Of a DNA stretch of 64,000 nt, positions 1 through 64,000 are shown in pieces. Position numbers and translations under genes: made by a program. Within the stretch, counting starts at the first letter, position 1. The number at the start of each line of letters is the position of its first letter. The stretch is from Piscinibacter sp. GTDB lineage: Bacteria; Pseudomonadota; Gammaproteobacteria; Burkholderiales; Burkholderiaceae_C. Location: the NCBI GenBank assembly GCA_017983795.1, contig JAGOAS010000012.1:56907-120906 (forward strand), read 5' to 3'. The notes beneath the pieces are model-generated. The model saw only the letters and a list, made by a program, of their open reading frames with translations. It was not told where the DNA came from and did not search any database.

Positions 1-246
1 GCGCGCCTGTGCCTCGACGCCCGCCTGGCGGCGTGCCATCAAGCCCTGCAGGTTGCCGCCGGCGCAGAAGTGCGCGCCGTTGCCGCGCAGCACGATGGCG
101 CGGATCTCGTCGTCGGATTCGGCGGTACTGAGCGCCTCGATGCCTGCGGTGACCACCGCCTCCGAGAGCGTGTTGCGGGTCTCGGGATCGCTGATCGTGA
201 GAATCAGCACGGCGCCTTGGCGCTCGGTCAGCAGTTCAGAGGGCAT
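1..246 (-). CDS. Enoyl-CoA hydratase/isomerase family protein (N-terminal part, cut by window edge)
   Basis: Eighty-two codons of a crotonase-fold enzyme are visible, starting at an ATG whose complement is at 244-246 and running off the left edge. The N-terminus MPSELLTERQGAVLIL, the segment DPETRNTLSEAVV and the oxyanion-hole motif HFCAGGNL (about residues 65-72) are typical of enoyl-CoA hydratases/isomerases acting on acyl-CoA thioesters, often in beta-oxidation or aromatic degradation. The catalytic Glu region lies outside the window, so hydratase, isomerase or another crotonase activity cannot be separated. Confidence 0.85.
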   Translation of the reverse strand, partial: MPSELLTERQGAVLILTISDPETRNTLSEAVVTAGIEALSTAESDDEIRAIVLRGNGAHFCAGGNLQGLMARRQAGVEAQAR

Positions 247-387
247 GGCTCTTGAGGCGCCGCAAGTTCGGTCGATTGTGTCACGCCGCTGCGTGGCGCC
301 ACCCGGGAACCTTGGCGGCCGCCGCTCACGGTCGTGCTAGAGTCATCAAGGAAAAAACGTCTTCGAGCAAAAGAACACAGCTGCTCA

Positions 388-2352
388 ATGCATCGGGTAT
401 CGCTCTCTCTGTCCATGCTCCTCGCGAGCACGGGTCTGCTGTCCGCCGCGGGCGACGCGCAGGCGCTCGGTTTCGGGCGCTCCGTCAACGCCTCGCATCT
501 CGGCCAGCCGCTCAACTTCGCAGCCACGGTGCGCCTCGAGAGCGACGAGAGCCTGGCGCGTGAATGCGTCACGGCCGAAGTGCTCTCGGGTGACTTCCGC
601 GTCGCGCCCGCCGCCGTGCGCATCTCGGTCGAGCCGGCGCCGAACCCCGGTGAGCGGCTGGTCCGTGTCACCACCACCACGGCGATCGACGAGCCGGTCG
701 TCACGGTGACGGTCACGGCTGGCTGCCAGCAGCGCCTGTCGCGCAACTTCGTGACGCTGGTGGATCCGCCCGGCATCAACCTCGCAGGCACCACGGCGCC
801 CGAGACCAGCCTGCCGCCGCAGCGCCTGGAGCCCGAAACGGCGCCGGTGGTGGCGGTGACCGAAGCCGCCGAGGCCGCTTCCGCGCCGCGCCGCGCCACG
901 CCCGTGCCCAGTGTCGAAGGCGCGCAGCGCGCCCGCATCGCGACGCGTGTGGCGCCGGCACCGCGCCCGCGCGCCGCGACGGAGGCGAGCCCGCGCAAGC
1001 CGCGCGAACGCAAGTCGAGCAGCGCCTCGCTGGCTGCCGCGCCACGCAGCAGCGGCGCACGCCTGCAGCTGGAACCCGGTGCCATCGTCGCCGCGGCGCA
1101 AGCCGCATCGGCCGCTTCCGCCGCCGCCGCACAGGCAACCGCCGCCGCAGCCTCGGAAGTGGCGGCATCGACCATGGCGGCGGCATCCGCAACGGCTGCC
1201 GCCTCGGCGGCGCAGGAACGCATCGCCGGCCTCGAAGAGCAGCTGCGGGTGCTGCGCGAGGAATCGCAGAAGACGCAGAAGGCGCTGGCCACGCTGCAGT
1301 CCACGCTCAGCCAGGCGCAGGATCAGCGCTACTCGAACCCGCTCGTCTACGCGCTGGGGGCGCTCGCGGCCCTGCTGGCGGTCGGCTTCGGGGCGCTGTG
1401 GTGGCGCCAGTCGCAGGCGCGCCAGAACTCGCAATGGTGGCTGGCGCCCGCCGGCGGCAGCGTGGCGATGGCCAATGCGGCCGGCCCGGCCACGCCCGCG
1501 CGTGCGCCGGCGGAAGCCGCCGCCGCGGCCCGCCAGGAGACCCAGCCCGCGGTGATGGACGAGCGCCATCTGGTGCACACCCAGGGCGGCGAATCGCTGC
1601 CCCCGGCGATCTCGCCGCCGACCGAGCCGCCGGTGTCGGTGCTGCCGCCGAGCGCGGCCGAAGCCGGCACCCCGCCGCGCCGCGAGCTGTCGGTCGAGGA
1701 ACTGATCGACCTTGAGCAGCAGGCCGACTTCTTCGTCGTGCTGGGCCAGGAAGACGCCGCGATCGACCTGCTGATGGGCCATGTGCGCAGCAGCGGTGGC
1801 GCCAGCCCGCTGCCTTACCTGAAGCTGCTCGAGATCTACCGCCGCCGCGGCGACCAGGATGCCTACGAACGCGTGCGCGAGCGCTTCAACCGCCGCTTCA
1901 GCGCCTACGCGCCCGACTGGAACAGCGACCTCGTCGAGGGCCGCACGCTGGACGACTACGCGCCGATGCTGCGCCAGTTGCAGCGCCTGTGGGACGAACC
2001 GCAGCGCGTGACGCAGATGCTCGACGCCGCGCTGATGCGCCAGGACAGCGAAGGCGAGACCTACGATCTGCCGGCCTACCGCGAACTGCTGTTCCTCTAC
2101 TCGATCGCTCGCGACCTCGGCGAGCACCCGAGCAACGCGCGCGCCGTCGATCTCGAACTGCCGATGGACGGCTCGGTCGAGAAGCCGATCGAGGAACTGA
2201 CGGCCAGCCGCCTGATGGGCTTCGCGCCGACCAACCAGCTCACCGTGCAGGTCGACCTGGACGTGACGCGGCCGATGGCCGATCGCCCCGGCGACAAGGG
2301 CGGCAACTCCGATTTCATGGGTCTGGTCGACCCGGACTTCAAGCGCGACTGA
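388..2352 (+). CDS. fimV: FimV-like pilus assembly/peptidoglycan-associated inner membrane protein
   Basis: The 654-residue product starts with a signal peptide (MHRVSLSLSMLLASTGLLSA, cleavage near ...GDAQA). The mature N-terminus LGFGRSVNASHLGQPLNF is the hallmark of FimV/VimV-like proteins, which act in type IV pilus function and polar organisation. Next come a Pro/Ala-rich periplasmic linker, an almost pure Ala/Ser stretch (about residues 236-272), a short coiled coil, one transmembrane helix (about 315-335, NPLVYALGALAALLAVGF) and an acidic cytoplasmic part with a TPR-like FimV C-terminal region (LSVEELIDLEQQADFFVVLGQ). An in-frame GTG at 334 would add 18 residues, but ATG 388 gives the better signal peptide. 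No LysM domain could be identified by eye. Confidence 0.8.
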   Translation: MHRVSLSLSMLLASTGLLSAAGDAQALGFGRSVNASHLGQPLNFAATVRLESDESLARECVTAEVLSGDFRVAPAAVRISVEPAPNPGERLVRVTTTTAIDEPVVTVTVTAGCQQRLSRNFVTLVDPPGINLAGTTAPETSLPPQRLEPETAPVVAVTEAAEAASAPRRATPVPSVEGAQRARIATRVAPAPRPRAATEASPRKPRERKSSSASLAAAPRSSGARLQLEPGAIVAAAQAASAASAAAAQATAAAASEVAASTMAAASATAAASAAQERIAGLEEQLRVLREESQKTQKALATLQSTLSQAQDQRYSNPLVYALGALAALLAVGFGALWWRQSQARQNSQWWLAPAGGSVAMANAAGPATPARAPAEAAAAARQETQPAVMDERHLVHTQGGESLPPAISPPTEPPVSVLPPSAAEAGTPPRRELSVEELIDLEQQADFFVVLGQEDAAIDLLMGHVRSSGGASPLPYLKLLEIYRRRGDQDAYERVRERFNRRFSAYAPDWNSDLVEGRTLDDYAPMLRQLQRLWDEPQRVTQMLDAALMRQDSEGETYDLPAYRELLFLYSIARDLGEHPSNARAVDLELPMDGSVEKPIEELTASRLMGFAPTNQLTVQVDLDVTRPMADRPGDKGGNSDFMGLVDPDFKRD

Positions 2353-2372
2353 CCGCGCGGCCGATCGCGCGG
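2353..2372. terminator. Compact hairpin between convergent fimV and aminotransferase genes
   Basis: CCGCGCG (2353-2359) and CGCGCGG (2366-2372) form a 7-bp GC stem with a 6-base loop that fills nearly all of the 21-bp gap between two convergent stop codons. There is no T-run on either side, so it may be a weak bidirectional terminator or only an mRNA-end stabiliser. Confidence 0.3.
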
Positions 2373-2373
2373 C

Positions 2374-3540
2374 TCACAGCGCCGCCAGGCGCTGCAGCGC
2401 GGCGGTGAGCGTCTCGTCCTTCTTGGCGAAGCAGAAGCGCACGATGCGCTGCTCGAAGCCGCCCTGGTAGAAGGCCGACAGCGGGATCGCCGCCACGCCG
2501 ACCTCGCGCGTCAGGCGCCGGCAGAAGCTCTCCTCGGGCTCCTCGCTGATCGCCGAGTAGTCCACGCACTGGAAGTAGCTGCCCTCGCTGGGCAGCAGGC
2601 GGAAGCGGCTGCCGGCCAGCCCGGCGCGGAACAGGTCGCGCTTGCGCTGGTAGAAGGCCGGCAGGCCGAGGTGGTGCGAGGCATCGGCCATGAAGGCGGC
2701 CAGCCCATGCTGCATCGGCGTGTTGACGGTGAAGACGTTGAACTGGTGCACCTTGCGGAACTCGGCCGTCAGCGCCGCCGGCGCGGCCACGTAGCCGATC
2801 TTCCAGCCGGTCACGTGGTAGGTCTTGCCGAAGCTCGAGACGATGAAGGCGCGCTGCGCCAGCTCGGGATGGCGCGCCATGCTCTCGTGCCGCGCCTCGT
2901 CGTAGACCATGTGCTCGTAGACCTCGTCGGCGATCACCAGCACGTCGGTCGGGCGCAGCAGCTCGGCCAGGCGCTGCATGTCCGCGCGGCTCCACACGGT
3001 CGCGCTCGGGTTGTGCGGCGTGTTGACGATGATCGCGCGCGTGCGCGGCGAGAGCGCCGCCGCGATGCGCTCGAAGTCGGGCCGGAAGCTGCCCGGCGTC
3101 AGCGGCACGTGCACCGCCCGGCCGCCGGCCAGCTCGATGTTGGGCTCGTAGCTGTCGTAGCAGGGGTCGAGCACGATCACCTCGTCGCCCGGATGCACGA
3201 TGGCGAGGATGGCGGTGATGATGGCCTGCGTCGCGCCGGCGGTGACGGTGATCTCGCTGCCGGCGTCGTAGCGGTGCCCGTACAGCGCCTCGATCTTGGC
3301 CGCGATGGCTTCGCGCAGCACCGGCACGCCGGCCATCGGCGGGTACTGGTTGAGCCCGGAGTGCATCGCCTTCGTCACGGCATCGAGCAGCGCCGGGTCG
3401 CAATCGAAATCCGGGAAGCCCTGGCCGAGGTTGACGGCGCCGTGCTGCTGCGCGAGCGCCGACATCACGGTGAAGATGGTGGTGCCGACGCGCGGCAGTC
3501 GGCTCTCGATGGCGGGCGTGCGGGGCAGCGGTGCGTTCAT
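2374..3540 (-). CDS. Methionine aminotransferase-like PLP-dependent aminotransferase (YbdL type)
   Basis: This 388-residue fold-type I aminotransferase has the usual class I landmarks: NTPHNPSA (N177), IADEVYEH (D205, Y208), and the Schiff-base lysine in SSFGKTYHVTGWK (K239), then GYVAAP. The FGKTYHVTGWKIGY segment and the downstream HQFNVFTVNTPMQHGLA resemble E. coli YbdL, a methionine:2-oxo acid aminotransferase, more than aspartate aminotransferases. It begins 14 bp after the cysB stop on the same strand, so it may be the last gene of the lptF-lptG-cbiX-cysB transcript. That would fit a sulfur amino acid context, although the substrate is inferred only from motif similarity. Confidence 0.8.
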   Translation of the reverse strand: MNAPLPRTPAIESRLPRVGTTIFTVMSALAQQHGAVNLGQGFPDFDCDPALLDAVTKAMHSGLNQYPPMAGVPVLREAIAAKIEALYGHRYDAGSEITVTAGATQAIITAILAIVHPGDEVIVLDPCYDSYEPNIELAGGRAVHVPLTPGSFRPDFERIAAALSPRTRAIIVNTPHNPSATVWSRADMQRLAELLRPTDVLVIADEVYEHMVYDEARHESMARHPELAQRAFIVSSFGKTYHVTGWKIGYVAAPAALTAEFRKVHQFNVFTVNTPMQHGLAAFMADASHHLGLPAFYQRKRDLFRAGLAGSRFRLLPSEGSYFQCVDYSAISEEPEESFCRRLTREVGVAAIPLSAFYQGGFEQRIVRFCFAKKDETLTAALQRLAAL

Positions 3541-3553
3541 GGCGGGGCGGGTG

Positions 3554-4510
3554 TCAGAGCTGGTAGTCGTCGGCCGCGCTGCGCTGCGGGCCGGCCAGCG
3601 CCTGGGTGATCAGCGAGCGCGACAGGCGCTCGGAGAGCATCTCGGCGAAGGCGTAGACGAAGTTGCGCAGGTAGGCGCCGCGCTTGAAGGCGATGCGCGT
3701 GACGTTGCGGCCGAACAGGTGGCCGAGCGGGCGCGACACCAGTTCGCCGCCGGCCGCGTCGTCCTTGGCCGCCAGTTCGGCGACGATGCCCACGCCGAGG
3801 CCGAGGCGCACATAGGTCTTGATCACGTCGGCGTCGATGGCCTCGAGCACGATGTTGGGCTTGAGCTTGCGCGCCGCGAAGGCCTGGTCGACGCGCGTGC
3901 GGCCGCTGAACGAAGGGTGGTAGGAGACCAGCGGCTGCAGCGCCAGGTCTTCCAGCTCGATGCGCTCGAGCTGCGCCAGCGGGTGGCCGGCCGGCATCAC
4001 CAGCGCGTGCTGCCAGTCGTAGCAGGGCAGGGTGACGAGTTCCTCGTGCGCGGCCAGCGCCTCGGTGGCCAGGCCGATGTCGGCCACCTCCTCGATCACC
4101 ATGCGCGCCACCTGGTCCGGCGAGCCCTGATGCAGGCTCACGTTCACCTTGGGGAAGCGGCGGCGCAGCTGCGCCACCGGCTCGGGCAGGAAGTAGCGCG
4201 CCTGGCTGTGCGTGGTGGCGATGGAGAGCGTGCCGGCGTCCTGCTTGGAGAACTCCTCGCCGATGCGCTTGAGGTTGCCGACCTCGCGCATGATGATCTC
4301 GATGGACTTGAGCACTTGCGCGCCGGGCTCGGTGACGCGGCGCAGGCGCTTGCCGTGGCGGGCGAAGATGTCGACGCCGAGTTCGTCCTCGAGCTCGAGG
4401 ATGGCCTTGGAGATGCCCGGCTGCGAGGTGAACAGCACCTTGGCCGTCTCGGTGAGGTTCAGCTTCTGGCGGACCGCCTCCTGGACGAAGCGGAACTGGT
4501 GCAGGTTCAT
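3554..4510 (-). CDS. cysB: CysB-like LysR-family transcriptional regulator
   Basis: The protein has 318 residues. The N-terminus MNLHQFRFVQEAVRQKLNLT, followed by ETAKVLFTSQPGISKAI, is the winged helix-turn-helix of CysB/Cbl-type LysR regulators, which control sulfate assimilation and cysteine synthesis and sense N-acetylserine or sulfate. The C-terminal part carries a periplasmic-binding-protein-like effector domain (SIATTHSQARYFLP). The start is fixed by its overlap with the stop of the chelatase gene (ATGA, 4507-4510). An upstream in-frame extension exists but would run into that gene. It is likely translated by coupling to cbiX. Confidence 0.88.
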   Translation of the reverse strand: MNLHQFRFVQEAVRQKLNLTETAKVLFTSQPGISKAILELEDELGVDIFARHGKRLRRVTEPGAQVLKSIEIIMREVGNLKRIGEEFSKQDAGTLSIATTHSQARYFLPEPVAQLRRRFPKVNVSLHQGSPDQVARMVIEEVADIGLATEALAAHEELVTLPCYDWQHALVMPAGHPLAQLERIELEDLALQPLVSYHPSFSGRTRVDQAFAARKLKPNIVLEAIDADVIKTYVRLGLGVGIVAELAAKDDAAGGELVSRPLGHLFGRNVTRIAFKRGAYLRNFVYAFAEMLSERLSRSLITQALAGPQRSAADDYQL

Positions 4511-4893
4511 AGGCTTTCTTGTTCGCTGCGCGAGGGCTGCAGCGCGCACTGTGCCATCGCGGCGATCACGGCCTCGTCTTCGCCGACCGTGCGGCGCAGC
4601 AGCCACTGCACGGCGGGGTGCGCCTGCCGCAAGCGCTCGACCAGCAGCGGCAGATCCTTGCGCACGTGCCCGCCGGCGCCGAGGAACAGCGGCACCACGT
4701 CGACGCGCGTGCAGCCGGCGGCGGCGAGCGAATCGCCCGCGTCGACGATGCCGGGTGTCATGAAATCGAGGTAGGCGAGCGCCACCGCCACCTCGGGCGC
4801 GCTGCCGCGGATCCGCTCGACGACGGCCTCGAAGGGCAGCGCCCAGTTCGGGTCGCGCGCGCCATGGGCGAACAGGAGCAGGCCGCGTCTCAT
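4507..4893 (-). CDS. cbiX: Short CbiX-type sirohydrochlorin chelatase
   Basis: This 128-residue single-domain chelatase has the conserved LLLFAHGARDPNW start (catalytic His10) and a second conserved region VVPLFLGAGGHVRKDLP. Short CbiX/SirB-like proteins insert Co2+ or Fe2+ into sirohydrochlorin; in a betaproteobacterium with CysB-regulated sulfite reductase, siroheme formation is the likely role. Its ATG overlaps the lptG stop (4890-4893) and its stop overlaps the cysB start (4507-4510), so three unrelated functions are tied in one coupled transcript. The metal cannot be decided from sequence. Confidence 0.85.
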   Translation of the reverse strand: MRRGLLLFAHGARDPNWALPFEAVVERIRGSAPEVAVALAYLDFMTPGIVDAGDSLAAAGCTRVDVVPLFLGAGGHVRKDLPLLVERLRQAHPAVQWLLRRTVGEDEAVIAAMAQCALQPSRSEQESL

Positions 4894-5999
4894 CGATACC
4901 TCACGAGCCAGCTGAAGGCCGCCAGCGAGACCAGCAGGAACAGCGCGCTCGGCGCCGCGGCGGTGATCCAGGGCGTCCAGTCGCGCAGCAGGCCGAGGTG
5001 GCCGGCCATGTTGTTGAGCAGCACGAAGGAGATGCCCAGCATGATGCCGGCGAATACCTTGAGGCTGACGCCGCCCGCCCGGGCATGCAGGTAGGCGAAG
5101 GGCAGGGCGAGCGCCATCATCACGAGGCAGGCGAAGGGGTAGAGCGCGCGTTTCCAGAACTGGATCTCGTGGCGCTGCGCCGCCTGCTCGTTGTCGGCCA
5201 GGTGGCCGATGTAGCGGAACAGCTCGATCGTCGACATGGTCGACAGCGGCAGCACGGCCGCCGCCACCACGCTGGCCGAGAGCGAACTCGGCCAGGCCAG
5301 CGTGGCGAGCTTCTCCTCGCTGGCCGCGGCGTGGGCGGCGTCGCCGCCGGGCGTCCAGCGCGTCACGCGAACGTCGTCGAGCTGCCAGGTGTCGTTGTCG
5401 CCGATGCTGGCGCGCGCCGCGCCGATGCGGCGCACCAGCCGGCCGTCGCTGTCGAACTCGAAGATGCGCACGTCGTGCATGCTGCCGTCGGCGCCGGCGG
5501 AGCCGACGTTCACCGAATAGTTGAGCTCGCCGGCGCTCGTCATGTGCTTGTCCTTCAGCCACGCGCCGGCGGCGCCGATGCGCTGCTTGCCCTTGGCGCG
5601 CGCCAGCAGCTCGGTGGCCTGGCGCTCGCTGTAGGGCGCGATCCAGTCGCCGGTGACGTAGGTCACCACCGCGAATGCGAGCCCCAGCTGCGCCAGCAGC
5701 GAGAGCGCCCGCCCGGGCCCCAGCCCGCCGGTGCGAAGGATGGTGTACTCGGACGACTGCGCCAGCCGCGCCAGCGCGTAGATGGTGCCGATCAGCACGG
5801 CGATGGGCATCAGCTCGTAGAGGTGCGCCGGCGCCTGCAGCAGCGAATGCGCCACCGCGTGCAGCACCGTGTAGCCCTTTCCGACATCGGCCAGCTCCTC
5901 GACGAAGTCGATGAAGAAGAACAGCGACAGGAAGGCCAGCGCGACGAAGGCCACCGACGAGACGATGTCGCGGTGGAAGAGGCGGCGGACGGTCTTCAT
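4890..5999 (-). CDS. lptG: LPS export ABC transporter permease LptG
   Basis: The 369-residue protein of the YjgP/YjgQ family starts MKTVRRLFHRDIVSSV. It shows the expected layout of about three N-terminal transmembrane helices, a periplasmic beta-jellyroll-like region (about residues 135-260, with KDKHMTSAGELNYSV) and three C-terminal helices ending at FSWLVRYR. Together with LptF it forms the membrane part of LptB2FG, which extracts lipopolysaccharide from the inner membrane. It follows lptF with an ATGA overlap (5996-5999), the usual lptF-lptG order. Confidence 0.93.
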   Translation of the reverse strand: MKTVRRLFHRDIVSSVAFVALAFLSLFFFIDFVEELADVGKGYTVLHAVAHSLLQAPAHLYELMPIAVLIGTIYALARLAQSSEYTILRTGGLGPGRALSLLAQLGLAFAVVTYVTGDWIAPYSERQATELLARAKGKQRIGAAGAWLKDKHMTSAGELNYSVNVGSAGADGSMHDVRIFEFDSDGRLVRRIGAARASIGDNDTWQLDDVRVTRWTPGGDAAHAAASEEKLATLAWPSSLSASVVAAAVLPLSTMSTIELFRYIGHLADNEQAAQRHEIQFWKRALYPFACLVMMALALPFAYLHARAGGVSLKVFAGIMLGISFVLLNNMAGHLGLLRDWTPWITAAAPSALFLLVSLAAFSWLVRYR

Positions 6000-7084
6000 G
6001 CGGCGGCGCGGCGCAGGCCGAAGCGGCGGTTGCCCTGCTCGCGCCACCACAGCAGCGCGAGCGCGAGCGCGAACGCGCCGCCGTGGAAGCTGGCCAGCGC
6101 GGCGCCCATCTCCATGCGGCCGCTCGCCACCCAGGCCTGCGAGAGGTTGATGACGTTGTAGTAGACGACGAAGGTGAGCAGTGCGAACAGCAGGTTCCAG
6201 TTGCTGGCGCGGCGCGGGTTGGCGGCCGACAGCGGAATCGCCAGCAGCAGCATGTTGGTCGCGCCCAGCAGCAGGCCCATGCGCCAGGTGAACTCGCCGA
6301 GGTTGCGCGGCGTGGGCGTGCGCAGCAGCTCGACGCTGGGCGTGGCGCGCGGCGGCAGCTCGTCGACGCGCGCGAGCACGCGGTCGCCGACCAGCACGCG
6401 GTAGTTCTCGAAGCTCGACAGCGTCTTCTCGCCGCTGGCGCTGCGCTCCTCGTTGCGCTGGCCGCGGTCGAGGACGAGGAAGCGGTCTTCGCCCTCGACC
6501 TCGATGCGGCCGGTCTTGGCCGAGGTCACCGACTCGGCCTCCGCCGTGGTGCCGAGGATGAAGACGTTGCGGCCGGTGCGGCCGTCCGCCGAATCGCGGT
6601 CGATGAAGAAGACGCGCTGGCCGTCGCTGGAAGTCTGGAACTGGCCGGGCGCGACGCGCGAGATGTCGGAGCGGCGCTCGAAGCGGTCTTTCAGCTCCTG
6701 GGCGCGCTGATTCACCCAGGGCCAGACGAACAGCGCCAGCGCTCCGATCACCAGCAGCACCGGCCAGCTGGTGCGCAGCACCGGGCGCACGAAGCGCGAC
6801 AGGCCCACGCCGCTGGCGAACCAGATGGTCATCTCGCTGTCGCGGTACATGCGGCCGAGCGTGGCCACCACCGAGATGAACAGCGACAGCGCCAGCATGG
6901 TGGGCAGGTGGCCGAGCGCCGTGTAGCCCAGCAGCAGCACCACGTCCTGCGGCGACACGCGCCCGATCGCCGCCTGGCCGAGCGTGCGGATCAGGAACAT
7001 GGTGAGCACGATGGTGAGGATGACGACCAGCGTGGCCCCGAAGCTGCGCGCCAGGTCGGAGCGCAGGGAGGAATCGAATAACAT
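5996..7084 (-). CDS. lptF: LPS export ABC transporter permease LptF
   Basis: The 362-residue partner of LptG begins MLFDSSLRSDLARSFGATL, with the YjgP/YjgQ pattern of helices, a periplasmic jellyroll region (QFQTSSDGQRVFFID) and C-terminal helices. Its start is preceded by a good ribosome-binding sequence (GGGAAG) lying inside the 28-bp gap to divergent pepA. That gap is too short to hold two promoters, so at least one promoter must overlap the opposite coding sequence. This is the first gene of the overlapping lptF-lptG-cbiX-cysB set. Confidence 0.93.
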   Translation of the reverse strand: MLFDSSLRSDLARSFGATLVVILTIVLTMFLIRTLGQAAIGRVSPQDVVLLLGYTALGHLPTMLALSLFISVVATLGRMYRDSEMTIWFASGVGLSRFVRPVLRTSWPVLLVIGALALFVWPWVNQRAQELKDRFERRSDISRVAPGQFQTSSDGQRVFFIDRDSADGRTGRNVFILGTTAEAESVTSAKTGRIEVEGEDRFLVLDRGQRNEERSASGEKTLSSFENYRVLVGDRVLARVDELPPRATPSVELLRTPTPRNLGEFTWRMGLLLGATNMLLLAIPLSAANPRRASNWNLLFALLTFVVYYNVINLSQAWVASGRMEMGAALASFHGGAFALALALLWWREQGNRRFGLRRAAA

Positions 7085-7112
7085 CGTGCGCTTCCCGGAA
7101 CTGGCAACGATT

Positions 7113-8573
7113 ATGGACTTTCGCCAACAGAGCGTTGCGCTCGATGCCCTGGACTCGCTGGCCTGTGATGCGCTGCTGGTGATCGTCGCCGGCGACAAGG
7201 CGCCGGGCGGCCTCGACAGCGCGACCCAGCGCGCACTCGACGATGCCGTCGCGCACGGCGAGTTCGAGTTCAAGCGCGGCAAGACGGTCTACCTGCACCG
7301 GCCGCAAGGCCTGAAGGCCGCGCGCCTCGTGTTCGCCGCCTGCGGCGCGGCGACGCCGAAGTCGGTCAAGGCCGCGTTCGCCTCGGGGCTGGGCGCGCTC
7401 AAGGGCGGCGGCAGCAAGCACGTGGCGGTGGCACTGGCCGGCGTGACGGACGTCGGCGGCGCGCATGCCGAGGCCCTGGTGGCCGCGGCGAGCGACGCCA
7501 GCTACGTCTACCGCCACACCAAGCCGAGCGCACCGGCCGCCGGCGCGCTGGCCAAGGTGACGCTGCTGTCGGACAAGGCCGCGGCCAAGGCCGTCACGCA
7601 AGGCCTGGCGCGCGGCAACGCCATCGCCGCCGGCGTGACGCTGGCGCGCGAGCTCGGCAACCGCCCCGGCAACCACTGCACGCCCCGCTACCTGGGCGAG
7701 CAGGCGAAGAAGCTCGGCCGTGAGTTCGGCCTGAAGGTCGAGGTGATGGACCGCAAGGCCATCGAGAAGCTCGGCATGGGCTCCTTCCTCGCCGTGGCGC
7801 AGGGCTCGGCGGAGCCGCCGCGCTTCATCGTCGCGCAGTACCACGGCGCGCCCAAGACGCAGGCACCGGTCGTGCTGGTCGGCAAGGGCATCACCTTCGA
7901 CACCGGCGGCATCTCGATCAAGCCGTCCGCCGAGATGGACGAGATGAAGTTCGACATGGGCGGCGCCGCGAGCGTGCTGGGCACGCTGCGCGCCGTCGCC
8001 GAGCTCAAGCCCAAGCTCAACCTCGTCGTGCTGGTGCCGACCACCGAGAACATGCCGGGCGGCCGCGCCATCAAGCCGGGCGACGTGGTGACGAGCCTGT
8101 CGGGCCAGACCATCGAGATCCTCAACACCGATGCCGAAGGCCGCCTGATCCTGTGCGATGCGCTGACCTACGCCGAGCGCTTCAAGCCGGCCTGCGTGGT
8201 CGACGTGGCCACGCTCACCGGCGCATGCGTGATCGCGCTGGGCCACCACCACTCGGGCCTGTTCAGCGCCGACGACAAGCTCGCCGGTGACCTGCTGGCG
8301 GCCAGCGCGGCCGCGCTCGACCCCTGCTGGCGCATGCCGCTGGACGAGGAGTACGAGGAGGCGCTGAAGAGCAACTTCGCCGACATGGGCAACGTCGGCG
8401 GCCGTGCCGGCGGCGCGATCACCGCGGCGATGTTCCTGCGCAAGTTCACCGCCAAATACCGCTGGGCACACCTGGACATCGCCGGCACCGCCTGGAAGTC
8501 GGGCACCGCCAAGGGCGCGACCGGCAGGCCGGTGCCGCTCTTGACGCACTTCGTGCTCTCGCAGGCCGCCTGA
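7113..8573 (+). CDS. pepA: Leucyl aminopeptidase (M17, cytosol aminopeptidase PepA)
   Basis: The 486-residue M17 metallopeptidase has the family signature NTDAEGRL (338-345) and the metal-binding segment KGITFDTGG (Lys near 258, Asp near 263), with the N-terminal macro-like domain before them. It removes N-terminal residues from peptides and in some bacteria also binds DNA. The reading frame is open further upstream, but ATG 7113 gives the usual PepA N-terminus and avoids overlap with lptF. Divergent pairing with lptF is common in proteobacteria. Confidence 0.95.
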   Translation: MDFRQQSVALDALDSLACDALLVIVAGDKAPGGLDSATQRALDDAVAHGEFEFKRGKTVYLHRPQGLKAARLVFAACGAATPKSVKAAFASGLGALKGGGSKHVAVALAGVTDVGGAHAEALVAAASDASYVYRHTKPSAPAAGALAKVTLLSDKAAAKAVTQGLARGNAIAAGVTLARELGNRPGNHCTPRYLGEQAKKLGREFGLKVEVMDRKAIEKLGMGSFLAVAQGSAEPPRFIVAQYHGAPKTQAPVVLVGKGITFDTGGISIKPSAEMDEMKFDMGGAASVLGTLRAVAELKPKLNLVVLVPTTENMPGGRAIKPGDVVTSLSGQTIEILNTDAEGRLILCDALTYAERFKPACVVDVATLTGACVIALGHHHSGLFSADDKLAGDLLAASAAALDPCWRMPLDEEYEEALKSNFADMGNVGGRAGGAITAAMFLRKFTAKYRWAHLDIAGTAWKSGTAKGATGRPVPLLTHFVLSQAA

Positions 8574-8602
8574 AGCGGCGCGTACGCGGAAGGCGACGAC
8601 TT

Positions 8603-9034
8603 GTGACCCGGGTCAGCTTCCACTTCAACGTGCCGCAGCGGCTGGCTTATGCCTGCCGGCTGCTGCGCAAGGCGACCCGGCAGAACGCGCGCGTCACCGT
8701 CACCGGCGAGGCGCGCCTGCTCGCCGAGCTCGACCGCGCGCTGTGGAGCTTCGAGCCCACCGAGTTCATCCCGCACGTGCTGCTGCGCGAGGGCGAGACG
8801 CTGCCCGAGCGCTCGCGCGAGACGCCGGTGTGCCTGACCGCCGTGCCGGCCGGTGCACCGCACCACGACGTGCTGCTCAATCTCGGTGCCGAGGCACCGG
8901 CGGGCTTCGAGAGCTTCGAACGCCTGATCGAGATCGTCTCCACCGACGAGGCCGATCGTGCCGCGGCACGTGCGCGCTGGAAGCACTACGCGGCGCGCGG
9001 CTACCCCATCGAGAAGCACGAGGTCGAGGCATGA
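8603..9034 (+). CDS. holC: DNA polymerase III chi subunit
   Basis: The 143-residue product starts at GTG with TRVSFHFNVPQRLAYACRLLRKA, the conserved HolC N-terminus, and keeps the later FIPHVLL and LLNLG segments. Chi links the clamp loader to single-strand binding protein through HolD (psi). It lies 29 bp after pepA, which is the standard pepA-holC arrangement, and its stop overlaps the next start (ATGA, 9031-9034). Confidence 0.92.
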   Translation: MTRVSFHFNVPQRLAYACRLLRKATRQNARVTVTGEARLLAELDRALWSFEPTEFIPHVLLREGETLPERSRETPVCLTAVPAGAPHHDVLLNLGAEAPAGFESFERLIEIVSTDEADRAAARARWKHYAARGYPIEKHEVEA

Positions 9035-9417
9035 CGCTGCGCCCGACGCCGCCCCTGCGCGTGCCCACGCTCACCGAGGTGGTCAGCCTGCCCGAGGCGC
9101 CCGCGCCGGCCGTGTCGCCGACGGCCTTCGCACCCACGGAGCCTGCGCCGCTCGAAGCGCCGCCCGCGGCCATCACCAATGCTGCGCCCGCGGCGGCCGA
9201 GCTGGACGAAGAGGAACTCGTGCAGCGCGTGCTGGCCGACGTGCAGCGGCAGATCGACCTCATGCTCGAGGTCAAGCTGCGCGAGGCGCTGGCCCCGGCG
9301 CTGACGCGCGCCACCGATGCGCTGCTGCGCGAGGCGCGCACCGGGCTGGCATCGACCTTGCGAGACGTGGTCTCGCGCGCCGTCGCTCAGGAAATCGCCC
9401 GTCATCGCGGACGCTGA
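9031..9417 (+). CDS. Small Pro/Ala-rich protein of unknown function, coupled to holC
   Basis: This 128-residue protein has a low-complexity N-terminal half rich in Pro, Ala and Thr (about residues 1-60). Its charged, helical C-terminal half (ELDEEELVQRVLADVQRQID and onward, then LRDVVSRAVAQEIA) looks like an amphipathic or coiled-coil interaction module. No signal peptide or membrane helix is present. The ATGA overlap with holC implies translational coupling and perhaps a replisome-related or membrane-peripheral role. Similar small proteins follow holC in other Burkholderiales as far as I recall, but I know of no function. Confidence 0.7.
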   Translation: MTLRPTPPLRVPTLTEVVSLPEAPAPAVSPTAFAPTEPAPLEAPPAAITNAAPAAAELDEEELVQRVLADVQRQIDLMLEVKLREALAPALTRATDALLREARTGLASTLRDVVSRAVAQEIARHRGR

Positions 9418-9572
9418 TCCGCGCGTTGAGGGCGGACCTGCAGCGGGAACACGAAGGTTTCCCCTGAGGCTGGCCCGCTATGGACGGCGTTTCTTTTGGA
9501 GTATCGTCTCGGCCGTTGAGAAATACCTCTCTCTTCCGAACGCTCTCAACATCCCCAACCGGAGGTCTATAC

Positions 9573-10712
9573 ATGCAAGTCAAATTCAATGCCGTGGTGT
9601 CTGCGGCCGCCCTGCTCATCGCAGGCGCCGCGTCGGCCCAGGACATGGTCGTCAAGATCGGCCACGTCGGCCCCACCAGCGGTGGCATCGCCCACCTTGG
9701 CAAGGACAACGAGATGGGCGCCCGCATGGCCATCGACGAGCTGAACGCCAAGGGCGTGACGATCGGCGGCAAGAAGGCCAAGTTCGAGCTGCTCGCGGAA
9801 GACGACGCAGGCGATCCGAAGCAGGGCACGGCCGTGGCGCAGAAGCTGGTCGACTCCAAGGTCAACGGCGTGATCGGCCACCTGAACTCCGGCACCACCA
9901 TCCCGGCCTCCAAGATCTACAGCGACGCCGGCATCCCGCAGATCTCGCCCTCGGCGACCAACCCCAAGTACACCCGCAACGGCTACAAGACCGCCTTCCG
10001 CGTCGTGGCCGACGACACGCACCTGGGCGGCACGCTGGGCCGCTACGCGATCAAGGAACTGAAGGGCAAGTCGATCGCCGTGATCGATGACCGCACGGCC
10101 TACGGCCAGGGCGTGGCCGAGGAGTTCGCCAAGGCCGTGAAGGCTTCGGGCGGCAGCATCGCCGAGCAGCAGTTCACCAACGACAAGGCGACGGACTTCA
10201 CCGCCATCCTGACCGCCATCAAGGCCAAGAACCCCGACGTGGTCTTCTACGGCGGCATGGACGCCGTGGCCGGCCCGATGATCCGCCAGATGAAGCAGCT
10301 CGGCATCAACGCCAAGTTCCTCGGCGGCGACGGCATCTGCTCGGGCGAGCTGCCCAAGCTGGCCGCCGGCGCGATGGCCGACGGGCAGGTGATCTGCGCC
10401 GAGGCCGGTGGCGTCGAAGGCGAGCAGAAGGCCGGCATGGAGAAGTTCAAGGCCGACTTCAAGAAGAAGTTCGGCGCCGAAGTGCAGATCTACGCCCCGT
10501 ACGTCTATGACGCGACGATGGTGATGGTCGACGCCATGGTCAAGGCCGGCTCGGCCGACCCGGCCAAGTACCTGCCGGTGCTGGCCAAGGAGAACTACAA
10601 GGGCGTGACCGGCAACATCTCCTTCGACGAGAAGGGCGACATCAAGAACGGCGCGCTGACCCTGTACACCTACAAGGGCGGCAAGCGCGAGCAGATGGCC
10701 GTGGTGCGCTGA
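9573..10712 (+). CDS. Branched-chain amino acid ABC transporter substrate-binding protein (LivK/BraC-like)
   Basis: The 379-residue periplasmic binding protein has a clear signal peptide (MQVKFNAVVSAAALLIAGAASA) and the type I Leu/Ile/Val-binding fold start KIGHVGPTSGGIAHLGKDNE. Later landmarks are VIDDRTAYGQGVAEEFAKA and VFYGGMDAVAGPM. A strong ribosome-binding site GGAGGT (9561-9566) precedes it. No permease or ATPase partner lies nearby, so it is an orphan in this window, and the exact ligand (branched-chain amino acids, amides or others) is open. It is closed by an intrinsic terminator. Confidence 0.9.
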   Translation: MQVKFNAVVSAAALLIAGAASAQDMVVKIGHVGPTSGGIAHLGKDNEMGARMAIDELNAKGVTIGGKKAKFELLAEDDAGDPKQGTAVAQKLVDSKVNGVIGHLNSGTTIPASKIYSDAGIPQISPSATNPKYTRNGYKTAFRVVADDTHLGGTLGRYAIKELKGKSIAVIDDRTAYGQGVAEEFAKAVKASGGSIAEQQFTNDKATDFTAILTAIKAKNPDVVFYGGMDAVAGPMIRQMKQLGINAKFLGGDGICSGELPKLAAGAMADGQVICAEAGGVEGEQKAGMEKFKADFKKKFGAEVQIYAPYVYDATMVMVDAMVKAGSADPAKYLPVLAKENYKGVTGNISFDEKGDIKNGALTLYTYKGGKREQMAVVR

Positions 10713-10741
10713 TCCAGCGGACTCGGTTCTCTGAACGGAAC

Positions 10742-10770
10742 AACGGGGCGCTTCGGCGCCCCGTTTTCTT
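10742..10770 (+). terminator. Intrinsic terminator after the LivK-like gene
   Basis: A perfect 10-bp stem AACGGGGCGC (10742-10751)/GCGCCCCGTT (10756-10765) with a TTCG tetraloop is followed by a T-rich run (TTTTCTTT). It serves the plus-strand binding-protein gene and, lying just past the malQ stop at 10783, may also end minus-strand transcripts, although the T-run on that side is poor. Confidence 0.9.
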
Positions 10771-10782
10771 TGGCGCGCCTGC

Positions 10783-12291
10783 TCAGGACTGGATCGGCGT
10801 GCCGTCGCGGCGATAGAGCTGCGCGAGGTGGGCGAGGCGCTGCGCGTGCTCGGGCCGCACCTGGCTCCAGGCGAAGCGCCACTCCCAGTAGCCCTCGCCG
10901 CGGCCGGGCAGGTTCATGCGGTGCTCGCCACCGAGGCCGAGCACGTCCTGCATCGGGTGCACCACGGTATCGGCCACGCTGGCGCAGGCGGCGCGGATCA
11001 GGTCCCAGTGGATCTCGTGGGCCGCGCTGCCCAGGTAATCGCGCACGCGAGCGCGCTGCGGCTCGTCGAGCGAGTGCCACCAGCCCGGCGTGGTGTCGTT
11101 GTCGTGCGTGCCGGTGTAGACCACCGTGTCGGGCTCGTGGTTGTGCGGCAGGTAGGCATTGCCGCTGCCGCCCTCGAAGGCGAACTGCAGGATGCGCATG
11201 CCGGGGAAGGCGAACTGGCGGCGCAGCGCCACCACGTCGGGCGTGATCACGCCCAGGTCTTCGGCGATGATGGGCAGCGCTCCCAGCTCGCGCGCGATGG
11301 CCTCGAAGAGCGCCTCGCCCGGCCCGGGCAGCCAGCGGCCCTTGACGGCGGTGGCTTCGCTGGCCGGGATCTCCCAGTAGCCGGCGAAGCCGCGGAAGTG
11401 GTCGATGCGCACGATGTCGACCAGCTCGAAGATGCGGCGGATGCGCTGCACCCACCAGGCGTAGCCGTCGCGCGCGTGGGCCTCCCAGCGGTACAGCGGG
11501 TTGCCCCAGCGCTGGCCAGTCTCGCTGAAGACGTCGGGCGGCACGCCGGCCACCACGCTGGGCCGGCCGCGGGCGTCGAGCTGGAACAGCTCCGGCCGCG
11601 CCCACACTTCGGCGCTCTGGTGGGCGATGAAGATCGGCGCGTCGCCGATGACGGCGATGCCCTTGCCGTTGGCATAGGCCTTCAGCGCCAGCCACTGGCG
11701 GAAGAAGCACCACTGGCAGAAGGTCCAGAAGGCGATGCGCTCGGCGTGAATCTGGCGCGCCGCGGCCAGCGCGACCGGGTTGCGTGCCGCCAGCGGCGCA
11801 TCCCAGCTGCTCCAGTCGCGCCAGTTGTGCTGTTCGGCCAGGGTCATGAAGAGCACGTGCTCGGGCAGCCAGTCGGCATGGCGCTCGCAGAAGGCCTGCA
11901 GATCGGCGCGTTCCTCGGCGCTCGCCTGGGCGGCGAAGCGCTGCGCGGCGCGCGCGAGCCGATCCATGCGGAAGGGCACCACGCTGGCGAAGTTCAGGCG
12001 CTGCTCGGCCAGGCCGGCAGGCGGCGTGATCTCCTCGGCCGTCAGCCAGCCGCGGCGCTGCAACTCGGCGAGATCGATCAGCAGCACATTGCCGGCGAAG
12101 GCCGAGGTGCTCATGTAGGGCGAGTTGCCCGGGCCGATGCCGCCCAGCGGCAGGATCTGCCAGAGCTTCTGGCCGGCCGCCACCAGCCAGTCGACGAAGT
12201 GGTAGGCGTTGGCGCCGAAATCGCCCGAGCCGTGCGGGCCGGGCAGCGAGGTGGGGTGCAGCAGCACGCCGCTGGCGCGTGGGAAGCGCAT
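10783..12291 (-). CDS. malQ: 4-alpha-glucanotransferase (amylomaltase)
   Basis: This 502-residue GH77 enzyme has the signature start RASGVLLHPTSLPGPHG, nucleophile region VRIDHFRGF (D297), acid/base IIAEDLG (E344) and GTHDNDT (HD 396-397). It disproportionates maltodextrins, producing glucose and longer chains. It is the last gene of the minus-strand glgP-glgB-glgX-malQ group, 22 bp after glgX. Its size is that of the compact bacterial amylomaltases, without the N-terminal extension of E. coli MalQ. Confidence 0.95.
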   Translation of the reverse strand: MRFPRASGVLLHPTSLPGPHGSGDFGANAYHFVDWLVAAGQKLWQILPLGGIGPGNSPYMSTSAFAGNVLLIDLAELQRRGWLTAEEITPPAGLAEQRLNFASVVPFRMDRLARAAQRFAAQASAEERADLQAFCERHADWLPEHVLFMTLAEQHNWRDWSSWDAPLAARNPVALAAARQIHAERIAFWTFCQWCFFRQWLALKAYANGKGIAVIGDAPIFIAHQSAEVWARPELFQLDARGRPSVVAGVPPDVFSETGQRWGNPLYRWEAHARDGYAWWVQRIRRIFELVDIVRIDHFRGFAGYWEIPASEATAVKGRWLPGPGEALFEAIARELGALPIIAEDLGVITPDVVALRRQFAFPGMRILQFAFEGGSGNAYLPHNHEPDTVVYTGTHDNDTTPGWWHSLDEPQRARVRDYLGSAAHEIHWDLIRAACASVADTVVHPMQDVLGLGGEHRMNLPGRGEGYWEWRFAWSQVRPEHAQRLAHLAQLYRRDGTPIQS

Positions 12292-12313
12292 GGGTGGATC
12301 CTCGTGAAGACGT

Positions 12314-14390
<2,077 letters not shown>

Positions 14391-14401
<11 letters not shown>

Positions 14402-16571
14402 GTTCGTAGATGACGGTGGCCAGCGGCGGCAGGTCGAGCAGCAGCGACTGCGCCCGGCCGTGGCAGGGCACCGGCTCGCTCGCGGCCGCACCGTAGGGGC
14501 AGCCGACGTTGCTGCCGCCGTAGTGCTCGGAGTCGGTGTTGATGCGCTCGCGCCAGGTGCCGGCCCTCGGCACGCCGAGCCGATAGCCGCGTTGTACGGT
14601 CGGCGTGAAGTTGCACACCACCAGCACTTCGGAGCGGCCGTCGGCGCTGCGGCGCACGAAGGCGAGCACCGAGCGCTGCGCGTCCTCGTGGGTGATCCAC
14701 TCGAAGCCGCTGGCGTCGAAGTCGCGCTCGTGGAGCGCCGGCGTCGCGCGGTAGCAGCGGTTGAGGTCGTGCACCAGGCGCTGCACGCCGGCGTGGGCGC
14801 GCTCGCCGAGCAGATGCCAGTCGAGGCTCTGGTCGTGGTTCCATTCGGCGACTTGCGCGAACTCGCCGCCCATGAAGAGCAGCTTCTTGCCCGGGTGGCC
14901 CCACATGAAGCCGTAGTAGGCGCGCAGGTTGGCGAACTTCTGCCAGCGGTCGCCCGGCATCTTGCCGAGCAGCGAGCCCTTGCCGTGCACCACCTCGTCG
15001 TGCGAGAGCGGCAGCACGAAATTCTCGTTGAAGGCGTAGACCAGGCCGAAGGTCATCTCGCCATGGTGGTACTGGCGGTGGACGGGGTCGCGCGCCATGT
15101 ATTGCAGCGTGTCGTGCATCCAGCCCATGTTCCACTTGTAGTGGAAGCCCAGGCCGCCCAGGTAGGTCGGGCGCGAGACGGCCGGGAAGGCGGTCGATTC
15201 CTCGGCCAGCGTCACCGCCTCGGGGCGCTCGCTGCCCACCACCTCGTTCATGCGCTTGAGGAAGGCGATGGCCTCGAGGTTCTCGCGCCCGCCGTGCACG
15301 TTCGGGATCCACTCGCCGTGCTTGCGGCTGTAGTCGCGGTAGAGCATGGAGGCCACCGCGTCGACGCGCAGGCCGTCGATGCCGTAGCGCTCCAGCCAGT
15401 ACAGCGCATTGCCGACCAGGAAGTTGCCCACCTCGGTGCGGCCGAGGTTGTAGATGAGCGTATTCCAGTCCTGGTGGAAGCCTTCGCGCGGGTCGGCGTA
15501 TTCGTACAGGTGCGTGCCGTCGAAGCGCGCCAGGCCGTGCGCGTCGGTGGGGAAGTGGGCGGGAACCCAATCCAGGATCAGGCCGATGCCTTCGGCGTGG
15601 CAGCGTTCGACGAAGCGCCGAAAGCCGGCTGCATCGCCGAAGCGCGAGGTCGGCGCGTACAGGCCGATCGGCTGGTAGCCCCAGGAGCCGTCGAAGGGGT
15701 GCTCCGACACCGGCAGCAGCTCGAGGTGGGTGAAGCCCATCTCGCGCGCATAGGGCACCAGCGTGGCGGCGAGTTCGTCCCAGTCGAGCCAGCGATTGCC
15801 CTGCTCGGGCTTGCGCCGCCACGAGCCCAGGTGCACCTCGTAGATGCTGACCGGCGCGGCCAGCGCATTGGCCTTGCGGCGCGCCTCGGAGTGCGGCACC
15901 ACGGCGGGCATCGCCGCCACCACGCTGGCGGTGGCCGGGCGCAGCTCCGACTGGCGCGCATAGGGGTCGGCCTTGAGCGGCAGCAACTCGCCGTCGCGCG
16001 CGACGATCTCGAACTTGTAGTGCGCGCCCGTGGCCACGCCGGGCAGGAAGATCTCCCACACGCCGCATTCGCGGCGCAGCCGCATCGGGTGGCGGCGGCC
16101 GTCCCAGAGGTTGAAGTCGCCGACCACGCTGACGCGCGCCGCATTCGGCGCCCACACCGCGAAGGCCGTGCCTTGCACGCCCTCGAACTCGCGCGGCGTC
16201 GCGCCCAGCACCTCGTAGGGCCGCAGGTGCGTGCCTTCGCCCATCAGCCAGACGTCCATCTCGCCGAGCACGGCGCCGAAGCGATAGGGGTCGTCGAGCA
16301 GCGCGCTGCTGCCGTCGGCCCAGCGCACCTGCAGGCGGTAGCCGGGCAGCGCGCCGGCGAGGGCGCCCTCGAACAGCCCGTCGACGTGCAGCAGGAGCAG
16401 CGGCGCGAGCATCGCGCCGTCGGCGGCAGCAACGGCCACCACGTGCGTCGCGCCCGGCAGGAAGGCGCGCAGATGCACGCGGCCGTCGGCGCCGGCGTGC
16501 GGGCCGAGCACGGCGAAGGGGTCGCCGTGCCGGGCGTGGCGGATCAGCTCGATCTCGGTGTCGGTCAGCAT
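14391..16571 (-). CDS. glgB: 1,4-alpha-glucan branching enzyme
   Basis: The 726-residue GH13 branching enzyme has the N-terminal CBM48 modules ([20 protein letters not shown]), the motif [28 protein letters not shown] with the nucleophile Asp, [10 protein letters not shown] with the acid/base Glu, and [15 protein letters not shown]. Full length matches the long GlgB form with an extra N-terminal domain. It adds alpha-1,6 branches during glycogen synthesis. Its stop overlaps the glgX GTG start, so the pair is probably translationally coupled. Confidence 0.95.
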
Positions 16572-16629
16572 CGTTTCAGCAGGCGCAGAGCCTGCCGCGA
16601 TGGTAGCAACGGGCGCGGGGCCGGAGCCC

Positions 16630-19050
<2,421 letters not shown>

Positions 19051-19415
19051 GGGAATCCTTGGTTCATTCGTCGGCGCTCGTGGCGCCGCGGCCTTGCGGC
19101 GGGTGCGCAGTGTCCATGCCCGCCCATGAGGCGTCAACCGAGGGCGGATCGCCATTTTCGAGCCCGTGCGAGGGGCCTGCGGCCGCGGGTTACGCGTGTT
19201 TTCCGCGTAGTGACAGCGGCTCCATGCGCCGTCGCAGGGCGTGAGCCGCATCAGGGTGTGCGCGGCGCCTCGGCGTTACGCTGAAGTACGGCGAAACAAC
19301 GGCGACTTCAGGCTTGCGCGGTTGCGCGGGCTTGTTGCGGCCATGCCGAAATGACCGATCATCGGGGCGCGTCCGTGCTGCGGCCGGCCACGACAACGAA
19401 GAAGGAGAACGCCCC
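19051..19415. promoter_or_regulatory. Shared control region between glgP and glgC operons
   Basis: These 365 bp separate the divergent glycogen operons and hold no convincing gene. The glgC ribosome-binding site GAAGGAG is at 19401-19407 and that of glgP (AAGGA) at its other end. A short palindrome CCGATCATCGG lies at 19355-19365. I could not assign a convincing -35/-10 pair to either direction, and the GTAGT-type palindromes found upstream of lamB are absent here. Confidence 0.5.
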
Positions 19416-20687
19416 ATGAAGCCGGAAGAACTGGCACTCAGCCTCGATCTGCCCAAGCGCTCGGTGGCGCTGGTGCTGGCCGGCGGCCGCGGCAGCCGCC
19501 TGAAGAACCTGACCGACCGCCGCGCCAAGCCGGCGGTGTATTTCGGCGGCAAGTTCCGCATCATCGACTTCGCGCTGTCGAACTGCCTGAACTCGGGCAT
19601 CCGCCGCATCGGCGTCATCACGCAGTACAAGAGCCACAGCCTGATGCGCCACCTGCAGCGCGGCTGGGCTTTCCTGAAGAGCGAGATGAACGAGTTCGTC
19701 GACCTGATGCCGGCGCAGCAGCGCGTCGACGAGGAGAGCTGGTACCGCGGCACGGCCGACGCCGTCTACCAGAACCAGGACATCCTCGCCAGCTACGGCG
19801 CCGACTACATCGTCATCCTCGCCGGCGACCACGTCTACAAGATGAACTACGCGCTGATGCTGGCCGACCACGTGGCCAAGGGGCGCGACTGCACGGTGGC
19901 CTGCATCGAGGTGCCGCAGTCCGAGGCCAGCGCCTTCGGCGTGATGGCGGTGGACGAGAACAACATCATCACCGAGTTTCTGGAGAAGCCGGCCGACCCG
20001 CCCTGCATGCCGGGCAAGCCGGGCCGCTCGCTGGCCAGCATGGGCGTCTACGTCTTCAACGCGCGCTACCTCTACAAGGAGCTGGAGCGCGACATCAACG
20101 ACCCCGACTCCAGCCACGACTTCGGCAAGGACATCATCCCGGCCGCGGTGCGCAACGGCCGCGCCGCGGCGCACCCCTTCGACCTCAGCGCGGTGGGCAC
20201 GCGGCTCAACGAGGAGCCGTACTGGCGCGACGTCGGCACCATCGACGCCTACTGGGACGCCAACATCGATCTCACCGCCACCGACCCGCTGCTCAACCTC
20301 TACGACACGCGCTGGCCGATCTGGACCTATCAGCCGCAGCTGCCGCCGGCCAAGTTCGTGCACAACCAGGACGACCGCCGCGGCATGGCGATCGAATCGA
20401 TGGTCTCGGGCGGCTGCATCGTCTCGGGCCAGGTGTTCCGCTCGGTGCTGTTCTCCAGCGTGCGCGTGCATTCCTACGCCAGCGTCAACTGGGCCGTGCT
20501 GCTGCCCGGCGTGCAGGTGGGGCGCGGCGCGCGGCTGACGCGCGTGGTGGTCGACCGCGGCTGCCGCATCCCCGACGGCATGGTGATCGGCGAGGACGCC
20601 GCGGCCGACGCCGAACGCTTCTACCACAGCGACAACGGCATCACGCTGGTCACGCGCGAGATGCTCGGCCAGCTCGAGGACCACTGA
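19416..20687 (+). CDS. glgC: Glucose-1-phosphate adenylyltransferase (ADP-glucose pyrophosphorylase)
   Basis: This 423-residue enzyme makes ADP-glucose, the first committed step of glycogen synthesis. It shows the nucleotide-binding start [40 protein letters not shown], the glucose-1-phosphate region FLEKPADPP and ASMGVYVFN, and the C-terminal left-handed beta-helix part ([12 protein letters not shown]). The size matches bacterial GlgC of the E. coli type. Its stop lies three bases before the glgA ATG, so synthesis of precursor and polymer is co-translated. Confidence 0.96.
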
Positions 20688-20690
20688 ACG

Positions 20691-22151
20691 ATGAGAGTGC
20701 TGCATGTGGCCGCGGAGGTCTTCCCGCTGGTCAAGACGGGCGGGCTGGCCGACGTGGTGGGCGCGCTGCCGCAGGCGCTGGCGCGCCAGGGCGCGGACGT
20801 GCGGCTGGTGCTGCCCGGCTACCCGGCCATCGCCGACGCGGTGCTGCACCAGAAGACCATCGTCGAGCTCGGGCCCTTGTTCGGCGCCGGGCGCATCGCG
20901 CTGCGCCTGGGCACCATGCCGCACAGCCAGGTGCCGGCCTACGTGGTCGACGCGCCGTGGCTGTACCGGCGCGGCGGCGGCCCTTATCAGGCGGCCGACG
21001 GCAGCGAGTGGCCCGACAACCTGCAGCGCTTCGCCCTGCTGGGCTGGATGGCGGCGCACCTGGCCGGCGGCGAGCTCGATGCGAGCTGGCAGCCCGAGCT
21101 GCTGCACGCGCACGACTGGCACGCGGCGATGGCCTGCGCCTACCTCGCCGCCCACCCGGCGAACGCGGTGCGCTCGGTGTTCACCGTGCACAACCTTGCC
21201 TACCAGGGCCTGTTCCCCTCGCACGAATTCGCCCGGCTCGGCCTGCCGCACTCCTTCATGCAATCGCACGGCGTGGAGTACCACGGCCAGCTCTCGTTCA
21301 TGAAGGCCGGGCTGAAATACGCCAGCCACATCACCACGGTGAGCCCCACCTATGCACGCGAGATCGCCACGCACGAGTTCGGCTGCGGGCTGGACGGCGT
21401 GATCCGCAGCCGCGGCGGCGAGGTCAGCGGCATCCTCAACGGCGTCGACGGCACGGTCTGGGATCCGGCCGGCGACAGCGGCCTGGCCGCGCGCTATTCG
21501 GCCGCCGATCTGGCCGGCAAGCTGCGCAACAAGGCGGCGCTGCGCCAGGAGATGGGGCTGGACGAGGCCAAGCCGTCGGCGCCGCTGTTCGGCGTGGTCA
21601 GCCGGCTCACCGCGCAGAAGGGGCTCGATCTGGTGCTTGCCGCGCTGCCGGCGCTGCTGCGGCAAGGCGCGCAACTGGTGGTGCAAGGCAGCGGCGACCC
21701 GGTGCTGGAAGCGGCGTTCTCGGCCGCGGCGCATGCCAACCCGGGCCAGGTGGCGCTGCGCGCCGCCTACGACGAGGCGCTGGCGCACCGCGTCATCGCG
21801 GGCTCCGACGTCATCCTCGTGCCCTCGCGCTTCGAGCCCTGCGGGCTGACCCAGCTCTACGGCCTGCGCTACGGCACGCTGCCGCTGGTGCGGCGCGTCG
21901 GCGGCCTGGCCGACACGGTGGTCGATGCCGACGAAGCGGCGCTGCGCGAAGGCCGCGCAACCGGCTTCGCCTTCGACGCCGCCACGCCGGCTGCGCTCGA
22001 GGCGGCGATCGAGCGCGCCGTGCGCGCCCATGCCCAGCCCGAATCGTGGCGGCGCCTGATGCGCACGGCCATGGCGCAGGATTTCTCCTGGAACGGCTCG
22101 GCCGCCGGCTACGTCGCGCTCTACCGCCGTCTGCTCGGCAGACGTGAATAG
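20691..22151 (+). CDS. glgA: Glycogen synthase (ADP-glucose type)
   Basis: The 486-residue GT5 enzyme has the ADP-glucose-binding [13 protein letters not shown] motif (K15) and the C-terminal GT-B signature [22 protein letters not shown] with its conserved Glu, here given as its flanks SRFEPCGL and LRYGTLP. It elongates alpha-1,4-glucan chains. It follows glgC after three bases and closes the plus-strand glycogen biosynthesis pair. Confidence 0.95.
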
Positions 22152-22180
22152 TTCACGGCTGCTGGCGCGGCAGCGCTGAG

Positions 22181-22222
22181 AGCCCCGCAGTCGCGGTCTG
22201 CGCCGCGGCGACGGGCTTTCCT
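22181..22222 (+). terminator. Possible terminator after glgA
   Basis: AGCCC plus GTCGC on the left pair with GCGAC plus GGGCT on the right, with a bulge in the left arm, and are followed by TTTCCT. This is an imperfect intrinsic-terminator-like fold 30 bp after the glgA stop. Confidence 0.35.
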
Positions 22223-22233
22223 ACAGTGCGCGC

Positions 22234-22485
22234 ATGAGTTCACGCAGGAACGACTTCCAGACCTCGACCGCCTATGGCTGGGAGGCCGAGCCGCAGGACG
22301 AGCGGCCGAGCGAGTTTGCGCAGAGCACCGGCTACCAGCTGCACTCCGGCTTCTATGTCGCGCCGGTGGTGAGCGGCAGCCACCGCCGCAGGAGCAGCGG
22401 CACGCTCATGTGGCTGGCCGTGGGCGTGGTGGCCGGCCTCGCCGTGGTCGGCTTGCTGGTGCTGGTGAAGGTGCTGCGCGGCTGA
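22234..22485 (+). CDS. Small single-pass membrane protein, unknown function
   Basis: The 83-residue protein has a polar N-terminal part (residues 1-55, rich in Ser, Glu, Arg) and one C-terminal transmembrane helix (LMWLAVGVVAGLAVVGLLVL, about 58-77) ending in KVLRG, consistent with an N-out/C-in or tail-anchored topology. No ribosome-binding site stands out. Its 3' half overlaps the end of a converging minus-strand reading frame, so one of the two gene ends may be misjudged. I do not recognise a family. Confidence 0.55.
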   Translation: MSSRRNDFQTSTAYGWEAEPQDERPSEFAQSTGYQLHSGFYVAPVVSGSHRRRSSGTLMWLAVGVVAGLAVVGLLVLVKVLRG

Positions 22486-22778
22486 GGCTGGCGGCGGAAG
22501 GCCGCGGCCGGCGTGGCGGCGCGGAAGTAGCCGAGGTCGAGATCGGCGCAGATCGCCGCATACCAGGCCGAGCCCGGCCCCGCCGCATAGACGCGGATCT
22601 CGCCGGTCGAGCGGCGCCGCAGCGAGACGATGCCGCCGGCCATGCCGAGCAGCTGGCTGATGCCGGAGTGCCGGTCTTCCTCGATCTCGAAGTCGCGCTC
22701 GTCGAGGCCGCGCGCGGCCAGCAGGCGCCGCAGCGCGCCGAGCGTTTCACCGTCACTGCCGAGGCTCAAGCGTGCCAT
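22353..22778 (-). CDS. Conserved-looking hypothetical protein, C-terminus uncertain
   Basis: The first ~95 residues (MARLSLGSDGETLGALRRLL, ERDFEIEEDRHSGISQLLGM, SAWYAAICADLDLGYF) have a balanced, globular composition and a ribosome-binding-like GGAGC upstream, so a real cytoplasmic protein is likely. The remaining ~45 residues lie antisense to the small membrane protein gene and are rich in Thr, Pro and Arg, as shadow translation tends to be. Either the protein has a disordered tail or the true overlap is an accident of stop-codon loss. I believe similar short proteins occur in Burkholderiales, but no function is known to me. Confidence 0.55.
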   Translation of the reverse strand: MARLSLGSDGETLGALRRLLAARGLDERDFEIEEDRHSGISQLLGMAGGIVSLRRRSTGEIRVYAAGPGSAWYAAICADLDLGYFRAATPAAAFRRQPQPRSTFTSTSKPTTARPATTPTASHMSVPLLLRRWLPLTTGAT

Positions 22779-22872
22779 GGGGTGCTCCGTCGTCGAGAAG
22801 GCATCGAGGCCGATGCGACGGATTCTTCGCGGCGCCGGCGGCCGCGCCCATCCCCACGGAGTGGGAGTGATC

Positions 22873-23490
22873 CTAGGGGGCCGAAGCCGCGCGCTGGCGC
22901 GCCTGCTCGCGCGCGTACTGGGCTTCGAAGCTGCGCTTGGCGCGGATGTAGTGGTTGGCGCACTCGAGCGTGCCGGCCTCGGCGCAGCCCGGCGGCTTGC
23001 GGTAGCTAGCGGCGAAGGCGCGTTCCATCCGCTCGGCATCGCTGAGCGTGGCGCGCCGTGATTCTTCGGCGAGGCGCTGCTCCTCGCGCAGGCGCTCGAC
23101 GCGTGCACGCTCCTCCTCGGCGGCGAGGCGCTGGCGCTCCGCGGCGGCACGCTGCTCGGCCTCGATCTGCTGCTGGCGCTCCAGCGCAAGGCGATCGATC
23201 TCTTCCTGCGCGGCACGCGCATTGGCCTCGGCGCTGACGCGCGCGTTCCACTTGACGTAGGCCGCCGCGATGGCGGTGGCGATCAGCACGCCGAGGATCA
23301 CCGCGATCGCGAACTGCAGCGGCAGCGGCACGTCGATCGCGTCCCAGCGGCGCCGGCGCTTGGGCACGTAGGGCATGCGCTTGAAGGGCGTCGCCGCCGC
23401 CACCGCGATCGGCTTGGCCGGCTCGGTGCGCGGCCCGTTCTCGGCAGCCTGGGGCTCGGTGGGCGCGGCGTCGGAGGGCTTGTCGCTCAT
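22873..23490 (-). CDS. Membrane-anchored coiled-coil protein, unknown function
   Basis: The 205-residue protein begins at ATG 23490 (MSDKPSDAAPTEPQAAENGP), has a basic patch KRRRRWD, one transmembrane helix (about 75-95, FAIAVILGVLIATAIAAAYV) and a long Glu/Arg/Ala coiled coil (about 100-160). It ends with a short domain containing two cysteines (PPGCAEAGTLECANHYIRAK) that could form a disulfide if it is periplasmic. The architecture recalls TolA-like or division-associated anchors, but there is no recognisable family signature. It stands alone next to tRNA-Ser. Confidence 0.65.
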   Translation of the reverse strand: MSDKPSDAAPTEPQAAENGPRTEPAKPIAVAAATPFKRMPYVPKRRRRWDAIDVPLPLQFAIAVILGVLIATAIAAAYVKWNARVSAEANARAAQEEIDRLALERQQQIEAEQRAAAERQRLAAEEERARVERLREEQRLAEESRRATLSDAERMERAFAASYRKPPGCAEAGTLECANHYIRAKRSFEAQYAREQARQRAASAP

Positions 23491-23605
23491 CGCCGCGAGT
23501 CTATGCCGGCACGGGCGGGCGCGAACGCGGGCTTGCAGCTCCAATCGCAACAAGCTGCGAGCGGCGGAGCGGCGATCAGGCGGAGGGGGAAGGGCGGGGA
23601 GGGAG

Positions 23606-23696
23606 TGGCGGAGAGAGCGGGATTCGAACCCGCGGTGGGCTGTTAACCCACACACGCTTTCCAGGCGTGCGACTTAAACCACTCATCCATCTCTCC
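23606..23696 (-). tRNA. tRNA-Ser (anticodon GGA)
   Basis: On the minus strand the acceptor arms GGAGAGA (23696-23690) and TCTCTCC (23616-23610) pair perfectly. The anticodon stem CACGC/GCGTG holds the loop CTGGAAA, giving anticodon GGA. A long variable arm (TGTGGGTTAACAGCCCAC) marks it as class II, the T arm has GGTTCGAATCC, and CCA is encoded (23608-23606). A TAAACT -10-like box lies at 23712-23707. The gene sits 37 bp downstream of the band-7 protein gene on the same strand. Confidence 0.97.
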
Positions 23697-23733
23697 GGAG
23701 CGCGCGAGTTTAGCCGATCGCGCACTGCCGACT

Positions 23734-24651
23734 TCAGTTCGCGCCCGGCGCCTTGCCCTTGAGCAAGGCCATGGCCGTGCCGATCAGCGCTGACACTTCG
23801 CCCATGTGGCCGGGCACGATCATGGTGTTGTTCTTCTGCGCGAGCTGGCCGTAGGCCTCGACCGCCTTCTCGGCCACCTTGAGCTGCACCGCCTGGTCGC
23901 CGCCGGGCGACTGGATGGCCGCGGCGATCTTGCGGATGGCGTCGGACGTGGCATCGGCCACGGCGGTGATCGCCGCGGCCTCGCCCTGCGCCTTGTTGAT
24001 CTCGGCCTGGCGTTCGCCCTCGGAGCGAGCGATCGAGGCCTCGCGCTCGCCGGTGGCGATATTGATCTGCTCCTGCTTGCGGCCTTCGGAGGCGGCGATC
24101 AGCGCGCGCTTCTCGCGCTCGGCGGTGATCTGCGCCTGCATCGCGCGCAGGATCTCGGCCGGCGGCGTCAGGTCCTTGATCTCGTAGCGCAGCACCTTGA
24201 CGCCCCAGTTGGAGGCTGCGTCGTCGAGCGCGCTGATCACCGAGGCATTGATGGCGTCGCGTTCCTCGAAGGTCTTGTCGAGCTCCATCTTGCCGATCAC
24301 CGAGCGCAGCAGCGTCTGCGCCAGCTGCGTGATCGCGACCACATAGTTGCTCGAGCCGTAGCTCGCGCGCATCGGGTCGGTGATCTGGAAATAGATGATG
24401 CCGTCGACCTGCAGCTGGGTGTTGTCCTTGGTGATGCAGACCTGGCTGGGCACGTCCAGCGGCACTTCCTTGAGCGAATGCTTGTAGGCCACGCGCTCGA
24501 TGAAGGGCACGACGAACTTGAGGCCCGGCGTCAGCGTGCGGTCGTACTTGCCGAGCCGCTCGACCACCCAGGCATGCTGCTGCGGCACGATCTTGAAGGT
24601 GCGGACGATGAAGATGCCGGCGATGACCGCGAGGATCAGGGCGATTTCCAT
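23734..24651 (-). CDS. SPFH/band 7 membrane protein (QmcA/paraslipin-like)
   Basis: The 305-residue protein has an N-terminal membrane anchor (MEIALILAVIAGIFIV) and the SPFH region (VPQQHAWVVERLGKYDRTL, then GLKFVVPFIERVAYK). It continues with the paraslipin core (VISALDDAASNWGVKVLRYE), a long Ala/Glu-rich coiled coil, and a tail containing NNTMIVPGHMGEV. Members scaffold membrane microdomains and often modulate proteases. It lies 24 bp downstream of an NfeD-type gene, which is the usual paired arrangement. Confidence 0.9.
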   Translation of the reverse strand: MEIALILAVIAGIFIVRTFKIVPQQHAWVVERLGKYDRTLTPGLKFVVPFIERVAYKHSLKEVPLDVPSQVCITKDNTQLQVDGIIYFQITDPMRASYGSSNYVVAITQLAQTLLRSVIGKMELDKTFEERDAINASVISALDDAASNWGVKVLRYEIKDLTPPAEILRAMQAQITAEREKRALIAASEGRKQEQINIATGEREASIARSEGERQAEINKAQGEAAAITAVADATSDAIRKIAAAIQSPGGDQAVQLKVAEKAVEAYGQLAQKNNTMIVPGHMGEVSALIGTAMALLKGKAPGAN

Positions 24652-24675
24652 GAGGGAGCCTTGGTTGCGGAAAGA

Positions 24676-25113
24676 TCAGTGGGAGGCCGGCGCGAGCACC
24701 AGCCAGTTGCCTTCGACGGCGGCGACGCGATGCTCGCCGGCCACGCGCGCGGCGCCCGGCGCGAGCCGTGCCGTCCACTGCGTGCCGCGGTAACTCACGC
24801 GCGCCGTGCCGTCGCTGCCCCAGGCCTCGACCTGCACGCGCTCGCCGATGTCGAGGTTGACGTCGCGGTTGCTTTCGACGGGGGCCGACTGGGGATGCTG
24901 GAAGCGCTTCCAGTGCCACAGCGCGGTGGCGGCGGCGCCGACGATGGCCGCCGCAGCCACCTGCCCGCTCGCGGCCAGGCCCAGGTGCGCAGCGAGCGCG
25001 CCTGCCGCCAGGCCGAGCGCGATCATCAGCAGGTAGAAGGTTCCGGTGGCCAGCTCGGCCGCGACCGCGACGCCGGCAGCCACCCACCACAGCGTGGCGG
25101 CAGACAGTTCCAT
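24676..25113 (-). CDS. NfeD-like membrane protein with C-terminal OB-type domain
   Basis: This 145-residue short NfeD has transmembrane helices covering about residues 1-70 (LWWVAAGVAVAAELATGTFY and onward), then a soluble beta-rich OB-fold domain (IGERVQVEAWGSDGTARVSYR). Short NfeD proteins partner with SPFH proteins such as the one downstream. ATG 25113 is preceded by GAGGAGGAA, so it is preferred over the longer open frame. Confidence 0.88.
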   Translation of the reverse strand: MELSAATLWWVAAGVAVAAELATGTFYLLMIALGLAAGALAAHLGLAASGQVAAAAIVGAAATALWHWKRFQHPQSAPVESNRDVNLDIGERVQVEAWGSDGTARVSYRGTQWTARLAPGAARVAGEHRVAAVEGNWLVLAPASH

Positions 25114-25207
25114 GCATTCCTCCTCGAAGCCTGACGGGGGCAGTGTACGGTCAGCGCGAGGCCCTACACTTCGCGCTCTCCGATTTCCGACCGGCCCGAG
25201 GCACCCC

Positions 25208-27475
25208 ATGCTGCGCTTCAGCTTTCCCATCGTCATCATCGACGAGGACTACCGCTCCGAGAACGCTTCCGGGCTCGGCATCCGGGCGCTCGCGCAGGCG
25301 ATCGAGAAGGAGGGCTTCGAGGTGCTGGGCGCCACGAGCTACGGCGACCTGAGCCAGTTCGCGCAACAGCAGAGCCGCGCCAGCGCCTTCATCCTGTCGA
25401 TCGACGACGAGGAGTTCACGCCCGGCCCCGAGCTCGACCCGGCGGTCGTGAACCTGCGCAAGTTCATCAGCGAGATCCGCTTCCGCAACGCCGAGATCCC
25501 GATCTACATCTACGGCGAGACGCGCACCTCGCAGCACCTGCCCAACGACATCCTGCGCGAGCTGCACGGCTTCATCCACATGTTCGAGGACACGCCGGAG
25601 TTCGTGGCGCGCCACATCATCCGCGAGGCCAAGAGCTACCTCGACGGCCTGGCGCCGCCGTTCTTCCGCGCGCTGGTCGACTACGCGCAGGACGGTTCGT
25701 ACTCATGGCACTGCCCGGGGCACAGCGGCGGCGTGGCCTTCCTGAAGAGCCCGGTGGGGCGCATGTTCCACCAGTTCTTCGGCGAGACCATGCTGCGCGC
25801 CGACGTCTGCAACGCGGTGGACGAACTCGGCCAGCTGCTCGACCACACCGGCCCGGTGGCGGCCTCGGAGCGCAGCGCGGCGCGCATCTTCAACGCCGAC
25901 CACTGCTTCTTCGTCACCAACGGCACCAGCACCAGCAACAAGATGGTGTGGCACCACACGGTGGCGCCGGGCGACGTGGTGGTGGTGGATCGCAACTGCC
26001 ACAAGTCCATCCTGCACTCGATCATCATGACCGGCGCGGTGCCGGTATTCCTGCCGCCGACGCGCAACCACTACGGCATCATCGGCCCGATCCCCGAGCG
26101 CGAATTCACGCCCGAGGCCATCCAGCGCAAGATCGCCGCCAACCCGTTGCTGGCCGGCGTCGACCCGAAGACGGTCAAGCCGCGCATCCTGACGCTGACG
26201 CAGAGCACCTACGACGGCGTGCTCTACAACACCGAGACCATCAAGCACTCGCTCGACGGCTACATCGACACGCTGCACTTCGACGAGGCCTGGCTGCCGC
26301 ACGCGGCCTTCCACGAGTTCTACGCGAACTTCCACGCGATGGGCAAGAACCGCGAGCGGCCCAAGAACCAGCTCGTATTCGCCACGCAGTCGACCCACAA
26401 GCTGCTCGCCGGCCTCAGCCAGGCCTCGCAGGTGCTGGTGCAGGACGCGGTCAACCAGAAGCTCGACCGCCACCTCTTCAACGAGGCCTACCTGATGCAC
26501 ACCTCGACCAGCCCGCAGTACGCGATCATCGCCAGCTGCGACGTGGCCGCGGCGATGATGGAAGCGCCCGGCGGCACCGCGCTGGTGGAGGAGAGCATCC
26601 TCGAGGCGCTCGACTTCCGCCGCGCCATGCGCAAGGTCGAGAAGGACTACGGCCACAAGGACTGGTGGTTCAAGGTCTGGGGGCCCGACAAGCTGGCCGC
26701 CTCCGGCATCGGCAACCGTGACGACTGGATGCTGCGCGCCGGCGAGAAGTGGCACGGCTTCGGCGATCTGGCCGAAGGCTTCAACCTGCTCGACCCGATC
26801 AAGAGCACCATCATCACGCCGGGGCTGGACGTGACGGGCAAGTTCGCCAAGACCGGCATCCCGGCGTCCATCGTCACCAAGTTCCTCGCCGAGCACGGCG
26901 TGGTGGTGGAGAAGACAGGGCTCTACTCGTTCTTCATCATGTTCACCATCGGCATCACCAAGGGCCGCTGGAATACGCTGCTGACGGCGCTGCAGCAGTT
27001 CAAGGACGACTACGCGCGCAACCAGCCGATGTGGAAGATCCTGCCGGAGTTCTGCGCCCAGCACCCGCGCTACGAGCGCATGGGCCTGCGCGACCTGTGC
27101 CAGAGCATCCACGAGACCTACGCCAAGGGCGACATCGCGCGGCTCACCACCGAGATGTACCTGTCCGACCTGCACCCGGCGATGAAGCCGAGCGACGCCT
27201 ACGCGCACATCGCGCAGCGCCGCACCGAGCGCGTCGAGGTCGATGCGCTGGAGGGCCGCGTGACCACCGCGCTGCTGACGCCGTACCCGCCGGGCATCCC
27301 GCTCCTGATCCCGGGCGAGCGCTTCAACCGCAAGATCGTCGACTACCTCAAGTTCACGCGCGAGTTCAATGCCGCCTTCCCCGGCTTCGCGACCGACGTG
27401 CACGGCCTGGTGTCCGACGACGAGGCGCCGGCCGGCACGCCGAAGCGCTACTACGTGGATTGCGTGAAGAGCTGA
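25208..27475 (+). CDS. Orn/Lys/Arg decarboxylase (PLP-dependent, biodegradative type)
   Basis: The 755-residue enzyme has an N-terminal response-regulator-like wing domain (IVIIDEDYRSENASGLG), the PLP core with the Schiff-base lysine in TQSTHKLLAGLSQ (K398), and the large C-terminal domain. Sequence and size match the Burkholderiales group usually annotated arginine/lysine/ornithine decarboxylase, producing agmatine, cadaverine or putrescine. Substrate choice is not readable by eye. No antiporter lies beside it, which argues against a simple acid-resistance pair. A polyamine catabolic operon lies 28 kb away. Its stop is only one base from that of the convergent fusion gene. Confidence 0.88.
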   Translation: MLRFSFPIVIIDEDYRSENASGLGIRALAQAIEKEGFEVLGATSYGDLSQFAQQQSRASAFILSIDDEEFTPGPELDPAVVNLRKFISEIRFRNAEIPIYIYGETRTSQHLPNDILRELHGFIHMFEDTPEFVARHIIREAKSYLDGLAPPFFRALVDYAQDGSYSWHCPGHSGGVAFLKSPVGRMFHQFFGETMLRADVCNAVDELGQLLDHTGPVAASERSAARIFNADHCFFVTNGTSTSNKMVWHHTVAPGDVVVVDRNCHKSILHSIIMTGAVPVFLPPTRNHYGIIGPIPEREFTPEAIQRKIAANPLLAGVDPKTVKPRILTLTQSTYDGVLYNTETIKHSLDGYIDTLHFDEAWLPHAAFHEFYANFHAMGKNRERPKNQLVFATQSTHKLLAGLSQASQVLVQDAVNQKLDRHLFNEAYLMHTSTSPQYAIIASCDVAAAMMEAPGGTALVEESILEALDFRRAMRKVEKDYGHKDWWFKVWGPDKLAASGIGNRDDWMLRAGEKWHGFGDLAEGFNLLDPIKSTIITPGLDVTGKFAKTGIPASIVTKFLAEHGVVVEKTGLYSFFIMFTIGITKGRWNTLLTALQQFKDDYARNQPMWKILPEFCAQHPRYERMGLRDLCQSIHETYAKGDIARLTTEMYLSDLHPAMKPSDAYAHIAQRRTERVEVDALEGRVTTALLTPYPPGIPLLIPGERFNRKIVDYLKFTREFNAAFPGFATDVHGLVSDDEAPAGTPKRYYVDCVKS

Positions 27476-27476
27476 A

Positions 27477-29333
27477 TCAGGTGATGTGCGAGATCAGCAC
27501 GCCCGGCGCGGGCTGCACCTGACCCTCGGCCGAGCCGGGCTGCGCGCTGGGCGGCGTGGCCAGCGCGCTGACGCCGGCGCGGCGCACGGCGAGGCCGACC
27601 GAGAGCATGTCCACCACCAGCAGGTGGAGGATGCGCGAGATCATCGAGACGAAGGTGGTCACGTCCTCGCTGTGCTCGACCGGGATGCACACCGTGGCGC
27701 GGCGCGCCAGCGGCGACTGGCCGGCGGTGATCGCGATCACCGCGGCGCCGCGCTCCACCGCCAGGCCGGCGGCGCGCGCCAGTTCGGGCGGCTGGCCGGA
27801 GCTGGAGACGAACACCGCCACGTCGTCCGGGCCGAGCAGTTCGGAGGCCATCGCGAGCATCGAGCCATCCGTGTGCGCCACCGAGGGGATGCGGAAGCGG
27901 AACAGCTTGTGCTGCGCATCCAGCGCCACCACCGCCGAGTTGCCCATGGCGTAGAACTCGACGCGCTTGGCGCGGCGCAGCAGTTCGATGGCGCGGTCCA
28001 CCGCCTCGACGTTGAGCGTCTCGCGGAACTGCATGATCGCCGAGATGGTGTTGTCCAGCACCTTGGCGGCGAGGTCGCCGGTGCTGTCCTGGCGGCGCAC
28101 CTGGCTGCGCTGCACCGGCAGCGTGCCGGTCAGGCCCGAGCCGAGCTTGAGCTTGAAGTCGGCCAGGCCCTGGAAGCCGAGCGAGCGGCAGAAGCGGATC
28201 ACCGTCGGCTGGCTGACCTCGGCGCCCTGCGCGATCAGCGCGATCGGGTCGTTCAGCGCGGTGCGCGGGTTGTCGAGCACGAAGTTGGCGACGCGGCGCT
28301 CGGCCGGCGAGAGCGACTCGCGCGCCGCGCGCACGCGCTCGAGCAGCGGGTTGCCGCCTTCCTGGTCGGGCACGTGGTCGGCCAGCAGCGAGCTGACGCC
28401 GTGGAAGGCCGGGTTCTCGGCCGTCAGCACGTAGGTCGGGATGCGCGCCACGAAGCTGCTGAAGCGGCCCTTGGCCTCGAAACGCTCGCGGAAGGGCGAG
28501 CGGTCGAACAGCGTGCCGAGCCGCGGCACGATGCCGCCGCCGACGTAGATGCCGCCGGTGGCGCCGAGCGTCAGCGCGAGGTCGGAGGCCATCGCGCCGA
28601 GCATGCCGCAGAAACACTCGATGGTCTCGGTGCACACCTTGTCGCCGCCGGCCAGCGCGCGGCGCACGATCTCCGCGGTGGCCAGGTGCGGCTCGGCGCC
28701 GGCCTGGTCCTGCGCCAGCGCGTGGTAGATCAGTTCCAGCCCCGGCCCGGAGAGCAGCCGCTCGGCCGAGACGCGCGGCATGGTCTTCCACGCGAACTGC
28801 AGGATGCGCAGCTCGCGCTCGTCGCTGGGCGCGAAGTTGACGTGGCCGCCTTCGGTGGCCAGCGTCACCCAGCGGTCGCCGCTCGGGATCAGGCCCGAGA
28901 CGCCCAGGCCCGTGCCCGGGCCGATCAGCCCGATCACGCCGTTGCTCTGCGGCTCGCCGCCGCCGACCTGGTGGCGCCCCTCCGCGCCCAGGCGCGGCAG
29001 CGACATCGCCAGCGCGGTGAAGTTGTTCACCACCAGCAACGTGGTGAGGTCGAGCTGGCGCTGCGCCTCCTGGATGGAGAAGGCCCAGTCGCGGTTGGTC
29101 ATGCGCACCCAGTCGCCTTCGATCGGGTTGGCGATGGCCACCGCGCCGTGGCGCGGGTGGATGCCTTGCGGCAGGCTGTCGAGATAGGCCTGCACCACCG
29201 CGGTGAAGCCGGGGTAGTCGGCGCAGGGCAGCACCGCGACATGCTCGAAGCGCCCCGGCACACGCTCGATGCAGAAGCGGGCATAGGTGGCGCCGATGTC
29301 GGCGAGCAGGCGCGGATCGGCGTGCGGTGTCAT
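27477..29333 (-). CDS. Glucokinase-like/RpiR (HexR-type) fusion regulator with degenerate kinase site
   Basis: The 618-residue protein joins an N-terminal glucokinase domain (about 1-325) to an RpiR-type helix-turn-helix (about 335-400, SPAERRVANFVLDNPRTALN and VSQPTVIRFCRSLGF) and a SIS sugar-phosphate-binding domain (about 445-600, VFVSSSGQPPELAR). Burkholderia has the same fusion as a bifunctional glucokinase/regulator. Here the phosphate loop reads ADIGATYARF (11-20) instead of DIGGTNARF. The catalytic Asp is Asn104 (VVNNF instead of INDF), while the sugar-binding E161, H164 and E191 positions are kept. Seen: these substitutions. Inferred: a sugar-binding pseudokinase sensor controlling the maltodextrin operon. 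It overlaps the amylase gene by ATGA. Confidence 0.9.
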   Translation of the reverse strand: MTPHADPRLLADIGATYARFCIERVPGRFEHVAVLPCADYPGFTAVVQAYLDSLPQGIHPRHGAVAIANPIEGDWVRMTNRDWAFSIQEAQRQLDLTTLLVVNNFTALAMSLPRLGAEGRHQVGGGEPQSNGVIGLIGPGTGLGVSGLIPSGDRWVTLATEGGHVNFAPSDERELRILQFAWKTMPRVSAERLLSGPGLELIYHALAQDQAGAEPHLATAEIVRRALAGGDKVCTETIECFCGMLGAMASDLALTLGATGGIYVGGGIVPRLGTLFDRSPFRERFEAKGRFSSFVARIPTYVLTAENPAFHGVSSLLADHVPDQEGGNPLLERVRAARESLSPAERRVANFVLDNPRTALNDPIALIAQGAEVSQPTVIRFCRSLGFQGLADFKLKLGSGLTGTLPVQRSQVRRQDSTGDLAAKVLDNTISAIMQFRETLNVEAVDRAIELLRRAKRVEFYAMGNSAVVALDAQHKLFRFRIPSVAHTDGSMLAMASELLGPDDVAVFVSSSGQPPELARAAGLAVERGAAVIAITAGQSPLARRATVCIPVEHSEDVTTFVSMISRILHLLVVDMLSVGLAVRRAGVSALATPPSAQPGSAEGQVQPAPGVLISHIT

Positions 29334-30940
29334 GTCGGCTTCTTCTTCAGCACCAGCACCTGTTGCGGTGCGAGCTTGACGGCATTGGCGGCGCCGAACG
29401 GCGAGGCCGCGCCTGATGGAAACACCGGCTGCCAGTCGGCCGCCTTGAAGCCGGCGGGCAGGGCGTGCGTGGCGGGCGCCCGCGCGTAGTTGATCAGCAC
29501 CAGCAGCGTCGCCCCCTCGTGCTCGCGCAGGAAGGCGAATACCGGCTGGTCGCGCACCGACAGCGCCGTGAAGCTGCCCAGGGCCAGCGCCGGCTCGGCG
29601 TTGCGCAGCGCGATCAGGCCGCGGTACCAGGTCAGCAGCGAGCGCGGATCGTCCTGCTCGGCGGCGACGTTGTGCGTGCGCCAGTTCGCCACGTTGGCGC
29701 GGAACGGTTTGTCCGCCGTGGTGAAGCCGGCGTTGCGCTCGCCGCTCCAGCTCATCGGCCCGCGCAGCGACTGGTCGGCATTGGCCACCGGCGCCGAGAG
29801 GCCGAGGCCGATCTCCTCGCCGTAGTAGATGAAGGGAATGCCCGGCAGCGTCAGCAGCGTGGCGGCGGCGGCGCGGTAGCCGCCTTCGTCGCCCTCGAAC
29901 TGCCGCGCCAGGCGCGCGCCGGCGAAGTAGTCGTGGTTGGCCAGCAGGGTCGCCATCTGCGCCACCGGCAGCTTGCGCAGGCTGTACAGCACGTCGTCGC
30001 GCAGGCGGCCGAGCTTGGCGCTGGCGACGATGTGCTTCTGCAGCCCGAAGGCGAAGGCCGAGCCGCAGGACTCGGGCGTGGCGAAGGGCGCCGGGTCGCT
30101 GGGCGACTCGCACACCATGTACTTCTCGCCGTAGCTTGCCAGCAGCGTCTGCACGCGCTTGAGCAGCTGATGGTTCTCCGGCTGGTTCTCCCAGGCGGCG
30201 GCGCTGTTCTCGAACAGCACGCCCACCGCGTCGAAGCGGAAGCCGTCGACGCCGCGGTTCAGCCAGAAGCGCAGGTTGTCGAGGTGGAAGTCGACCACCT
30301 TCGGGTTGCGCAGGTTGAAGTCGGGCATGCCGGCATCGAACACCGCGTAGTACCAGCGCTGGTTGCCTTCGCGCCAGGGATCGCCGGCGAAGGTGTTCCA
30401 GCCGCGGGGCTTGTCGTCGGCCCAGATGAACCAGTCGGCGAAGGGCGACTTGCGGCTGTCGTAGGCGCTCTCGAAGATCGGGTGCGCCGCGGCCGCGTGG
30501 TTCATCACATAGTCGAGGATGACCGCGATGCCGCGTTGGTGCGCCTCGGCGATGAAGCGATCGAAATCGGCCAGCGTGCCGTAGGCGGGCTCGATGGCGC
30601 GGTAGTTGACGACCGCGTAGCCGTGGTCGTGGTCTTCGCTCTCGAAGACGGGCATCAGCCACAGGCCCTTGATGCCCAGGGCCTGCAGGTAGTCGAGCCG
30701 GCTTGTCAGGCCGGCCAGATCGCCGATGCCGTCGCCGTCGCTGTCCTGGTAGGCGCGCACCAGGATCTCCATGAATACGCCGCGCTGCGCCCAGCCGGCG
30801 GGCAGGGCGCTGGCCGGCGGCGCGGCCGCCACCGGGCCGACGTCGGCCGGCACCGGCTCGGCAGCCGGTGCGCAGTGCAGCGTGAGGCCGAGCGCCAGCG
30901 CGGCCAGCAGATGCCGCAACGACGACGGCAGCAGGTTCAC
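29330..30940 (-). CDS. Exported GH13 alpha-amylase family enzyme
   Basis: The 536-residue protein starts at a GTG overlapping the upstream stop (GTGA, 30937-30940), with a signal peptide (MNLLPSSLRHLLAALALGLT, cleavage near HCAPAA). GH13 motifs are DYVMNH (143-148), GVDGFRFDAVG (nucleophile D237), MVCESPSDP (acid/base E278) and LLANHDYF (H336, D337), plus DSDGDGIGDLAGL. The sequence around E278 is unusual for the family. It likely hydrolyses maltodextrins in the periplasm or outside, although oligo-1,6-glucosidase or transglycosylase activity is possible. The Cys at 23 is not in a canonical lipobox. The gene lies in the maltodextrin transport operon. Confidence 0.88.
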   Translation of the reverse strand: MNLLPSSLRHLLAALALGLTLHCAPAAEPVPADVGPVAAAPPASALPAGWAQRGVFMEILVRAYQDSDGDGIGDLAGLTSRLDYLQALGIKGLWLMPVFESEDHDHGYAVVNYRAIEPAYGTLADFDRFIAEAHQRGIAVILDYVMNHAAAAHPIFESAYDSRKSPFADWFIWADDKPRGWNTFAGDPWREGNQRWYYAVFDAGMPDFNLRNPKVVDFHLDNLRFWLNRGVDGFRFDAVGVLFENSAAAWENQPENHQLLKRVQTLLASYGEKYMVCESPSDPAPFATPESCGSAFAFGLQKHIVASAKLGRLRDDVLYSLRKLPVAQMATLLANHDYFAGARLARQFEGDEGGYRAAAATLLTLPGIPFIYYGEEIGLGLSAPVANADQSLRGPMSWSGERNAGFTTADKPFRANVANWRTHNVAAEQDDPRSLLTWYRGLIALRNAEPALALGSFTALSVRDQPVFAFLREHEGATLLVLINYARAPATHALPAGFKAADWQPVFPSGAASPFGAANAVKLAPQQVLVLKKKPT

Positions 30941-31368
30941 TTGCAGGGGTTCTCGGCGCGCGCCTTCTGGGCGTCTTCCAGCGAGGTGTAGATCTTGCGA
31001 TCGCCGTTGTTGACCCGGATCTCCTTGACGGTGTTGCCGTCGAAGGACATGTCGCGGCCGCCCTGGTCCTTGCTGTCGCCCTTGTGGACGATGTAGTTCA
31101 CCTTGCCCTTGCTGAACTCCTTGAAGTCGGCCTGGAAGAAGATGCCGAAGTCGTTCTTGCCGGTGGGCATCATCGGGTTCTGCCACTCGACGCCGGGCAG
31201 CGGAATGCCCGGGTCCTTCCACAGGTGCACGCCCCAGCCGTCGTAGTTGGCGTCGCAGCGGTTGTAGTTGATCTGCACCTTGCCTTCGGGTGGCGCGGCG
31301 CTGGCCAGCGCCGGGGCCAGCATGGCGGCGGCGATCAGGGCCTGGAGAACGAAGTTGGCTTTCTTCAT
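30937..31368 (-). CDS. Stand-alone secreted CBM41 (pullulanase-associated) starch-binding protein
   Basis: The 143-residue precursor has a signal peptide (MKKANFVLQALIAAAMLAPA, cleavage near ALASA). The mature part is a single CBM41/PUD-type module: VQINYNRCDANYDGWGVHLW with the alpha-glucan-binding tryptophans W45 and W50, then W62 and a later NYIVHKGDSKDQGG. CBM41 modules normally sit at the front of pullulanases; here the module is a separate gene coupled by GTGA to the downstream amylase. Two cysteines (38 and 142) could join the ends. It may capture maltodextrin for the enzyme or the porin. Confidence 0.85.
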   Translation of the reverse strand: MKKANFVLQALIAAAMLAPALASAAPPEGKVQINYNRCDANYDGWGVHLWKDPGIPLPGVEWQNPMMPTGKNDFGIFFQADFKEFSKGKVNYIVHKGDSKDQGGRDMSFDGNTVKEIRVNNGDRKIYTSLEDAQKARAENPCK

Positions 31369-31415
31369 GGGAATCCTCGTCGTCGGGTTGAGGGGAGGGA
31401 GAGGCTAGCAGGCGC

Positions 31416-32306
31416 TCAGCCCTTGATGCCACCGGCGGTGAGGCCGGAGATCATCCACTTCTGGGCCAGCATGAATACGATGGTGATGGGCAGGCCGGAG
31501 AGGATGGCCGCCGCGGCGAAGTCGCCCCACAGGTATTTCTGGTCGTACAGGAACATCTTCGAGCCGACCGCCATGGTCAGCAGATCCTGGCGCTTGAGCA
31601 GGATGGAGGCGACCGGATATTCGATGATCGCGCCGATGAAGGCGAGCAGGAATACCACCATCAGGATGGGCACCGCCATCGGCAGCAGCACCAGGCGGAA
31701 GGCCTGCCAGGGCGTGGCGCCGTCGACCTTGGCCGCCTCCTCGATCTCGTAGGGGATGGTGTCGTAGTAGCCCTTGATGGTCCAGATGTGCAGCGCGATG
31801 CCGCCCGAGTAGGCGAGCAGCAGCGCCCAGTGCGTGTCGATGCCGAAGGCCGGGAAGGCGTTGCCGATGCGGTCGAAGATGGCGTAGATCGCCACCAGCG
31901 CCAGCACCGAGGGGAACATCTGCATCAGCATCAGCCCGGTCAGCGCCTGCTTCTTGCCGCGGAACTTCATGCGCGCGAAGGCGTAGGCAGCGGTGGTCGA
32001 GAGGAACAGGCAGATCAGCGCCGACAGCGTGGCCACCTTCACCGAGTTCCACAGCCAGCGCAGCACCGGCAGATCCGGCTCGACGAGGCGGCCGTTGGCA
32101 TCCTGGAAGGGCAGGCCGAGCGCGAAGCGCCAGTGCTCCAGGCTGATGGTGTCGGGGATGATGCTGCCGGTGGCGAAGTTGCCCGGCCGCAGCGAGATCG
32201 AGATCACCACCAGGAAGGGGAAGATCACCAGCGCGCACAGGCAGATCAGGAACACATGCGCGGCGACGACGCGCCAGCGGTGCGAACGGTCGAGGACGAT
32301 GGCCAT
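31416..32306 (-). CDS. malG: Maltose/maltodextrin ABC transporter permease MalG
   Basis: The 296-residue inner membrane permease has six predicted helices and the EAA loop EEAAKVDGATPWQAFRLVLLP that contacts MalK. The periplasmic insert after the first helix (SIIPDTISLEHWRFALGLPF) and the C-terminal GLTAGGIKG match enterobacterial MalG, whose tail reaches into MalK. It lies 14 bp after malF. Confidence 0.93.
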   Translation of the reverse strand: MAIVLDRSHRWRVVAAHVFLICLCALVIFPFLVVISISLRPGNFATGSIIPDTISLEHWRFALGLPFQDANGRLVEPDLPVLRWLWNSVKVATLSALICLFLSTTAAYAFARMKFRGKKQALTGLMLMQMFPSVLALVAIYAIFDRIGNAFPAFGIDTHWALLLAYSGGIALHIWTIKGYYDTIPYEIEEAAKVDGATPWQAFRLVLLPMAVPILMVVFLLAFIGAIIEYPVASILLKRQDLLTMAVGSKMFLYDQKYLWGDFAAAAILSGLPITIVFMLAQKWMISGLTAGGIKG

Positions 32307-32320
32307 GCGTCGTGTCTCCT

Positions 32321-33874
32321 TCAGCGCTTCTCGTCTTCGACGACCTTGGTGAAGCGCATCTGCACCAGCGACACCGCCGCCACCATCAGGAAGATGACGG
32401 TCGAGATCGCCGCGGCCAGGCCGTAGTTCTGGCCCGAATCCTGGAAGGCGATGCGGTAGGTGTAGCTCACCAGCAGGTCGGTGGTGCCGGCCGGCACCGA
32501 GGTATCGATGAAGTCGGGCCGCCCGCCGGTGAGCAGCGCGATCAGCACGAAGTTGTTGAAGTTGAAGGCGAAGGAACTGATCAGCAGCGGCGTCAGCGGC
32601 TTGAGGACGAGCGGCAGCGTGATGCTCCAGAAGTTGGTCAGCGGCCCCGCGCCGGCCACCGCCGAGGCCTCGTAGAGATCGGCCGGGATCGCCTTGATGA
32701 GGCCCATGCAGATGACCATCATGTAGGGGAAGCCCAGCCAGGTGTTGACGATCAGCAGCATCACCTTGGCCAGCAGCGGATCGGAGAACCATTGCGGCTT
32801 GATGCCGAACAGCGACGAGAGGATGAGGTTGATCTCGCCGACGTTCTGGTTGAACAGACCCTTGAACACCAGGATGGAGATGAAACCCGGCACCGCATAG
32901 GGCAGGAACAGCAGCATGCGGTAGCTGCCCTTGAAGCGCAGCGCGTCCCAGTTGAGCAGCACCGCCAGCAGCATGCCCAGCGAGGAGGCGAACAGCACGG
33001 TCAGCGCCGAGAACAGCACCGTCCAGACGAAGATGCGCACGAACGGCTCGCGGAAGCGCGCCTCGGTGAAGATGCGGCGGTAGTTGTCCCAGCCGATGCC
33101 GACCTGGAAACCCGGCTGCAGCTTCTCGCCGGCCTCGGTTTCGAAGAAGCCGCTCACGGGGTTGGCGCGGATGACGCTGCCGTTCTCCTGGTTCTTCAGG
33201 CTGCCGTCGGGCCGCTTCACCCACAGCGGCTGCACGGCCGCGAACTCGCGCAGGCCCGCCATGCCGACCTTGCGGCCATCGGGCAGCGCCACGGTGATGC
33301 CCTTGAGCGCCTTCTGGTGGCCGATCAGTTCCTTGAGCGTCACCGGCTCGGGCAGCGCCGCGGCGCCGGCGGGCTCCGGCTCGGCCGCGACCTCGAGGCG
33401 GCGGTCGGCGGCGAGCGCCAGCGGCCCGAACTGGAAGGCGGCGCCCGACTCCGCATCGACCAGCCGGCCGCGGTATTCGGCGCCCGCCGGGTGCAGGCTG
33501 AACTCGTAGCTCGAGCCCTCGGCGCGGAAGGTGTCGCTGAGGAAATAGGCCTCGGCGCGCGGAAACTCGAGCAGGTTGCGCGAACTGTAGTTCGTGAACC
33601 CGATGGTGATGGTGTAGAGCATCGGGAACACGACGAAGACCAGCGCCGCGGCGATGCCCGGGAAGAGATAGCGGAAGGCGTAGGTCGCCTTCGCGCTGTA
33701 GATCCACACGGCCAGCGCCGCGATCACGAGCAGCGTGAGCGCGAGCAGCACCTCGCCGGTGGCGTAGACGACGACGACGAGATAGAGCGCCGCCACGATC
33801 ACCAGCGCGAGCAGCGTGGGCGCTAGCCAGCGGCGTTCGGCTTTCGCGGGTGGTGTCAGCGTGGCGTCGCTCAT
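32321..33874 (-). CDS. malF: Maltose/maltodextrin ABC transporter permease MalF
   Basis: The 517-residue permease has three N-terminal helices, a large periplasmic P2-like domain (about residues 95-275, including the FETEAGEKLQPGFQVGIGW region) and the C-terminal permease core with its EAA loop (EASAVAGAGPLTNFWSITLP). The long P2 domain is the mark of MalF proper, as opposed to short generic sugar permeases, and contacts the binding protein. It precedes malG in the usual order. Confidence 0.93.
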   Translation of the reverse strand: MSDATLTPPAKAERRWLAPTLLALVIVAALYLVVVVYATGEVLLALTLLVIAALAVWIYSAKATYAFRYLFPGIAAALVFVVFPMLYTITIGFTNYSSRNLLEFPRAEAYFLSDTFRAEGSSYEFSLHPAGAEYRGRLVDAESGAAFQFGPLALAADRRLEVAAEPEPAGAAALPEPVTLKELIGHQKALKGITVALPDGRKVGMAGLREFAAVQPLWVKRPDGSLKNQENGSVIRANPVSGFFETEAGEKLQPGFQVGIGWDNYRRIFTEARFREPFVRIFVWTVLFSALTVLFASSLGMLLAVLLNWDALRFKGSYRMLLFLPYAVPGFISILVFKGLFNQNVGEINLILSSLFGIKPQWFSDPLLAKVMLLIVNTWLGFPYMMVICMGLIKAIPADLYEASAVAGAGPLTNFWSITLPLVLKPLTPLLISSFAFNFNNFVLIALLTGGRPDFIDTSVPAGTTDLLVSYTYRIAFQDSGQNYGLAAAISTVIFLMVAAVSLVQMRFTKVVEDEKR

Positions 33875-33895
33875 CGTCGTCGGGCTCTTCTCACA

Positions 33896-35098
33896 TCACT
33901 TGGCCAGGATGCGCTTGGCCGCGCCGTCCAGCGCTTCCTTGGCGCTCTGGCGGCCGTCCATGATGTTGCCCAGCGCCGAGACCATCGCCGACCAGAAGCG
34001 CCCCATCTCCGGGTTGTTCGGCATCGGCGAGCCGTCCTGCGCCGAGGCCATGGTGGCCTGGATCTTGGGGTCGCTCTTCAACTCGGCGAACAGCGTCTTG
34101 CTCGCCGGCGTGCCCAGCGGCACGTCGTCGTTGATCATCTTCAGGCCCTTGGTGCTGAGCATGTAGTTCTCGATGAACTCCACCGCCACGTCCTTGTTGG
34201 GCGTCGACTTGTTGAGCATCGCGCCGAGCACGCCGACGAAGGGCGCCGCCTTCTTGCCGCCCACCGTCGGGATCTTGGCGACCGCGAAGTCGATGTTGGC
34301 CTTCTTCAGGTTGTCCCACGACCAGGGGCCGTTGATCATCATCGCCACCTTGCCCTGCGCCATCGCCGCTTCCATCTCGGCGTAGCCGCTGCCCTCGGGC
34401 ATGTACTTCTCGCGGATCAGCTTGTTCAGCAGCTCCGCGCCCTTCACCGCGCCGGCGTTGTTGACGCCCGTGTCGGCCGGGTCATAGGTGCCGTCGGGCT
34501 TGAGCTTGAAGGCGTAGCCGCCGTTGGCGGCCAGCAGCGGCCAGGTGAAGTAGGTGTTGGTGTAGTCCCACAGGATGGCCTTCTTGCCGTCCTTGGCGAG
34601 CTGCTTGTCGAGCGCCATCACCTCCTCGAAGGACTTGGGCGGCGTCTTCACCAGGGCCTTGTTGTAGACCAGCGAGACGGCCTCGATCGAGATCGGGTAG
34701 CCCCAGGTCTTGCCGCCCACGTTGAAGGCCTTCCAGGCCAGCGGGTCGATGTCGTCGCGCAGCTTCTTGCTCGGGGTCAGCGGCTGCAGCAGGCCGCCGG
34801 CGATCCATTCGCCGATGCGGTCGTGCGGCCAGATCCAGATGTCCGGGCCCTTGCCGGCGGCGGCGGCCTGCTGGAACTTGCCCGGCGCGTCTTCCGGGTG
34901 CTCGACCGTCACCTGCACGCCGGTCTTCTTGGCGAACTCGTCGCCGATCTTCTGCAGGCCGTTGTAGCCCTTGTCGCCGTTGATCCAGATGAGCAGCTTG
35001 CCGGGCTCGCCGGCCAGGGCGGCAGCGGGCAGGCCGCCGGCCAGCGCCAGCGTGGCGGCGGCGGCGAGCAGGCGGATGCGTTGACGCGGAATGTTCAT
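33896..35098 (-). CDS. malE: Maltose/maltodextrin-binding periplasmic protein MalE
   Basis: The 400-residue protein has a signal peptide ([20 protein letters not shown]) and a mature domain with the MalE pattern: [54 protein letters not shown] and [11 protein letters not shown], including several conserved stacking aromatics. It delivers maltodextrins to MalFGK2. It lies 36 bp after malK and 21 bp before malF. Confidence 0.94.
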
Positions 35099-35134
35099 GA
35101 GAGCTCTCCTAACAAGGGGTGAGGGAACAAGAGA

Positions 35135-36238
<1,104 letters not shown>

Positions 36239-36372
36239 GGAGTGCGAGCGGGTGGGGTGTGCGGTCGACACGCAGGGGGAACGGCGCCGCGACGCCGTAC
36301 GCCCTGGGAGCCGTGCGAGGCGGCGCGGGCGAGGGCGGCTCGTGGCCACCCGCGCGCCGCGCCGGGCTAAGA
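36239..36372 (-). repeat. lamB-malK intercistronic region with two GC-rich inverted repeats
   Basis: The 134-bp gap contains ACGGCG (36281-36286)/CGCCGT (36293-36298) with a 6-base loop, and GGCGCGGG (36322-36329) facing CCCGCG-CGCC (36349-36358). There is no T-run. Such stems between a porin gene and transporter genes can attenuate or protect the porin mRNA so that more porin than transporter is made. This role is inferred. Confidence 0.3.
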
Positions 36373-37614
<1,242 letters not shown>

Positions 37615-37798
37615 TCAGAGGTTGTGCTTGGGGGACTGAAACCGGCCTTCGCCGGCGGGGGGACATGCGCGAGCCGGAAGCGACGCGAAAACACGCGCCG
37701 CCCCTCGCGGGGCGGCGCCAACTCGCTCTTCCGGGAAAAACAGGAGCGCGGAGCCGGCGCGGGCCGACGTGTCGATCAAGGCGCAAAGCTCCACGGTG

Positions 37799-37813
37799 CG
37801 TAGTGCAACTACA
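37799..37813. promoter_or_regulatory. HexR-like operator palindrome 1
   Basis: CGTAGTGCAACTACA is a near-perfect inverted repeat (GTAGT-GCA-ACTAC). It agrees with the gammaproteobacterial HexR consensus core TGTAGTTAAACTACA at 12 of 15 positions by my count. It lies downstream of the candidate lamB promoter, in the leader of the mal operon. A partial copy (CGTAGTTTTGAGACG, 37822-37836) lies 23 bp away. Confidence 0.6.
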
Positions 37814-37844
37814 CGTTGTTGCGTAGTTTTGAGACGGGCGGACT

Positions 37845-37873
37845 TTAGTAGTGGTACTACAAAGGGTGAACAA
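37845..37873 (-). promoter_or_regulatory. Candidate sigma70 promoter for the lamB-mal operon
   Basis: On the minus strand a -35 TTGTTC (37873-37868) and a -10 TACTAA (37850-37845) are separated by exactly 17 bp. The -10 is weak (3 of 6), as expected for a regulated promoter. Operator palindrome 2 covers the spacer, a position suited to repression. Confidence 0.45.
37847..37861. promoter_or_regulatory. HexR-like operator palindrome 2
   Basis: AGTAGTGGTACTACA repeats the GTAGT...ACTAC architecture with a shifted centre and lies between the -35 and -10 boxes of the candidate lamB promoter. It is centred 48 bp from operator 1, with the partial copy midway between them. Confidence 0.55.
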
Positions 37874-37956
37874 GGGTTTGCACCAGTGTTGCTCAAGCAC
37901 CATGGGGGATTGAGGCCGCTCAACGAGAGGCAGGAAATATCAGCGCTGAACTCTGA

Positions 37957-37985
37957 TTGCCAGCGCAACGTAGTTTGGCTACATT
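37957..37985 (+). promoter_or_regulatory. Candidate sigma70 promoter for glk
   Basis: TTGCCA (37957-37962), a 17-bp spacer and TACATT (37980-37985) form a good promoter pointing to glk, giving a leader of roughly 90 nucleotides. Operator palindrome 3 overlaps the spacer and the start of the -10 box. The rest of the 478-bp gap between lamB and glk (37603-38080) shows no gene. Confidence 0.6.
37969..37983. promoter_or_regulatory. HexR-like operator palindrome 3
   Basis: CGTAGTTTGGCTACA matches the HexR-type core at 11 of 15 positions by my count and overlaps the glk promoter spacer and -10. The same regulator could therefore control both the mal operon and glk. Confidence 0.5.
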
Positions 37986-38080
37986 GCCCCGCCACGGGAT
38001 GCTTGCCTACGCGCCGGGGCGTTCGGCGCGAAGTTTGCTGACCGCCCGGTTGCACCCTTCGCGCCTTCACCACGAACACC

Positions 38081-39073
38081 ATGGCCCTGCCTGATCCGTC
38101 CGACCCGATCGCCGCCAGCTACCCGCGCCTGCTGGGCGACATCGGCGGCACCAACGCGCGCTTCGCGTGGCTGGCTGCGCCGTGCGAGGCGCCATCGCAG
38201 CTGGACCGCTACGCCTGCGCCGACCATGGCTCGCTGCAGGACGCGATGCGCCACTACCTCGATGCGCACCAGCTGCCCGCGCCGCGCTGGTGCGCGATCG
38301 GCATCGCCAACCCGGTGGTCGGCGATCTGGTGCGCATGACCAACCACGACTGGCAGTTCTCCATCGAGGCGTTGCGTGTGCAGTTCGGCATGGCGCGCTT
38401 CCTCGTGATCAACGACTTCACCGCGCTGGCGCTGGCGCTGCCGGCGCTGCGCCCGGAGGACGTGCGTCAGGTCGGGCAGGGCACCGCGGTGGCGCGTTCG
38501 CCGCTGGGTCTGATCGGGCCGGGCACGGGGCTGGGCGTATCGGGCCTGCTGCCGGCCGACGGCGGCCGCAGCGCCATCCCGATCAACGGCGAGGGCGGGC
38601 ACGTCACGCTGGCCGGCACCACGCCGCTGGAAGATGCGGTGATCGCGCGGCTGCGCGAGCGCTTCGGCCACGCCTCGGCGGAGCGTGCCGTCTCGGGCCC
38701 GGGCCTCGTGAACCTGCACACCGCGCTGTGCGAGCTCGACGGTGCCGCGGCGGAGGCGCTCGACGCCGCCGCCATCAGCGCCCGCGCGCAGGCGGGCGAT
38801 GCGCGCGCCGTGCAGGCCGTCGAACTCTTCTTCGCCTTCCTCGGCACGGTGGCCGGCAATCTCGCGCTCTCGCTGGGGGCGCGTGGCGGCATGTACATTG
38901 GCGGCGGCATCGTGCCCCGGCTCGGCGACCGCATCGACGCTTCCGCGTTCCGCGAGCGCTTCGAAGCCAAGGGGCGCTTCCGCGACTACCTGCGCGGCAT
39001 CCCGACTTTCGTCGTGCAGGCGAGCACCTCGCCGGCGCTGCTCGGGGCGGCGCGGGCCCTCGAAGACCTTTAG
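38081..39073 (+). CDS. glk: Glucokinase (stand-alone, catalytically intact)
   Basis: The 330-residue ROK-unrelated (E. coli Glk-type) glucokinase has the phosphate loop LLGDIGGTNARF (GDIGGTNAR at 19-27), the catalytic pair N111-D112 in VINDFTALAL, the GPGTGLGVSGL motif and the sugar-binding EGGHV (E171, H174) and SAERAVSGPG. It phosphorylates glucose released by MalQ and amylases. It diverges from lamB behind a promoter carrying a HexR-like site. All catalytic residues lost in the fusion protein are present here. The C-terminal ~30 residues fit the family. Confidence 0.93.
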   Translation: MALPDPSDPIAASYPRLLGDIGGTNARFAWLAAPCEAPSQLDRYACADHGSLQDAMRHYLDAHQLPAPRWCAIGIANPVVGDLVRMTNHDWQFSIEALRVQFGMARFLVINDFTALALALPALRPEDVRQVGQGTAVARSPLGLIGPGTGLGVSGLLPADGGRSAIPINGEGGHVTLAGTTPLEDAVIARLRERFGHASAERAVSGPGLVNLHTALCELDGAAAEALDAAAISARAQAGDARAVQAVELFFAFLGTVAGNLALSLGARGGMYIGGGIVPRLGDRIDASAFRERFEAKGRFRDYLRGIPTFVVQASTSPALLGAARALEDL

Positions 39074-39084
39074 GAGACAAGACC

Positions 39085-39966
39085 TTGACCTTCGCACCGC
39101 GCTGGCTCGCACCGGCCGTCCTCTCCCTCGGCATGAGCATCGCCTTCGCCCCGGCCCGGGCGGCGTCCTGGACCGATTTCCTGTTCGGTGCCAAGAGCGG
39201 CCAGGCCGACAAGCCGGCCAGCTCGTCCGAGCGGCGCATCTGGCGCATCGGCGAATTCACCGCCATCCAGCGCGCCGAGCGCGAAGCGGGGGCGGGGGCG
39301 AACCAGCAGCCGGCCACCATCGCACCCGAGACCTTGCGGCAGCTGCTGGCGCCGGTGCGCCTGGTGGTCGGCAAGAACAACGTCGCGCTGTTCCACCCCG
39401 AGGAGTTGAGCGACCTGATCGAGCCGCTCGCCGAGGCGCTGTCGGTGGCCGGGCCGGGCGACGACCTGCTGTTGCTGAGCACGCATCGGCGCGGCGAAGG
39501 CATCCTGCGCACGCCCACCGGGCTCACCGCGCGGCTGTTCGTGCAGGGCGATGCGCTGAACCTGATCGTCAACGATGCGCGGCGCGACTTCGTCAACGCC
39601 TACATCGGCTCGCGCATCCCGCCGACTTTCGCCTTCGGCTCGCGCACGACCGCCAGCGCGGTGGCGCTGCAGGATCCGGGCGCGACGCTCAAGCGCGCCG
39701 ACTGGGTGGCGATTCCGCTGCAGCGGGCGGCGGCCGCTCCGGTGGCGGCACCGGCGCCGGTGGTGGTGTTGCCGCCGGCAGTTCCCGCTGCTCAACCGGC
39801 AGCGGCGCCGGCGCCTGCGCCCGCACCGGCCGCGCGCCCCGCGGCGCCGGCCTCCGCCGACGAGATCGAGCAGCGCCTGCTGACGCTCAAGCGCCTGCGC
39901 GAGCGCAACCTGATCAGCGAAGAGGAGTACCAGCAAAAGCGCCGGGAGATTCTCCAGGCGCTCTGA
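39085..39966 (+). CDS. Exported protein with C-terminal SHOCT-like helix pair, unknown function
   Basis: I place the start at TTG 39085, eight bases after a GGAG sequence. This gives a full signal peptide (MTFAPRWLAPAVLSLGMSIA, cleavage near ARAASW); the next in-frame ATG (39133) would cut the signal short. The 293-residue product has a globular middle (LVVGKNNVALFHPEELSDLI), a Pro/Ala linker (about 215-255) and a SHOCT-type C-terminus (LKRLRERNLISEEEYQQKRR), which often mediates oligomerisation. It follows glk by 11 bp, yet its sequence gives no link to sugar metabolism. Confidence 0.7.
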   Translation: MTFAPRWLAPAVLSLGMSIAFAPARAASWTDFLFGAKSGQADKPASSSERRIWRIGEFTAIQRAEREAGAGANQQPATIAPETLRQLLAPVRLVVGKNNVALFHPEELSDLIEPLAEALSVAGPGDDLLLLSTHRRGEGILRTPTGLTARLFVQGDALNLIVNDARRDFVNAYIGSRIPPTFAFGSRTTASAVALQDPGATLKRADWVAIPLQRAAAAPVAAPAPVVVLPPAVPAAQPAAAPAPAPAPAARPAAPASADEIEQRLLTLKRLRERNLISEEEYQQKRREILQAL

Positions 39967-39985
39967 GGATCCGCGAGCGCGCCGC

Positions 39986-40771
39986 TCAGGCGGCGTTCGC
40001 GCCTGCCATCACGTGGCTGAAGCCGCCGTCGACGTAGGTGATCTCGGCGCTGATGCCCGAGGCCAGGTCGGACAGCAGGAAGGCGGCGGTGTTGCCGACG
40101 TCCTCGATCGTGATGGCGCGGCGGATCGGCGTCATCGCGGCGAAGTCGGCCAGCAGCTTGCCTAAATCCTTGATGCCCGAGGCGGCCAGCGTCTTGATCG
40201 GCCCGGCCGACAGGCCGTTGACGCGGATGCCGCGTGCGCCCAGCGAGTGCGCCAGGTAGCGCACGCTGGCCTCCAGCGAGGCCTTGGCCAGGCCCATGGT
40301 GTTGTAGTGCGGCACGTAGCGCACCGCGCCCAGGTACGACAGCGTCAGCAGCGATGAACGCTCGCGCAGGTAGGGCAGCGCCGCCTTGGCCATCGCCGGG
40401 AAACTGTAGGCCGAGATGTCGTGCGCGATGCGGAAGTTCTCGCGGCTGAGGCCGTCGAGGAAGTCGCCGCCGATCGCCTCGCGCGGCGCGAAGCCGATCG
40501 AGTGCACGAAGCCGTCGAACTGCGGCCAGCTCTTGGCGAGCCCGGAGAACAGCGCGTCGATCTGCGCGTCATCGCCGACGTCGCAATCGAAGGTCAGCGT
40601 CGAGCCGAACTCGGCGGCGAATTCGGTGATGCGCTCCTTGAAGCGCTCGCCCTGGTAGCTGAAGGCCAGCTCGGCGCCTTCGCGATGACAGGCCTGCGCG
40701 ATGCCGTAGGCGATCGAACGGTTGTTGAGCAGGCCGGTGATGAGAAGGCGCTTGCCGGCGAGAAAGCCCAT
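39986..40771 (-). CDS. fabI: Enoyl-[acyl-carrier-protein] reductase (NADH) FabI
   Basis: The 261-residue short-chain dehydrogenase-like enzyme starts [20 protein letters not shown] and contains [20 protein letters not shown] and the catalytic Tyr-Lys motif [13 protein letters not shown], followed by [18 protein letters not shown]. It performs the last reduction of each fatty acid elongation cycle and is the target of triclosan-type inhibitors. A weak promoter candidate (TTGGCG, 16-bp spacer, CAAAAT; complement at 40812-40839) lies upstream. It diverges from the rimP-nusA-infB operon. Confidence 0.95.
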
Positions 40772-40861
40772 GGAGTCTCCGCGTTGCTGGTTCGTGAGGG
40801 GAAGGGTCCGGATTTTGGCATGCGCCACTGCCGCGCCAACCCCTCTTGACAGTCGGCCGGC

Positions 40862-40890
40862 TTGCCGGTACCTGCGGGGCGCGCTACAAT
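40862..40890 (+). promoter_or_regulatory. Sigma70 promoter for the rimP-nusA-infB operon
   Basis: TTGCCG (40862-40867), a 17-bp spacer and TACAAT (40885-40890) lie 84 bp before the rimP start codon. No tRNA gene precedes rimP, unlike the metY arrangement of enterobacteria. Confidence 0.65.
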
Positions 40891-40973
40891 CTGCCGTTTT
40901 CGAGAAAGCTGCGTGGGCGGATTCTTCCAGCCCATTTTTTTTGCTTGAACGTTTTTCGAAGGTTGACGAACCA

Positions 40974-41528
40974 GTGACGAGTTGGCAAGACGCCGTCGAA
41001 CGCACCGTGACCGGTCTGGGCTACGAGCTCGTGGACACCGAGCGCAGCGCCGGTGGCTTGTTGCGCGTCTACATCGACCGCGTCGCCAACGATCCGAACG
41101 GCGAGTTCGTCAACGTCGACGACTGCGAGAAGGTGACGCGCCAGCTCCAGCACGTGCTCGAGGTCGAGAACTGCGCCTACGCGCGGCTCGAGGTTTCGTC
41201 GCCGGGGCTGGACCGGCCGCTGAAGAAGCCGGCCGACTACGCCCGCTTCGCCGGCTCGGCCATCGAGCTGACGCTGAAGCTGGCCTTCCAGGGCCGCAAG
41301 AAGTACAGCGGCGTGCTGCAGCTGCAGCCCGGTGAAGTCGGTGACGGCTGGCGCCTCGTCTTCAACGACGGCAAGACGGATCAGGCACTGGATTTTTCAC
41401 TCGACGAAGTGCGCGAGGCCCGGCTGGTGCCGGTGGTCGACTTCAAGGGGCGGCGTGCCGCTGCCGCGAAGCCCGCCGCCGACGCGGCCGCGCCCGGACA
41501 AGAAGTTGACGGAGGTCGTGAGCGATGA
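40974..41528 (+). CDS. rimP: Ribosome maturation factor RimP
   Basis: The 184-residue protein starts at GTG ([20 protein letters not shown]) and shows the RimP core [28 protein letters not shown] and [21 protein letters not shown], plus a short Ala/Lys-rich tail. It assists 30S subunit assembly. The stop overlaps the nusA ATG (41525-41528), giving the conserved rimP-nusA-infB order. Confidence 0.95.
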
Positions 41529-43015
41529 ACCGCGAATTGTTGATGCTGGTGGATGCGATTTCGCGCGAGAAGAGCGTGGATCGCGATGTCGTGTTCGGCG
41601 CGGTCGAAGCCGCGCTCGCTTCGGCGTCGAAGAAGCTGCATGGCGGTGAGGTCGACATGCGCGTCTCGGTCGACCGCGAGAGCGGCGAGTACGAGACCTT
41701 CCGCCGCTGGCACGTGGTGCCCGACGAGGCCGGCCTGCAACTGCCCGACTCCGAGATCCTGCTGTTCGAGGCCAAGGAGCAGATTCCCGACATCGAGGTC
41801 GACGACTACATCGAGGAGCCGGTCGAATCGGTGTCGATCGGCCGCATCGGTGCGCAGGCCGCCAAGCAGGTGATCCTGCAGAAGATCCGCGACGCCGAGC
41901 GCGAGCAGCTGCTCAACGACTTCCTCTCGCGCGGCGACAAGATCTTCGTCGGCACCGTCAAGCGCCTCGACAAGGGCGACATCGTGGTCGAGTCCGGCCG
42001 CGTCGAAGGCCGGCTGCGCCGCAACGAGATGATCCCGAAGGAGAACCTGCGCAGCGGCGACCGCGTGCGCGCCTTCATCCTCGAGGTCGACCCGACGCTG
42101 CGCGGCCCGCAGATCATCCTGTCGCGTTCGGCGCCGGGCTTCATGATCGAGCTGTTCGCGCAGGAAGTGCCCGAGATCGAGCAGGGCCTTCTGGAGATCA
42201 AGAGCTGCGCGCGCGATGCCGGCAGCCGCGCCAAGATCGCCGTGGTCTCGCACGACAAGCGCGTCGACCCGATCGGCACCTGCGTCGGCGTGCGCGGCTC
42301 GCGCGTGACGGCGGTGACCAACGAGCTCGCCGGCGAGCGCGTCGACATCGTGCTGTGGTCGGAAGACCCGGCGCAGTTCGTGATCGGCGCGCTGGCGCCG
42401 GCCAACGTGCAGTCGATCGTCGTCGACGAGGAGCGCCACGCGATGGACGTGGTGGTCGACGAGGAGAACCTCGCCATCGCCATCGGCCGCGGCGGCCAGA
42501 ACGTGCGCCTGGCCTCCGAGCTGACCGGCTGGCGCATCAACATCATGACGGCCGAGGAATCGGCCTCCAAGCAAGCCGCCGAGAGCGACACCATCCGCAA
42601 GCTGTTCGTCGAGAAGCTCGACGTCGACGAGGAGGTCGCCGACATCCTCATCGCCGAGGGCTTCACCAGCCTCGAGGAAGTGGCCTACGTGCCGATGCAG
42701 GAGATGCTCGAGATCGAGAGCTTCGACGAGGACACCGTCAACGAGCTGCGCACCCGTGCCAAGGATGCGCTGCTGACGATGGAGATCGCCCGCGAGGAGC
42801 GCGTCGAGGAGGTCTCGCAAGACCTGCGCGACCTGGAGTTCGAAGGCAAGGGCCTGACGCCCGAGCTGATCGCCAAGCTCGCCGCCGGCGGCATCCACAC
42901 CCGCGACGACCTCGCCGACCTGGCGGTCGACGAGCTGACCGAGCTGACCGCCGTCGACGAGGCGCAGGCCAAGGCCTTGATCATGAAGGCGCGCGAGCAC
43001 TGGTTCACCGCCTGA
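41525..43015 (+). CDS. nusA: Transcription termination/antitermination factor NusA
   Basis: The 496-residue protein has the RNA polymerase-binding N-terminal domain ([20 protein letters not shown]), the S1 domain ([20 protein letters not shown]), two KH domains ([20 protein letters not shown] and [18 protein letters not shown]) and two acidic C-terminal repeats ([15 protein letters not shown] and [15 protein letters not shown]). The full-length enterobacterial-like form binds RNA polymerase alpha and N-type factors through these repeats. Confidence 0.96.
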
Positions 43016-43077
43016 GCACGAGCACGAGACCAGCGCCCCCCGAGAGACAGAGCTAGACCCCAGCAAGGATTCCACCC

Positions 43078-45918
43078 ATGGCTTCGACCACCGTCGCCCA
43101 ACTCGCCACCGAGCTGAACCGCCCGGCCACGGCGCTGCTCGAGCAGTTGCAGTCTGCCGGCGTCAAGAAGGCGTCGGCCGACGACATGCTCAGCGAGGCC
43201 GACAAGGAACGTCTGCTCGACTACCTGCGCTCCGCCCACGGCACCGCCGGCGGCGAGCGCAAGAAGATCACGCTGACGCGCAAATCGACCAGCGAGATCA
43301 AGCAGGCCGACGCGAGCGGCAAGGCGCGCACCATCCAGGTCGAGGTGCGCAAGAAGCGCACCTTCGTCAAGCGCGACGACGTGCCCGCCGAGGAGCCCGC
43401 CGCGCCGGTGATCGACGAGGCCGAACTGCTGCGCCGCGAGGAAGAAGCGCGCGCCCAGGCCGAGCTGCTGCGCCGCCAGGAGGAAGACCTGGCCGAGAAG
43501 CGCCGCCAGCGCGAGGAGCAGGAGAAGCGCGATCGCGAGGCCGCCGAGGCACGCGCCGCCGAGGCCGCGCGCAAGGCCGCCGAGGAAGCGGCTGCGGCGC
43601 TGGCTGCCGCCGCGGCCAAGCCCGAGCCCAAGCCCAAGGCCGCCGCAGCGGAGGCCGCTGCTGCGCCCGCGCCGGCTCCGGCCGCACCCGCCGAGCCGCC
43701 CAAGCCGGCGCTGCGCGTCGTCAAGGCCGCCGACGTGGCCAACGAGGAAGCGCAGAAGGCTGCCGATCTCGCCAAGCGCCGCCAGGCCGCCGAGGCCGAG
43801 GCGCGCGCCATCCGCGAGATGATGAACGCGCCCAAGAAGGTGCTCGTGGCCAAGAAGCCCGAGGAGCCGGCCAAGCCGGCCACCGAGATCAAGGGCACGA
43901 TTCACAAGAAAGCCGGGGCGCCGGGCGCCACGACCACCACCGCTGCGCCGGGCGCGGCCAAGCCGGGCGACAAGAAATCGGTCAAGTCCGAGAAGCTGTC
44001 GTCGAGCTGGGCCGACGATGCCGCCAAGAAGCGCACCGCGCTCAAGGGCCGCACCGACAGCGCCGCCGGCGGCGCACGGGCCGGCTGGCGCGCACCGCGC
44101 GGCGGCCGCCGCGGCGAGCGCGGCGAGGGCGCCTCGACCTTCACGCCGCCGACCGAGGCCGTGGTGCAGGAGGTGCACATCCCCGAGACGATCTCGGTGG
44201 CCGACCTCGCCCACAAGATGTCGGTGAAGGCCTCCGAGGTCATCAAGCAGCTGATGAAGCTGGGCCAGATGGTCACCATCAACCAGCAGCTCGACCAGGA
44301 GACGGCGATGATCGTCGTCGAGGAGATGGGCCACAAGGCCTTCGCCGCCAAGCTGGACGATCCGGAAGCCTTCCTCGAGGAGGAGCAGGACGAGCAGCAG
44401 CACGAGGAGACGCAGCGCGCGCCGGTGGTCACCGTGATGGGCCACGTGGACCACGGCAAGACCTCGCTGCTCGACTACATCCGCACCAGCCGCGTCGCGG
44501 CGGGCGAGGCGGGCGGCATCACGCAGCACATCGGCGCGTATCACGTCGAGACGCCGCGCGGCATGATCACCTTCCTCGACACGCCGGGCCACGCCGCGTT
44601 CACCGCGATGCGTGCGCGCGGCGCCAAGGCCACCGACATCGTCATCCTGGTGGTGGCGGCCGACGACGGCGTGATGCCGCAGACCAAGGAAGCCATCCAC
44701 CACGCGAAGGCGGCCGGCGTGCCCATCGTCGTGGCGATGAACAAGATCGACAAGCCCGAGGCCAACGTCGAGCGCGTCAAGAGCGAGCTGGTGGCCGAGG
44801 AAGTGGTGCCGGAAGACTTCGGCGGCGATTCGCCGTTCGTCGCCGTCTCCGCCAAGACCGGCAAGGGCATCGACGAGCTGCTCGAGCAGGTGCTGCTGCA
44901 GGCCGAGGTGCTGGAGCTGAAGGCGCCGGTCGAGGCGCCCGCCAAGGGCCTCGTGATCGAAGCGCAGCTCGACAAGGGCCGCGGCCCGGTGGCCACGGTG
45001 CTGGTGCAAAGCGGCACGCTGAAGAAGGGCGACGTGGTGCTCGCCGGCTCGAGCTACGGTCGCGTGCGCGCCATGCTCGACGAGAACGGCAAGCCGACCG
45101 ATGCGGCCGGCCCGTCGATTCCGGTCGAGATCCAGGGCCTCACCGAGGTGCCGCAGGCCGGCGACGAGTTCATGGTGCTGGCCGACGAGCGCCGCGCGCG
45201 CGAGATCGCCACCTTCCGCCAGGGCAAGTACCGCGACGTGAAGCTGGCCAAGCGCCAGGCCGCGAACCTCGAGTCGATGATGGAGCAGATGGGCCAGGGC
45301 GAGGTGCAGAGCCTGCCGCTGATCATCAAGGCCGACGTGCAGGGCTCGCAGGAAGCGCTGGCCACCTCGCTGCAGAAGCTCTCGACCGAAGAGGTCAAGG
45401 TGCAGATCGTGCACGCGGCGGTGGGCGGCATCAGCGAGAGCGACGTCAACCTGGCGATCGCCTCCAAGGCCATCATCGTCGGCTTCAACACGCGCGCCGA
45501 TGCCGGTGCGCGCAAGCTGGCCGAGAACAACGGCGTCGATATCCGCTACTACAACATCATCTACGACGCGGTCGACGAGGTGAAGGCGGCGATGGGCGGC
45601 ATGCTGGCGCCCGAGCAGCGCGAAGAGGCGATCGGCACCGCCGAGATCCGCCAGGTCTTCGTGGCTTCCAAGATCGGCACGGTGGCCGGCTCGATGGTCA
45701 CCTCCGGCCTGGTGCGCCGCGGCGCGCGCTTCCGCCTGCTGCGCGAGAACGTGGTGGTCTACACCGGCGAGGTCGAGTCGGTGCGCCGCCTGAAGGACGA
45801 CGTGCGCGAGGTCAAGGAAGGCTTCGAGTGCGGCATCAAGCTGAAGAACTACAACGACATCAAGGAAGGCGACCAGCTCGAGTTCTTCGAGATCAAGGAG
45901 GTGGCGCGGACGCTGTAA
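43078..45918 (+). CDS. infB: Translation initiation factor IF-2
   Basis: The 946-residue GTPase has the N-terminal IF2N helix ([20 protein letters not shown]), a long Ala/Glu/Lys-rich linker (about 110-280), a second IF2N-like domain, the G domain with GHVDHGKT near residue 454-461, DTPGHAAF and NKID, and the C-terminal fMet-tRNA-binding domains. Internal in-frame starts could produce shorter isoforms, as in E. coli. It lies 62 bp after nusA. Confidence 0.96.
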
Positions 45919-45939
45919 GGCGGAACCGGCCTCGTCCCG

Positions 45940-45975
45940 AACCCCGCCTTCCAAAAGAGGGCGGGGTTTGTGTTT
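45940..45975 (+). terminator. Intrinsic terminator/attenuator between infB and rbfA
   Basis: AACCCCGCC (45940-45948) and GGCGGGGTT (45960-45968) form a 9-bp stem with an 11-base loop, followed by TTTGTGTTT. It lies inside the operon, 11 bases before the rbfA ATG, and its 3' T-run merges with the rbfA ribosome-binding site TAGGAG, so it may cut expression of the downstream genes rather than end the operon. Confidence 0.7.
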
Positions 45976-45986
45976 AGGAGCAGACC

Positions 45987-46352
45987 ATGCGACACAAACG
46001 ATCCATCCCCAACCGCGGCTTCCGCATCGCCGACCAGATCCAGCGTGATCTGGCCGAGCTGATCCGCGAGCTGAAGGATCCGCGCATCGGCATGGTGACG
46101 CTGCATGCGGTCGAGGTGTCGGCCGACTACGCGCACGCCAAGGTCTACTTCTCGCTGCTGGTGGGTGATCCGGCGGAGTGCGAGGCGGCGCTCAACGAGG
46201 CCGCCGGCTACCTGCGCAACGGCCTGTTCAAGCGCCTGCAGATCCACACCGTGCCGACGCTGCATTTCCACTTCGACCGCACCACCGAGCGTGCGGCCGA
46301 GTTGAACATCCTCATCAACCAGGCCAACGCGACGCGGGCCAAGGACGACTGA
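45987..46352 (+). CDS. rbfA: Ribosome-binding factor A
   Basis: The 121-residue KH-type protein has the expected [20 protein letters not shown] start, the [17 protein letters not shown] centre and the [14 protein letters not shown] end. It acts in late 30S maturation and cold adaptation. The truB GTG follows the stop with no gap. Confidence 0.95.
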
Positions 46353-47299
46353 GTGCAAGCGCGGCAACGCATCCCCAGGCGCGCCGTGCACGGCGTGCTG
46401 CTGCTCGACAAGCCGCTGGGCCTGTCGAGCAACGATGCCTTGCAGCGCGCCAAGCGCCTCTACCGCGCCGAGAAGGCCGGCCACACCGGCACGCTGGATC
46501 CGCTGGCCAGCGGGCTGCTGCCGATCTGCTTCGGCGCGGCGACCAAGTTTTCGCAGGCCAGCCTGGACGCCGACAAGCGTTATCTCGCCACGCTGAAACT
46601 CGGCCAGACGCGCCGCGGCGGCGACCTCGAGGGCGAGGTGTTGCAGACGCGCCCGGTGAACGTGACGCGCGCCGATGTCGAAGCGGCCTGCGCGCGCTTC
46701 ACCGGCGAGATCGAACAACTGCCGCCGATGCACTCGGCGCTCAAGCACGAGGGCAAGGCGCTCTACGAATATGCCCGCGCCGGCGTCGAGGTCGAGCGCG
46801 AAGCGCGCCGCGTGACGATTCACGCGATCGACATCGTCGAAGGCGATCACGAGCGCTGGGTGCTGGACGTGCGCTGCAGCAAGGGCACCTACATCCGCAC
46901 GCTGGCCGAAGACATCGGCGCGGCGCTGGGCTGCGGCGCGCACCTTGCGGCGCTGCGCCGCAGCGGCTCGGGCGCGTTGACGCTGCAAGGCGCGGTGACG
47001 CTCGAAGCCCTCGAAGCCCTGAGCGAAGCCGAGCGCGATGCGCAACTACTGCCCGCCGACGCGCTGCTGGCCGATTGCCCCGAAGTGCGCCTGGGTGCCG
47101 AAGACGCCGCGCGCTTCCTCGCCGGCATGCGCCGCCGCCTCGCGCTCGCCGATGCGCCGCAGGTGAGGGTGTTCGGCCCCGAGCCGCGCGCCTTCCTCGG
47201 CTCGGCGCACATCGTCGCCGGCGAACTGATTTCCACCAGGCTGCTGAGCCCGACCGAGGTGCAAGGCCTTGTGAACGAACGCACCGAGAGAACCACCGC

Positions 47300-47303
<4 letters not shown>
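46353..47303 (+). CDS. truB: tRNA pseudouridine(55) synthase TruB
   Basis: The 316-residue enzyme begins with GTG directly after the rbfA stop and carries [20 protein letters not shown], the catalytic [12 protein letters not shown] (nucleophile D49), [13 protein letters not shown] and [19 protein letters not shown]. It modifies U55 in the T loop of tRNAs. Its C-terminal extension resembles a PUA-like domain. The stop overlaps the typA start by ATGA (47300-47303). Confidence 0.95.
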
Positions 47304-49117
<1,814 letters not shown>

Positions 49118-49127
49118 GGCCTCGGCG

Positions 49128-50012
49128 ATGCCGATGACGCACCGCCGCGCGGTGCTGACCATGGTGGCGGTGACGCTCATGTGGAGCATCGCCGGCGTGG
49201 TGTCGCGCCACATCGAGGCCGCGCGCGGCTTCGAGGTCACGTTCTGGCGCAGCTTCTTCAACGCCGTCGCGATGGTGCTGCTGCTGGGCGTGCTGCGTGG
49301 CCCGGCGCAGCTCGCGCGCTCGCTGCGCGAGGGCGGCCGCACGCTGTGGCTGTCGGGCCTGTGCTGGGGCGTGATGTACACCGCCTTCATGCTGGCGCTG
49401 ACGCTGACCACGGTGGCCAACGTGCTGGTGCTGATCGCGCTCACGCCGCTGATCACCGCGCTGGCGGCGCGCTTCGCGCTCGGCCACCGGCTCGCCGCGC
49501 GCACCTGGGGCGCGATCGTGCTGGCCGGCGCGGGCATCGTCTGGATGTATGCACGCGAAGTCAGCGGCGCCGATGCGCGCCAGCTGCTGGGCATGGCGAT
49601 CGGCCTGGCCGTGCCGCTCGCCGCGGCGCTGAACTGGACGCTGATGCAGCACAACCGCGGCGCCGCGCAGCAGGACATGCTGCCGGCGGTGCTGATCGGC
49701 GCGTTGCTCTCCGCGCTCGCCACCGTCGTGCCGGCTTTGCCCTTCGCGGCGACGACCGCCGATCTGGGCCTGCTCGCGCTGCTCGGCGTCGTGCAGCTGG
49801 CGATTCCCTGCCTGCTCGCCGTGGTGGTGGCGCGTTCGCTGCCCGCGCCCGAGATCTCGCTGCTCGGCCTGCTCGAGGTGATCTTCGGCGTGCTGTGGGC
49901 CTGGCTGGGCGCGAACGAGGCACCGAGTGCCAGCGTGCTCGCGGGCGGCGCGCTGGTGCTGGCGGCGCTGGCTGGCAACGAACTGCTGGCCTTGCGCGAG
50001 CGCAGGCTCTGA
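49128..50012 (+). CDS. DMT-superfamily (EamA) transporter
   Basis: The 294-residue protein has ten predicted transmembrane helices in two EamA repeats, beginning AVLTMVAVTLMWSIAGVVSR and with LTTVANVLVLIALTPLITAL and ISLLGLLEVIFGVLWAWLGA marking the two halves. ATG 49128 lies 10 bp after typA; ATG 49134 is an equally possible start. Substrates of EamA proteins are metabolites or amino acids and cannot be read from the sequence. Confidence 0.85.
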   Translation: MPMTHRRAVLTMVAVTLMWSIAGVVSRHIEAARGFEVTFWRSFFNAVAMVLLLGVLRGPAQLARSLREGGRTLWLSGLCWGVMYTAFMLALTLTTVANVLVLIALTPLITALAARFALGHRLAARTWGAIVLAGAGIVWMYAREVSGADARQLLGMAIGLAVPLAAALNWTLMQHNRGAAQQDMLPAVLIGALLSALATVVPALPFAATTADLGLLALLGVVQLAIPCLLAVVVARSLPAPEISLLGLLEVIFGVLWAWLGANEAPSASVLAGGALVLAALAGNELLALRERRL

Positions 50013-50090
50013 CGGCTTCAGCGGGCTTTCCCTCGCCGCAGCCTGCGGCCGCGGGCTTTAGCATCGCCGCGAGAAGAGCACGGAGGAGCG

Positions 50091-51692
50091 ATGAGGCAGT
50101 TGTCGGGGCTGGACGCGAGTTTCCTGTACCTGGAGACCGCCGAGATGCCGATGCACGTCGGCGCACTGAGCGTCTACGAGCTGCCGCGCGAGCACCGCGG
50201 TGATTTCGCCACCGAGCTGCGAGCGCACATCGCGTCGCGCCTGCCGCTGGTGCCGGCGCTGCGCCGCAAGCTGGCGTGGATGCCGCTGAACCTCGCGGCG
50301 CCGGCCTGGGTCGACGCCGAGCCCGACCTCGAGGAACACATCGTCGCGATCCGCATGCCGCCGGACAGCGGCGTGGCCGAACTGGAGAAGCGCGTCGGCG
50401 AACTGCACCCCGTGCTGCTCGACCGCAGCCGGCCGCTGTGGAAGTTCCACGTCTTCGACGGCCTCGCGCCCGGTCCGGAAGGCGGCAAGCGCGTGGCGGT
50501 GTATTCCCAGCTGCACCATGCGGCGGTCGATGGCCAGGCGGCGGTGGCGCTGGCGCAGGCAATCCTCGACCTCGGCCCGCAGCCGCGCACGATCGAGGCG
50601 CGCGCCACGCGGCGCCGCAAGGGGCAGCTCGGCACCACGGCGATGCTGCGCGGCGCGCTCGCCCATCAGCTCGAGCAGCTCGGCAGCCTGGTCAAGGCCT
50701 TGCCCGCTGCGGTGGGGGCGCTCTCGCAGGTGACCGCGCGCAGCGCCGGCGGCAGCCTCGCCGAAACCGGCGCCGCGCTGTGGGCGCGCCTGAGCGGCGG
50801 CGCAGCGCCGAAGAAGAGCGTCAGCAACCTCGGCCTGGCGCCGCGCACGCGCCTGAACACCACCATCTCCGACACGCGCGCCTTCGCCACCGTGAGCCTG
50901 CCGCTGGCCGAGCTCAACACGGCGCGGCGCCGCCAAGGCGCCAGCCTCAACGACGCCTTGCTGTTCGTCATCAGCGGCGCGCTGCGCAGGCACTTCGTCA
51001 AGCACGGGCCGCTGCCGCGCAAGTCGCTGGTGGCGGCGGTGCCGATCTCGCTGCGCGCCAAGGGCGACACCGCGGCCAACAACCAGGCCTCGATGTCGCT
51101 CATCAGCCTGGGCACGCACCTGGCCGACCCGGCGCGGCGCCTGGCGCACGTGCTCGCGGCCAGCGCCGCGATGAAGGCCACCATCGGCAGCGTGAAGAAT
51201 CTGCTGCCCACCGATTTCCCCTCGATGGGCGTGCCCTGGCTGATGGAGGCGCTGACGGCCGTCTACGGCCGCGCCGGCATGGCCGATCGCATCCCGCCGG
51301 TGGCCAACCTCGTGGTCTCCAACGTGCCGGGCTCGACGGTGCCGCTGTTCATGGCCGGGGCGAAGATGCTCAGCAACCATCCGGCCTCGATCGTGGTGCA
51401 CGGCGTGGCGCTCAACGTCACGGTGCAGAGCTACGACGAATCGCTCGACGTCGGCGTGATGGCCTGCGCGCGCGCCATGCCCGAGGTGGCGGAGTTCGCC
51501 GCGCAGATCGAGACGGCCTTCGAGGAGTTCAAGGGCTTGCCGGCCAGCGCGCCCGCCGAAGCGGCCGCGCCGCCGGCGAAGAAGGCCGCCGCGCCACGCA
51601 GGAAGGCCGCGCCCGCGAAGAAGAAGTCTGTCTCCAAGGCGACACGCACGCCTAGGGCCGCCGCTCCAACAGCGAAGCGGGCCAGCCGCTAA
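50091..51692 (+). CDS. WS/DGAT wax ester synthase/diacylglycerol acyltransferase with basic tail
   Basis: The 533-residue enzyme has MRQLSGLDASFLYLETAEMP at its start, the catalytic HHAAVDG (142-148, the HHxxxDG motif), the N-terminal acyltransferase domain and the C-terminal WES domain (PPVANLVVSNVPGS). It esterifies fatty alcohols or diacylglycerol with acyl-CoA to make storage lipid. The last ~50 residues are an Ala/Lys/Pro/Arg-rich tail (PAKKAAAPRRKAAPAKKKSV) like histone H1 or AlgP-type tails, absent from classical Acinetobacter enzymes as far as I know. One base separates its stop from the next start. Confidence 0.92.
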   Translation: MRQLSGLDASFLYLETAEMPMHVGALSVYELPREHRGDFATELRAHIASRLPLVPALRRKLAWMPLNLAAPAWVDAEPDLEEHIVAIRMPPDSGVAELEKRVGELHPVLLDRSRPLWKFHVFDGLAPGPEGGKRVAVYSQLHHAAVDGQAAVALAQAILDLGPQPRTIEARATRRRKGQLGTTAMLRGALAHQLEQLGSLVKALPAAVGALSQVTARSAGGSLAETGAALWARLSGGAAPKKSVSNLGLAPRTRLNTTISDTRAFATVSLPLAELNTARRRQGASLNDALLFVISGALRRHFVKHGPLPRKSLVAAVPISLRAKGDTAANNQASMSLISLGTHLADPARRLAHVLAASAAMKATIGSVKNLLPTDFPSMGVPWLMEALTAVYGRAGMADRIPPVANLVVSNVPGSTVPLFMAGAKMLSNHPASIVVHGVALNVTVQSYDESLDVGVMACARAMPEVAEFAAQIETAFEEFKGLPASAPAEAAAPPAKKAAAPRRKAAPAKKKSVSKATRTPRAAAPTAKRASR

Positions 51693-51693
51693 C

Positions 51694-52524
51694 ATGCCCC
51701 GGATGCTGCGACTCAAGACCGATCCGAGCCCGCACCACGGCCATCATTTCCACTTCGAGGATCTGCGCGCGCCCAACGCGCTGCTGCTCGCCCTCGAAGG
51801 CCGCGCGCCGTGGGAATACGCCGCGCTGCTGGCCAGCATGCCCTGGCTGCGCAAGCTGCCGCGCGGCGACGGCCACCCGGTGCTGGTATTCCCCGGCCTC
51901 GGCGCGAACGACTTCACCACCGCGCCGCTGCGGCGCTTCCTCGACGGCCTCGGCTACGTCACCCACCCCTGGGGCCAGGGCTTCAACTTCGGCCCGCGCC
52001 AGGGCGTGCTCGAGCGCTGCACGCACGACGTGCGGCGCCTGTTCAACGCGCACGAGCGCAAGGTCAGCCTGATCGGCTGGAGCCTGGGCGGCCTCTATGC
52101 GCGCGAGCTCGCCAAGGAACTGCCCGACCACGTGCGCTGCGTGATCACGCTGGGCACGCCCTTCACGGGCCACCCGCGTGCCACCAACGCCTGGCGCTTC
52201 TTCGAGCTGGTCAGCGGCCAGTCGGTGCACGACCCGCAGGTGCTGGCGCAGCTGCGCCGCGAGCCGCCGGTGCCGACGACCTCGATCTGGTCGCGCAGCG
52301 ACGGCATCGTCGCCTGGCGCTGCAGCGTGGTCGCGCCGGGGCCGCAGGCGGAGAATATCGAGCTGCATGCGAGCCACGTCGGCATGGGCATGAATCCGCT
52401 GGCGCTGTACGCGGTGGCCGACCGGCTGGCCCAGCCCGCCGGCCACTGGAAGCCCTTCGAGCCGCACGGCGCGCGGCGTTGGTTCTTCCGCACGCCTCAC
52501 GCCGAGGCGAAACAAGCCACCTGA
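51694..52524 (+). CDS. Alpha/beta hydrolase (lipase-like)
   Basis: The 276-residue protein has an oxyanion-like HPVLVFPGLGANDF segment, nucleophile elbow GWSLGG (S130), SRSDGIVAWR as likely acid Asp and ASHVGMG as likely catalytic His. No signal peptide is evident, suggesting a cytoplasmic lipase or esterase. Its position one base after the WS/DGAT gene suggests turnover of storage lipid or release of acyl groups. ATG 51703 is an alternative start. Confidence 0.85.
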   Translation: MPRMLRLKTDPSPHHGHHFHFEDLRAPNALLLALEGRAPWEYAALLASMPWLRKLPRGDGHPVLVFPGLGANDFTTAPLRRFLDGLGYVTHPWGQGFNFGPRQGVLERCTHDVRRLFNAHERKVSLIGWSLGGLYARELAKELPDHVRCVITLGTPFTGHPRATNAWRFFELVSGQSVHDPQVLAQLRREPPVPTTSIWSRSDGIVAWRCSVVAPGPQAENIELHASHVGMGMNPLALYAVADRLAQPAGHWKPFEPHGARRWFFRTPHAEAKQAT

Positions 52525-53447
52525 TGCAGGTCAGCGCCAACGGCATCGCCCTGGAGGTCGACGACCGCGGCCCGCCCGACGGCGAGCCGCTGCTGATGAT
52601 CATGGGCCTGGGCATGCAGCTGGTGGCCTGGCCCGAGGGGCTGGTCGATCTGCTGGTGGCGCGCGGCTTTCGCGTCATCCGCTTCGACAACCGCGACGTC
52701 GGCCTGTCGCAGCGCTTCGACTCGCTGGGCGTGCCCAACCTCGCCGCCGCCGCGCTGCGCCACACCATGGGCCTGCCGGTGGCGAGCCCCTACCGGCTCG
52801 CCGAGCTCGCCGACGACAGCGCGGCCCTGATCGCGGCACTCGGCTTCGAAAGCGCGCATGTCTGTGGCGCCTCGATGGGCGGCATGGTGGCGCAGCACCT
52901 CGCGGCGCGGCATCCGCAGCGCGTGCGCAGCCTGACGCTGATGATGACCACCAGCGGCGCGCGCCAGCTGCCGCAGCCGGGCTGGAAGGTGCGCATGGCG
53001 CTGCTCTCGCGGCCGCAGGATCCGCACAGCCACGAGCGCATCGTCGACCACTTCATGCACATCTACGGCGTGATCGGCAGCCCGGGCTTCCCGACCGAGA
53101 ACGAGGTGCTGCGCGAGCGGCTCTCGGCCTCGGTGCGGCGCGCCTACCGGCCGGCCGCCACCGCGCGCCAGCTGGCCGCCATCCTCGCCGACGGCGACCG
53201 CACGGCGCTGCTCGCCGGCATCCGCGCGCCGACCATGGTGATCCACGGCCTGGCCGATCCGCTCGTGCCGGTGGAGGCGGGGCGCGAGCTGGCGCGGCTG
53301 ATCCCGGCCGCCACGCTCGACCTGATTCCCGGCATGGGCCACGACCTGCCGCAGCCGCTGTGGCCGCGTTTCGCCGACGACATCGCACGCATCGCCGGGC
53401 GCGACCGCGGCGCTGACGCGTCGGACACGACTGTGTCGCCGACGTAA
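52524..53447 (+). CDS. Alpha/beta hydrolase (second of pair)
   Basis: The 307-residue protein starts within a TGATG overlap with the previous gene. It has LLMIMGLGMQLVAWPEGLVD, FDNRDVGLSQRFD, the nucleophile elbow CGASMGGMVA (S117), HGLADPLVP for the acid and GMGHDLP for the catalytic His. This pattern matches esterase/haloperoxidase-like hydrolases of the type often encoded with lipid or polyhydroxyalkanoate genes. The exact substrate is unknown. Confidence 0.88.
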   Translation: MQVSANGIALEVDDRGPPDGEPLLMIMGLGMQLVAWPEGLVDLLVARGFRVIRFDNRDVGLSQRFDSLGVPNLAAAALRHTMGLPVASPYRLAELADDSAALIAALGFESAHVCGASMGGMVAQHLAARHPQRVRSLTLMMTTSGARQLPQPGWKVRMALLSRPQDPHSHERIVDHFMHIYGVIGSPGFPTENEVLRERLSASVRRAYRPAATARQLAAILADGDRTALLAGIRAPTMVIHGLADPLVPVEAGRELARLIPAATLDLIPGMGHDLPQPLWPRFADDIARIAGRDRGADASDTTVSPT

Positions 53448-53521
53448 AGCGCGCCCGCACGCGTGCACGACGCGGCACGCTGCCGCGTTGCGGTGGTGAA
53501 TCCACTGCCGAGGAGCCCGCC

Positions 53522-53851
53522 ATGAAGGCCGCTTCTTTCCGTTCCCTGGTTCTCGGTGCGGCCTGCGCCGCGAGCCTCACGCTGGCCGGCTGCGTGGTCG
53601 CGCCGGCGCCCTATGGCTACTACGGCGAACCGGTGGCCGTGGCGCCGCCGCCGCCGCAGGTCGAATATGCGCCGCCGCCGCCGGTGGTCGGCTGGTTGTG
53701 GATCGGCGGCTACTGGACCTGGCGCGCCAACCGTCACATGTGGATCGGTGGGCACTGGGAAGCGCCGCGCCCCGGCCATCGCTGGGTGCCGCACGAATGG
53801 CAGCGCGACGGGCGCGGCTGGCGCGAGCGCCCCGGCCACTGGGATCGCTGA
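53522..53851 (+). CDS. Lipoprotein with WXXGXW/YXWIGGYW-type repeats
   Basis: The 109-residue precursor has a lipobox LAGC (C24), a Pro/Tyr-rich spacer and three copies of an aromatic-Gly unit (WLWIGGYWTWR, MWIGGHWE, and the related HRWVPHEWQRDGRGWRERPG). These repeats define a family of small Gram-negative outer-membrane-associated lipoproteins of unknown role, sometimes linked to stress. ATG 53522 follows a clear GAGGA ribosome-binding site. Confidence 0.85.
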   Translation: MKAASFRSLVLGAACAASLTLAGCVVAPAPYGYYGEPVAVAPPPPQVEYAPPPPVVGWLWIGGYWTWRANRHMWIGGHWEAPRPGHRWVPHEWQRDGRGWRERPGHWDR

Positions 53852-53862
53852 GGGAACGTCTG

Positions 53863-53950
53863 CCCCTCGTCCGGCGGGTACACCGGACGATCCCCCGAGG
53901 GGATGCTGGCCGGCTTGGGAGCGGCCCGGCGCTCGGCCAGCTGCCCAAGC
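53863..53950. other. Highly structured intergenic segment upstream of dusA
   Basis: Several complementary arms are packed here: CCCCTCG (53863-53869)/CGAGGGG (53896-53902), alternative to CGTCCGG (53868-53874)/CCGGACG (53883-53889); GCTGGCCG (53905-53912)/CGGCCAGC (53934-53941); and GCTTGGG (53913-53919)/CCCAAGC (53944-53950). The last two pairs cross, so they exclude each other or form an H-type pseudoknot. The first hairpin may end the lipoprotein transcript, although there is no T-run. Confidence 0.5.
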
Positions 53951-53959
53951 GGCGAGCCT

Positions 53960-53994
53960 GAGAGAATGCGGGCCTCCCTGGCCCGCAGACTCTC
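53960..53994 (+). promoter_or_regulatory. Hairpin directly in front of the dusA start codon
   Basis: TGCGGGCC (53967-53974) and GGCCCGCA (53980-53987) form a perfect 8-bp stem with the loop TCCCT, extended outward by GAGAG (53960-53964)/CTCTC (53990-53994). The fold ends three bases before the dusA ATG (53998) and no ribosome-binding site is visible, so it could limit translation initiation. Confidence 0.55.
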
Positions 53995-53997
53995 CCG

Positions 53998-55020
53998 ATG
54001 ACTTCGCCCTGGCGCCTCAGCGTGGCGCCGATGATGGACTGGACGGACCGGCACTGCCGCTTCTTCCACCGCCTGCTGACCCACCGCACGCGCCTGTATA
54101 CCGAGATGGTGACCAGCGGCGCGCTGCTGCATGGCGACGTGCCGCGCCACCTCGACTACCACGAGGAGGAGCACCCGCTCGCGCTGCAGCTCGGCGGCAG
54201 CGAACCCGACGATCTGGCACGCTGCGCGAAGCTGGCGGCGCAGTGGGGCTACGACGAGATCAACCTCAACTGCGGCTGCCCCAGCGAACGCGTGCAGCGC
54301 GGCGCCTTCGGTGCCTGCCTGATGGCCGAGCCGCAGCTCGTCGCCGATTGCGTGAAGGCGATGCGCGATGCGGTGAGCATCCCCGTGACCGTCAAGCACC
54401 GCATCGGCATCGACCGCATCGAGAGCTACGAGTTCGTGCGTGATTTCGTCGGCACGGTGGCCGCGGCCGGCTGCGAGGTGTTCATCGTGCACGCCCGCAA
54501 TGCCTGGCTGCAGGGCCTGAGCCCCAAGGAGAACCGCGAAGTGCCGCCGCTGCGCTACGAGTTCGTGACGCGGCTGCAGAACGACTTTCCGGCGCTGCGC
54601 TTCGCGCTCAACGGCGGCGTCACGAGCAACGCGCAGATCGAATCACTGTTCGAGTCCGGCATGCAGGGCGTGATGGTCGGCCGCGAGGCCTATCACCATC
54701 CGTGGCTGCTGGCCGAATGGGATGCGCGCTTTCTCGGCGCGGAAGCCGTGGAGCGCACGCGCGAGCAGGTCGAGGCCGCGATGGTCGACTACATGGAGCG
54801 CGAGGCACGCGAAGGCGAGCCCTGGTCGCGCATCGCGCGCCACATGCTGGGGCTGTGGAACGGCAAGCCCGGCGCGCGCCGCTGGCGCCAGGTGTGGTCG
54901 GACCACAGGCTGAAGACGCTCGCGCCCGCGGCGGTTGCCGGGCTCGCGAATCAGGCGCGGCGCGCCGGCCAGGTGGCCAGCACGACCCCCGCCAGCGCGA
55001 GCGCGAATGCGGCGGCCTGA
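53998..55020 (+). CDS. dusA: tRNA-dihydrouridine synthase A
   Basis: The 340-residue flavoenzyme has the DusA-type start LSVAPMMDWTDRHCRFFHRL, ALQLGGSEPDDLARCA, the catalytic region INLNCGCPSERVQRGAFGAC (proton-donating Cys in NCGCP, C94) and VKHRIGIDRIESY. It reduces uridine 20/20a in the D loop. The Ala/Ser/Thr-rich last ~20 residues lie antisense to the end of the converging DMT transporter gene (70-bp overlap) and look like an extension past the family end. Confidence 0.93.
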   Translation: MTSPWRLSVAPMMDWTDRHCRFFHRLLTHRTRLYTEMVTSGALLHGDVPRHLDYHEEEHPLALQLGGSEPDDLARCAKLAAQWGYDEINLNCGCPSERVQRGAFGACLMAEPQLVADCVKAMRDAVSIPVTVKHRIGIDRIESYEFVRDFVGTVAAAGCEVFIVHARNAWLQGLSPKENREVPPLRYEFVTRLQNDFPALRFALNGGVTSNAQIESLFESGMQGVMVGREAYHHPWLLAEWDARFLGAEAVERTREQVEAAMVDYMEREAREGEPWSRIARHMLGLWNGKPGARRWRQVWSDHRLKTLAPAAVAGLANQARRAGQVASTTPASASANAAA

Positions 55021-55850
55021 GCCGGCGAGAAGCGCTCGCCGAGGAACACCACGCCGACGACGGCCGCCGCCACCGGCAGCATCACGGTGAATACGCCCGC
55101 CTGCGAGGCCGGCACGTGCTTCAGGCCGGTCATCCACAGCCACACCGTGACCATGCTGGCCGCCAGCGAATAGAACAGCAGCAGCCACCAGTGCGCGGCG
55201 CTCACGCCGCCGAAATCGAAGCCGAGCGCCTGCCACAGCCCGAACGGCGTCACCAGCAGCAGGCCCCAGAGGTTGATCAGCGCGCTGATGCGCTTGGGCG
55301 AGACGTTGGCGGCGAGCTTCTTGCCGAGCACCACGTAGATCGCTTCGCAGGTCACGGCGCCCAGCAACAGCGCATTGCCCAGCAGCCCGCCCGCATCGGC
55401 CTGAGCTCCCGCATGCTTGCCGAAGGACACCAGCGCGATGCCGCCCACCGCGCAGGCGATGCCGATGGCCACACGCGGCGCGATGCGCTCCTGCAGGATG
55501 AAGCGTGAGAGGATCGCCACCACCGCCGGAATCGCCGCCATGATCACGCCGGCCGCCAGCGCCGAGGTGCGTGCCACGCCGAACAGCATGCACACCGAGA
55601 ACAGGAAGTTGCCGAAGAAGGATTCGAGGAAGAGCAGCCAGCGGTCGTGCCGGCTCAAGGGCGCTTCGCCCGGCCGGCGCTTCACCCAGCCGGCCATCGC
55701 GACGGCGGCGATGCCGAAGCGCAGCCAGGCGAGCAGGAAGATCGGCAGCACCAGCACCAGGATCTTGGACAGGCCCACATAGCTGCCCACCAGCGCCATG
55801 CCGGAGGCCAGGCACAGGTAGGAGAGCCAGGGAACCGGGTGCACGACCAT
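54951..55850 (-). CDS. DMT-superfamily (EamA) transporter, coupled to polyamine operon
   Basis: The 299-residue protein has about ten transmembrane helices in two EamA repeats (MALVGSYVGLSKILVLVLPI; TSALAAGVIMAAIPAVVAIL; HVPASQAGVFTVMLPVAAAV). Its ATG overlaps the stop of the glutamine synthetase-like gene (TGATG), so it is the last gene of the polyamine operon and may export a pathway intermediate or end product. That role is inferred from position only. Confidence 0.87.
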   Translation of the reverse strand: MVVHPVPWLSYLCLASGMALVGSYVGLSKILVLVLPIFLLAWLRFGIAAVAMAGWVKRRPGEAPLSRHDRWLLFLESFFGNFLFSVCMLFGVARTSALAAGVIMAAIPAVVAILSRFILQERIAPRVAIGIACAVGGIALVSFGKHAGAQADAGGLLGNALLLGAVTCEAIYVVLGKKLAANVSPKRISALINLWGLLLVTPFGLWQALGFDFGGVSAAHWWLLLFYSLAASMVTVWLWMTGLKHVPASQAGVFTVMLPVAAAVVGVVFLGERFSPAQAAAFALALAGVVLATWPARRA

Positions 55851-57175
55851 CAGAAGCGATCGCCGTAGCGCTGCATCTCCCACTCGCTGACGTGGCGCGC
55901 GAACGAGAGCCACTCGCTGCGCCGCGCGGCGATGAACTCGTGTGCCAGCGTGGCGCCCAGCGCTTCGCACAGCACGGCGTCGGCTTCGAGCGCATCCACC
56001 GCGTCGGCCAGGCTCTGCGGCAGCACGCCGATGCCGCGCGCGCGCAGCGCGGCGAGCGGCTGCTCGAAGAGATCGTCGTCGCAGGCCGGGCCCGGGTCGA
56101 TCTTGCGGGCGATGCCGTCCAGGCCGGCGGCGATCAGCCCGGCCGTGGCGAGGTAAGGGTTCGCCGCGGCATCCGGCAGCCGCCACTCGAAGCGGCCCGC
56201 CAGCGTGCGCACCAGCGCCGTGCGGTTGTTCGGCCCGTGCGCGACATAGGCCGGCGCCCAGCTCGTGCCGGAGAGTGATTCACCGACGACCAGTCGCTTG
56301 TAGGAATTCACCGTCGGCGCCGCCAGCGCCGCGAGGCCGGCCGAATGCGCCAGCACGCCGCCGATGAAGTGGCGCAGCGTGGTCGTGTCGTCGAACAGAC
56401 AACGCTCGCCCTCCCACAGCGAGACGTGGAAGTGCATGCCGCTGCCCGGCTGGTTGGCGAAGGGCTTGGGCATCATCGAGAACACCATGCCGTGCCGCTC
56501 CGCCAGCGCATGCGCGGCGAGCTTGAAGAGCATCAGGTGGTCGGCACTGGCCAGCGCGTCGTCGTGCAGGAAGTTGAGCTCGTACTGGCCCTGCGCGTCC
56601 TCGTGGTCGATCTGGAAGACCTGCAGGCCACAGGCCGTCAGCGCGCTTGCCAGTTCGTGCAGGAACGCGGCCTGGCGCGGCAGGCTCTTGAGGTCGTAGG
56701 AGGGTTTGGCGAGCCGATCCTGCGCGTCGGCGGGTTCGAGTCCATGCTCGCCGCGCTGGAGCAGGAAGAACTCCGGCTCGATGCCGGTCTGCAGCGACCA
56801 GCCGCGTTCGGCCAGGCGCGCGATCTGGCGGCGCAGCACCTGGCGCGGGCAGGCGTCGAAAGGTTGGCCGGCGACGAAACCGTCGCACACGAGGCGCGCA
56901 TAGCCCGGCATCCAGGGCAGGGCGCGTGCGGTGGTGACGTCGCCGCGGCCGTAGTACTCGGAGCGCGGCCCCATGCGCGGCAGGCCGGTGCCGGCGATCG
57001 ACGGCCCCGAGAAGCCGGCGCCCGTCTCGACCAGCATGCGCAGTTGAGCGAGCGGAAGATATTTGCCCTTGGCGACGCCGTTCAGGTCGGTGAACTGCGC
57101 GACCAGGGTGTGCACGCCCTGCGCGGCAAGGCGCTCGCGCAGGGCGTCGATGGCGTCGACCGCGTCGGCGCTCAC
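55850..57175 (-). CDS. Glutamine synthetase-family ligase, probable gamma-glutamylputrescine synthetase
   Basis: The 441-residue protein starts at GTG overlapping the gabT stop (GTGA, 57172-57175). It keeps the glutamine synthetase core: FTDLNGVAKGKYLP, metal ligands in GIEPEFFLL and DHEDAQGQYELNF, the ATP site PGSGMHFHVSLW, NSYKRLV, NNRTALVR and FEWRLPDAAANPYL. The context of GabT, a PuuC-like dehydrogenase and a Pot-type transporter favours PuuA-like gamma-glutamylation of putrescine or a related amine over ammonia assimilation. No PuuB oxidase or PuuD hydrolase is seen in the window. Confidence 0.82.
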   Translation of the reverse strand: MSADAVDAIDALRERLAAQGVHTLVAQFTDLNGVAKGKYLPLAQLRMLVETGAGFSGPSIAGTGLPRMGPRSEYYGRGDVTTARALPWMPGYARLVCDGFVAGQPFDACPRQVLRRQIARLAERGWSLQTGIEPEFFLLQRGEHGLEPADAQDRLAKPSYDLKSLPRQAAFLHELASALTACGLQVFQIDHEDAQGQYELNFLHDDALASADHLMLFKLAAHALAERHGMVFSMMPKPFANQPGSGMHFHVSLWEGERCLFDDTTTLRHFIGGVLAHSAGLAALAAPTVNSYKRLVVGESLSGTSWAPAYVAHGPNNRTALVRTLAGRFEWRLPDAAANPYLATAGLIAAGLDGIARKIDPGPACDDDLFEQPLAALRARGIGVLPQSLADAVDALEADAVLCEALGATLAHEFIAARRSEWLSFARHVSEWEMQRYGDRF

Positions 57176-58449
57176 GCGGCAGCGGCTTTCAGCGAATCGC
57201 GCAGGATGCTCATCGCCTCGTCGAATACGTTCTGCTGGATGGTCAGCGGGAACAGGAAGCGCACCACGTTGGCATCGACGCCGCAGGTCAGCAGGATGAG
57301 CTTGCGCTTGAGCGCTTCGGCCTGCACCTTCTTCGTGAAGTCGGCGTCGGGCTCGCCGCTGCCGGGCTTGTTGAACTGCGCCGCCACCATTGCGCCCAGG
57401 CCGCGCACGTCGGCGATCTGCGGCACCTCCGTGCGCATGCCGTCGAGCACGCCCTTGAGCTGGTCGCCGAGCTTCTGGCCGCGCGCGGGCAGCTTCTCGT
57501 CGCGCATCACGTCGATGATGGCGTGCGCCGCGGCGATGGCCAGCGGGTTGCCGGCGTAGGTGCCGCCCAGGCCGCCGGGCGCGGGCGCGTCCATGATCTC
57601 GGCCTTGCCGGTGACGGCCGACAGCGGCACGCCGCCGGCGAGCGACTTGGCGATGGTCATCAGATCCGGCACCACGCCGAAATGCTCCATCGCGAACATC
57701 GTGCCGGTGCGGCCGAAGCCGGTCTGGATCTCGTCGGCGATCAGCACGATGCCGTGCTCGTCGCACAGCTGGCGCAGCCACCGCACGGCCTCGGCCTGGA
57801 TGACGTTGAAGCCGCCTTCGCCCTGCACCGGCTCGAACACGATCGCGGCGACGCGGCTCGGCTCGATGTCGGCCTTGAAGATGTGGTGCACCGCCTTCTT
57901 CACCTCGGCCAGCGGGGTGTGCGCGTCGGGGTAGGGCGCGTGGTAGATCTCGGGCGGGAAGGGCCCGAAGCCGAGCTTGTAGGGCGCCACCTTGCCGGTC
58001 AGCGACACGGCGAACAGGCTGCGGCCGTGGAAGGCGCCGGAAAACGCGATCACGCCCGAGCGCTTGGTGTACGAGCGCGCGATCTTGATGGCGTTCTCGA
58101 TCGCTTCCGCGCCGGTGGAGAACAGCGCCGTCTTCTTGGCGTGCGAGCCCGGCGTCAGCGCGTTGAGCTTCTCGGCCAGCGCGATGTAGCTCTCGTAGGG
58201 CACCACCTGGTAGCAGGTGTGGGTGAACTTCTTCAGCTGCGCCTCGATGGCGGCCACCACCTTGGGGTGGCCGTGGCCGCTGTTCATCACGGCGATGCCG
58301 CCGGCGAAATCGATGAAGCGCTGTCCTTCCACGTCCCACAGCTCGGCGTTGTCGGCGCGGTCGGCGAAAAAGGTACCCATCACGCCCACGCCGCGTGCGG
58401 TGGCAGCGGCCTTGCGGGCCATCAGTTGTTCGTTCAGGGAATGGTTCAT
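57172..58449 (-). CDS. gabT: 4-aminobutyrate--2-oxoglutarate aminotransferase
   Basis: The 425-residue class III aminotransferase has DFAGGIAVMNSGHGHPKVV, STGAEAIENAIKIAR, the EPVQGEGG segment (E211), IADEIQTGFGRTG and the Schiff-base Lys268 in MTIAKSLAGG. It matches GabT/PuuE, turning 4-aminobutyrate into succinate semialdehyde. A GAGGAG ribosome-binding site precedes the ATG. It lies 10 bp after the aldehyde dehydrogenase gene. Confidence 0.92.
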   Translation of the reverse strand: MNHSLNEQLMARKAAATARGVGVMGTFFADRADNAELWDVEGQRFIDFAGGIAVMNSGHGHPKVVAAIEAQLKKFTHTCYQVVPYESYIALAEKLNALTPGSHAKKTALFSTGAEAIENAIKIARSYTKRSGVIAFSGAFHGRSLFAVSLTGKVAPYKLGFGPFPPEIYHAPYPDAHTPLAEVKKAVHHIFKADIEPSRVAAIVFEPVQGEGGFNVIQAEAVRWLRQLCDEHGIVLIADEIQTGFGRTGTMFAMEHFGVVPDLMTIAKSLAGGVPLSAVTGKAEIMDAPAPGGLGGTYAGNPLAIAAAHAIIDVMRDEKLPARGQKLGDQLKGVLDGMRTEVPQIADVRGLGAMVAAQFNKPGSGEPDADFTKKVQAEALKRKLILLTCGVDANVVRFLFPLTIQQNVFDEAMSILRDSLKAAAA

Positions 58450-58459
58450 CGTTATCTCC

Positions 58460-59959
58460 TCAGGCCGCGTCGATGCGCAGCCACGTCGTCTTCAGTTCGG
58501 TGTACTTGTCGAAGGCGTGCAGGCTCTTGTCGCGGCCGTTGCCGCTCTGCTTGTAGCCGCCGAAGGGCACGGTGATGTCGTCTTCGTCGTACTGGTTGAC
58601 GTGCACGGTGCCGGCACGCAGCGCGCGCGCCACGCGGTGCGCGCGGTTGACGTTGTCGCTCCACACGCTGGCCTGCAGGCCGTAGCTGGAGTCGTTGGCC
58701 AGCGCGATGGCCTCGGCTTCGTCCTTGAAGCGGATCACGCTCATCACCGGGCCGAAGATCTCCTCGCGGGCGATTTTCATGTCGTTGCGCACGCGCTCGA
58801 ACACGGTGGGCTGCACGTAGAAGCCACCGGTCTCGGCGCGCGCGCGCTGCCCGCCGGTGAGCAGCTTGGCGCCTTCGCTGTTGCCGGCATCGATGTAGCC
58901 GAGCACGGTCTTCATCTGCGTCTCGTCGACCAGCGCACCCATCTCGGCGTGGCCCGAGAGCGGATCGCCCGGCGCATACTTGGGCGCTTCGGCGGCGACG
59001 ACTTCGAGGAAACGATCCGCCACCTTCTCGTGCACCAGCACGCGCGAGGGCGCGTTGCAGCTCTCGCCCTGGTTGAAGAACATGCTGCCGGCCACCGTCT
59101 TGGCGGCGCGTTCGACATGGGCGAAGTCGTCGAACACCACGAAGGCCGACTTGCCGCCCAGCTCGTTGTAGACGCGCTTGAGGTTGCTGCGGCCGGCGTA
59201 CTCGAGCATCTTGCGGCCGACGCGCGTGCTGCCGGTGAAGCCGATGGCGTCGACGTCCATGTGGAGCGCCAGCGCCTCGCCGGCCTCGTGGCCGTAGCCG
59301 GGCACGACGTTGAACACACCCTCGGGCAGGCCGGCCTCGATGGCCAGCTCGGCCAGGCGCAAGGCGGTGAGCGGGCTCTTCTCGCTGGGCTTGAGCACCA
59401 CGCTGTTGCCGGCGGCGAGCGCGGGGCCGAGCTTCCAGGCGGCCATGATCATCGGGTAGTTCCAGGGCACGACCACGCCGATCACGCCCATCGGCTCGCG
59501 CGTGATCAAGGCCAGCGCCGAAGCCGCCGTCGGCGCGACCTCGTCGTAGATCTTGTCCACGGCCTCGGCGTACCAGGCGATGGTGCGCGCGGTGGCGCCC
59601 ACGTCGACCGCGAGGCTGTACTGGATGGGCTTGCCCATGTCCAGCGTCTCGAGCAGGGCGAGCTCGTCGCGGGCGGCGAGGATCTTCTCGGCGAAGCGCT
59701 GCAGCACCTTCTTGCGCGCCGCGGGCGCCTTGCCGGCCCAGCGCGCGTCGGCAAAGGCGGCGCGCGCCGAGGCCACCGCGGCATCGATGTCCTCGGCGCG
59801 GCCGCGGGCGATGTCGCCCAGCATGCGGCCGTCGATCGGCGAGGTCTTGGCGAAGGTCTCGCCGCTGGCAGTGGCGACACGCTGGCCGCCGACGAAGGCG
59901 CGGCCGTCGATGCGCAGCGCCGATGCGGCGGCGTGCCAGTCGGGGGCGGGCTTGTTCAT
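58460..59959 (-). CDS. puuC: Aldehyde dehydrogenase, PuuC-like (gamma-glutamyl-gamma-aminobutyraldehyde dehydrogenase)
   Basis: The 499-residue NAD(P)+-dependent dehydrogenase has WNYPMIMAAWKLGPALAAGN, general base Glu266 in NELGGK, nucleophile Cys301 in NQGESCNAPSR, and the C-terminal PFGGYKQSGNGRDKSLHAFD segment that closely matches E. coli PuuC. It oxidises the aminoaldehyde formed from putrescine. In the absence of a visible amine oxidase gene, the aldehyde may come from an enzyme encoded elsewhere. Confidence 0.88.
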   Translation of the reverse strand: MNKPAPDWHAAASALRIDGRAFVGGQRVATASGETFAKTSPIDGRMLGDIARGRAEDIDAAVASARAAFADARWAGKAPAARKKVLQRFAEKILAARDELALLETLDMGKPIQYSLAVDVGATARTIAWYAEAVDKIYDEVAPTAASALALITREPMGVIGVVVPWNYPMIMAAWKLGPALAAGNSVVLKPSEKSPLTALRLAELAIEAGLPEGVFNVVPGYGHEAGEALALHMDVDAIGFTGSTRVGRKMLEYAGRSNLKRVYNELGGKSAFVVFDDFAHVERAAKTVAGSMFFNQGESCNAPSRVLVHEKVADRFLEVVAAEAPKYAPGDPLSGHAEMGALVDETQMKTVLGYIDAGNSEGAKLLTGGQRARAETGGFYVQPTVFERVRNDMKIAREEIFGPVMSVIRFKDEAEAIALANDSSYGLQASVWSDNVNRAHRVARALRAGTVHVNQYDEDDITVPFGGYKQSGNGRDKSLHAFDKYTELKTTWLRIDAA

Positions 59960-60036
59960 GGAGAGTCCTTTTCGGCAATGCGGACGACACCGCGCCCGCG
60001 GCCCTCGTGGAGCCGCGGGAGGCGCGTCGACGGAAC

Positions 60037-60058
60037 GCCTGCCGCGGCTGCGGCAGGC
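60037..60058. terminator. Strong hairpin between the porin and puuC genes
   Basis: GCCTGCCGC (60037-60045) and GCGGCAGGC (60050-60058) form a perfect 9-bp stem with a 4-base loop just after the porin stop. No T-run follows on the minus strand, so partial termination or 3'-end protection of the porin message is more likely than full termination. The rest of the 105-bp gap holds the puuC leader. Confidence 0.5.
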
Positions 60059-60064
60059 ACGGGG

Positions 60065-61459
60065 TCAGAAGAAGACCAGCACCGAGGCGCCGAACAGCTG
60101 GTTGGTCTTGCTATAGCTGCCATCCTTCACATCCAGGAAGACGGGCAGGTTGGCGCGGTCGATGCGGTACTCGACCTTGAACGTGGTGTTCAGGTTGAAG
60201 TTGTAGGCGGCGCCCAGGGTGAGGGCGGTGCGGTTGGCGCCCTTCTCGGGATCGCCGGCGAGATCGGGGCCGATGCCGTTGCGGCCGTCGGCGAAGTTGT
60301 AGCCGAGCAGGCCGCCGCCGTTCTTCTTGTTGTTGATGAAATCGAGGCGCGCGGTGGTCTCGAAGCGCGGATCCCACTTGTAGGCGACCAGCGTCGACAG
60401 GCCCCACCACTTGGCGGTGCGCAGCTCGCCCGTGGTCGGATCGGCGGTGATGGCCGCGTTCTTCTGCTGGCCGAAGCTCAGCTGGCCCTGCACCGTCCAG
60501 TCGCCGCGGATGAAGTAGGCATCGCCTTCGAGCAGGTCGACGCGCGTGTCCTTCAGGTCGTAGGGCAGCCCGGTGACGGGGTTGCCCACGCCGTCGTCGG
60601 CGCGGAAGTTCGCCGCCTTGCCGTGCACGCCGGCGAAGCCGAAGCCCTGGAACTCGCCCTTGGCGTAGTCGACGCGGTAGGCGATCACCGGGGTCTTGTT
60701 GCCCGAGCTCTTCTTGCTGGTGTTCATGTTCGCCAGCACGCCCTTGACGATCCACTTGCCGCTGGTGATCTCCATGCCGGCGCCGGTGTAGGCGGTGGGC
60801 AGCGTGAAGTCGAACAGCAGGTTGTGGGTGATCAGCTTGTTGAGCGTGGGCTGCAGGTACTCGTAGCCCGACCAGTCGGGCAACTGCCCGGCGATGAAGC
60901 GCGTCTGCAGGTCGGTGATGGGCACCGACACGCTGGCCTCGTGGATCGGCGAGTTGCCGTCGAACACCGAGCCGACGCCGCGGTTCGGCGCCAGCGTCAG
61001 GCGCCAGCGCGTGCCGGAGTCGGTCTCCTTGGTGAAGTCGAGCACCGCGGCGCCGAAGTAGGAGTTGTCGTAGTTGTAGCCGTCGGACTCGACGCGGTTG
61101 AGGAACTGGAAGCCCGCCGTGTCCTGCCTCTTGTTGTAGATGAAGGTCGGGTCCATGTAGCCCGAGATCTTCAGGTTCTTCAGGCCCATGGCGTCGCGCG
61201 CGTCTTCCATCGCCTCGGTCTTCACCGCGATGCGGTTGAACTCGGCGGCCTGCTCGGGCGTCATGCCCCACTGTCCGGCCGCGGGCTTGGCGGCGGCGTC
61301 GGCCTTCTGCTTGCCTTCGAGCTCGGCCACACGCTTCTTGAGCTCCTGGATCTCCTTGACCAGGTCGGCGTTCGACTGCGCCGCGGCGCCGCTCGCGAAG
61401 CTGGCGCCGAGCGCGAGCAGGGCGGCCTGGGCGAGGACGGTGGGTTGCCAGAGTTTCAT
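60065..61459 (-). CDS. DUF3138-like outer membrane porin
   Basis: The 464-residue precursor has a signal peptide (MKLWQPTVLAQAALLALGAS, cleavage near GAAAQ), a short coiled coil (LVKEIQELKKRVAELEGKQK) as in trimeric porins, and a long beta-rich domain with alternating aromatic residues ending in VLVFF. The layout and segments such as NLKISGYMDPTFIYNKRQDT match my recollection of the DUF3138 family of Burkholderiales. ATG 61459 follows GAGGAGAA. Location between the polyamine permeases and catabolic genes suggests a polyamine or cationic amine channel; this is inferred. Confidence 0.78.
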   Translation of the reverse strand: MKLWQPTVLAQAALLALGASFASGAAAQSNADLVKEIQELKKRVAELEGKQKADAAAKPAAGQWGMTPEQAAEFNRIAVKTEAMEDARDAMGLKNLKISGYMDPTFIYNKRQDTAGFQFLNRVESDGYNYDNSYFGAAVLDFTKETDSGTRWRLTLAPNRGVGSVFDGNSPIHEASVSVPITDLQTRFIAGQLPDWSGYEYLQPTLNKLITHNLLFDFTLPTAYTGAGMEITSGKWIVKGVLANMNTSKKSSGNKTPVIAYRVDYAKGEFQGFGFAGVHGKAANFRADDGVGNPVTGLPYDLKDTRVDLLEGDAYFIRGDWTVQGQLSFGQQKNAAITADPTTGELRTAKWWGLSTLVAYKWDPRFETTARLDFINNKKNGGGLLGYNFADGRNGIGPDLAGDPEKGANRTALTLGAAYNFNLNTTFKVEYRIDRANLPVFLDVKDGSYSKTNQLFGASVLVFF

Positions 61460-61519
61460 TTCGGGTTCTCCTCGTGTGGTCAATCGTTGCGTGGGACGTT
61501 CGGTTCGGTTCGGGGCGCG

Positions 61520-62377
61520 TCATCCGCCGCGCGCGGCGGCGGCGAGTTCCTGGCTGCGGCGTCGTTCGGCGCGGGCGATGGCGAGGCTCGCCAGCACCAC
61601 GCCCACCGAGACCACCAGCACGATGATGGTGGCCACCGCGTTCACGCTCGGGTTCAGGCCCAGGCGTGCGCGCGAGAAGATCACCAGCGGCATGGTCGTC
61701 GCGCCGGGGCCGGACAGGAAGGCGGAGAGCACGACGTCGTCGAGCGACAGCGTGAAGGTGAGCAGCCAGGCCGACAGCATCGACTGCGCGATCATCGGCA
61801 GGGTGACGAGATAGAACACCTGGTGCGGCTTGGCGCCCAGATCCATCGCCGCCTCCTCGAGCTGCGGGTTGAGATCCTGCAGGCGCGCCTGCACCACCAC
61901 CGTGGCGTAGGCCATGCCCAGCAGCAGGTGGCCGAGCCAGATGGTCAGCATGCCGCGCTCGGGGAAGCCCAGCACGCGCTGCACCGACACCAGCATCAGC
62001 AGCAGCGACAGGCCGATGATCACCTCGGGCATCACCAGCGGCGCGTTGACCATGCCGCTGAAGGCCGTGCGGCCGGTGAAGCGCCGGTACTTGACGAGCG
62101 CGAAGGCGGCCAGCGTGCCCAGCAGCACCGAGCCGCAGGCGGTGAAGAAGGCGGTCTTCAGGCTGAGCCAGAGGCCGGCGATCATCTCGCGGTCGTTGGG
62201 CAGCGCGGCATACCACTTCAGCGTGAAGCCGGCCCACAGGTTCGGGATCGGCGAGTCGTTGAAGGAGTAGATGACCAGCGCGAAGATCGGCAGGTACAGG
62301 AAGACGTAGCCGCCGATCAGCCAGGCCTTGGAGAAGCCGCGCGCGAACGCCGGGCCGAAGACTGCCTTGCCGCTCAC
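61520..62377 (-). CDS. potC: Polyamine ABC transporter permease PotC-like
   Basis: The 285-residue permease begins at GTG overlapping the potB stop (GTGA, 62374-62377). It has six helices (AWLIGGYVFLYLPIFALVIY first), the YSFNDSP motif seen in PotC/PotI proteins, and an EAA loop (EEAAMDLGAKPHQVFYLVTLP region). It pairs with the upstream PotB-like permease to import putrescine or spermidine. Confidence 0.9.
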   Translation of the reverse strand: MSGKAVFGPAFARGFSKAWLIGGYVFLYLPIFALVIYSFNDSPIPNLWAGFTLKWYAALPNDREMIAGLWLSLKTAFFTACGSVLLGTLAAFALVKYRRFTGRTAFSGMVNAPLVMPEVIIGLSLLLMLVSVQRVLGFPERGMLTIWLGHLLLGMAYATVVVQARLQDLNPQLEEAAMDLGAKPHQVFYLVTLPMIAQSMLSAWLLTFTLSLDDVVLSAFLSGPGATTMPLVIFSRARLGLNPSVNAVATIIVLVVSVGVVLASLAIARAERRRSQELAAAARGG

Positions 62378-63306
62378 TTCCTTGCCTCCTGCGCCTGCGC
62401 CTGGTAGCGGTTGAAGATGGCCAGCGGCACGATGATCAGCAGGATCATCACCACCGCCACGCTGGAGGCCATCGGCCAGTCGTTGTTGCTGAAGAACTCG
62501 TCCCACAGCACGCGGCCGATCATCAGCGTCTGCGGGCCGCCGAGCAGCTCGGGGATGACGAACTCGCCGATGCAGGGAATGAACACCAGCATCGCGCCGG
62601 CGATGATGCCGGCCTTGGACAGCGGCACCGTCACCTTCCAGAACGCCACCCAGGGCGTCGCGCCGAGGTCGGCCGCGGCCTCGAGCAGGCGCAGGTCGAG
62701 CTTGGCGAGGTTGCCGTACAGCGGCAGGATCATGAAGGGCAGGTAGGTGTAGACCATGCCCAGCACCAGCGAGAAGGGCGAGTTCATGAACTTGCCCAGC
62801 GCCGGGATCACGCCCATGGCCAGCAGCAGGTGATCGAGCTTGAGCGCGATCAGCAGCTCCGAGACCCAGCCGTGCTCGGTGAGCAGGCCCTTCCAGGCGT
62901 AGACGCGCAGCAGGAAGGACGTCCAGAAGGGCAGCATCACCAGCATCAGCAGCGCCGGCTGGATGGTCGCCTTGGCGCGCGCCATGAAGTAGGCGAAGGG
63001 GTAGCCGATGAGCAGGCACAGCAGCGTGGTGATGGCCGCGTACTTGATGCTCGAGAGGTAGGTCAGGAAGTAGAGCTCGTCCTGCGTGATGAAGACGTAG
63101 TTCGACAGCTTGACCGTGAGCGCGAGCACGCCGTCGGTGAACGTGAGCACGTCCTTGAAGACCACGCCCTCCATCTCCGACACGCTGATCTTGAAGACGA
63201 TCAGGAACGGGAACAGGAAGAAGGCGAGCAGCCACAGGTAGGGCACGCCGATCACGGCGGTGCGGCCGCGCACCAGCCAGGCGAGGAGCTTGCGCAGGGC
63301 GTTCAT
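62374..63306 (-). CDS. potB: Polyamine ABC transporter permease PotB/PotH-like
   Basis: The 310-residue permease shows VIGVPYLWLLAFFLFPFLIV as first helix, a periplasmic segment, the MLPFWTSFLLRVYAWKGLL motif typical of PotB/PotH and the EAA loop (EAAADLGATPWVAFWKVTVP). It follows the ATPase gene by seven bases, in the usual potA-potB-potC order. Confidence 0.9.
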   Translation of the reverse strand: MNALRKLLAWLVRGRTAVIGVPYLWLLAFFLFPFLIVFKISVSEMEGVVFKDVLTFTDGVLALTVKLSNYVFITQDELYFLTYLSSIKYAAITTLLCLLIGYPFAYFMARAKATIQPALLMLVMLPFWTSFLLRVYAWKGLLTEHGWVSELLIALKLDHLLLAMGVIPALGKFMNSPFSLVLGMVYTYLPFMILPLYGNLAKLDLRLLEAAADLGATPWVAFWKVTVPLSKAGIIAGAMLVFIPCIGEFVIPELLGGPQTLMIGRVLWDEFFSNNDWPMASSVAVVMILLIIVPLAIFNRYQAQAQEARK

Positions 63307-63313
63307 GCGGCGC

Positions 63314-64000
63314 TCATTGGGTCAACACCACCTGCGACATGCGCGACCAGTGCGCCCAGGCCTCGCTGCCCCAGGTGAGCTCGTGCTCGCGGTGGCGCTG
63401 GGTGTTGTTCTGGCTGACCTTCAGCATGCGCCCCGAGGGCAGCTCGAGGTGGTAGACGGTGTAGCTGCCGAAGTAGGAGAGGTTCTTCACCACGCCCTTG
63501 GCGCGGTTGAAGCCGCGGTTGTGGTCCTCGTCGGCCGGCGCGTGCCGCGAGAGGTGGATCTTCTCCGGCCGCACCGCCACCGACACCGCCATGCCGCGCG
63601 TGCCGGTGATGCCGTGGCCGACGTAGTGCTTGAGGTCCTCGCAGTCGATCACGCAGTGGTCGGCCTCGTCCTCGGCGAGCGTGCCGTCCATCAGGTTGAC
63701 GTTGCCGATGAAGTCGGCGACGAAGCGCGTCGCCGGCGTCTCGTAGATGTCGGACGGCGCGCCCACCTGCAGCACGTGGCCTTCGCTCATGATGGCGATG
63801 CGCGAGGCCATGGTCATGGCCTCCTCCTGGTCGTGCGTCACCATCACGCAGGTCACGCCGACCTCCTCGATGATGTTCACGAGCTCGATCTGCGTCTCCT
63901 CGCGCAGCTTCTTGTCGAGCGCGCCCAGCGGCTCGTCGAGCAGCAGCAGCTGCGGCCGCTTGGCCAGGCTGCGCGCCAGCGCCACGCGCTGCTGCTGGCC
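63314..64000 (-). CDS. potA: Polyamine ABC transporter ATP-binding protein PotA-like (N-terminus beyond window)
   Basis: The C-terminal 228 residues are visible, from the end of the ABC signature (GQQQRVALARSLA) through Walker B LLLLDEPLGALDKKLREE, the switch region VTHDQEEAMTMASRIAIM and a C-terminal TOBE domain (VRPEKIHLSRH). The Walker A lies past the right edge. The ATPase drives the PotBC permeases; the PotD-type binding protein is probably also upstream, outside the window. Confidence 0.9.
   Translation of the reverse strand, partial: GQQQRVALARSLAKRPQLLLLDEPLGALDKKLREETQIELVNIIEEVGVTCVMVTHDQEEAMTMASRIAIMSEGHVLQVGAPSDIYETPATRFVADFIGNVNLMDGTLAEDEADHCVIDCEDLKHYVGHGITGTRGMAVSVAVRPEKIHLSRHAPADEDHNRGFNRAKGVVKNLSYFGSYTVYHLELPSGRMLKVSQNNTQRHREHELTWGSEAWAHWSRMSQVVLTQ

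Follow-up and report, generated by a model that had tools for sequence, protein, structure and literature searches.

Does a glucokinase domain that ends a maltodextrin gene cluster still phosphorylate glucose, or has it become the sensory half of a transcription regulator? The question is raised by the closing gene of such a cluster in the window, by which we mean the whole 64,000-nucleotide stretch of Piscinibacter sp. DNA that was analysed. Its product joins a glucokinase domain, here termed Glk*, to an RpiR-type regulator. We consider it probable that the fusion is a transcription regulator with a pseudokinase glucokinase half, and that it controls the maltodextrin operon and the stand-alone glucokinase gene, glk2, in a feedback loop. 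The features of the locus are listed in Table 1. The ATG of the fusion gene overlaps the stop codon of the amylase gene upstream by 4 bases (ATGA), and the PUD-domain protein of the same cluster is perhaps a small starch-binding protein. A hairpin upstream of lamB is perhaps an attenuator or a chance occurrence, shuffled sequences holding 0.6 such sites on average.

Table 1. Features of the fusion locus, in window positions
Feature	Position	Strand	Remark
Glk*-RpiR fusion regulator gene, 618 aa	27477..29333	-	final gene of the maltodextrin cluster
Glucokinase domain, aa 9-319	28377..29309	-	Pfam
Phosphate loop GATY, aa 14-17	29283..29294	-	within Glucokinase domain
Asn104 at catalytic-Asp position	29022..29024	-	within Glucokinase domain
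RpiR part: HTH_6 (aa 330-398) and SIS (aa 452-577)	27603..28346	-	Pfam
GH13 alpha-amylase family enzyme	29330..30937	-	
Small protein, 143 aa	30937..31368	-	signal-like N-terminus, lone pullulanase-associated PUD domain
MalG-type permease	31416..32297	-	
MalF	32321..33874	-	
MalE	33896..35098	-	NF007011, 549 bits vs cut-off 291
MalK-type ABC ATPase	35135..36238	-	
LamB maltoporin	36373..37602	-	
Hairpin, 10 pairs all G+C, then T-rich tail	37695..37718	-	upstream of lamB
Candidate operator 1, GTAGTGCAACTAC	37800..37812		exact
Candidate operator 2, GTAGTGGTACTAC	37848..37860		exact
Sigma-70-like consensus	37957..37985	+	glk2 strand
Candidate operator 3, GTAGTTTGGCTAC	37970..37982		1 mismatch
Stand-alone glucokinase gene glk2	38081..39073	+	motifs intact, divergent from lamB

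At E <= 0.001, the only Pfam matches in the fusion are Glucokinase, HTH_6 and SIS, with the HTH C-terminal to the kinase. The PF02685 match covers positions 1-313 of 314 (349 bits), a complete glucokinase fold, and HTH_6 (64.4 bits) and SIS (61 bits) both exceed their gathering scores, which gives the domain content of an RpiR regulator. Ligand roles are presumed from E. coli Glk, in whose numbering we take the matching loop Gly, loop Asn and catalytic Asp to be G12, N14 and D100; the sugar-contact role of N103, E161, H164 and E191 is assumed from the same enzyme. The phosphate loop of the fusion reads D12-IGATYAR-19, and the catalytic motif, residues 101-107, reads VVNNFTA. In a phmmer alignment to E. 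coli Glk (PDB 1q18/1sz2), A15 and Y17 lie opposite the G and N of GGTN, and N104 lies opposite the Asp of INDF. The fusion therefore has GATY in place of a GG[TS]N phosphate loop and Asn104 in place of the Asp of the ND motif, and it holds all four sugar-contact residues, N103, E161, H164 and E191. The sequence-only reading had named the loop change, the Asp-to-Asn change and the retention of E161, H164 and E191, all of which are borne out, as is its statement that the Glk at 38081 keeps every motif (DIGGTNARF, INDF, EGGH and AER). An AlphaFold model of the fusion was mediocre (mean pLDDT 67.6, pTM 0.53) and was left out of the evidence.

Curated profiles place the protein between existing classes. 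It passes the glucokinase models TIGR00749 (306 bits, cut-off 225) and NF001416 of NCBIfam (399 bits, cut-off 383), so automatic annotation would probably name it a glucokinase, a name that for a candidate pseudokinase is likely an annotation error. Against NF010701, the bifunctional regulator/glucokinase, it scores 813.5 bits, below the curated 920-bit cut-off, and against NF008451, the HexR subfamily, 233.8 bits, below the cut-off of 296. Two fusions from the family sampled here as f32 score 1298 and 1343 bits against NF010701; because both scanned members pass this model, f32 is taken to be Burkholderiaceae in the strict sense. The combination of a ROK domain (presumably PF00480) and an N-terminal HTH that marks ROK repressors is absent from the fusion. 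Judged by cut-offs and motifs, the protein would belong with the RpiR-family regulators and carry a putative pseudokinase sensor, outside NF010701 by its score, outside the catalytic glucokinases by its motifs, and outside the ROK repressors.

The changed residues are shared widely among relatives. GATY and Asn104 are both present in all seven other congeneric genomes, in one of which (G001) the fusion gene is broken in the assembly. Among 79 named loci, drawn from the best 80 of 191 candidates and in several cases probably from strains already counted as genus genomes, Asn stands at 104 in 18; these span Piscinibacter, Albitalea, Rhizobacter, Caldimonas, Aquabacterium, Scleromatobacter and further bins, and one of them, L042, has lost its loop at a contig end. 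The same best-of-191 set holds 59 loci with GATH and a kept Asp (Massilia, Duganella, Undibacterium and kin) and two, L053 and L064, in which Gly replaces the Asp. In family samples of 150 and 399 genomes, drawn from larger groups and searched at E <= 1e-120, 32 of the 150 genomes gave a match. Twenty-eight further loci (L112-L139) comprise five with GATY/NN and 23 that keep the Asp, with one loop cut off; loops of the Asp-keeping loci include GGTY, GGTF, GSTF, GRTF and even AIDGSEAR and EIDGEFAR. GGTN occurs in 8 of 136 distinct fusion ORFs (four loops unreadable), and GG[TS]N in 46 of the 47 readable loops among 52 stand-alone Glk ORFs. The positions equivalent to A15, Y17 and N104 are 96-100% conserved among intact reference Glks. 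Because relatives carry the same letters (all seven congeneric genomes, and Asn104 in 18 of the 79 loci), the changes are neither recent nor private to one strain, and they are shared by related genera rather than being sequencing errors.

Three observations accompany this survey. P. aquaticus KACC 15278, a member of the Sphaerotilaceae whose fusion is 95% identical to that of the window in the best segment, has both its fusion and its stand-alone Glk in pieces across frames (L047); the close relatives being intact, these breaks are most likely assembly indels. The fusions at L181/L137 (G150) and L182/L138 (G090), with the scrambled loops AIDGSEAR and EIDGEFAR, keep the Asp and the sugar contacts and are candidate sensors that have lost ATP binding. 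Two GATH fusions lie ~6.5-15 kb apart in nine Massilia-type loci (L055, L058, L069, L070, L071, L075, L081, L090 and L188).

Trees of the glucokinase domain were computed without the motif columns; the first set aside rows with domains of <280 aa and near-identical rows (>88%), and the second set aside domains of <290 aa, rows >83% identical and four named rows (two L047, two long L206). Three lineages of fusions are recovered: A, Sphaerotilaceae with GATY/NN (SH-aLRT 99); B, Oxalobacteraceae with GATH or GATQ (SH-aLRT 100); and C, with GGT[YF] and variants (SH-aLRT 99), which we label Comamonadaceae-like as a guess. The intact f32 fusions fall apart from all three. Within the lineage-A clade of the motif-free tree, 12 of 13 rows have Asn; the remaining row is L047, which is broken but likewise has NN in its pieces. 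A quick tree gave seven changes of loop state by parsimony. Several independent loop losses are nonetheless weakened as an explanation by an AU test, in which a single A+B+C clade was not rejected (p-AU 0.678) and the likelihood was in fact higher for the constrained tree; the loop Asn may thus have been lost once. The catalytic Asp was lost on two occasions, in A and in a pair inside B. Intact stand-alone Oxalobacteraceae Glks (L240, L242, L245, L250, L283-L288, L053:16404-17475 and L072:20799-21735, of which L053 and L072 are named loci and the f8 rows are presumed Oxalobacteraceae) nest among fusion Glk domains in the trees, the second of which is midpoint-rooted. This nesting suggests that there a catalytic copy shed its RpiR half while a regulatory copy changed its loop.

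The replacements in Glk* are few and concentrated. Sixty-eight columns are >=93% conserved when stand-alone and intact-fusion Glks are taken together. In lineage A, 57 of these remain at >=90%, and three are wholly replaced: the loop residues G15 and N17 and the catalytic D104. Full replacement affects G15 and N17 in lineage B, and N17 and A309 in lineage C. Fusions were assigned to lineages for these counts from the motifs themselves (NN for A, GATH/GATQ for B), and those letters are therefore no independent evidence here; three partial fusions plus L183 and L184 were set aside. N103, E161, H164 and E191 are unchanged in all 21 lineage-A, 73 lineage-B and 29 lineage-C rows. The Thr of the second phosphate motif is Ser in 20 of 29 lineage-C rows and Ala in 3 of 21 lineage-A rows, the window protein not being among the latter. 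Selection was estimated in five genome pairs holding both genes (L050, L033, L034, L036 and L035): dN/dS is 0.18-0.38 for Glk*, 0.07-0.22 for the RpiR half and 0.22-0.38 for the intact stand-alone Glk. In deeper pairs, where dS is less reliable, the ratio rises to 0.66 in Glk* and to 0.57 in stand-alone Glks. By these ratios, Glk* is constrained about as much as a working kinase and is under purifying selection.

The lower ratios of the RpiR half in the five pairs would also be expected if Glk* were a mere dimerisation or protein-contact scaffold within a regulatory pseudokinase whose signal comes from the SIS domain alone. The response of RccR and HexR to KDPG, as given in the part of PMC5489143 available to us, is in line with such a scheme. 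A scaffold, however, need not keep every sugar contact, and all four are kept in every scored row of lineages A, B and C; we consider this alternative unlikely, though it deserves attention.

The regulatory pseudokinase reading that we prefer also depends on catalysis being lost. In the ROK kinase NagK, the portion of PMC10031466 available reports that changing the general-base Asp to Asn (D105N) cuts activity at least 1000-fold and that the Thr-to-Val exchanges T10V/T132V at the two phosphate-coordinating sites bring a loss of activity. The result should carry over to PF02685 Glks by common fold and mechanism. Loss of kinase activity in the lineage-A fusion is well supported, as the loop and the Asp are both replaced and the replacements are fixed across a lineage under purifying selection, with the Asp-to-Asn exchange equivalent to that in NagK; the pseudokinase suggested by the sequence-only reading is thus well supported from sequence. 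Inactivity of lineages B and C is less sure because the Asp is mostly kept and because some stand-alone Glks, too, have His in place of the loop Asn (L246 and L301 with GGTH, L247 with GGSH), which makes GATH weak evidence of inactivity. Within the fusion family, only the Asp-less part would surely be dead, the Massilia-type and Comamonadaceae-like fusions mostly keeping the Asp. A slow or altered kinase, acting on another sugar or with another phosphoryl donor and truly bifunctional like the Burkholderia-type fusion, would account for the intact fold and sugar contacts, the kept Asp in most of lineages B and C, and the passing NF001416 score (399 against 383 bits). It is hard to reconcile with the general-base Asn that all of lineage A shares, together with both loop changes, with the Thr-to-Ala change in 3 of 21 rows (not the window protein), with the adjoining intact kinase, or with the abolished activity of the NagK Asp-to-Asn variant in the available part of PMC10031466, and we judge it improbable.

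Whole-genome PF02685 searches, of 50 genomes and then 17 more, included every listed fusion genome except G379, whose locus L160 shows a second Glk. A further full-length PF02685 protein is present in 50 of 50 genomes with a changed-loop fusion (A 13, B 7, C 30) versus 2 of 25 with an intact fusion. The 25 are 23 f32 genomes plus G162 and G341; the weak partial second match of G341 (23 bits) was scored as none, and with it included the figure would be 3 of 25. G429 and G371, each with one intact and one changed fusion, were placed among the changed-loop genomes, and G065, G081 and G212 (GASN/GATN, Asp kept) and G573 (GGTH), all with a second Glk, were left out of the comparison. The further copy carries GG[TS]N and the Asp in 13 of 13 genomes of A, 7 of 7 of B and 29 of 30 of C; the exception, G155, has GGSH with the Asp kept, and in G371 the further copy is the second, intact fusion. 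Fisher's test gives p = 4e-17 for 49 versus 25 genomes (G034 not yet counted), uncorrected for kinship among genomes that are related. PF02685 proteins occur in 37 of 60 f32 genomes and fusions in 24. All 24 keep the Asp, which fits the earlier statement that Burkholderia fusions retain it, and 23 keep GGTN; among these 23, the fusion is the sole PF02685 protein in 21, and a second Glk is confined to G405 and G556. The twenty-fourth fusion, in G573, has GGTH, and that genome does have a second Glk. Each of the nine genomes with an unfused operon has one Glk. The earlier proposal that a second kinase may have freed the domain from catalysis is supported by this distribution among related genomes, 50 of 50 against 2 of 25.

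The gene neighbourhoods differ by lineage. In lineage A, the fusion closes a lamB-malKEFG-GH13 cluster, and glk and lamB diverge from each other in the window and at L033, L034 and L035; L048 and L049 have a TonB receptor instead, and the remaining loci are too short to tell. In G085 and G145, outside the genus, the intact glk adjoins neither lamB nor the fusion. Lineage-B fusions lie amid GH13, pullulanase, MFS or PTR2 transporter genes, some with a TonB receptor and a halogenase, and most lineage-C fusions diverge from an intact glk next to a TonB receptor. Three f32 neighbourhoods read zwf-pgl-fusion next to divergent ABC genes. Unfused relatives have zwf-pgl-glk-rpiR-pgi beside edd, and in three of four such loci glk and rpiR share one frame with a single stop between them. 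A tryptophan-halogenase-family gene recurs near the TonB-receptor genes at L048, L049, L051, L072, L073, L170-L174 and L177-L179.

The sequence-only reading had left the targets of the fusion open. The lamB-glk2 gap holds three candidate operators, the third of them inside a sigma-70-like consensus on the glk2 strand that is the only such site in 37500-38200. GTAGT-N3-ACTAC has two exact copies in the 4.24-Mb genome, both in this gap, and a search of the genome with GTARTNNNAYTAC added none. With one mismatch allowed, 18 sites were found genome-wide versus 467 for a reversed control pattern, so there is no genome-wide enrichment; the operator signal is a local cluster, not a genome-wide excess. 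Near fusions, the exact motif occurs 4 times in lineage A (11 loci), 11 times in B (16), 7 times in C (21) and 3 times with intact fusions (4), against an expectation of 0.05 or less in those gene sets; the four unfused loci hold 2. When <=1 mismatch is allowed, 10 of 14 lineage-A sites (11 loci) are upstream of Glk|LamB, the 32 lineage-B sites are chiefly upstream of GH13, pullulanase or MFS/PTR2 genes, and among 43 lineage-C sites 18 are upstream of Glk|fusion and 12 of a TonB receptor; for intact fusions 5 of 10 are upstream of zwf|SBP, and for unfused loci 5 of 7 upstream of zwf|edd. The three-site array, with spacings of ~48 and ~120 bp, recurs in two further lineage-A genomes (L304 and L305). 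No site outside genes was found in 5 of 11 lineage-A loci (L037, L038, L040, L043 and L044), which start at or after lamB and do not include its promoter; such sites were likewise absent from 3 of the 21 lineage-C loci and from one of the four unfused ones.

According to the available part of PMC5489143, Pseudomonas RccR binds the same 15-bp palindrome, TGTAGT-N3-ACTACA, and KDPG weakens the binding. The window has predicted sites of this type near the putative target genes, as an RccR/HexR-type regulator would. Relatives beside zwf carry the same operator, which indicates a rewired regulon, and DNA specificity seems to have been inherited while the targets changed. The candidate operators thereby suggest that the maltodextrin genes and glk2 are the fusion's targets. 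The lamB-glk2 operators might instead belong to a separate HexR-like protein, with the fusion controlling something else: HexR-type proteins share the family and have sites of similar shape, a solo HexR-like regulator gene lies behind zwf in the Piscinibacter genome, and unfused relatives carry the same motif at zwf|edd. Yet none of the 18 genome-wide sites (<=1 mismatch) is near the zwf-hexR locus (contig C3, ~109-112 kb), and the sites track the fusion lineages into several gene contexts, which leaves this ownership very doubtful. A functionless relic on its way to loss, to which the absent catalytic residues might point, merits almost no credence: in the five pairs the dN/dS of Glk* does not exceed that of the working kinase, which rules out degeneration; the 3 of 68 conserved columns fully replaced all lie at the phosphoryl-transfer site; and the domain is complete in the surveyed lineage-A loci, the exceptions being L042, truncated by its contig, and L010, L016 and L047, which belong to the broken assembly of P. 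aquaticus.

Our analysis allows the regulatory pseudokinase reading to be set out as a mechanism. The apo-protein would bind the three TGTAGT-N3-ACTACA-like sites and, once bound, would repress the maltodextrin operon, its own gene included, and glk2. Free glucose from maltodextrins would occupy the Glk* cleft and not be consumed. Release of the repressor would then follow from glucose in Glk*, from a phosphosugar (KDPG, for example) on SIS, or from both, and Glk2 would clear the glucose, closing the feedback loop. In evolution, glk and rpiR of a zwf-pgl-glk-rpiR operon would have fused, a copy of the fusion would have moved to starch and maltodextrin loci with its operator specificity kept, and catalysis would have been lost where a second kinase was present. 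Of the earlier interpretation, kinase loss and the second-kinase distribution are supported. What the sequences show directly is the loss of motifs, the kept pocket, selection, the placing of the operator sequences and the gene context; DNA binding, repression, the ligands (glucose among them) and two-input control are what we infer.

The nearest known system is the Burkholderia-type bifunctional glucokinase/HexR fusion (NF010701; Paraburkholderia xenovorans Glk, PMC12568896), which has the same domain order and, in the loci compared here, the same operator type. Three f32 fusions of this type are 55-57% identical to the window fusion. The f32 fusions keep GGTN (23 of 24) and the Asp and, in the three neighbourhoods compared, adjoin zwf and ABC genes, whereas the window fusion stands in a maltodextrin cluster. 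Stages in the passage from enzyme to signalling protein, namely intact and bifunctional, loop changed with the Asp kept, and Asp lost, fall along one operator lineage with rewired targets.

RccR and HexR of Pseudomonas, which we take to be RpiR-family proteins, have to our knowledge no kinase domain. Like the fusion, they are HTH and SIS regulators of sugar catabolism; unlike it, RccR targets aceEF and other central carbon genes and HexR targets glucose/ED genes through the site TTGT-N7-8-ACAA, in the accessible portion of PMC5489143. Kinase-fold regulators are already known as a kind, and the new element would be a non-ROK glucokinase, presumably of the Group A considered below, serving as a regulatory pseudokinase; no description of this fusion pseudokinase was found in the open-access literature, outside which most subscription journals lie. 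Yeast Gal3 is a kinase-fold sugar sensor separate from catalysis, and we know of no DNA-binding domain fused to Gal3 or Hxk2. In yeast Hxk2, sugar sensing by a kinase fold is likewise separate from catalysis, yet the protein is an active enzyme, and a eukaryotic one (PMC8256278, available in part).

The ROK repressors Mlc and NagC resemble the fusion in that a sugar-kinase fold has been turned into a transcription regulator. The part of a 2025 study available to us (PMC12696579) places both in Group B, with Group A glucokinases diverging apart from them. In Mlc and NagC, the DNA-binding domain is N-terminal, whereas the window fusion is a PF02685 Glk with a C-terminal RpiR part, and it would therefore represent a separate route from kinase to regulator. 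We offer only tentatively, at somewhat less than even confidence, the fuller proposal that in beta-proteobacteria a sugar kinase became a transcription factor along a second path, independent of ROK. A Group A glucokinase joined to a HexR-like regulator would have been copied into starch and maltodextrin loci, where catalysis was given up and the glucose pocket retained. The fusion would now sense free glucose with its dead kinase half and a phosphosugar with its SIS domain, and would so compare how much glucose is supplied with how much the adjacent kinase, itself under the fusion's control, phosphorylates. In its group of environmental bacteria, the fusion is probably a sugar sensor for starch-sugar uptake genes and for the true glucokinase that adjoins them.
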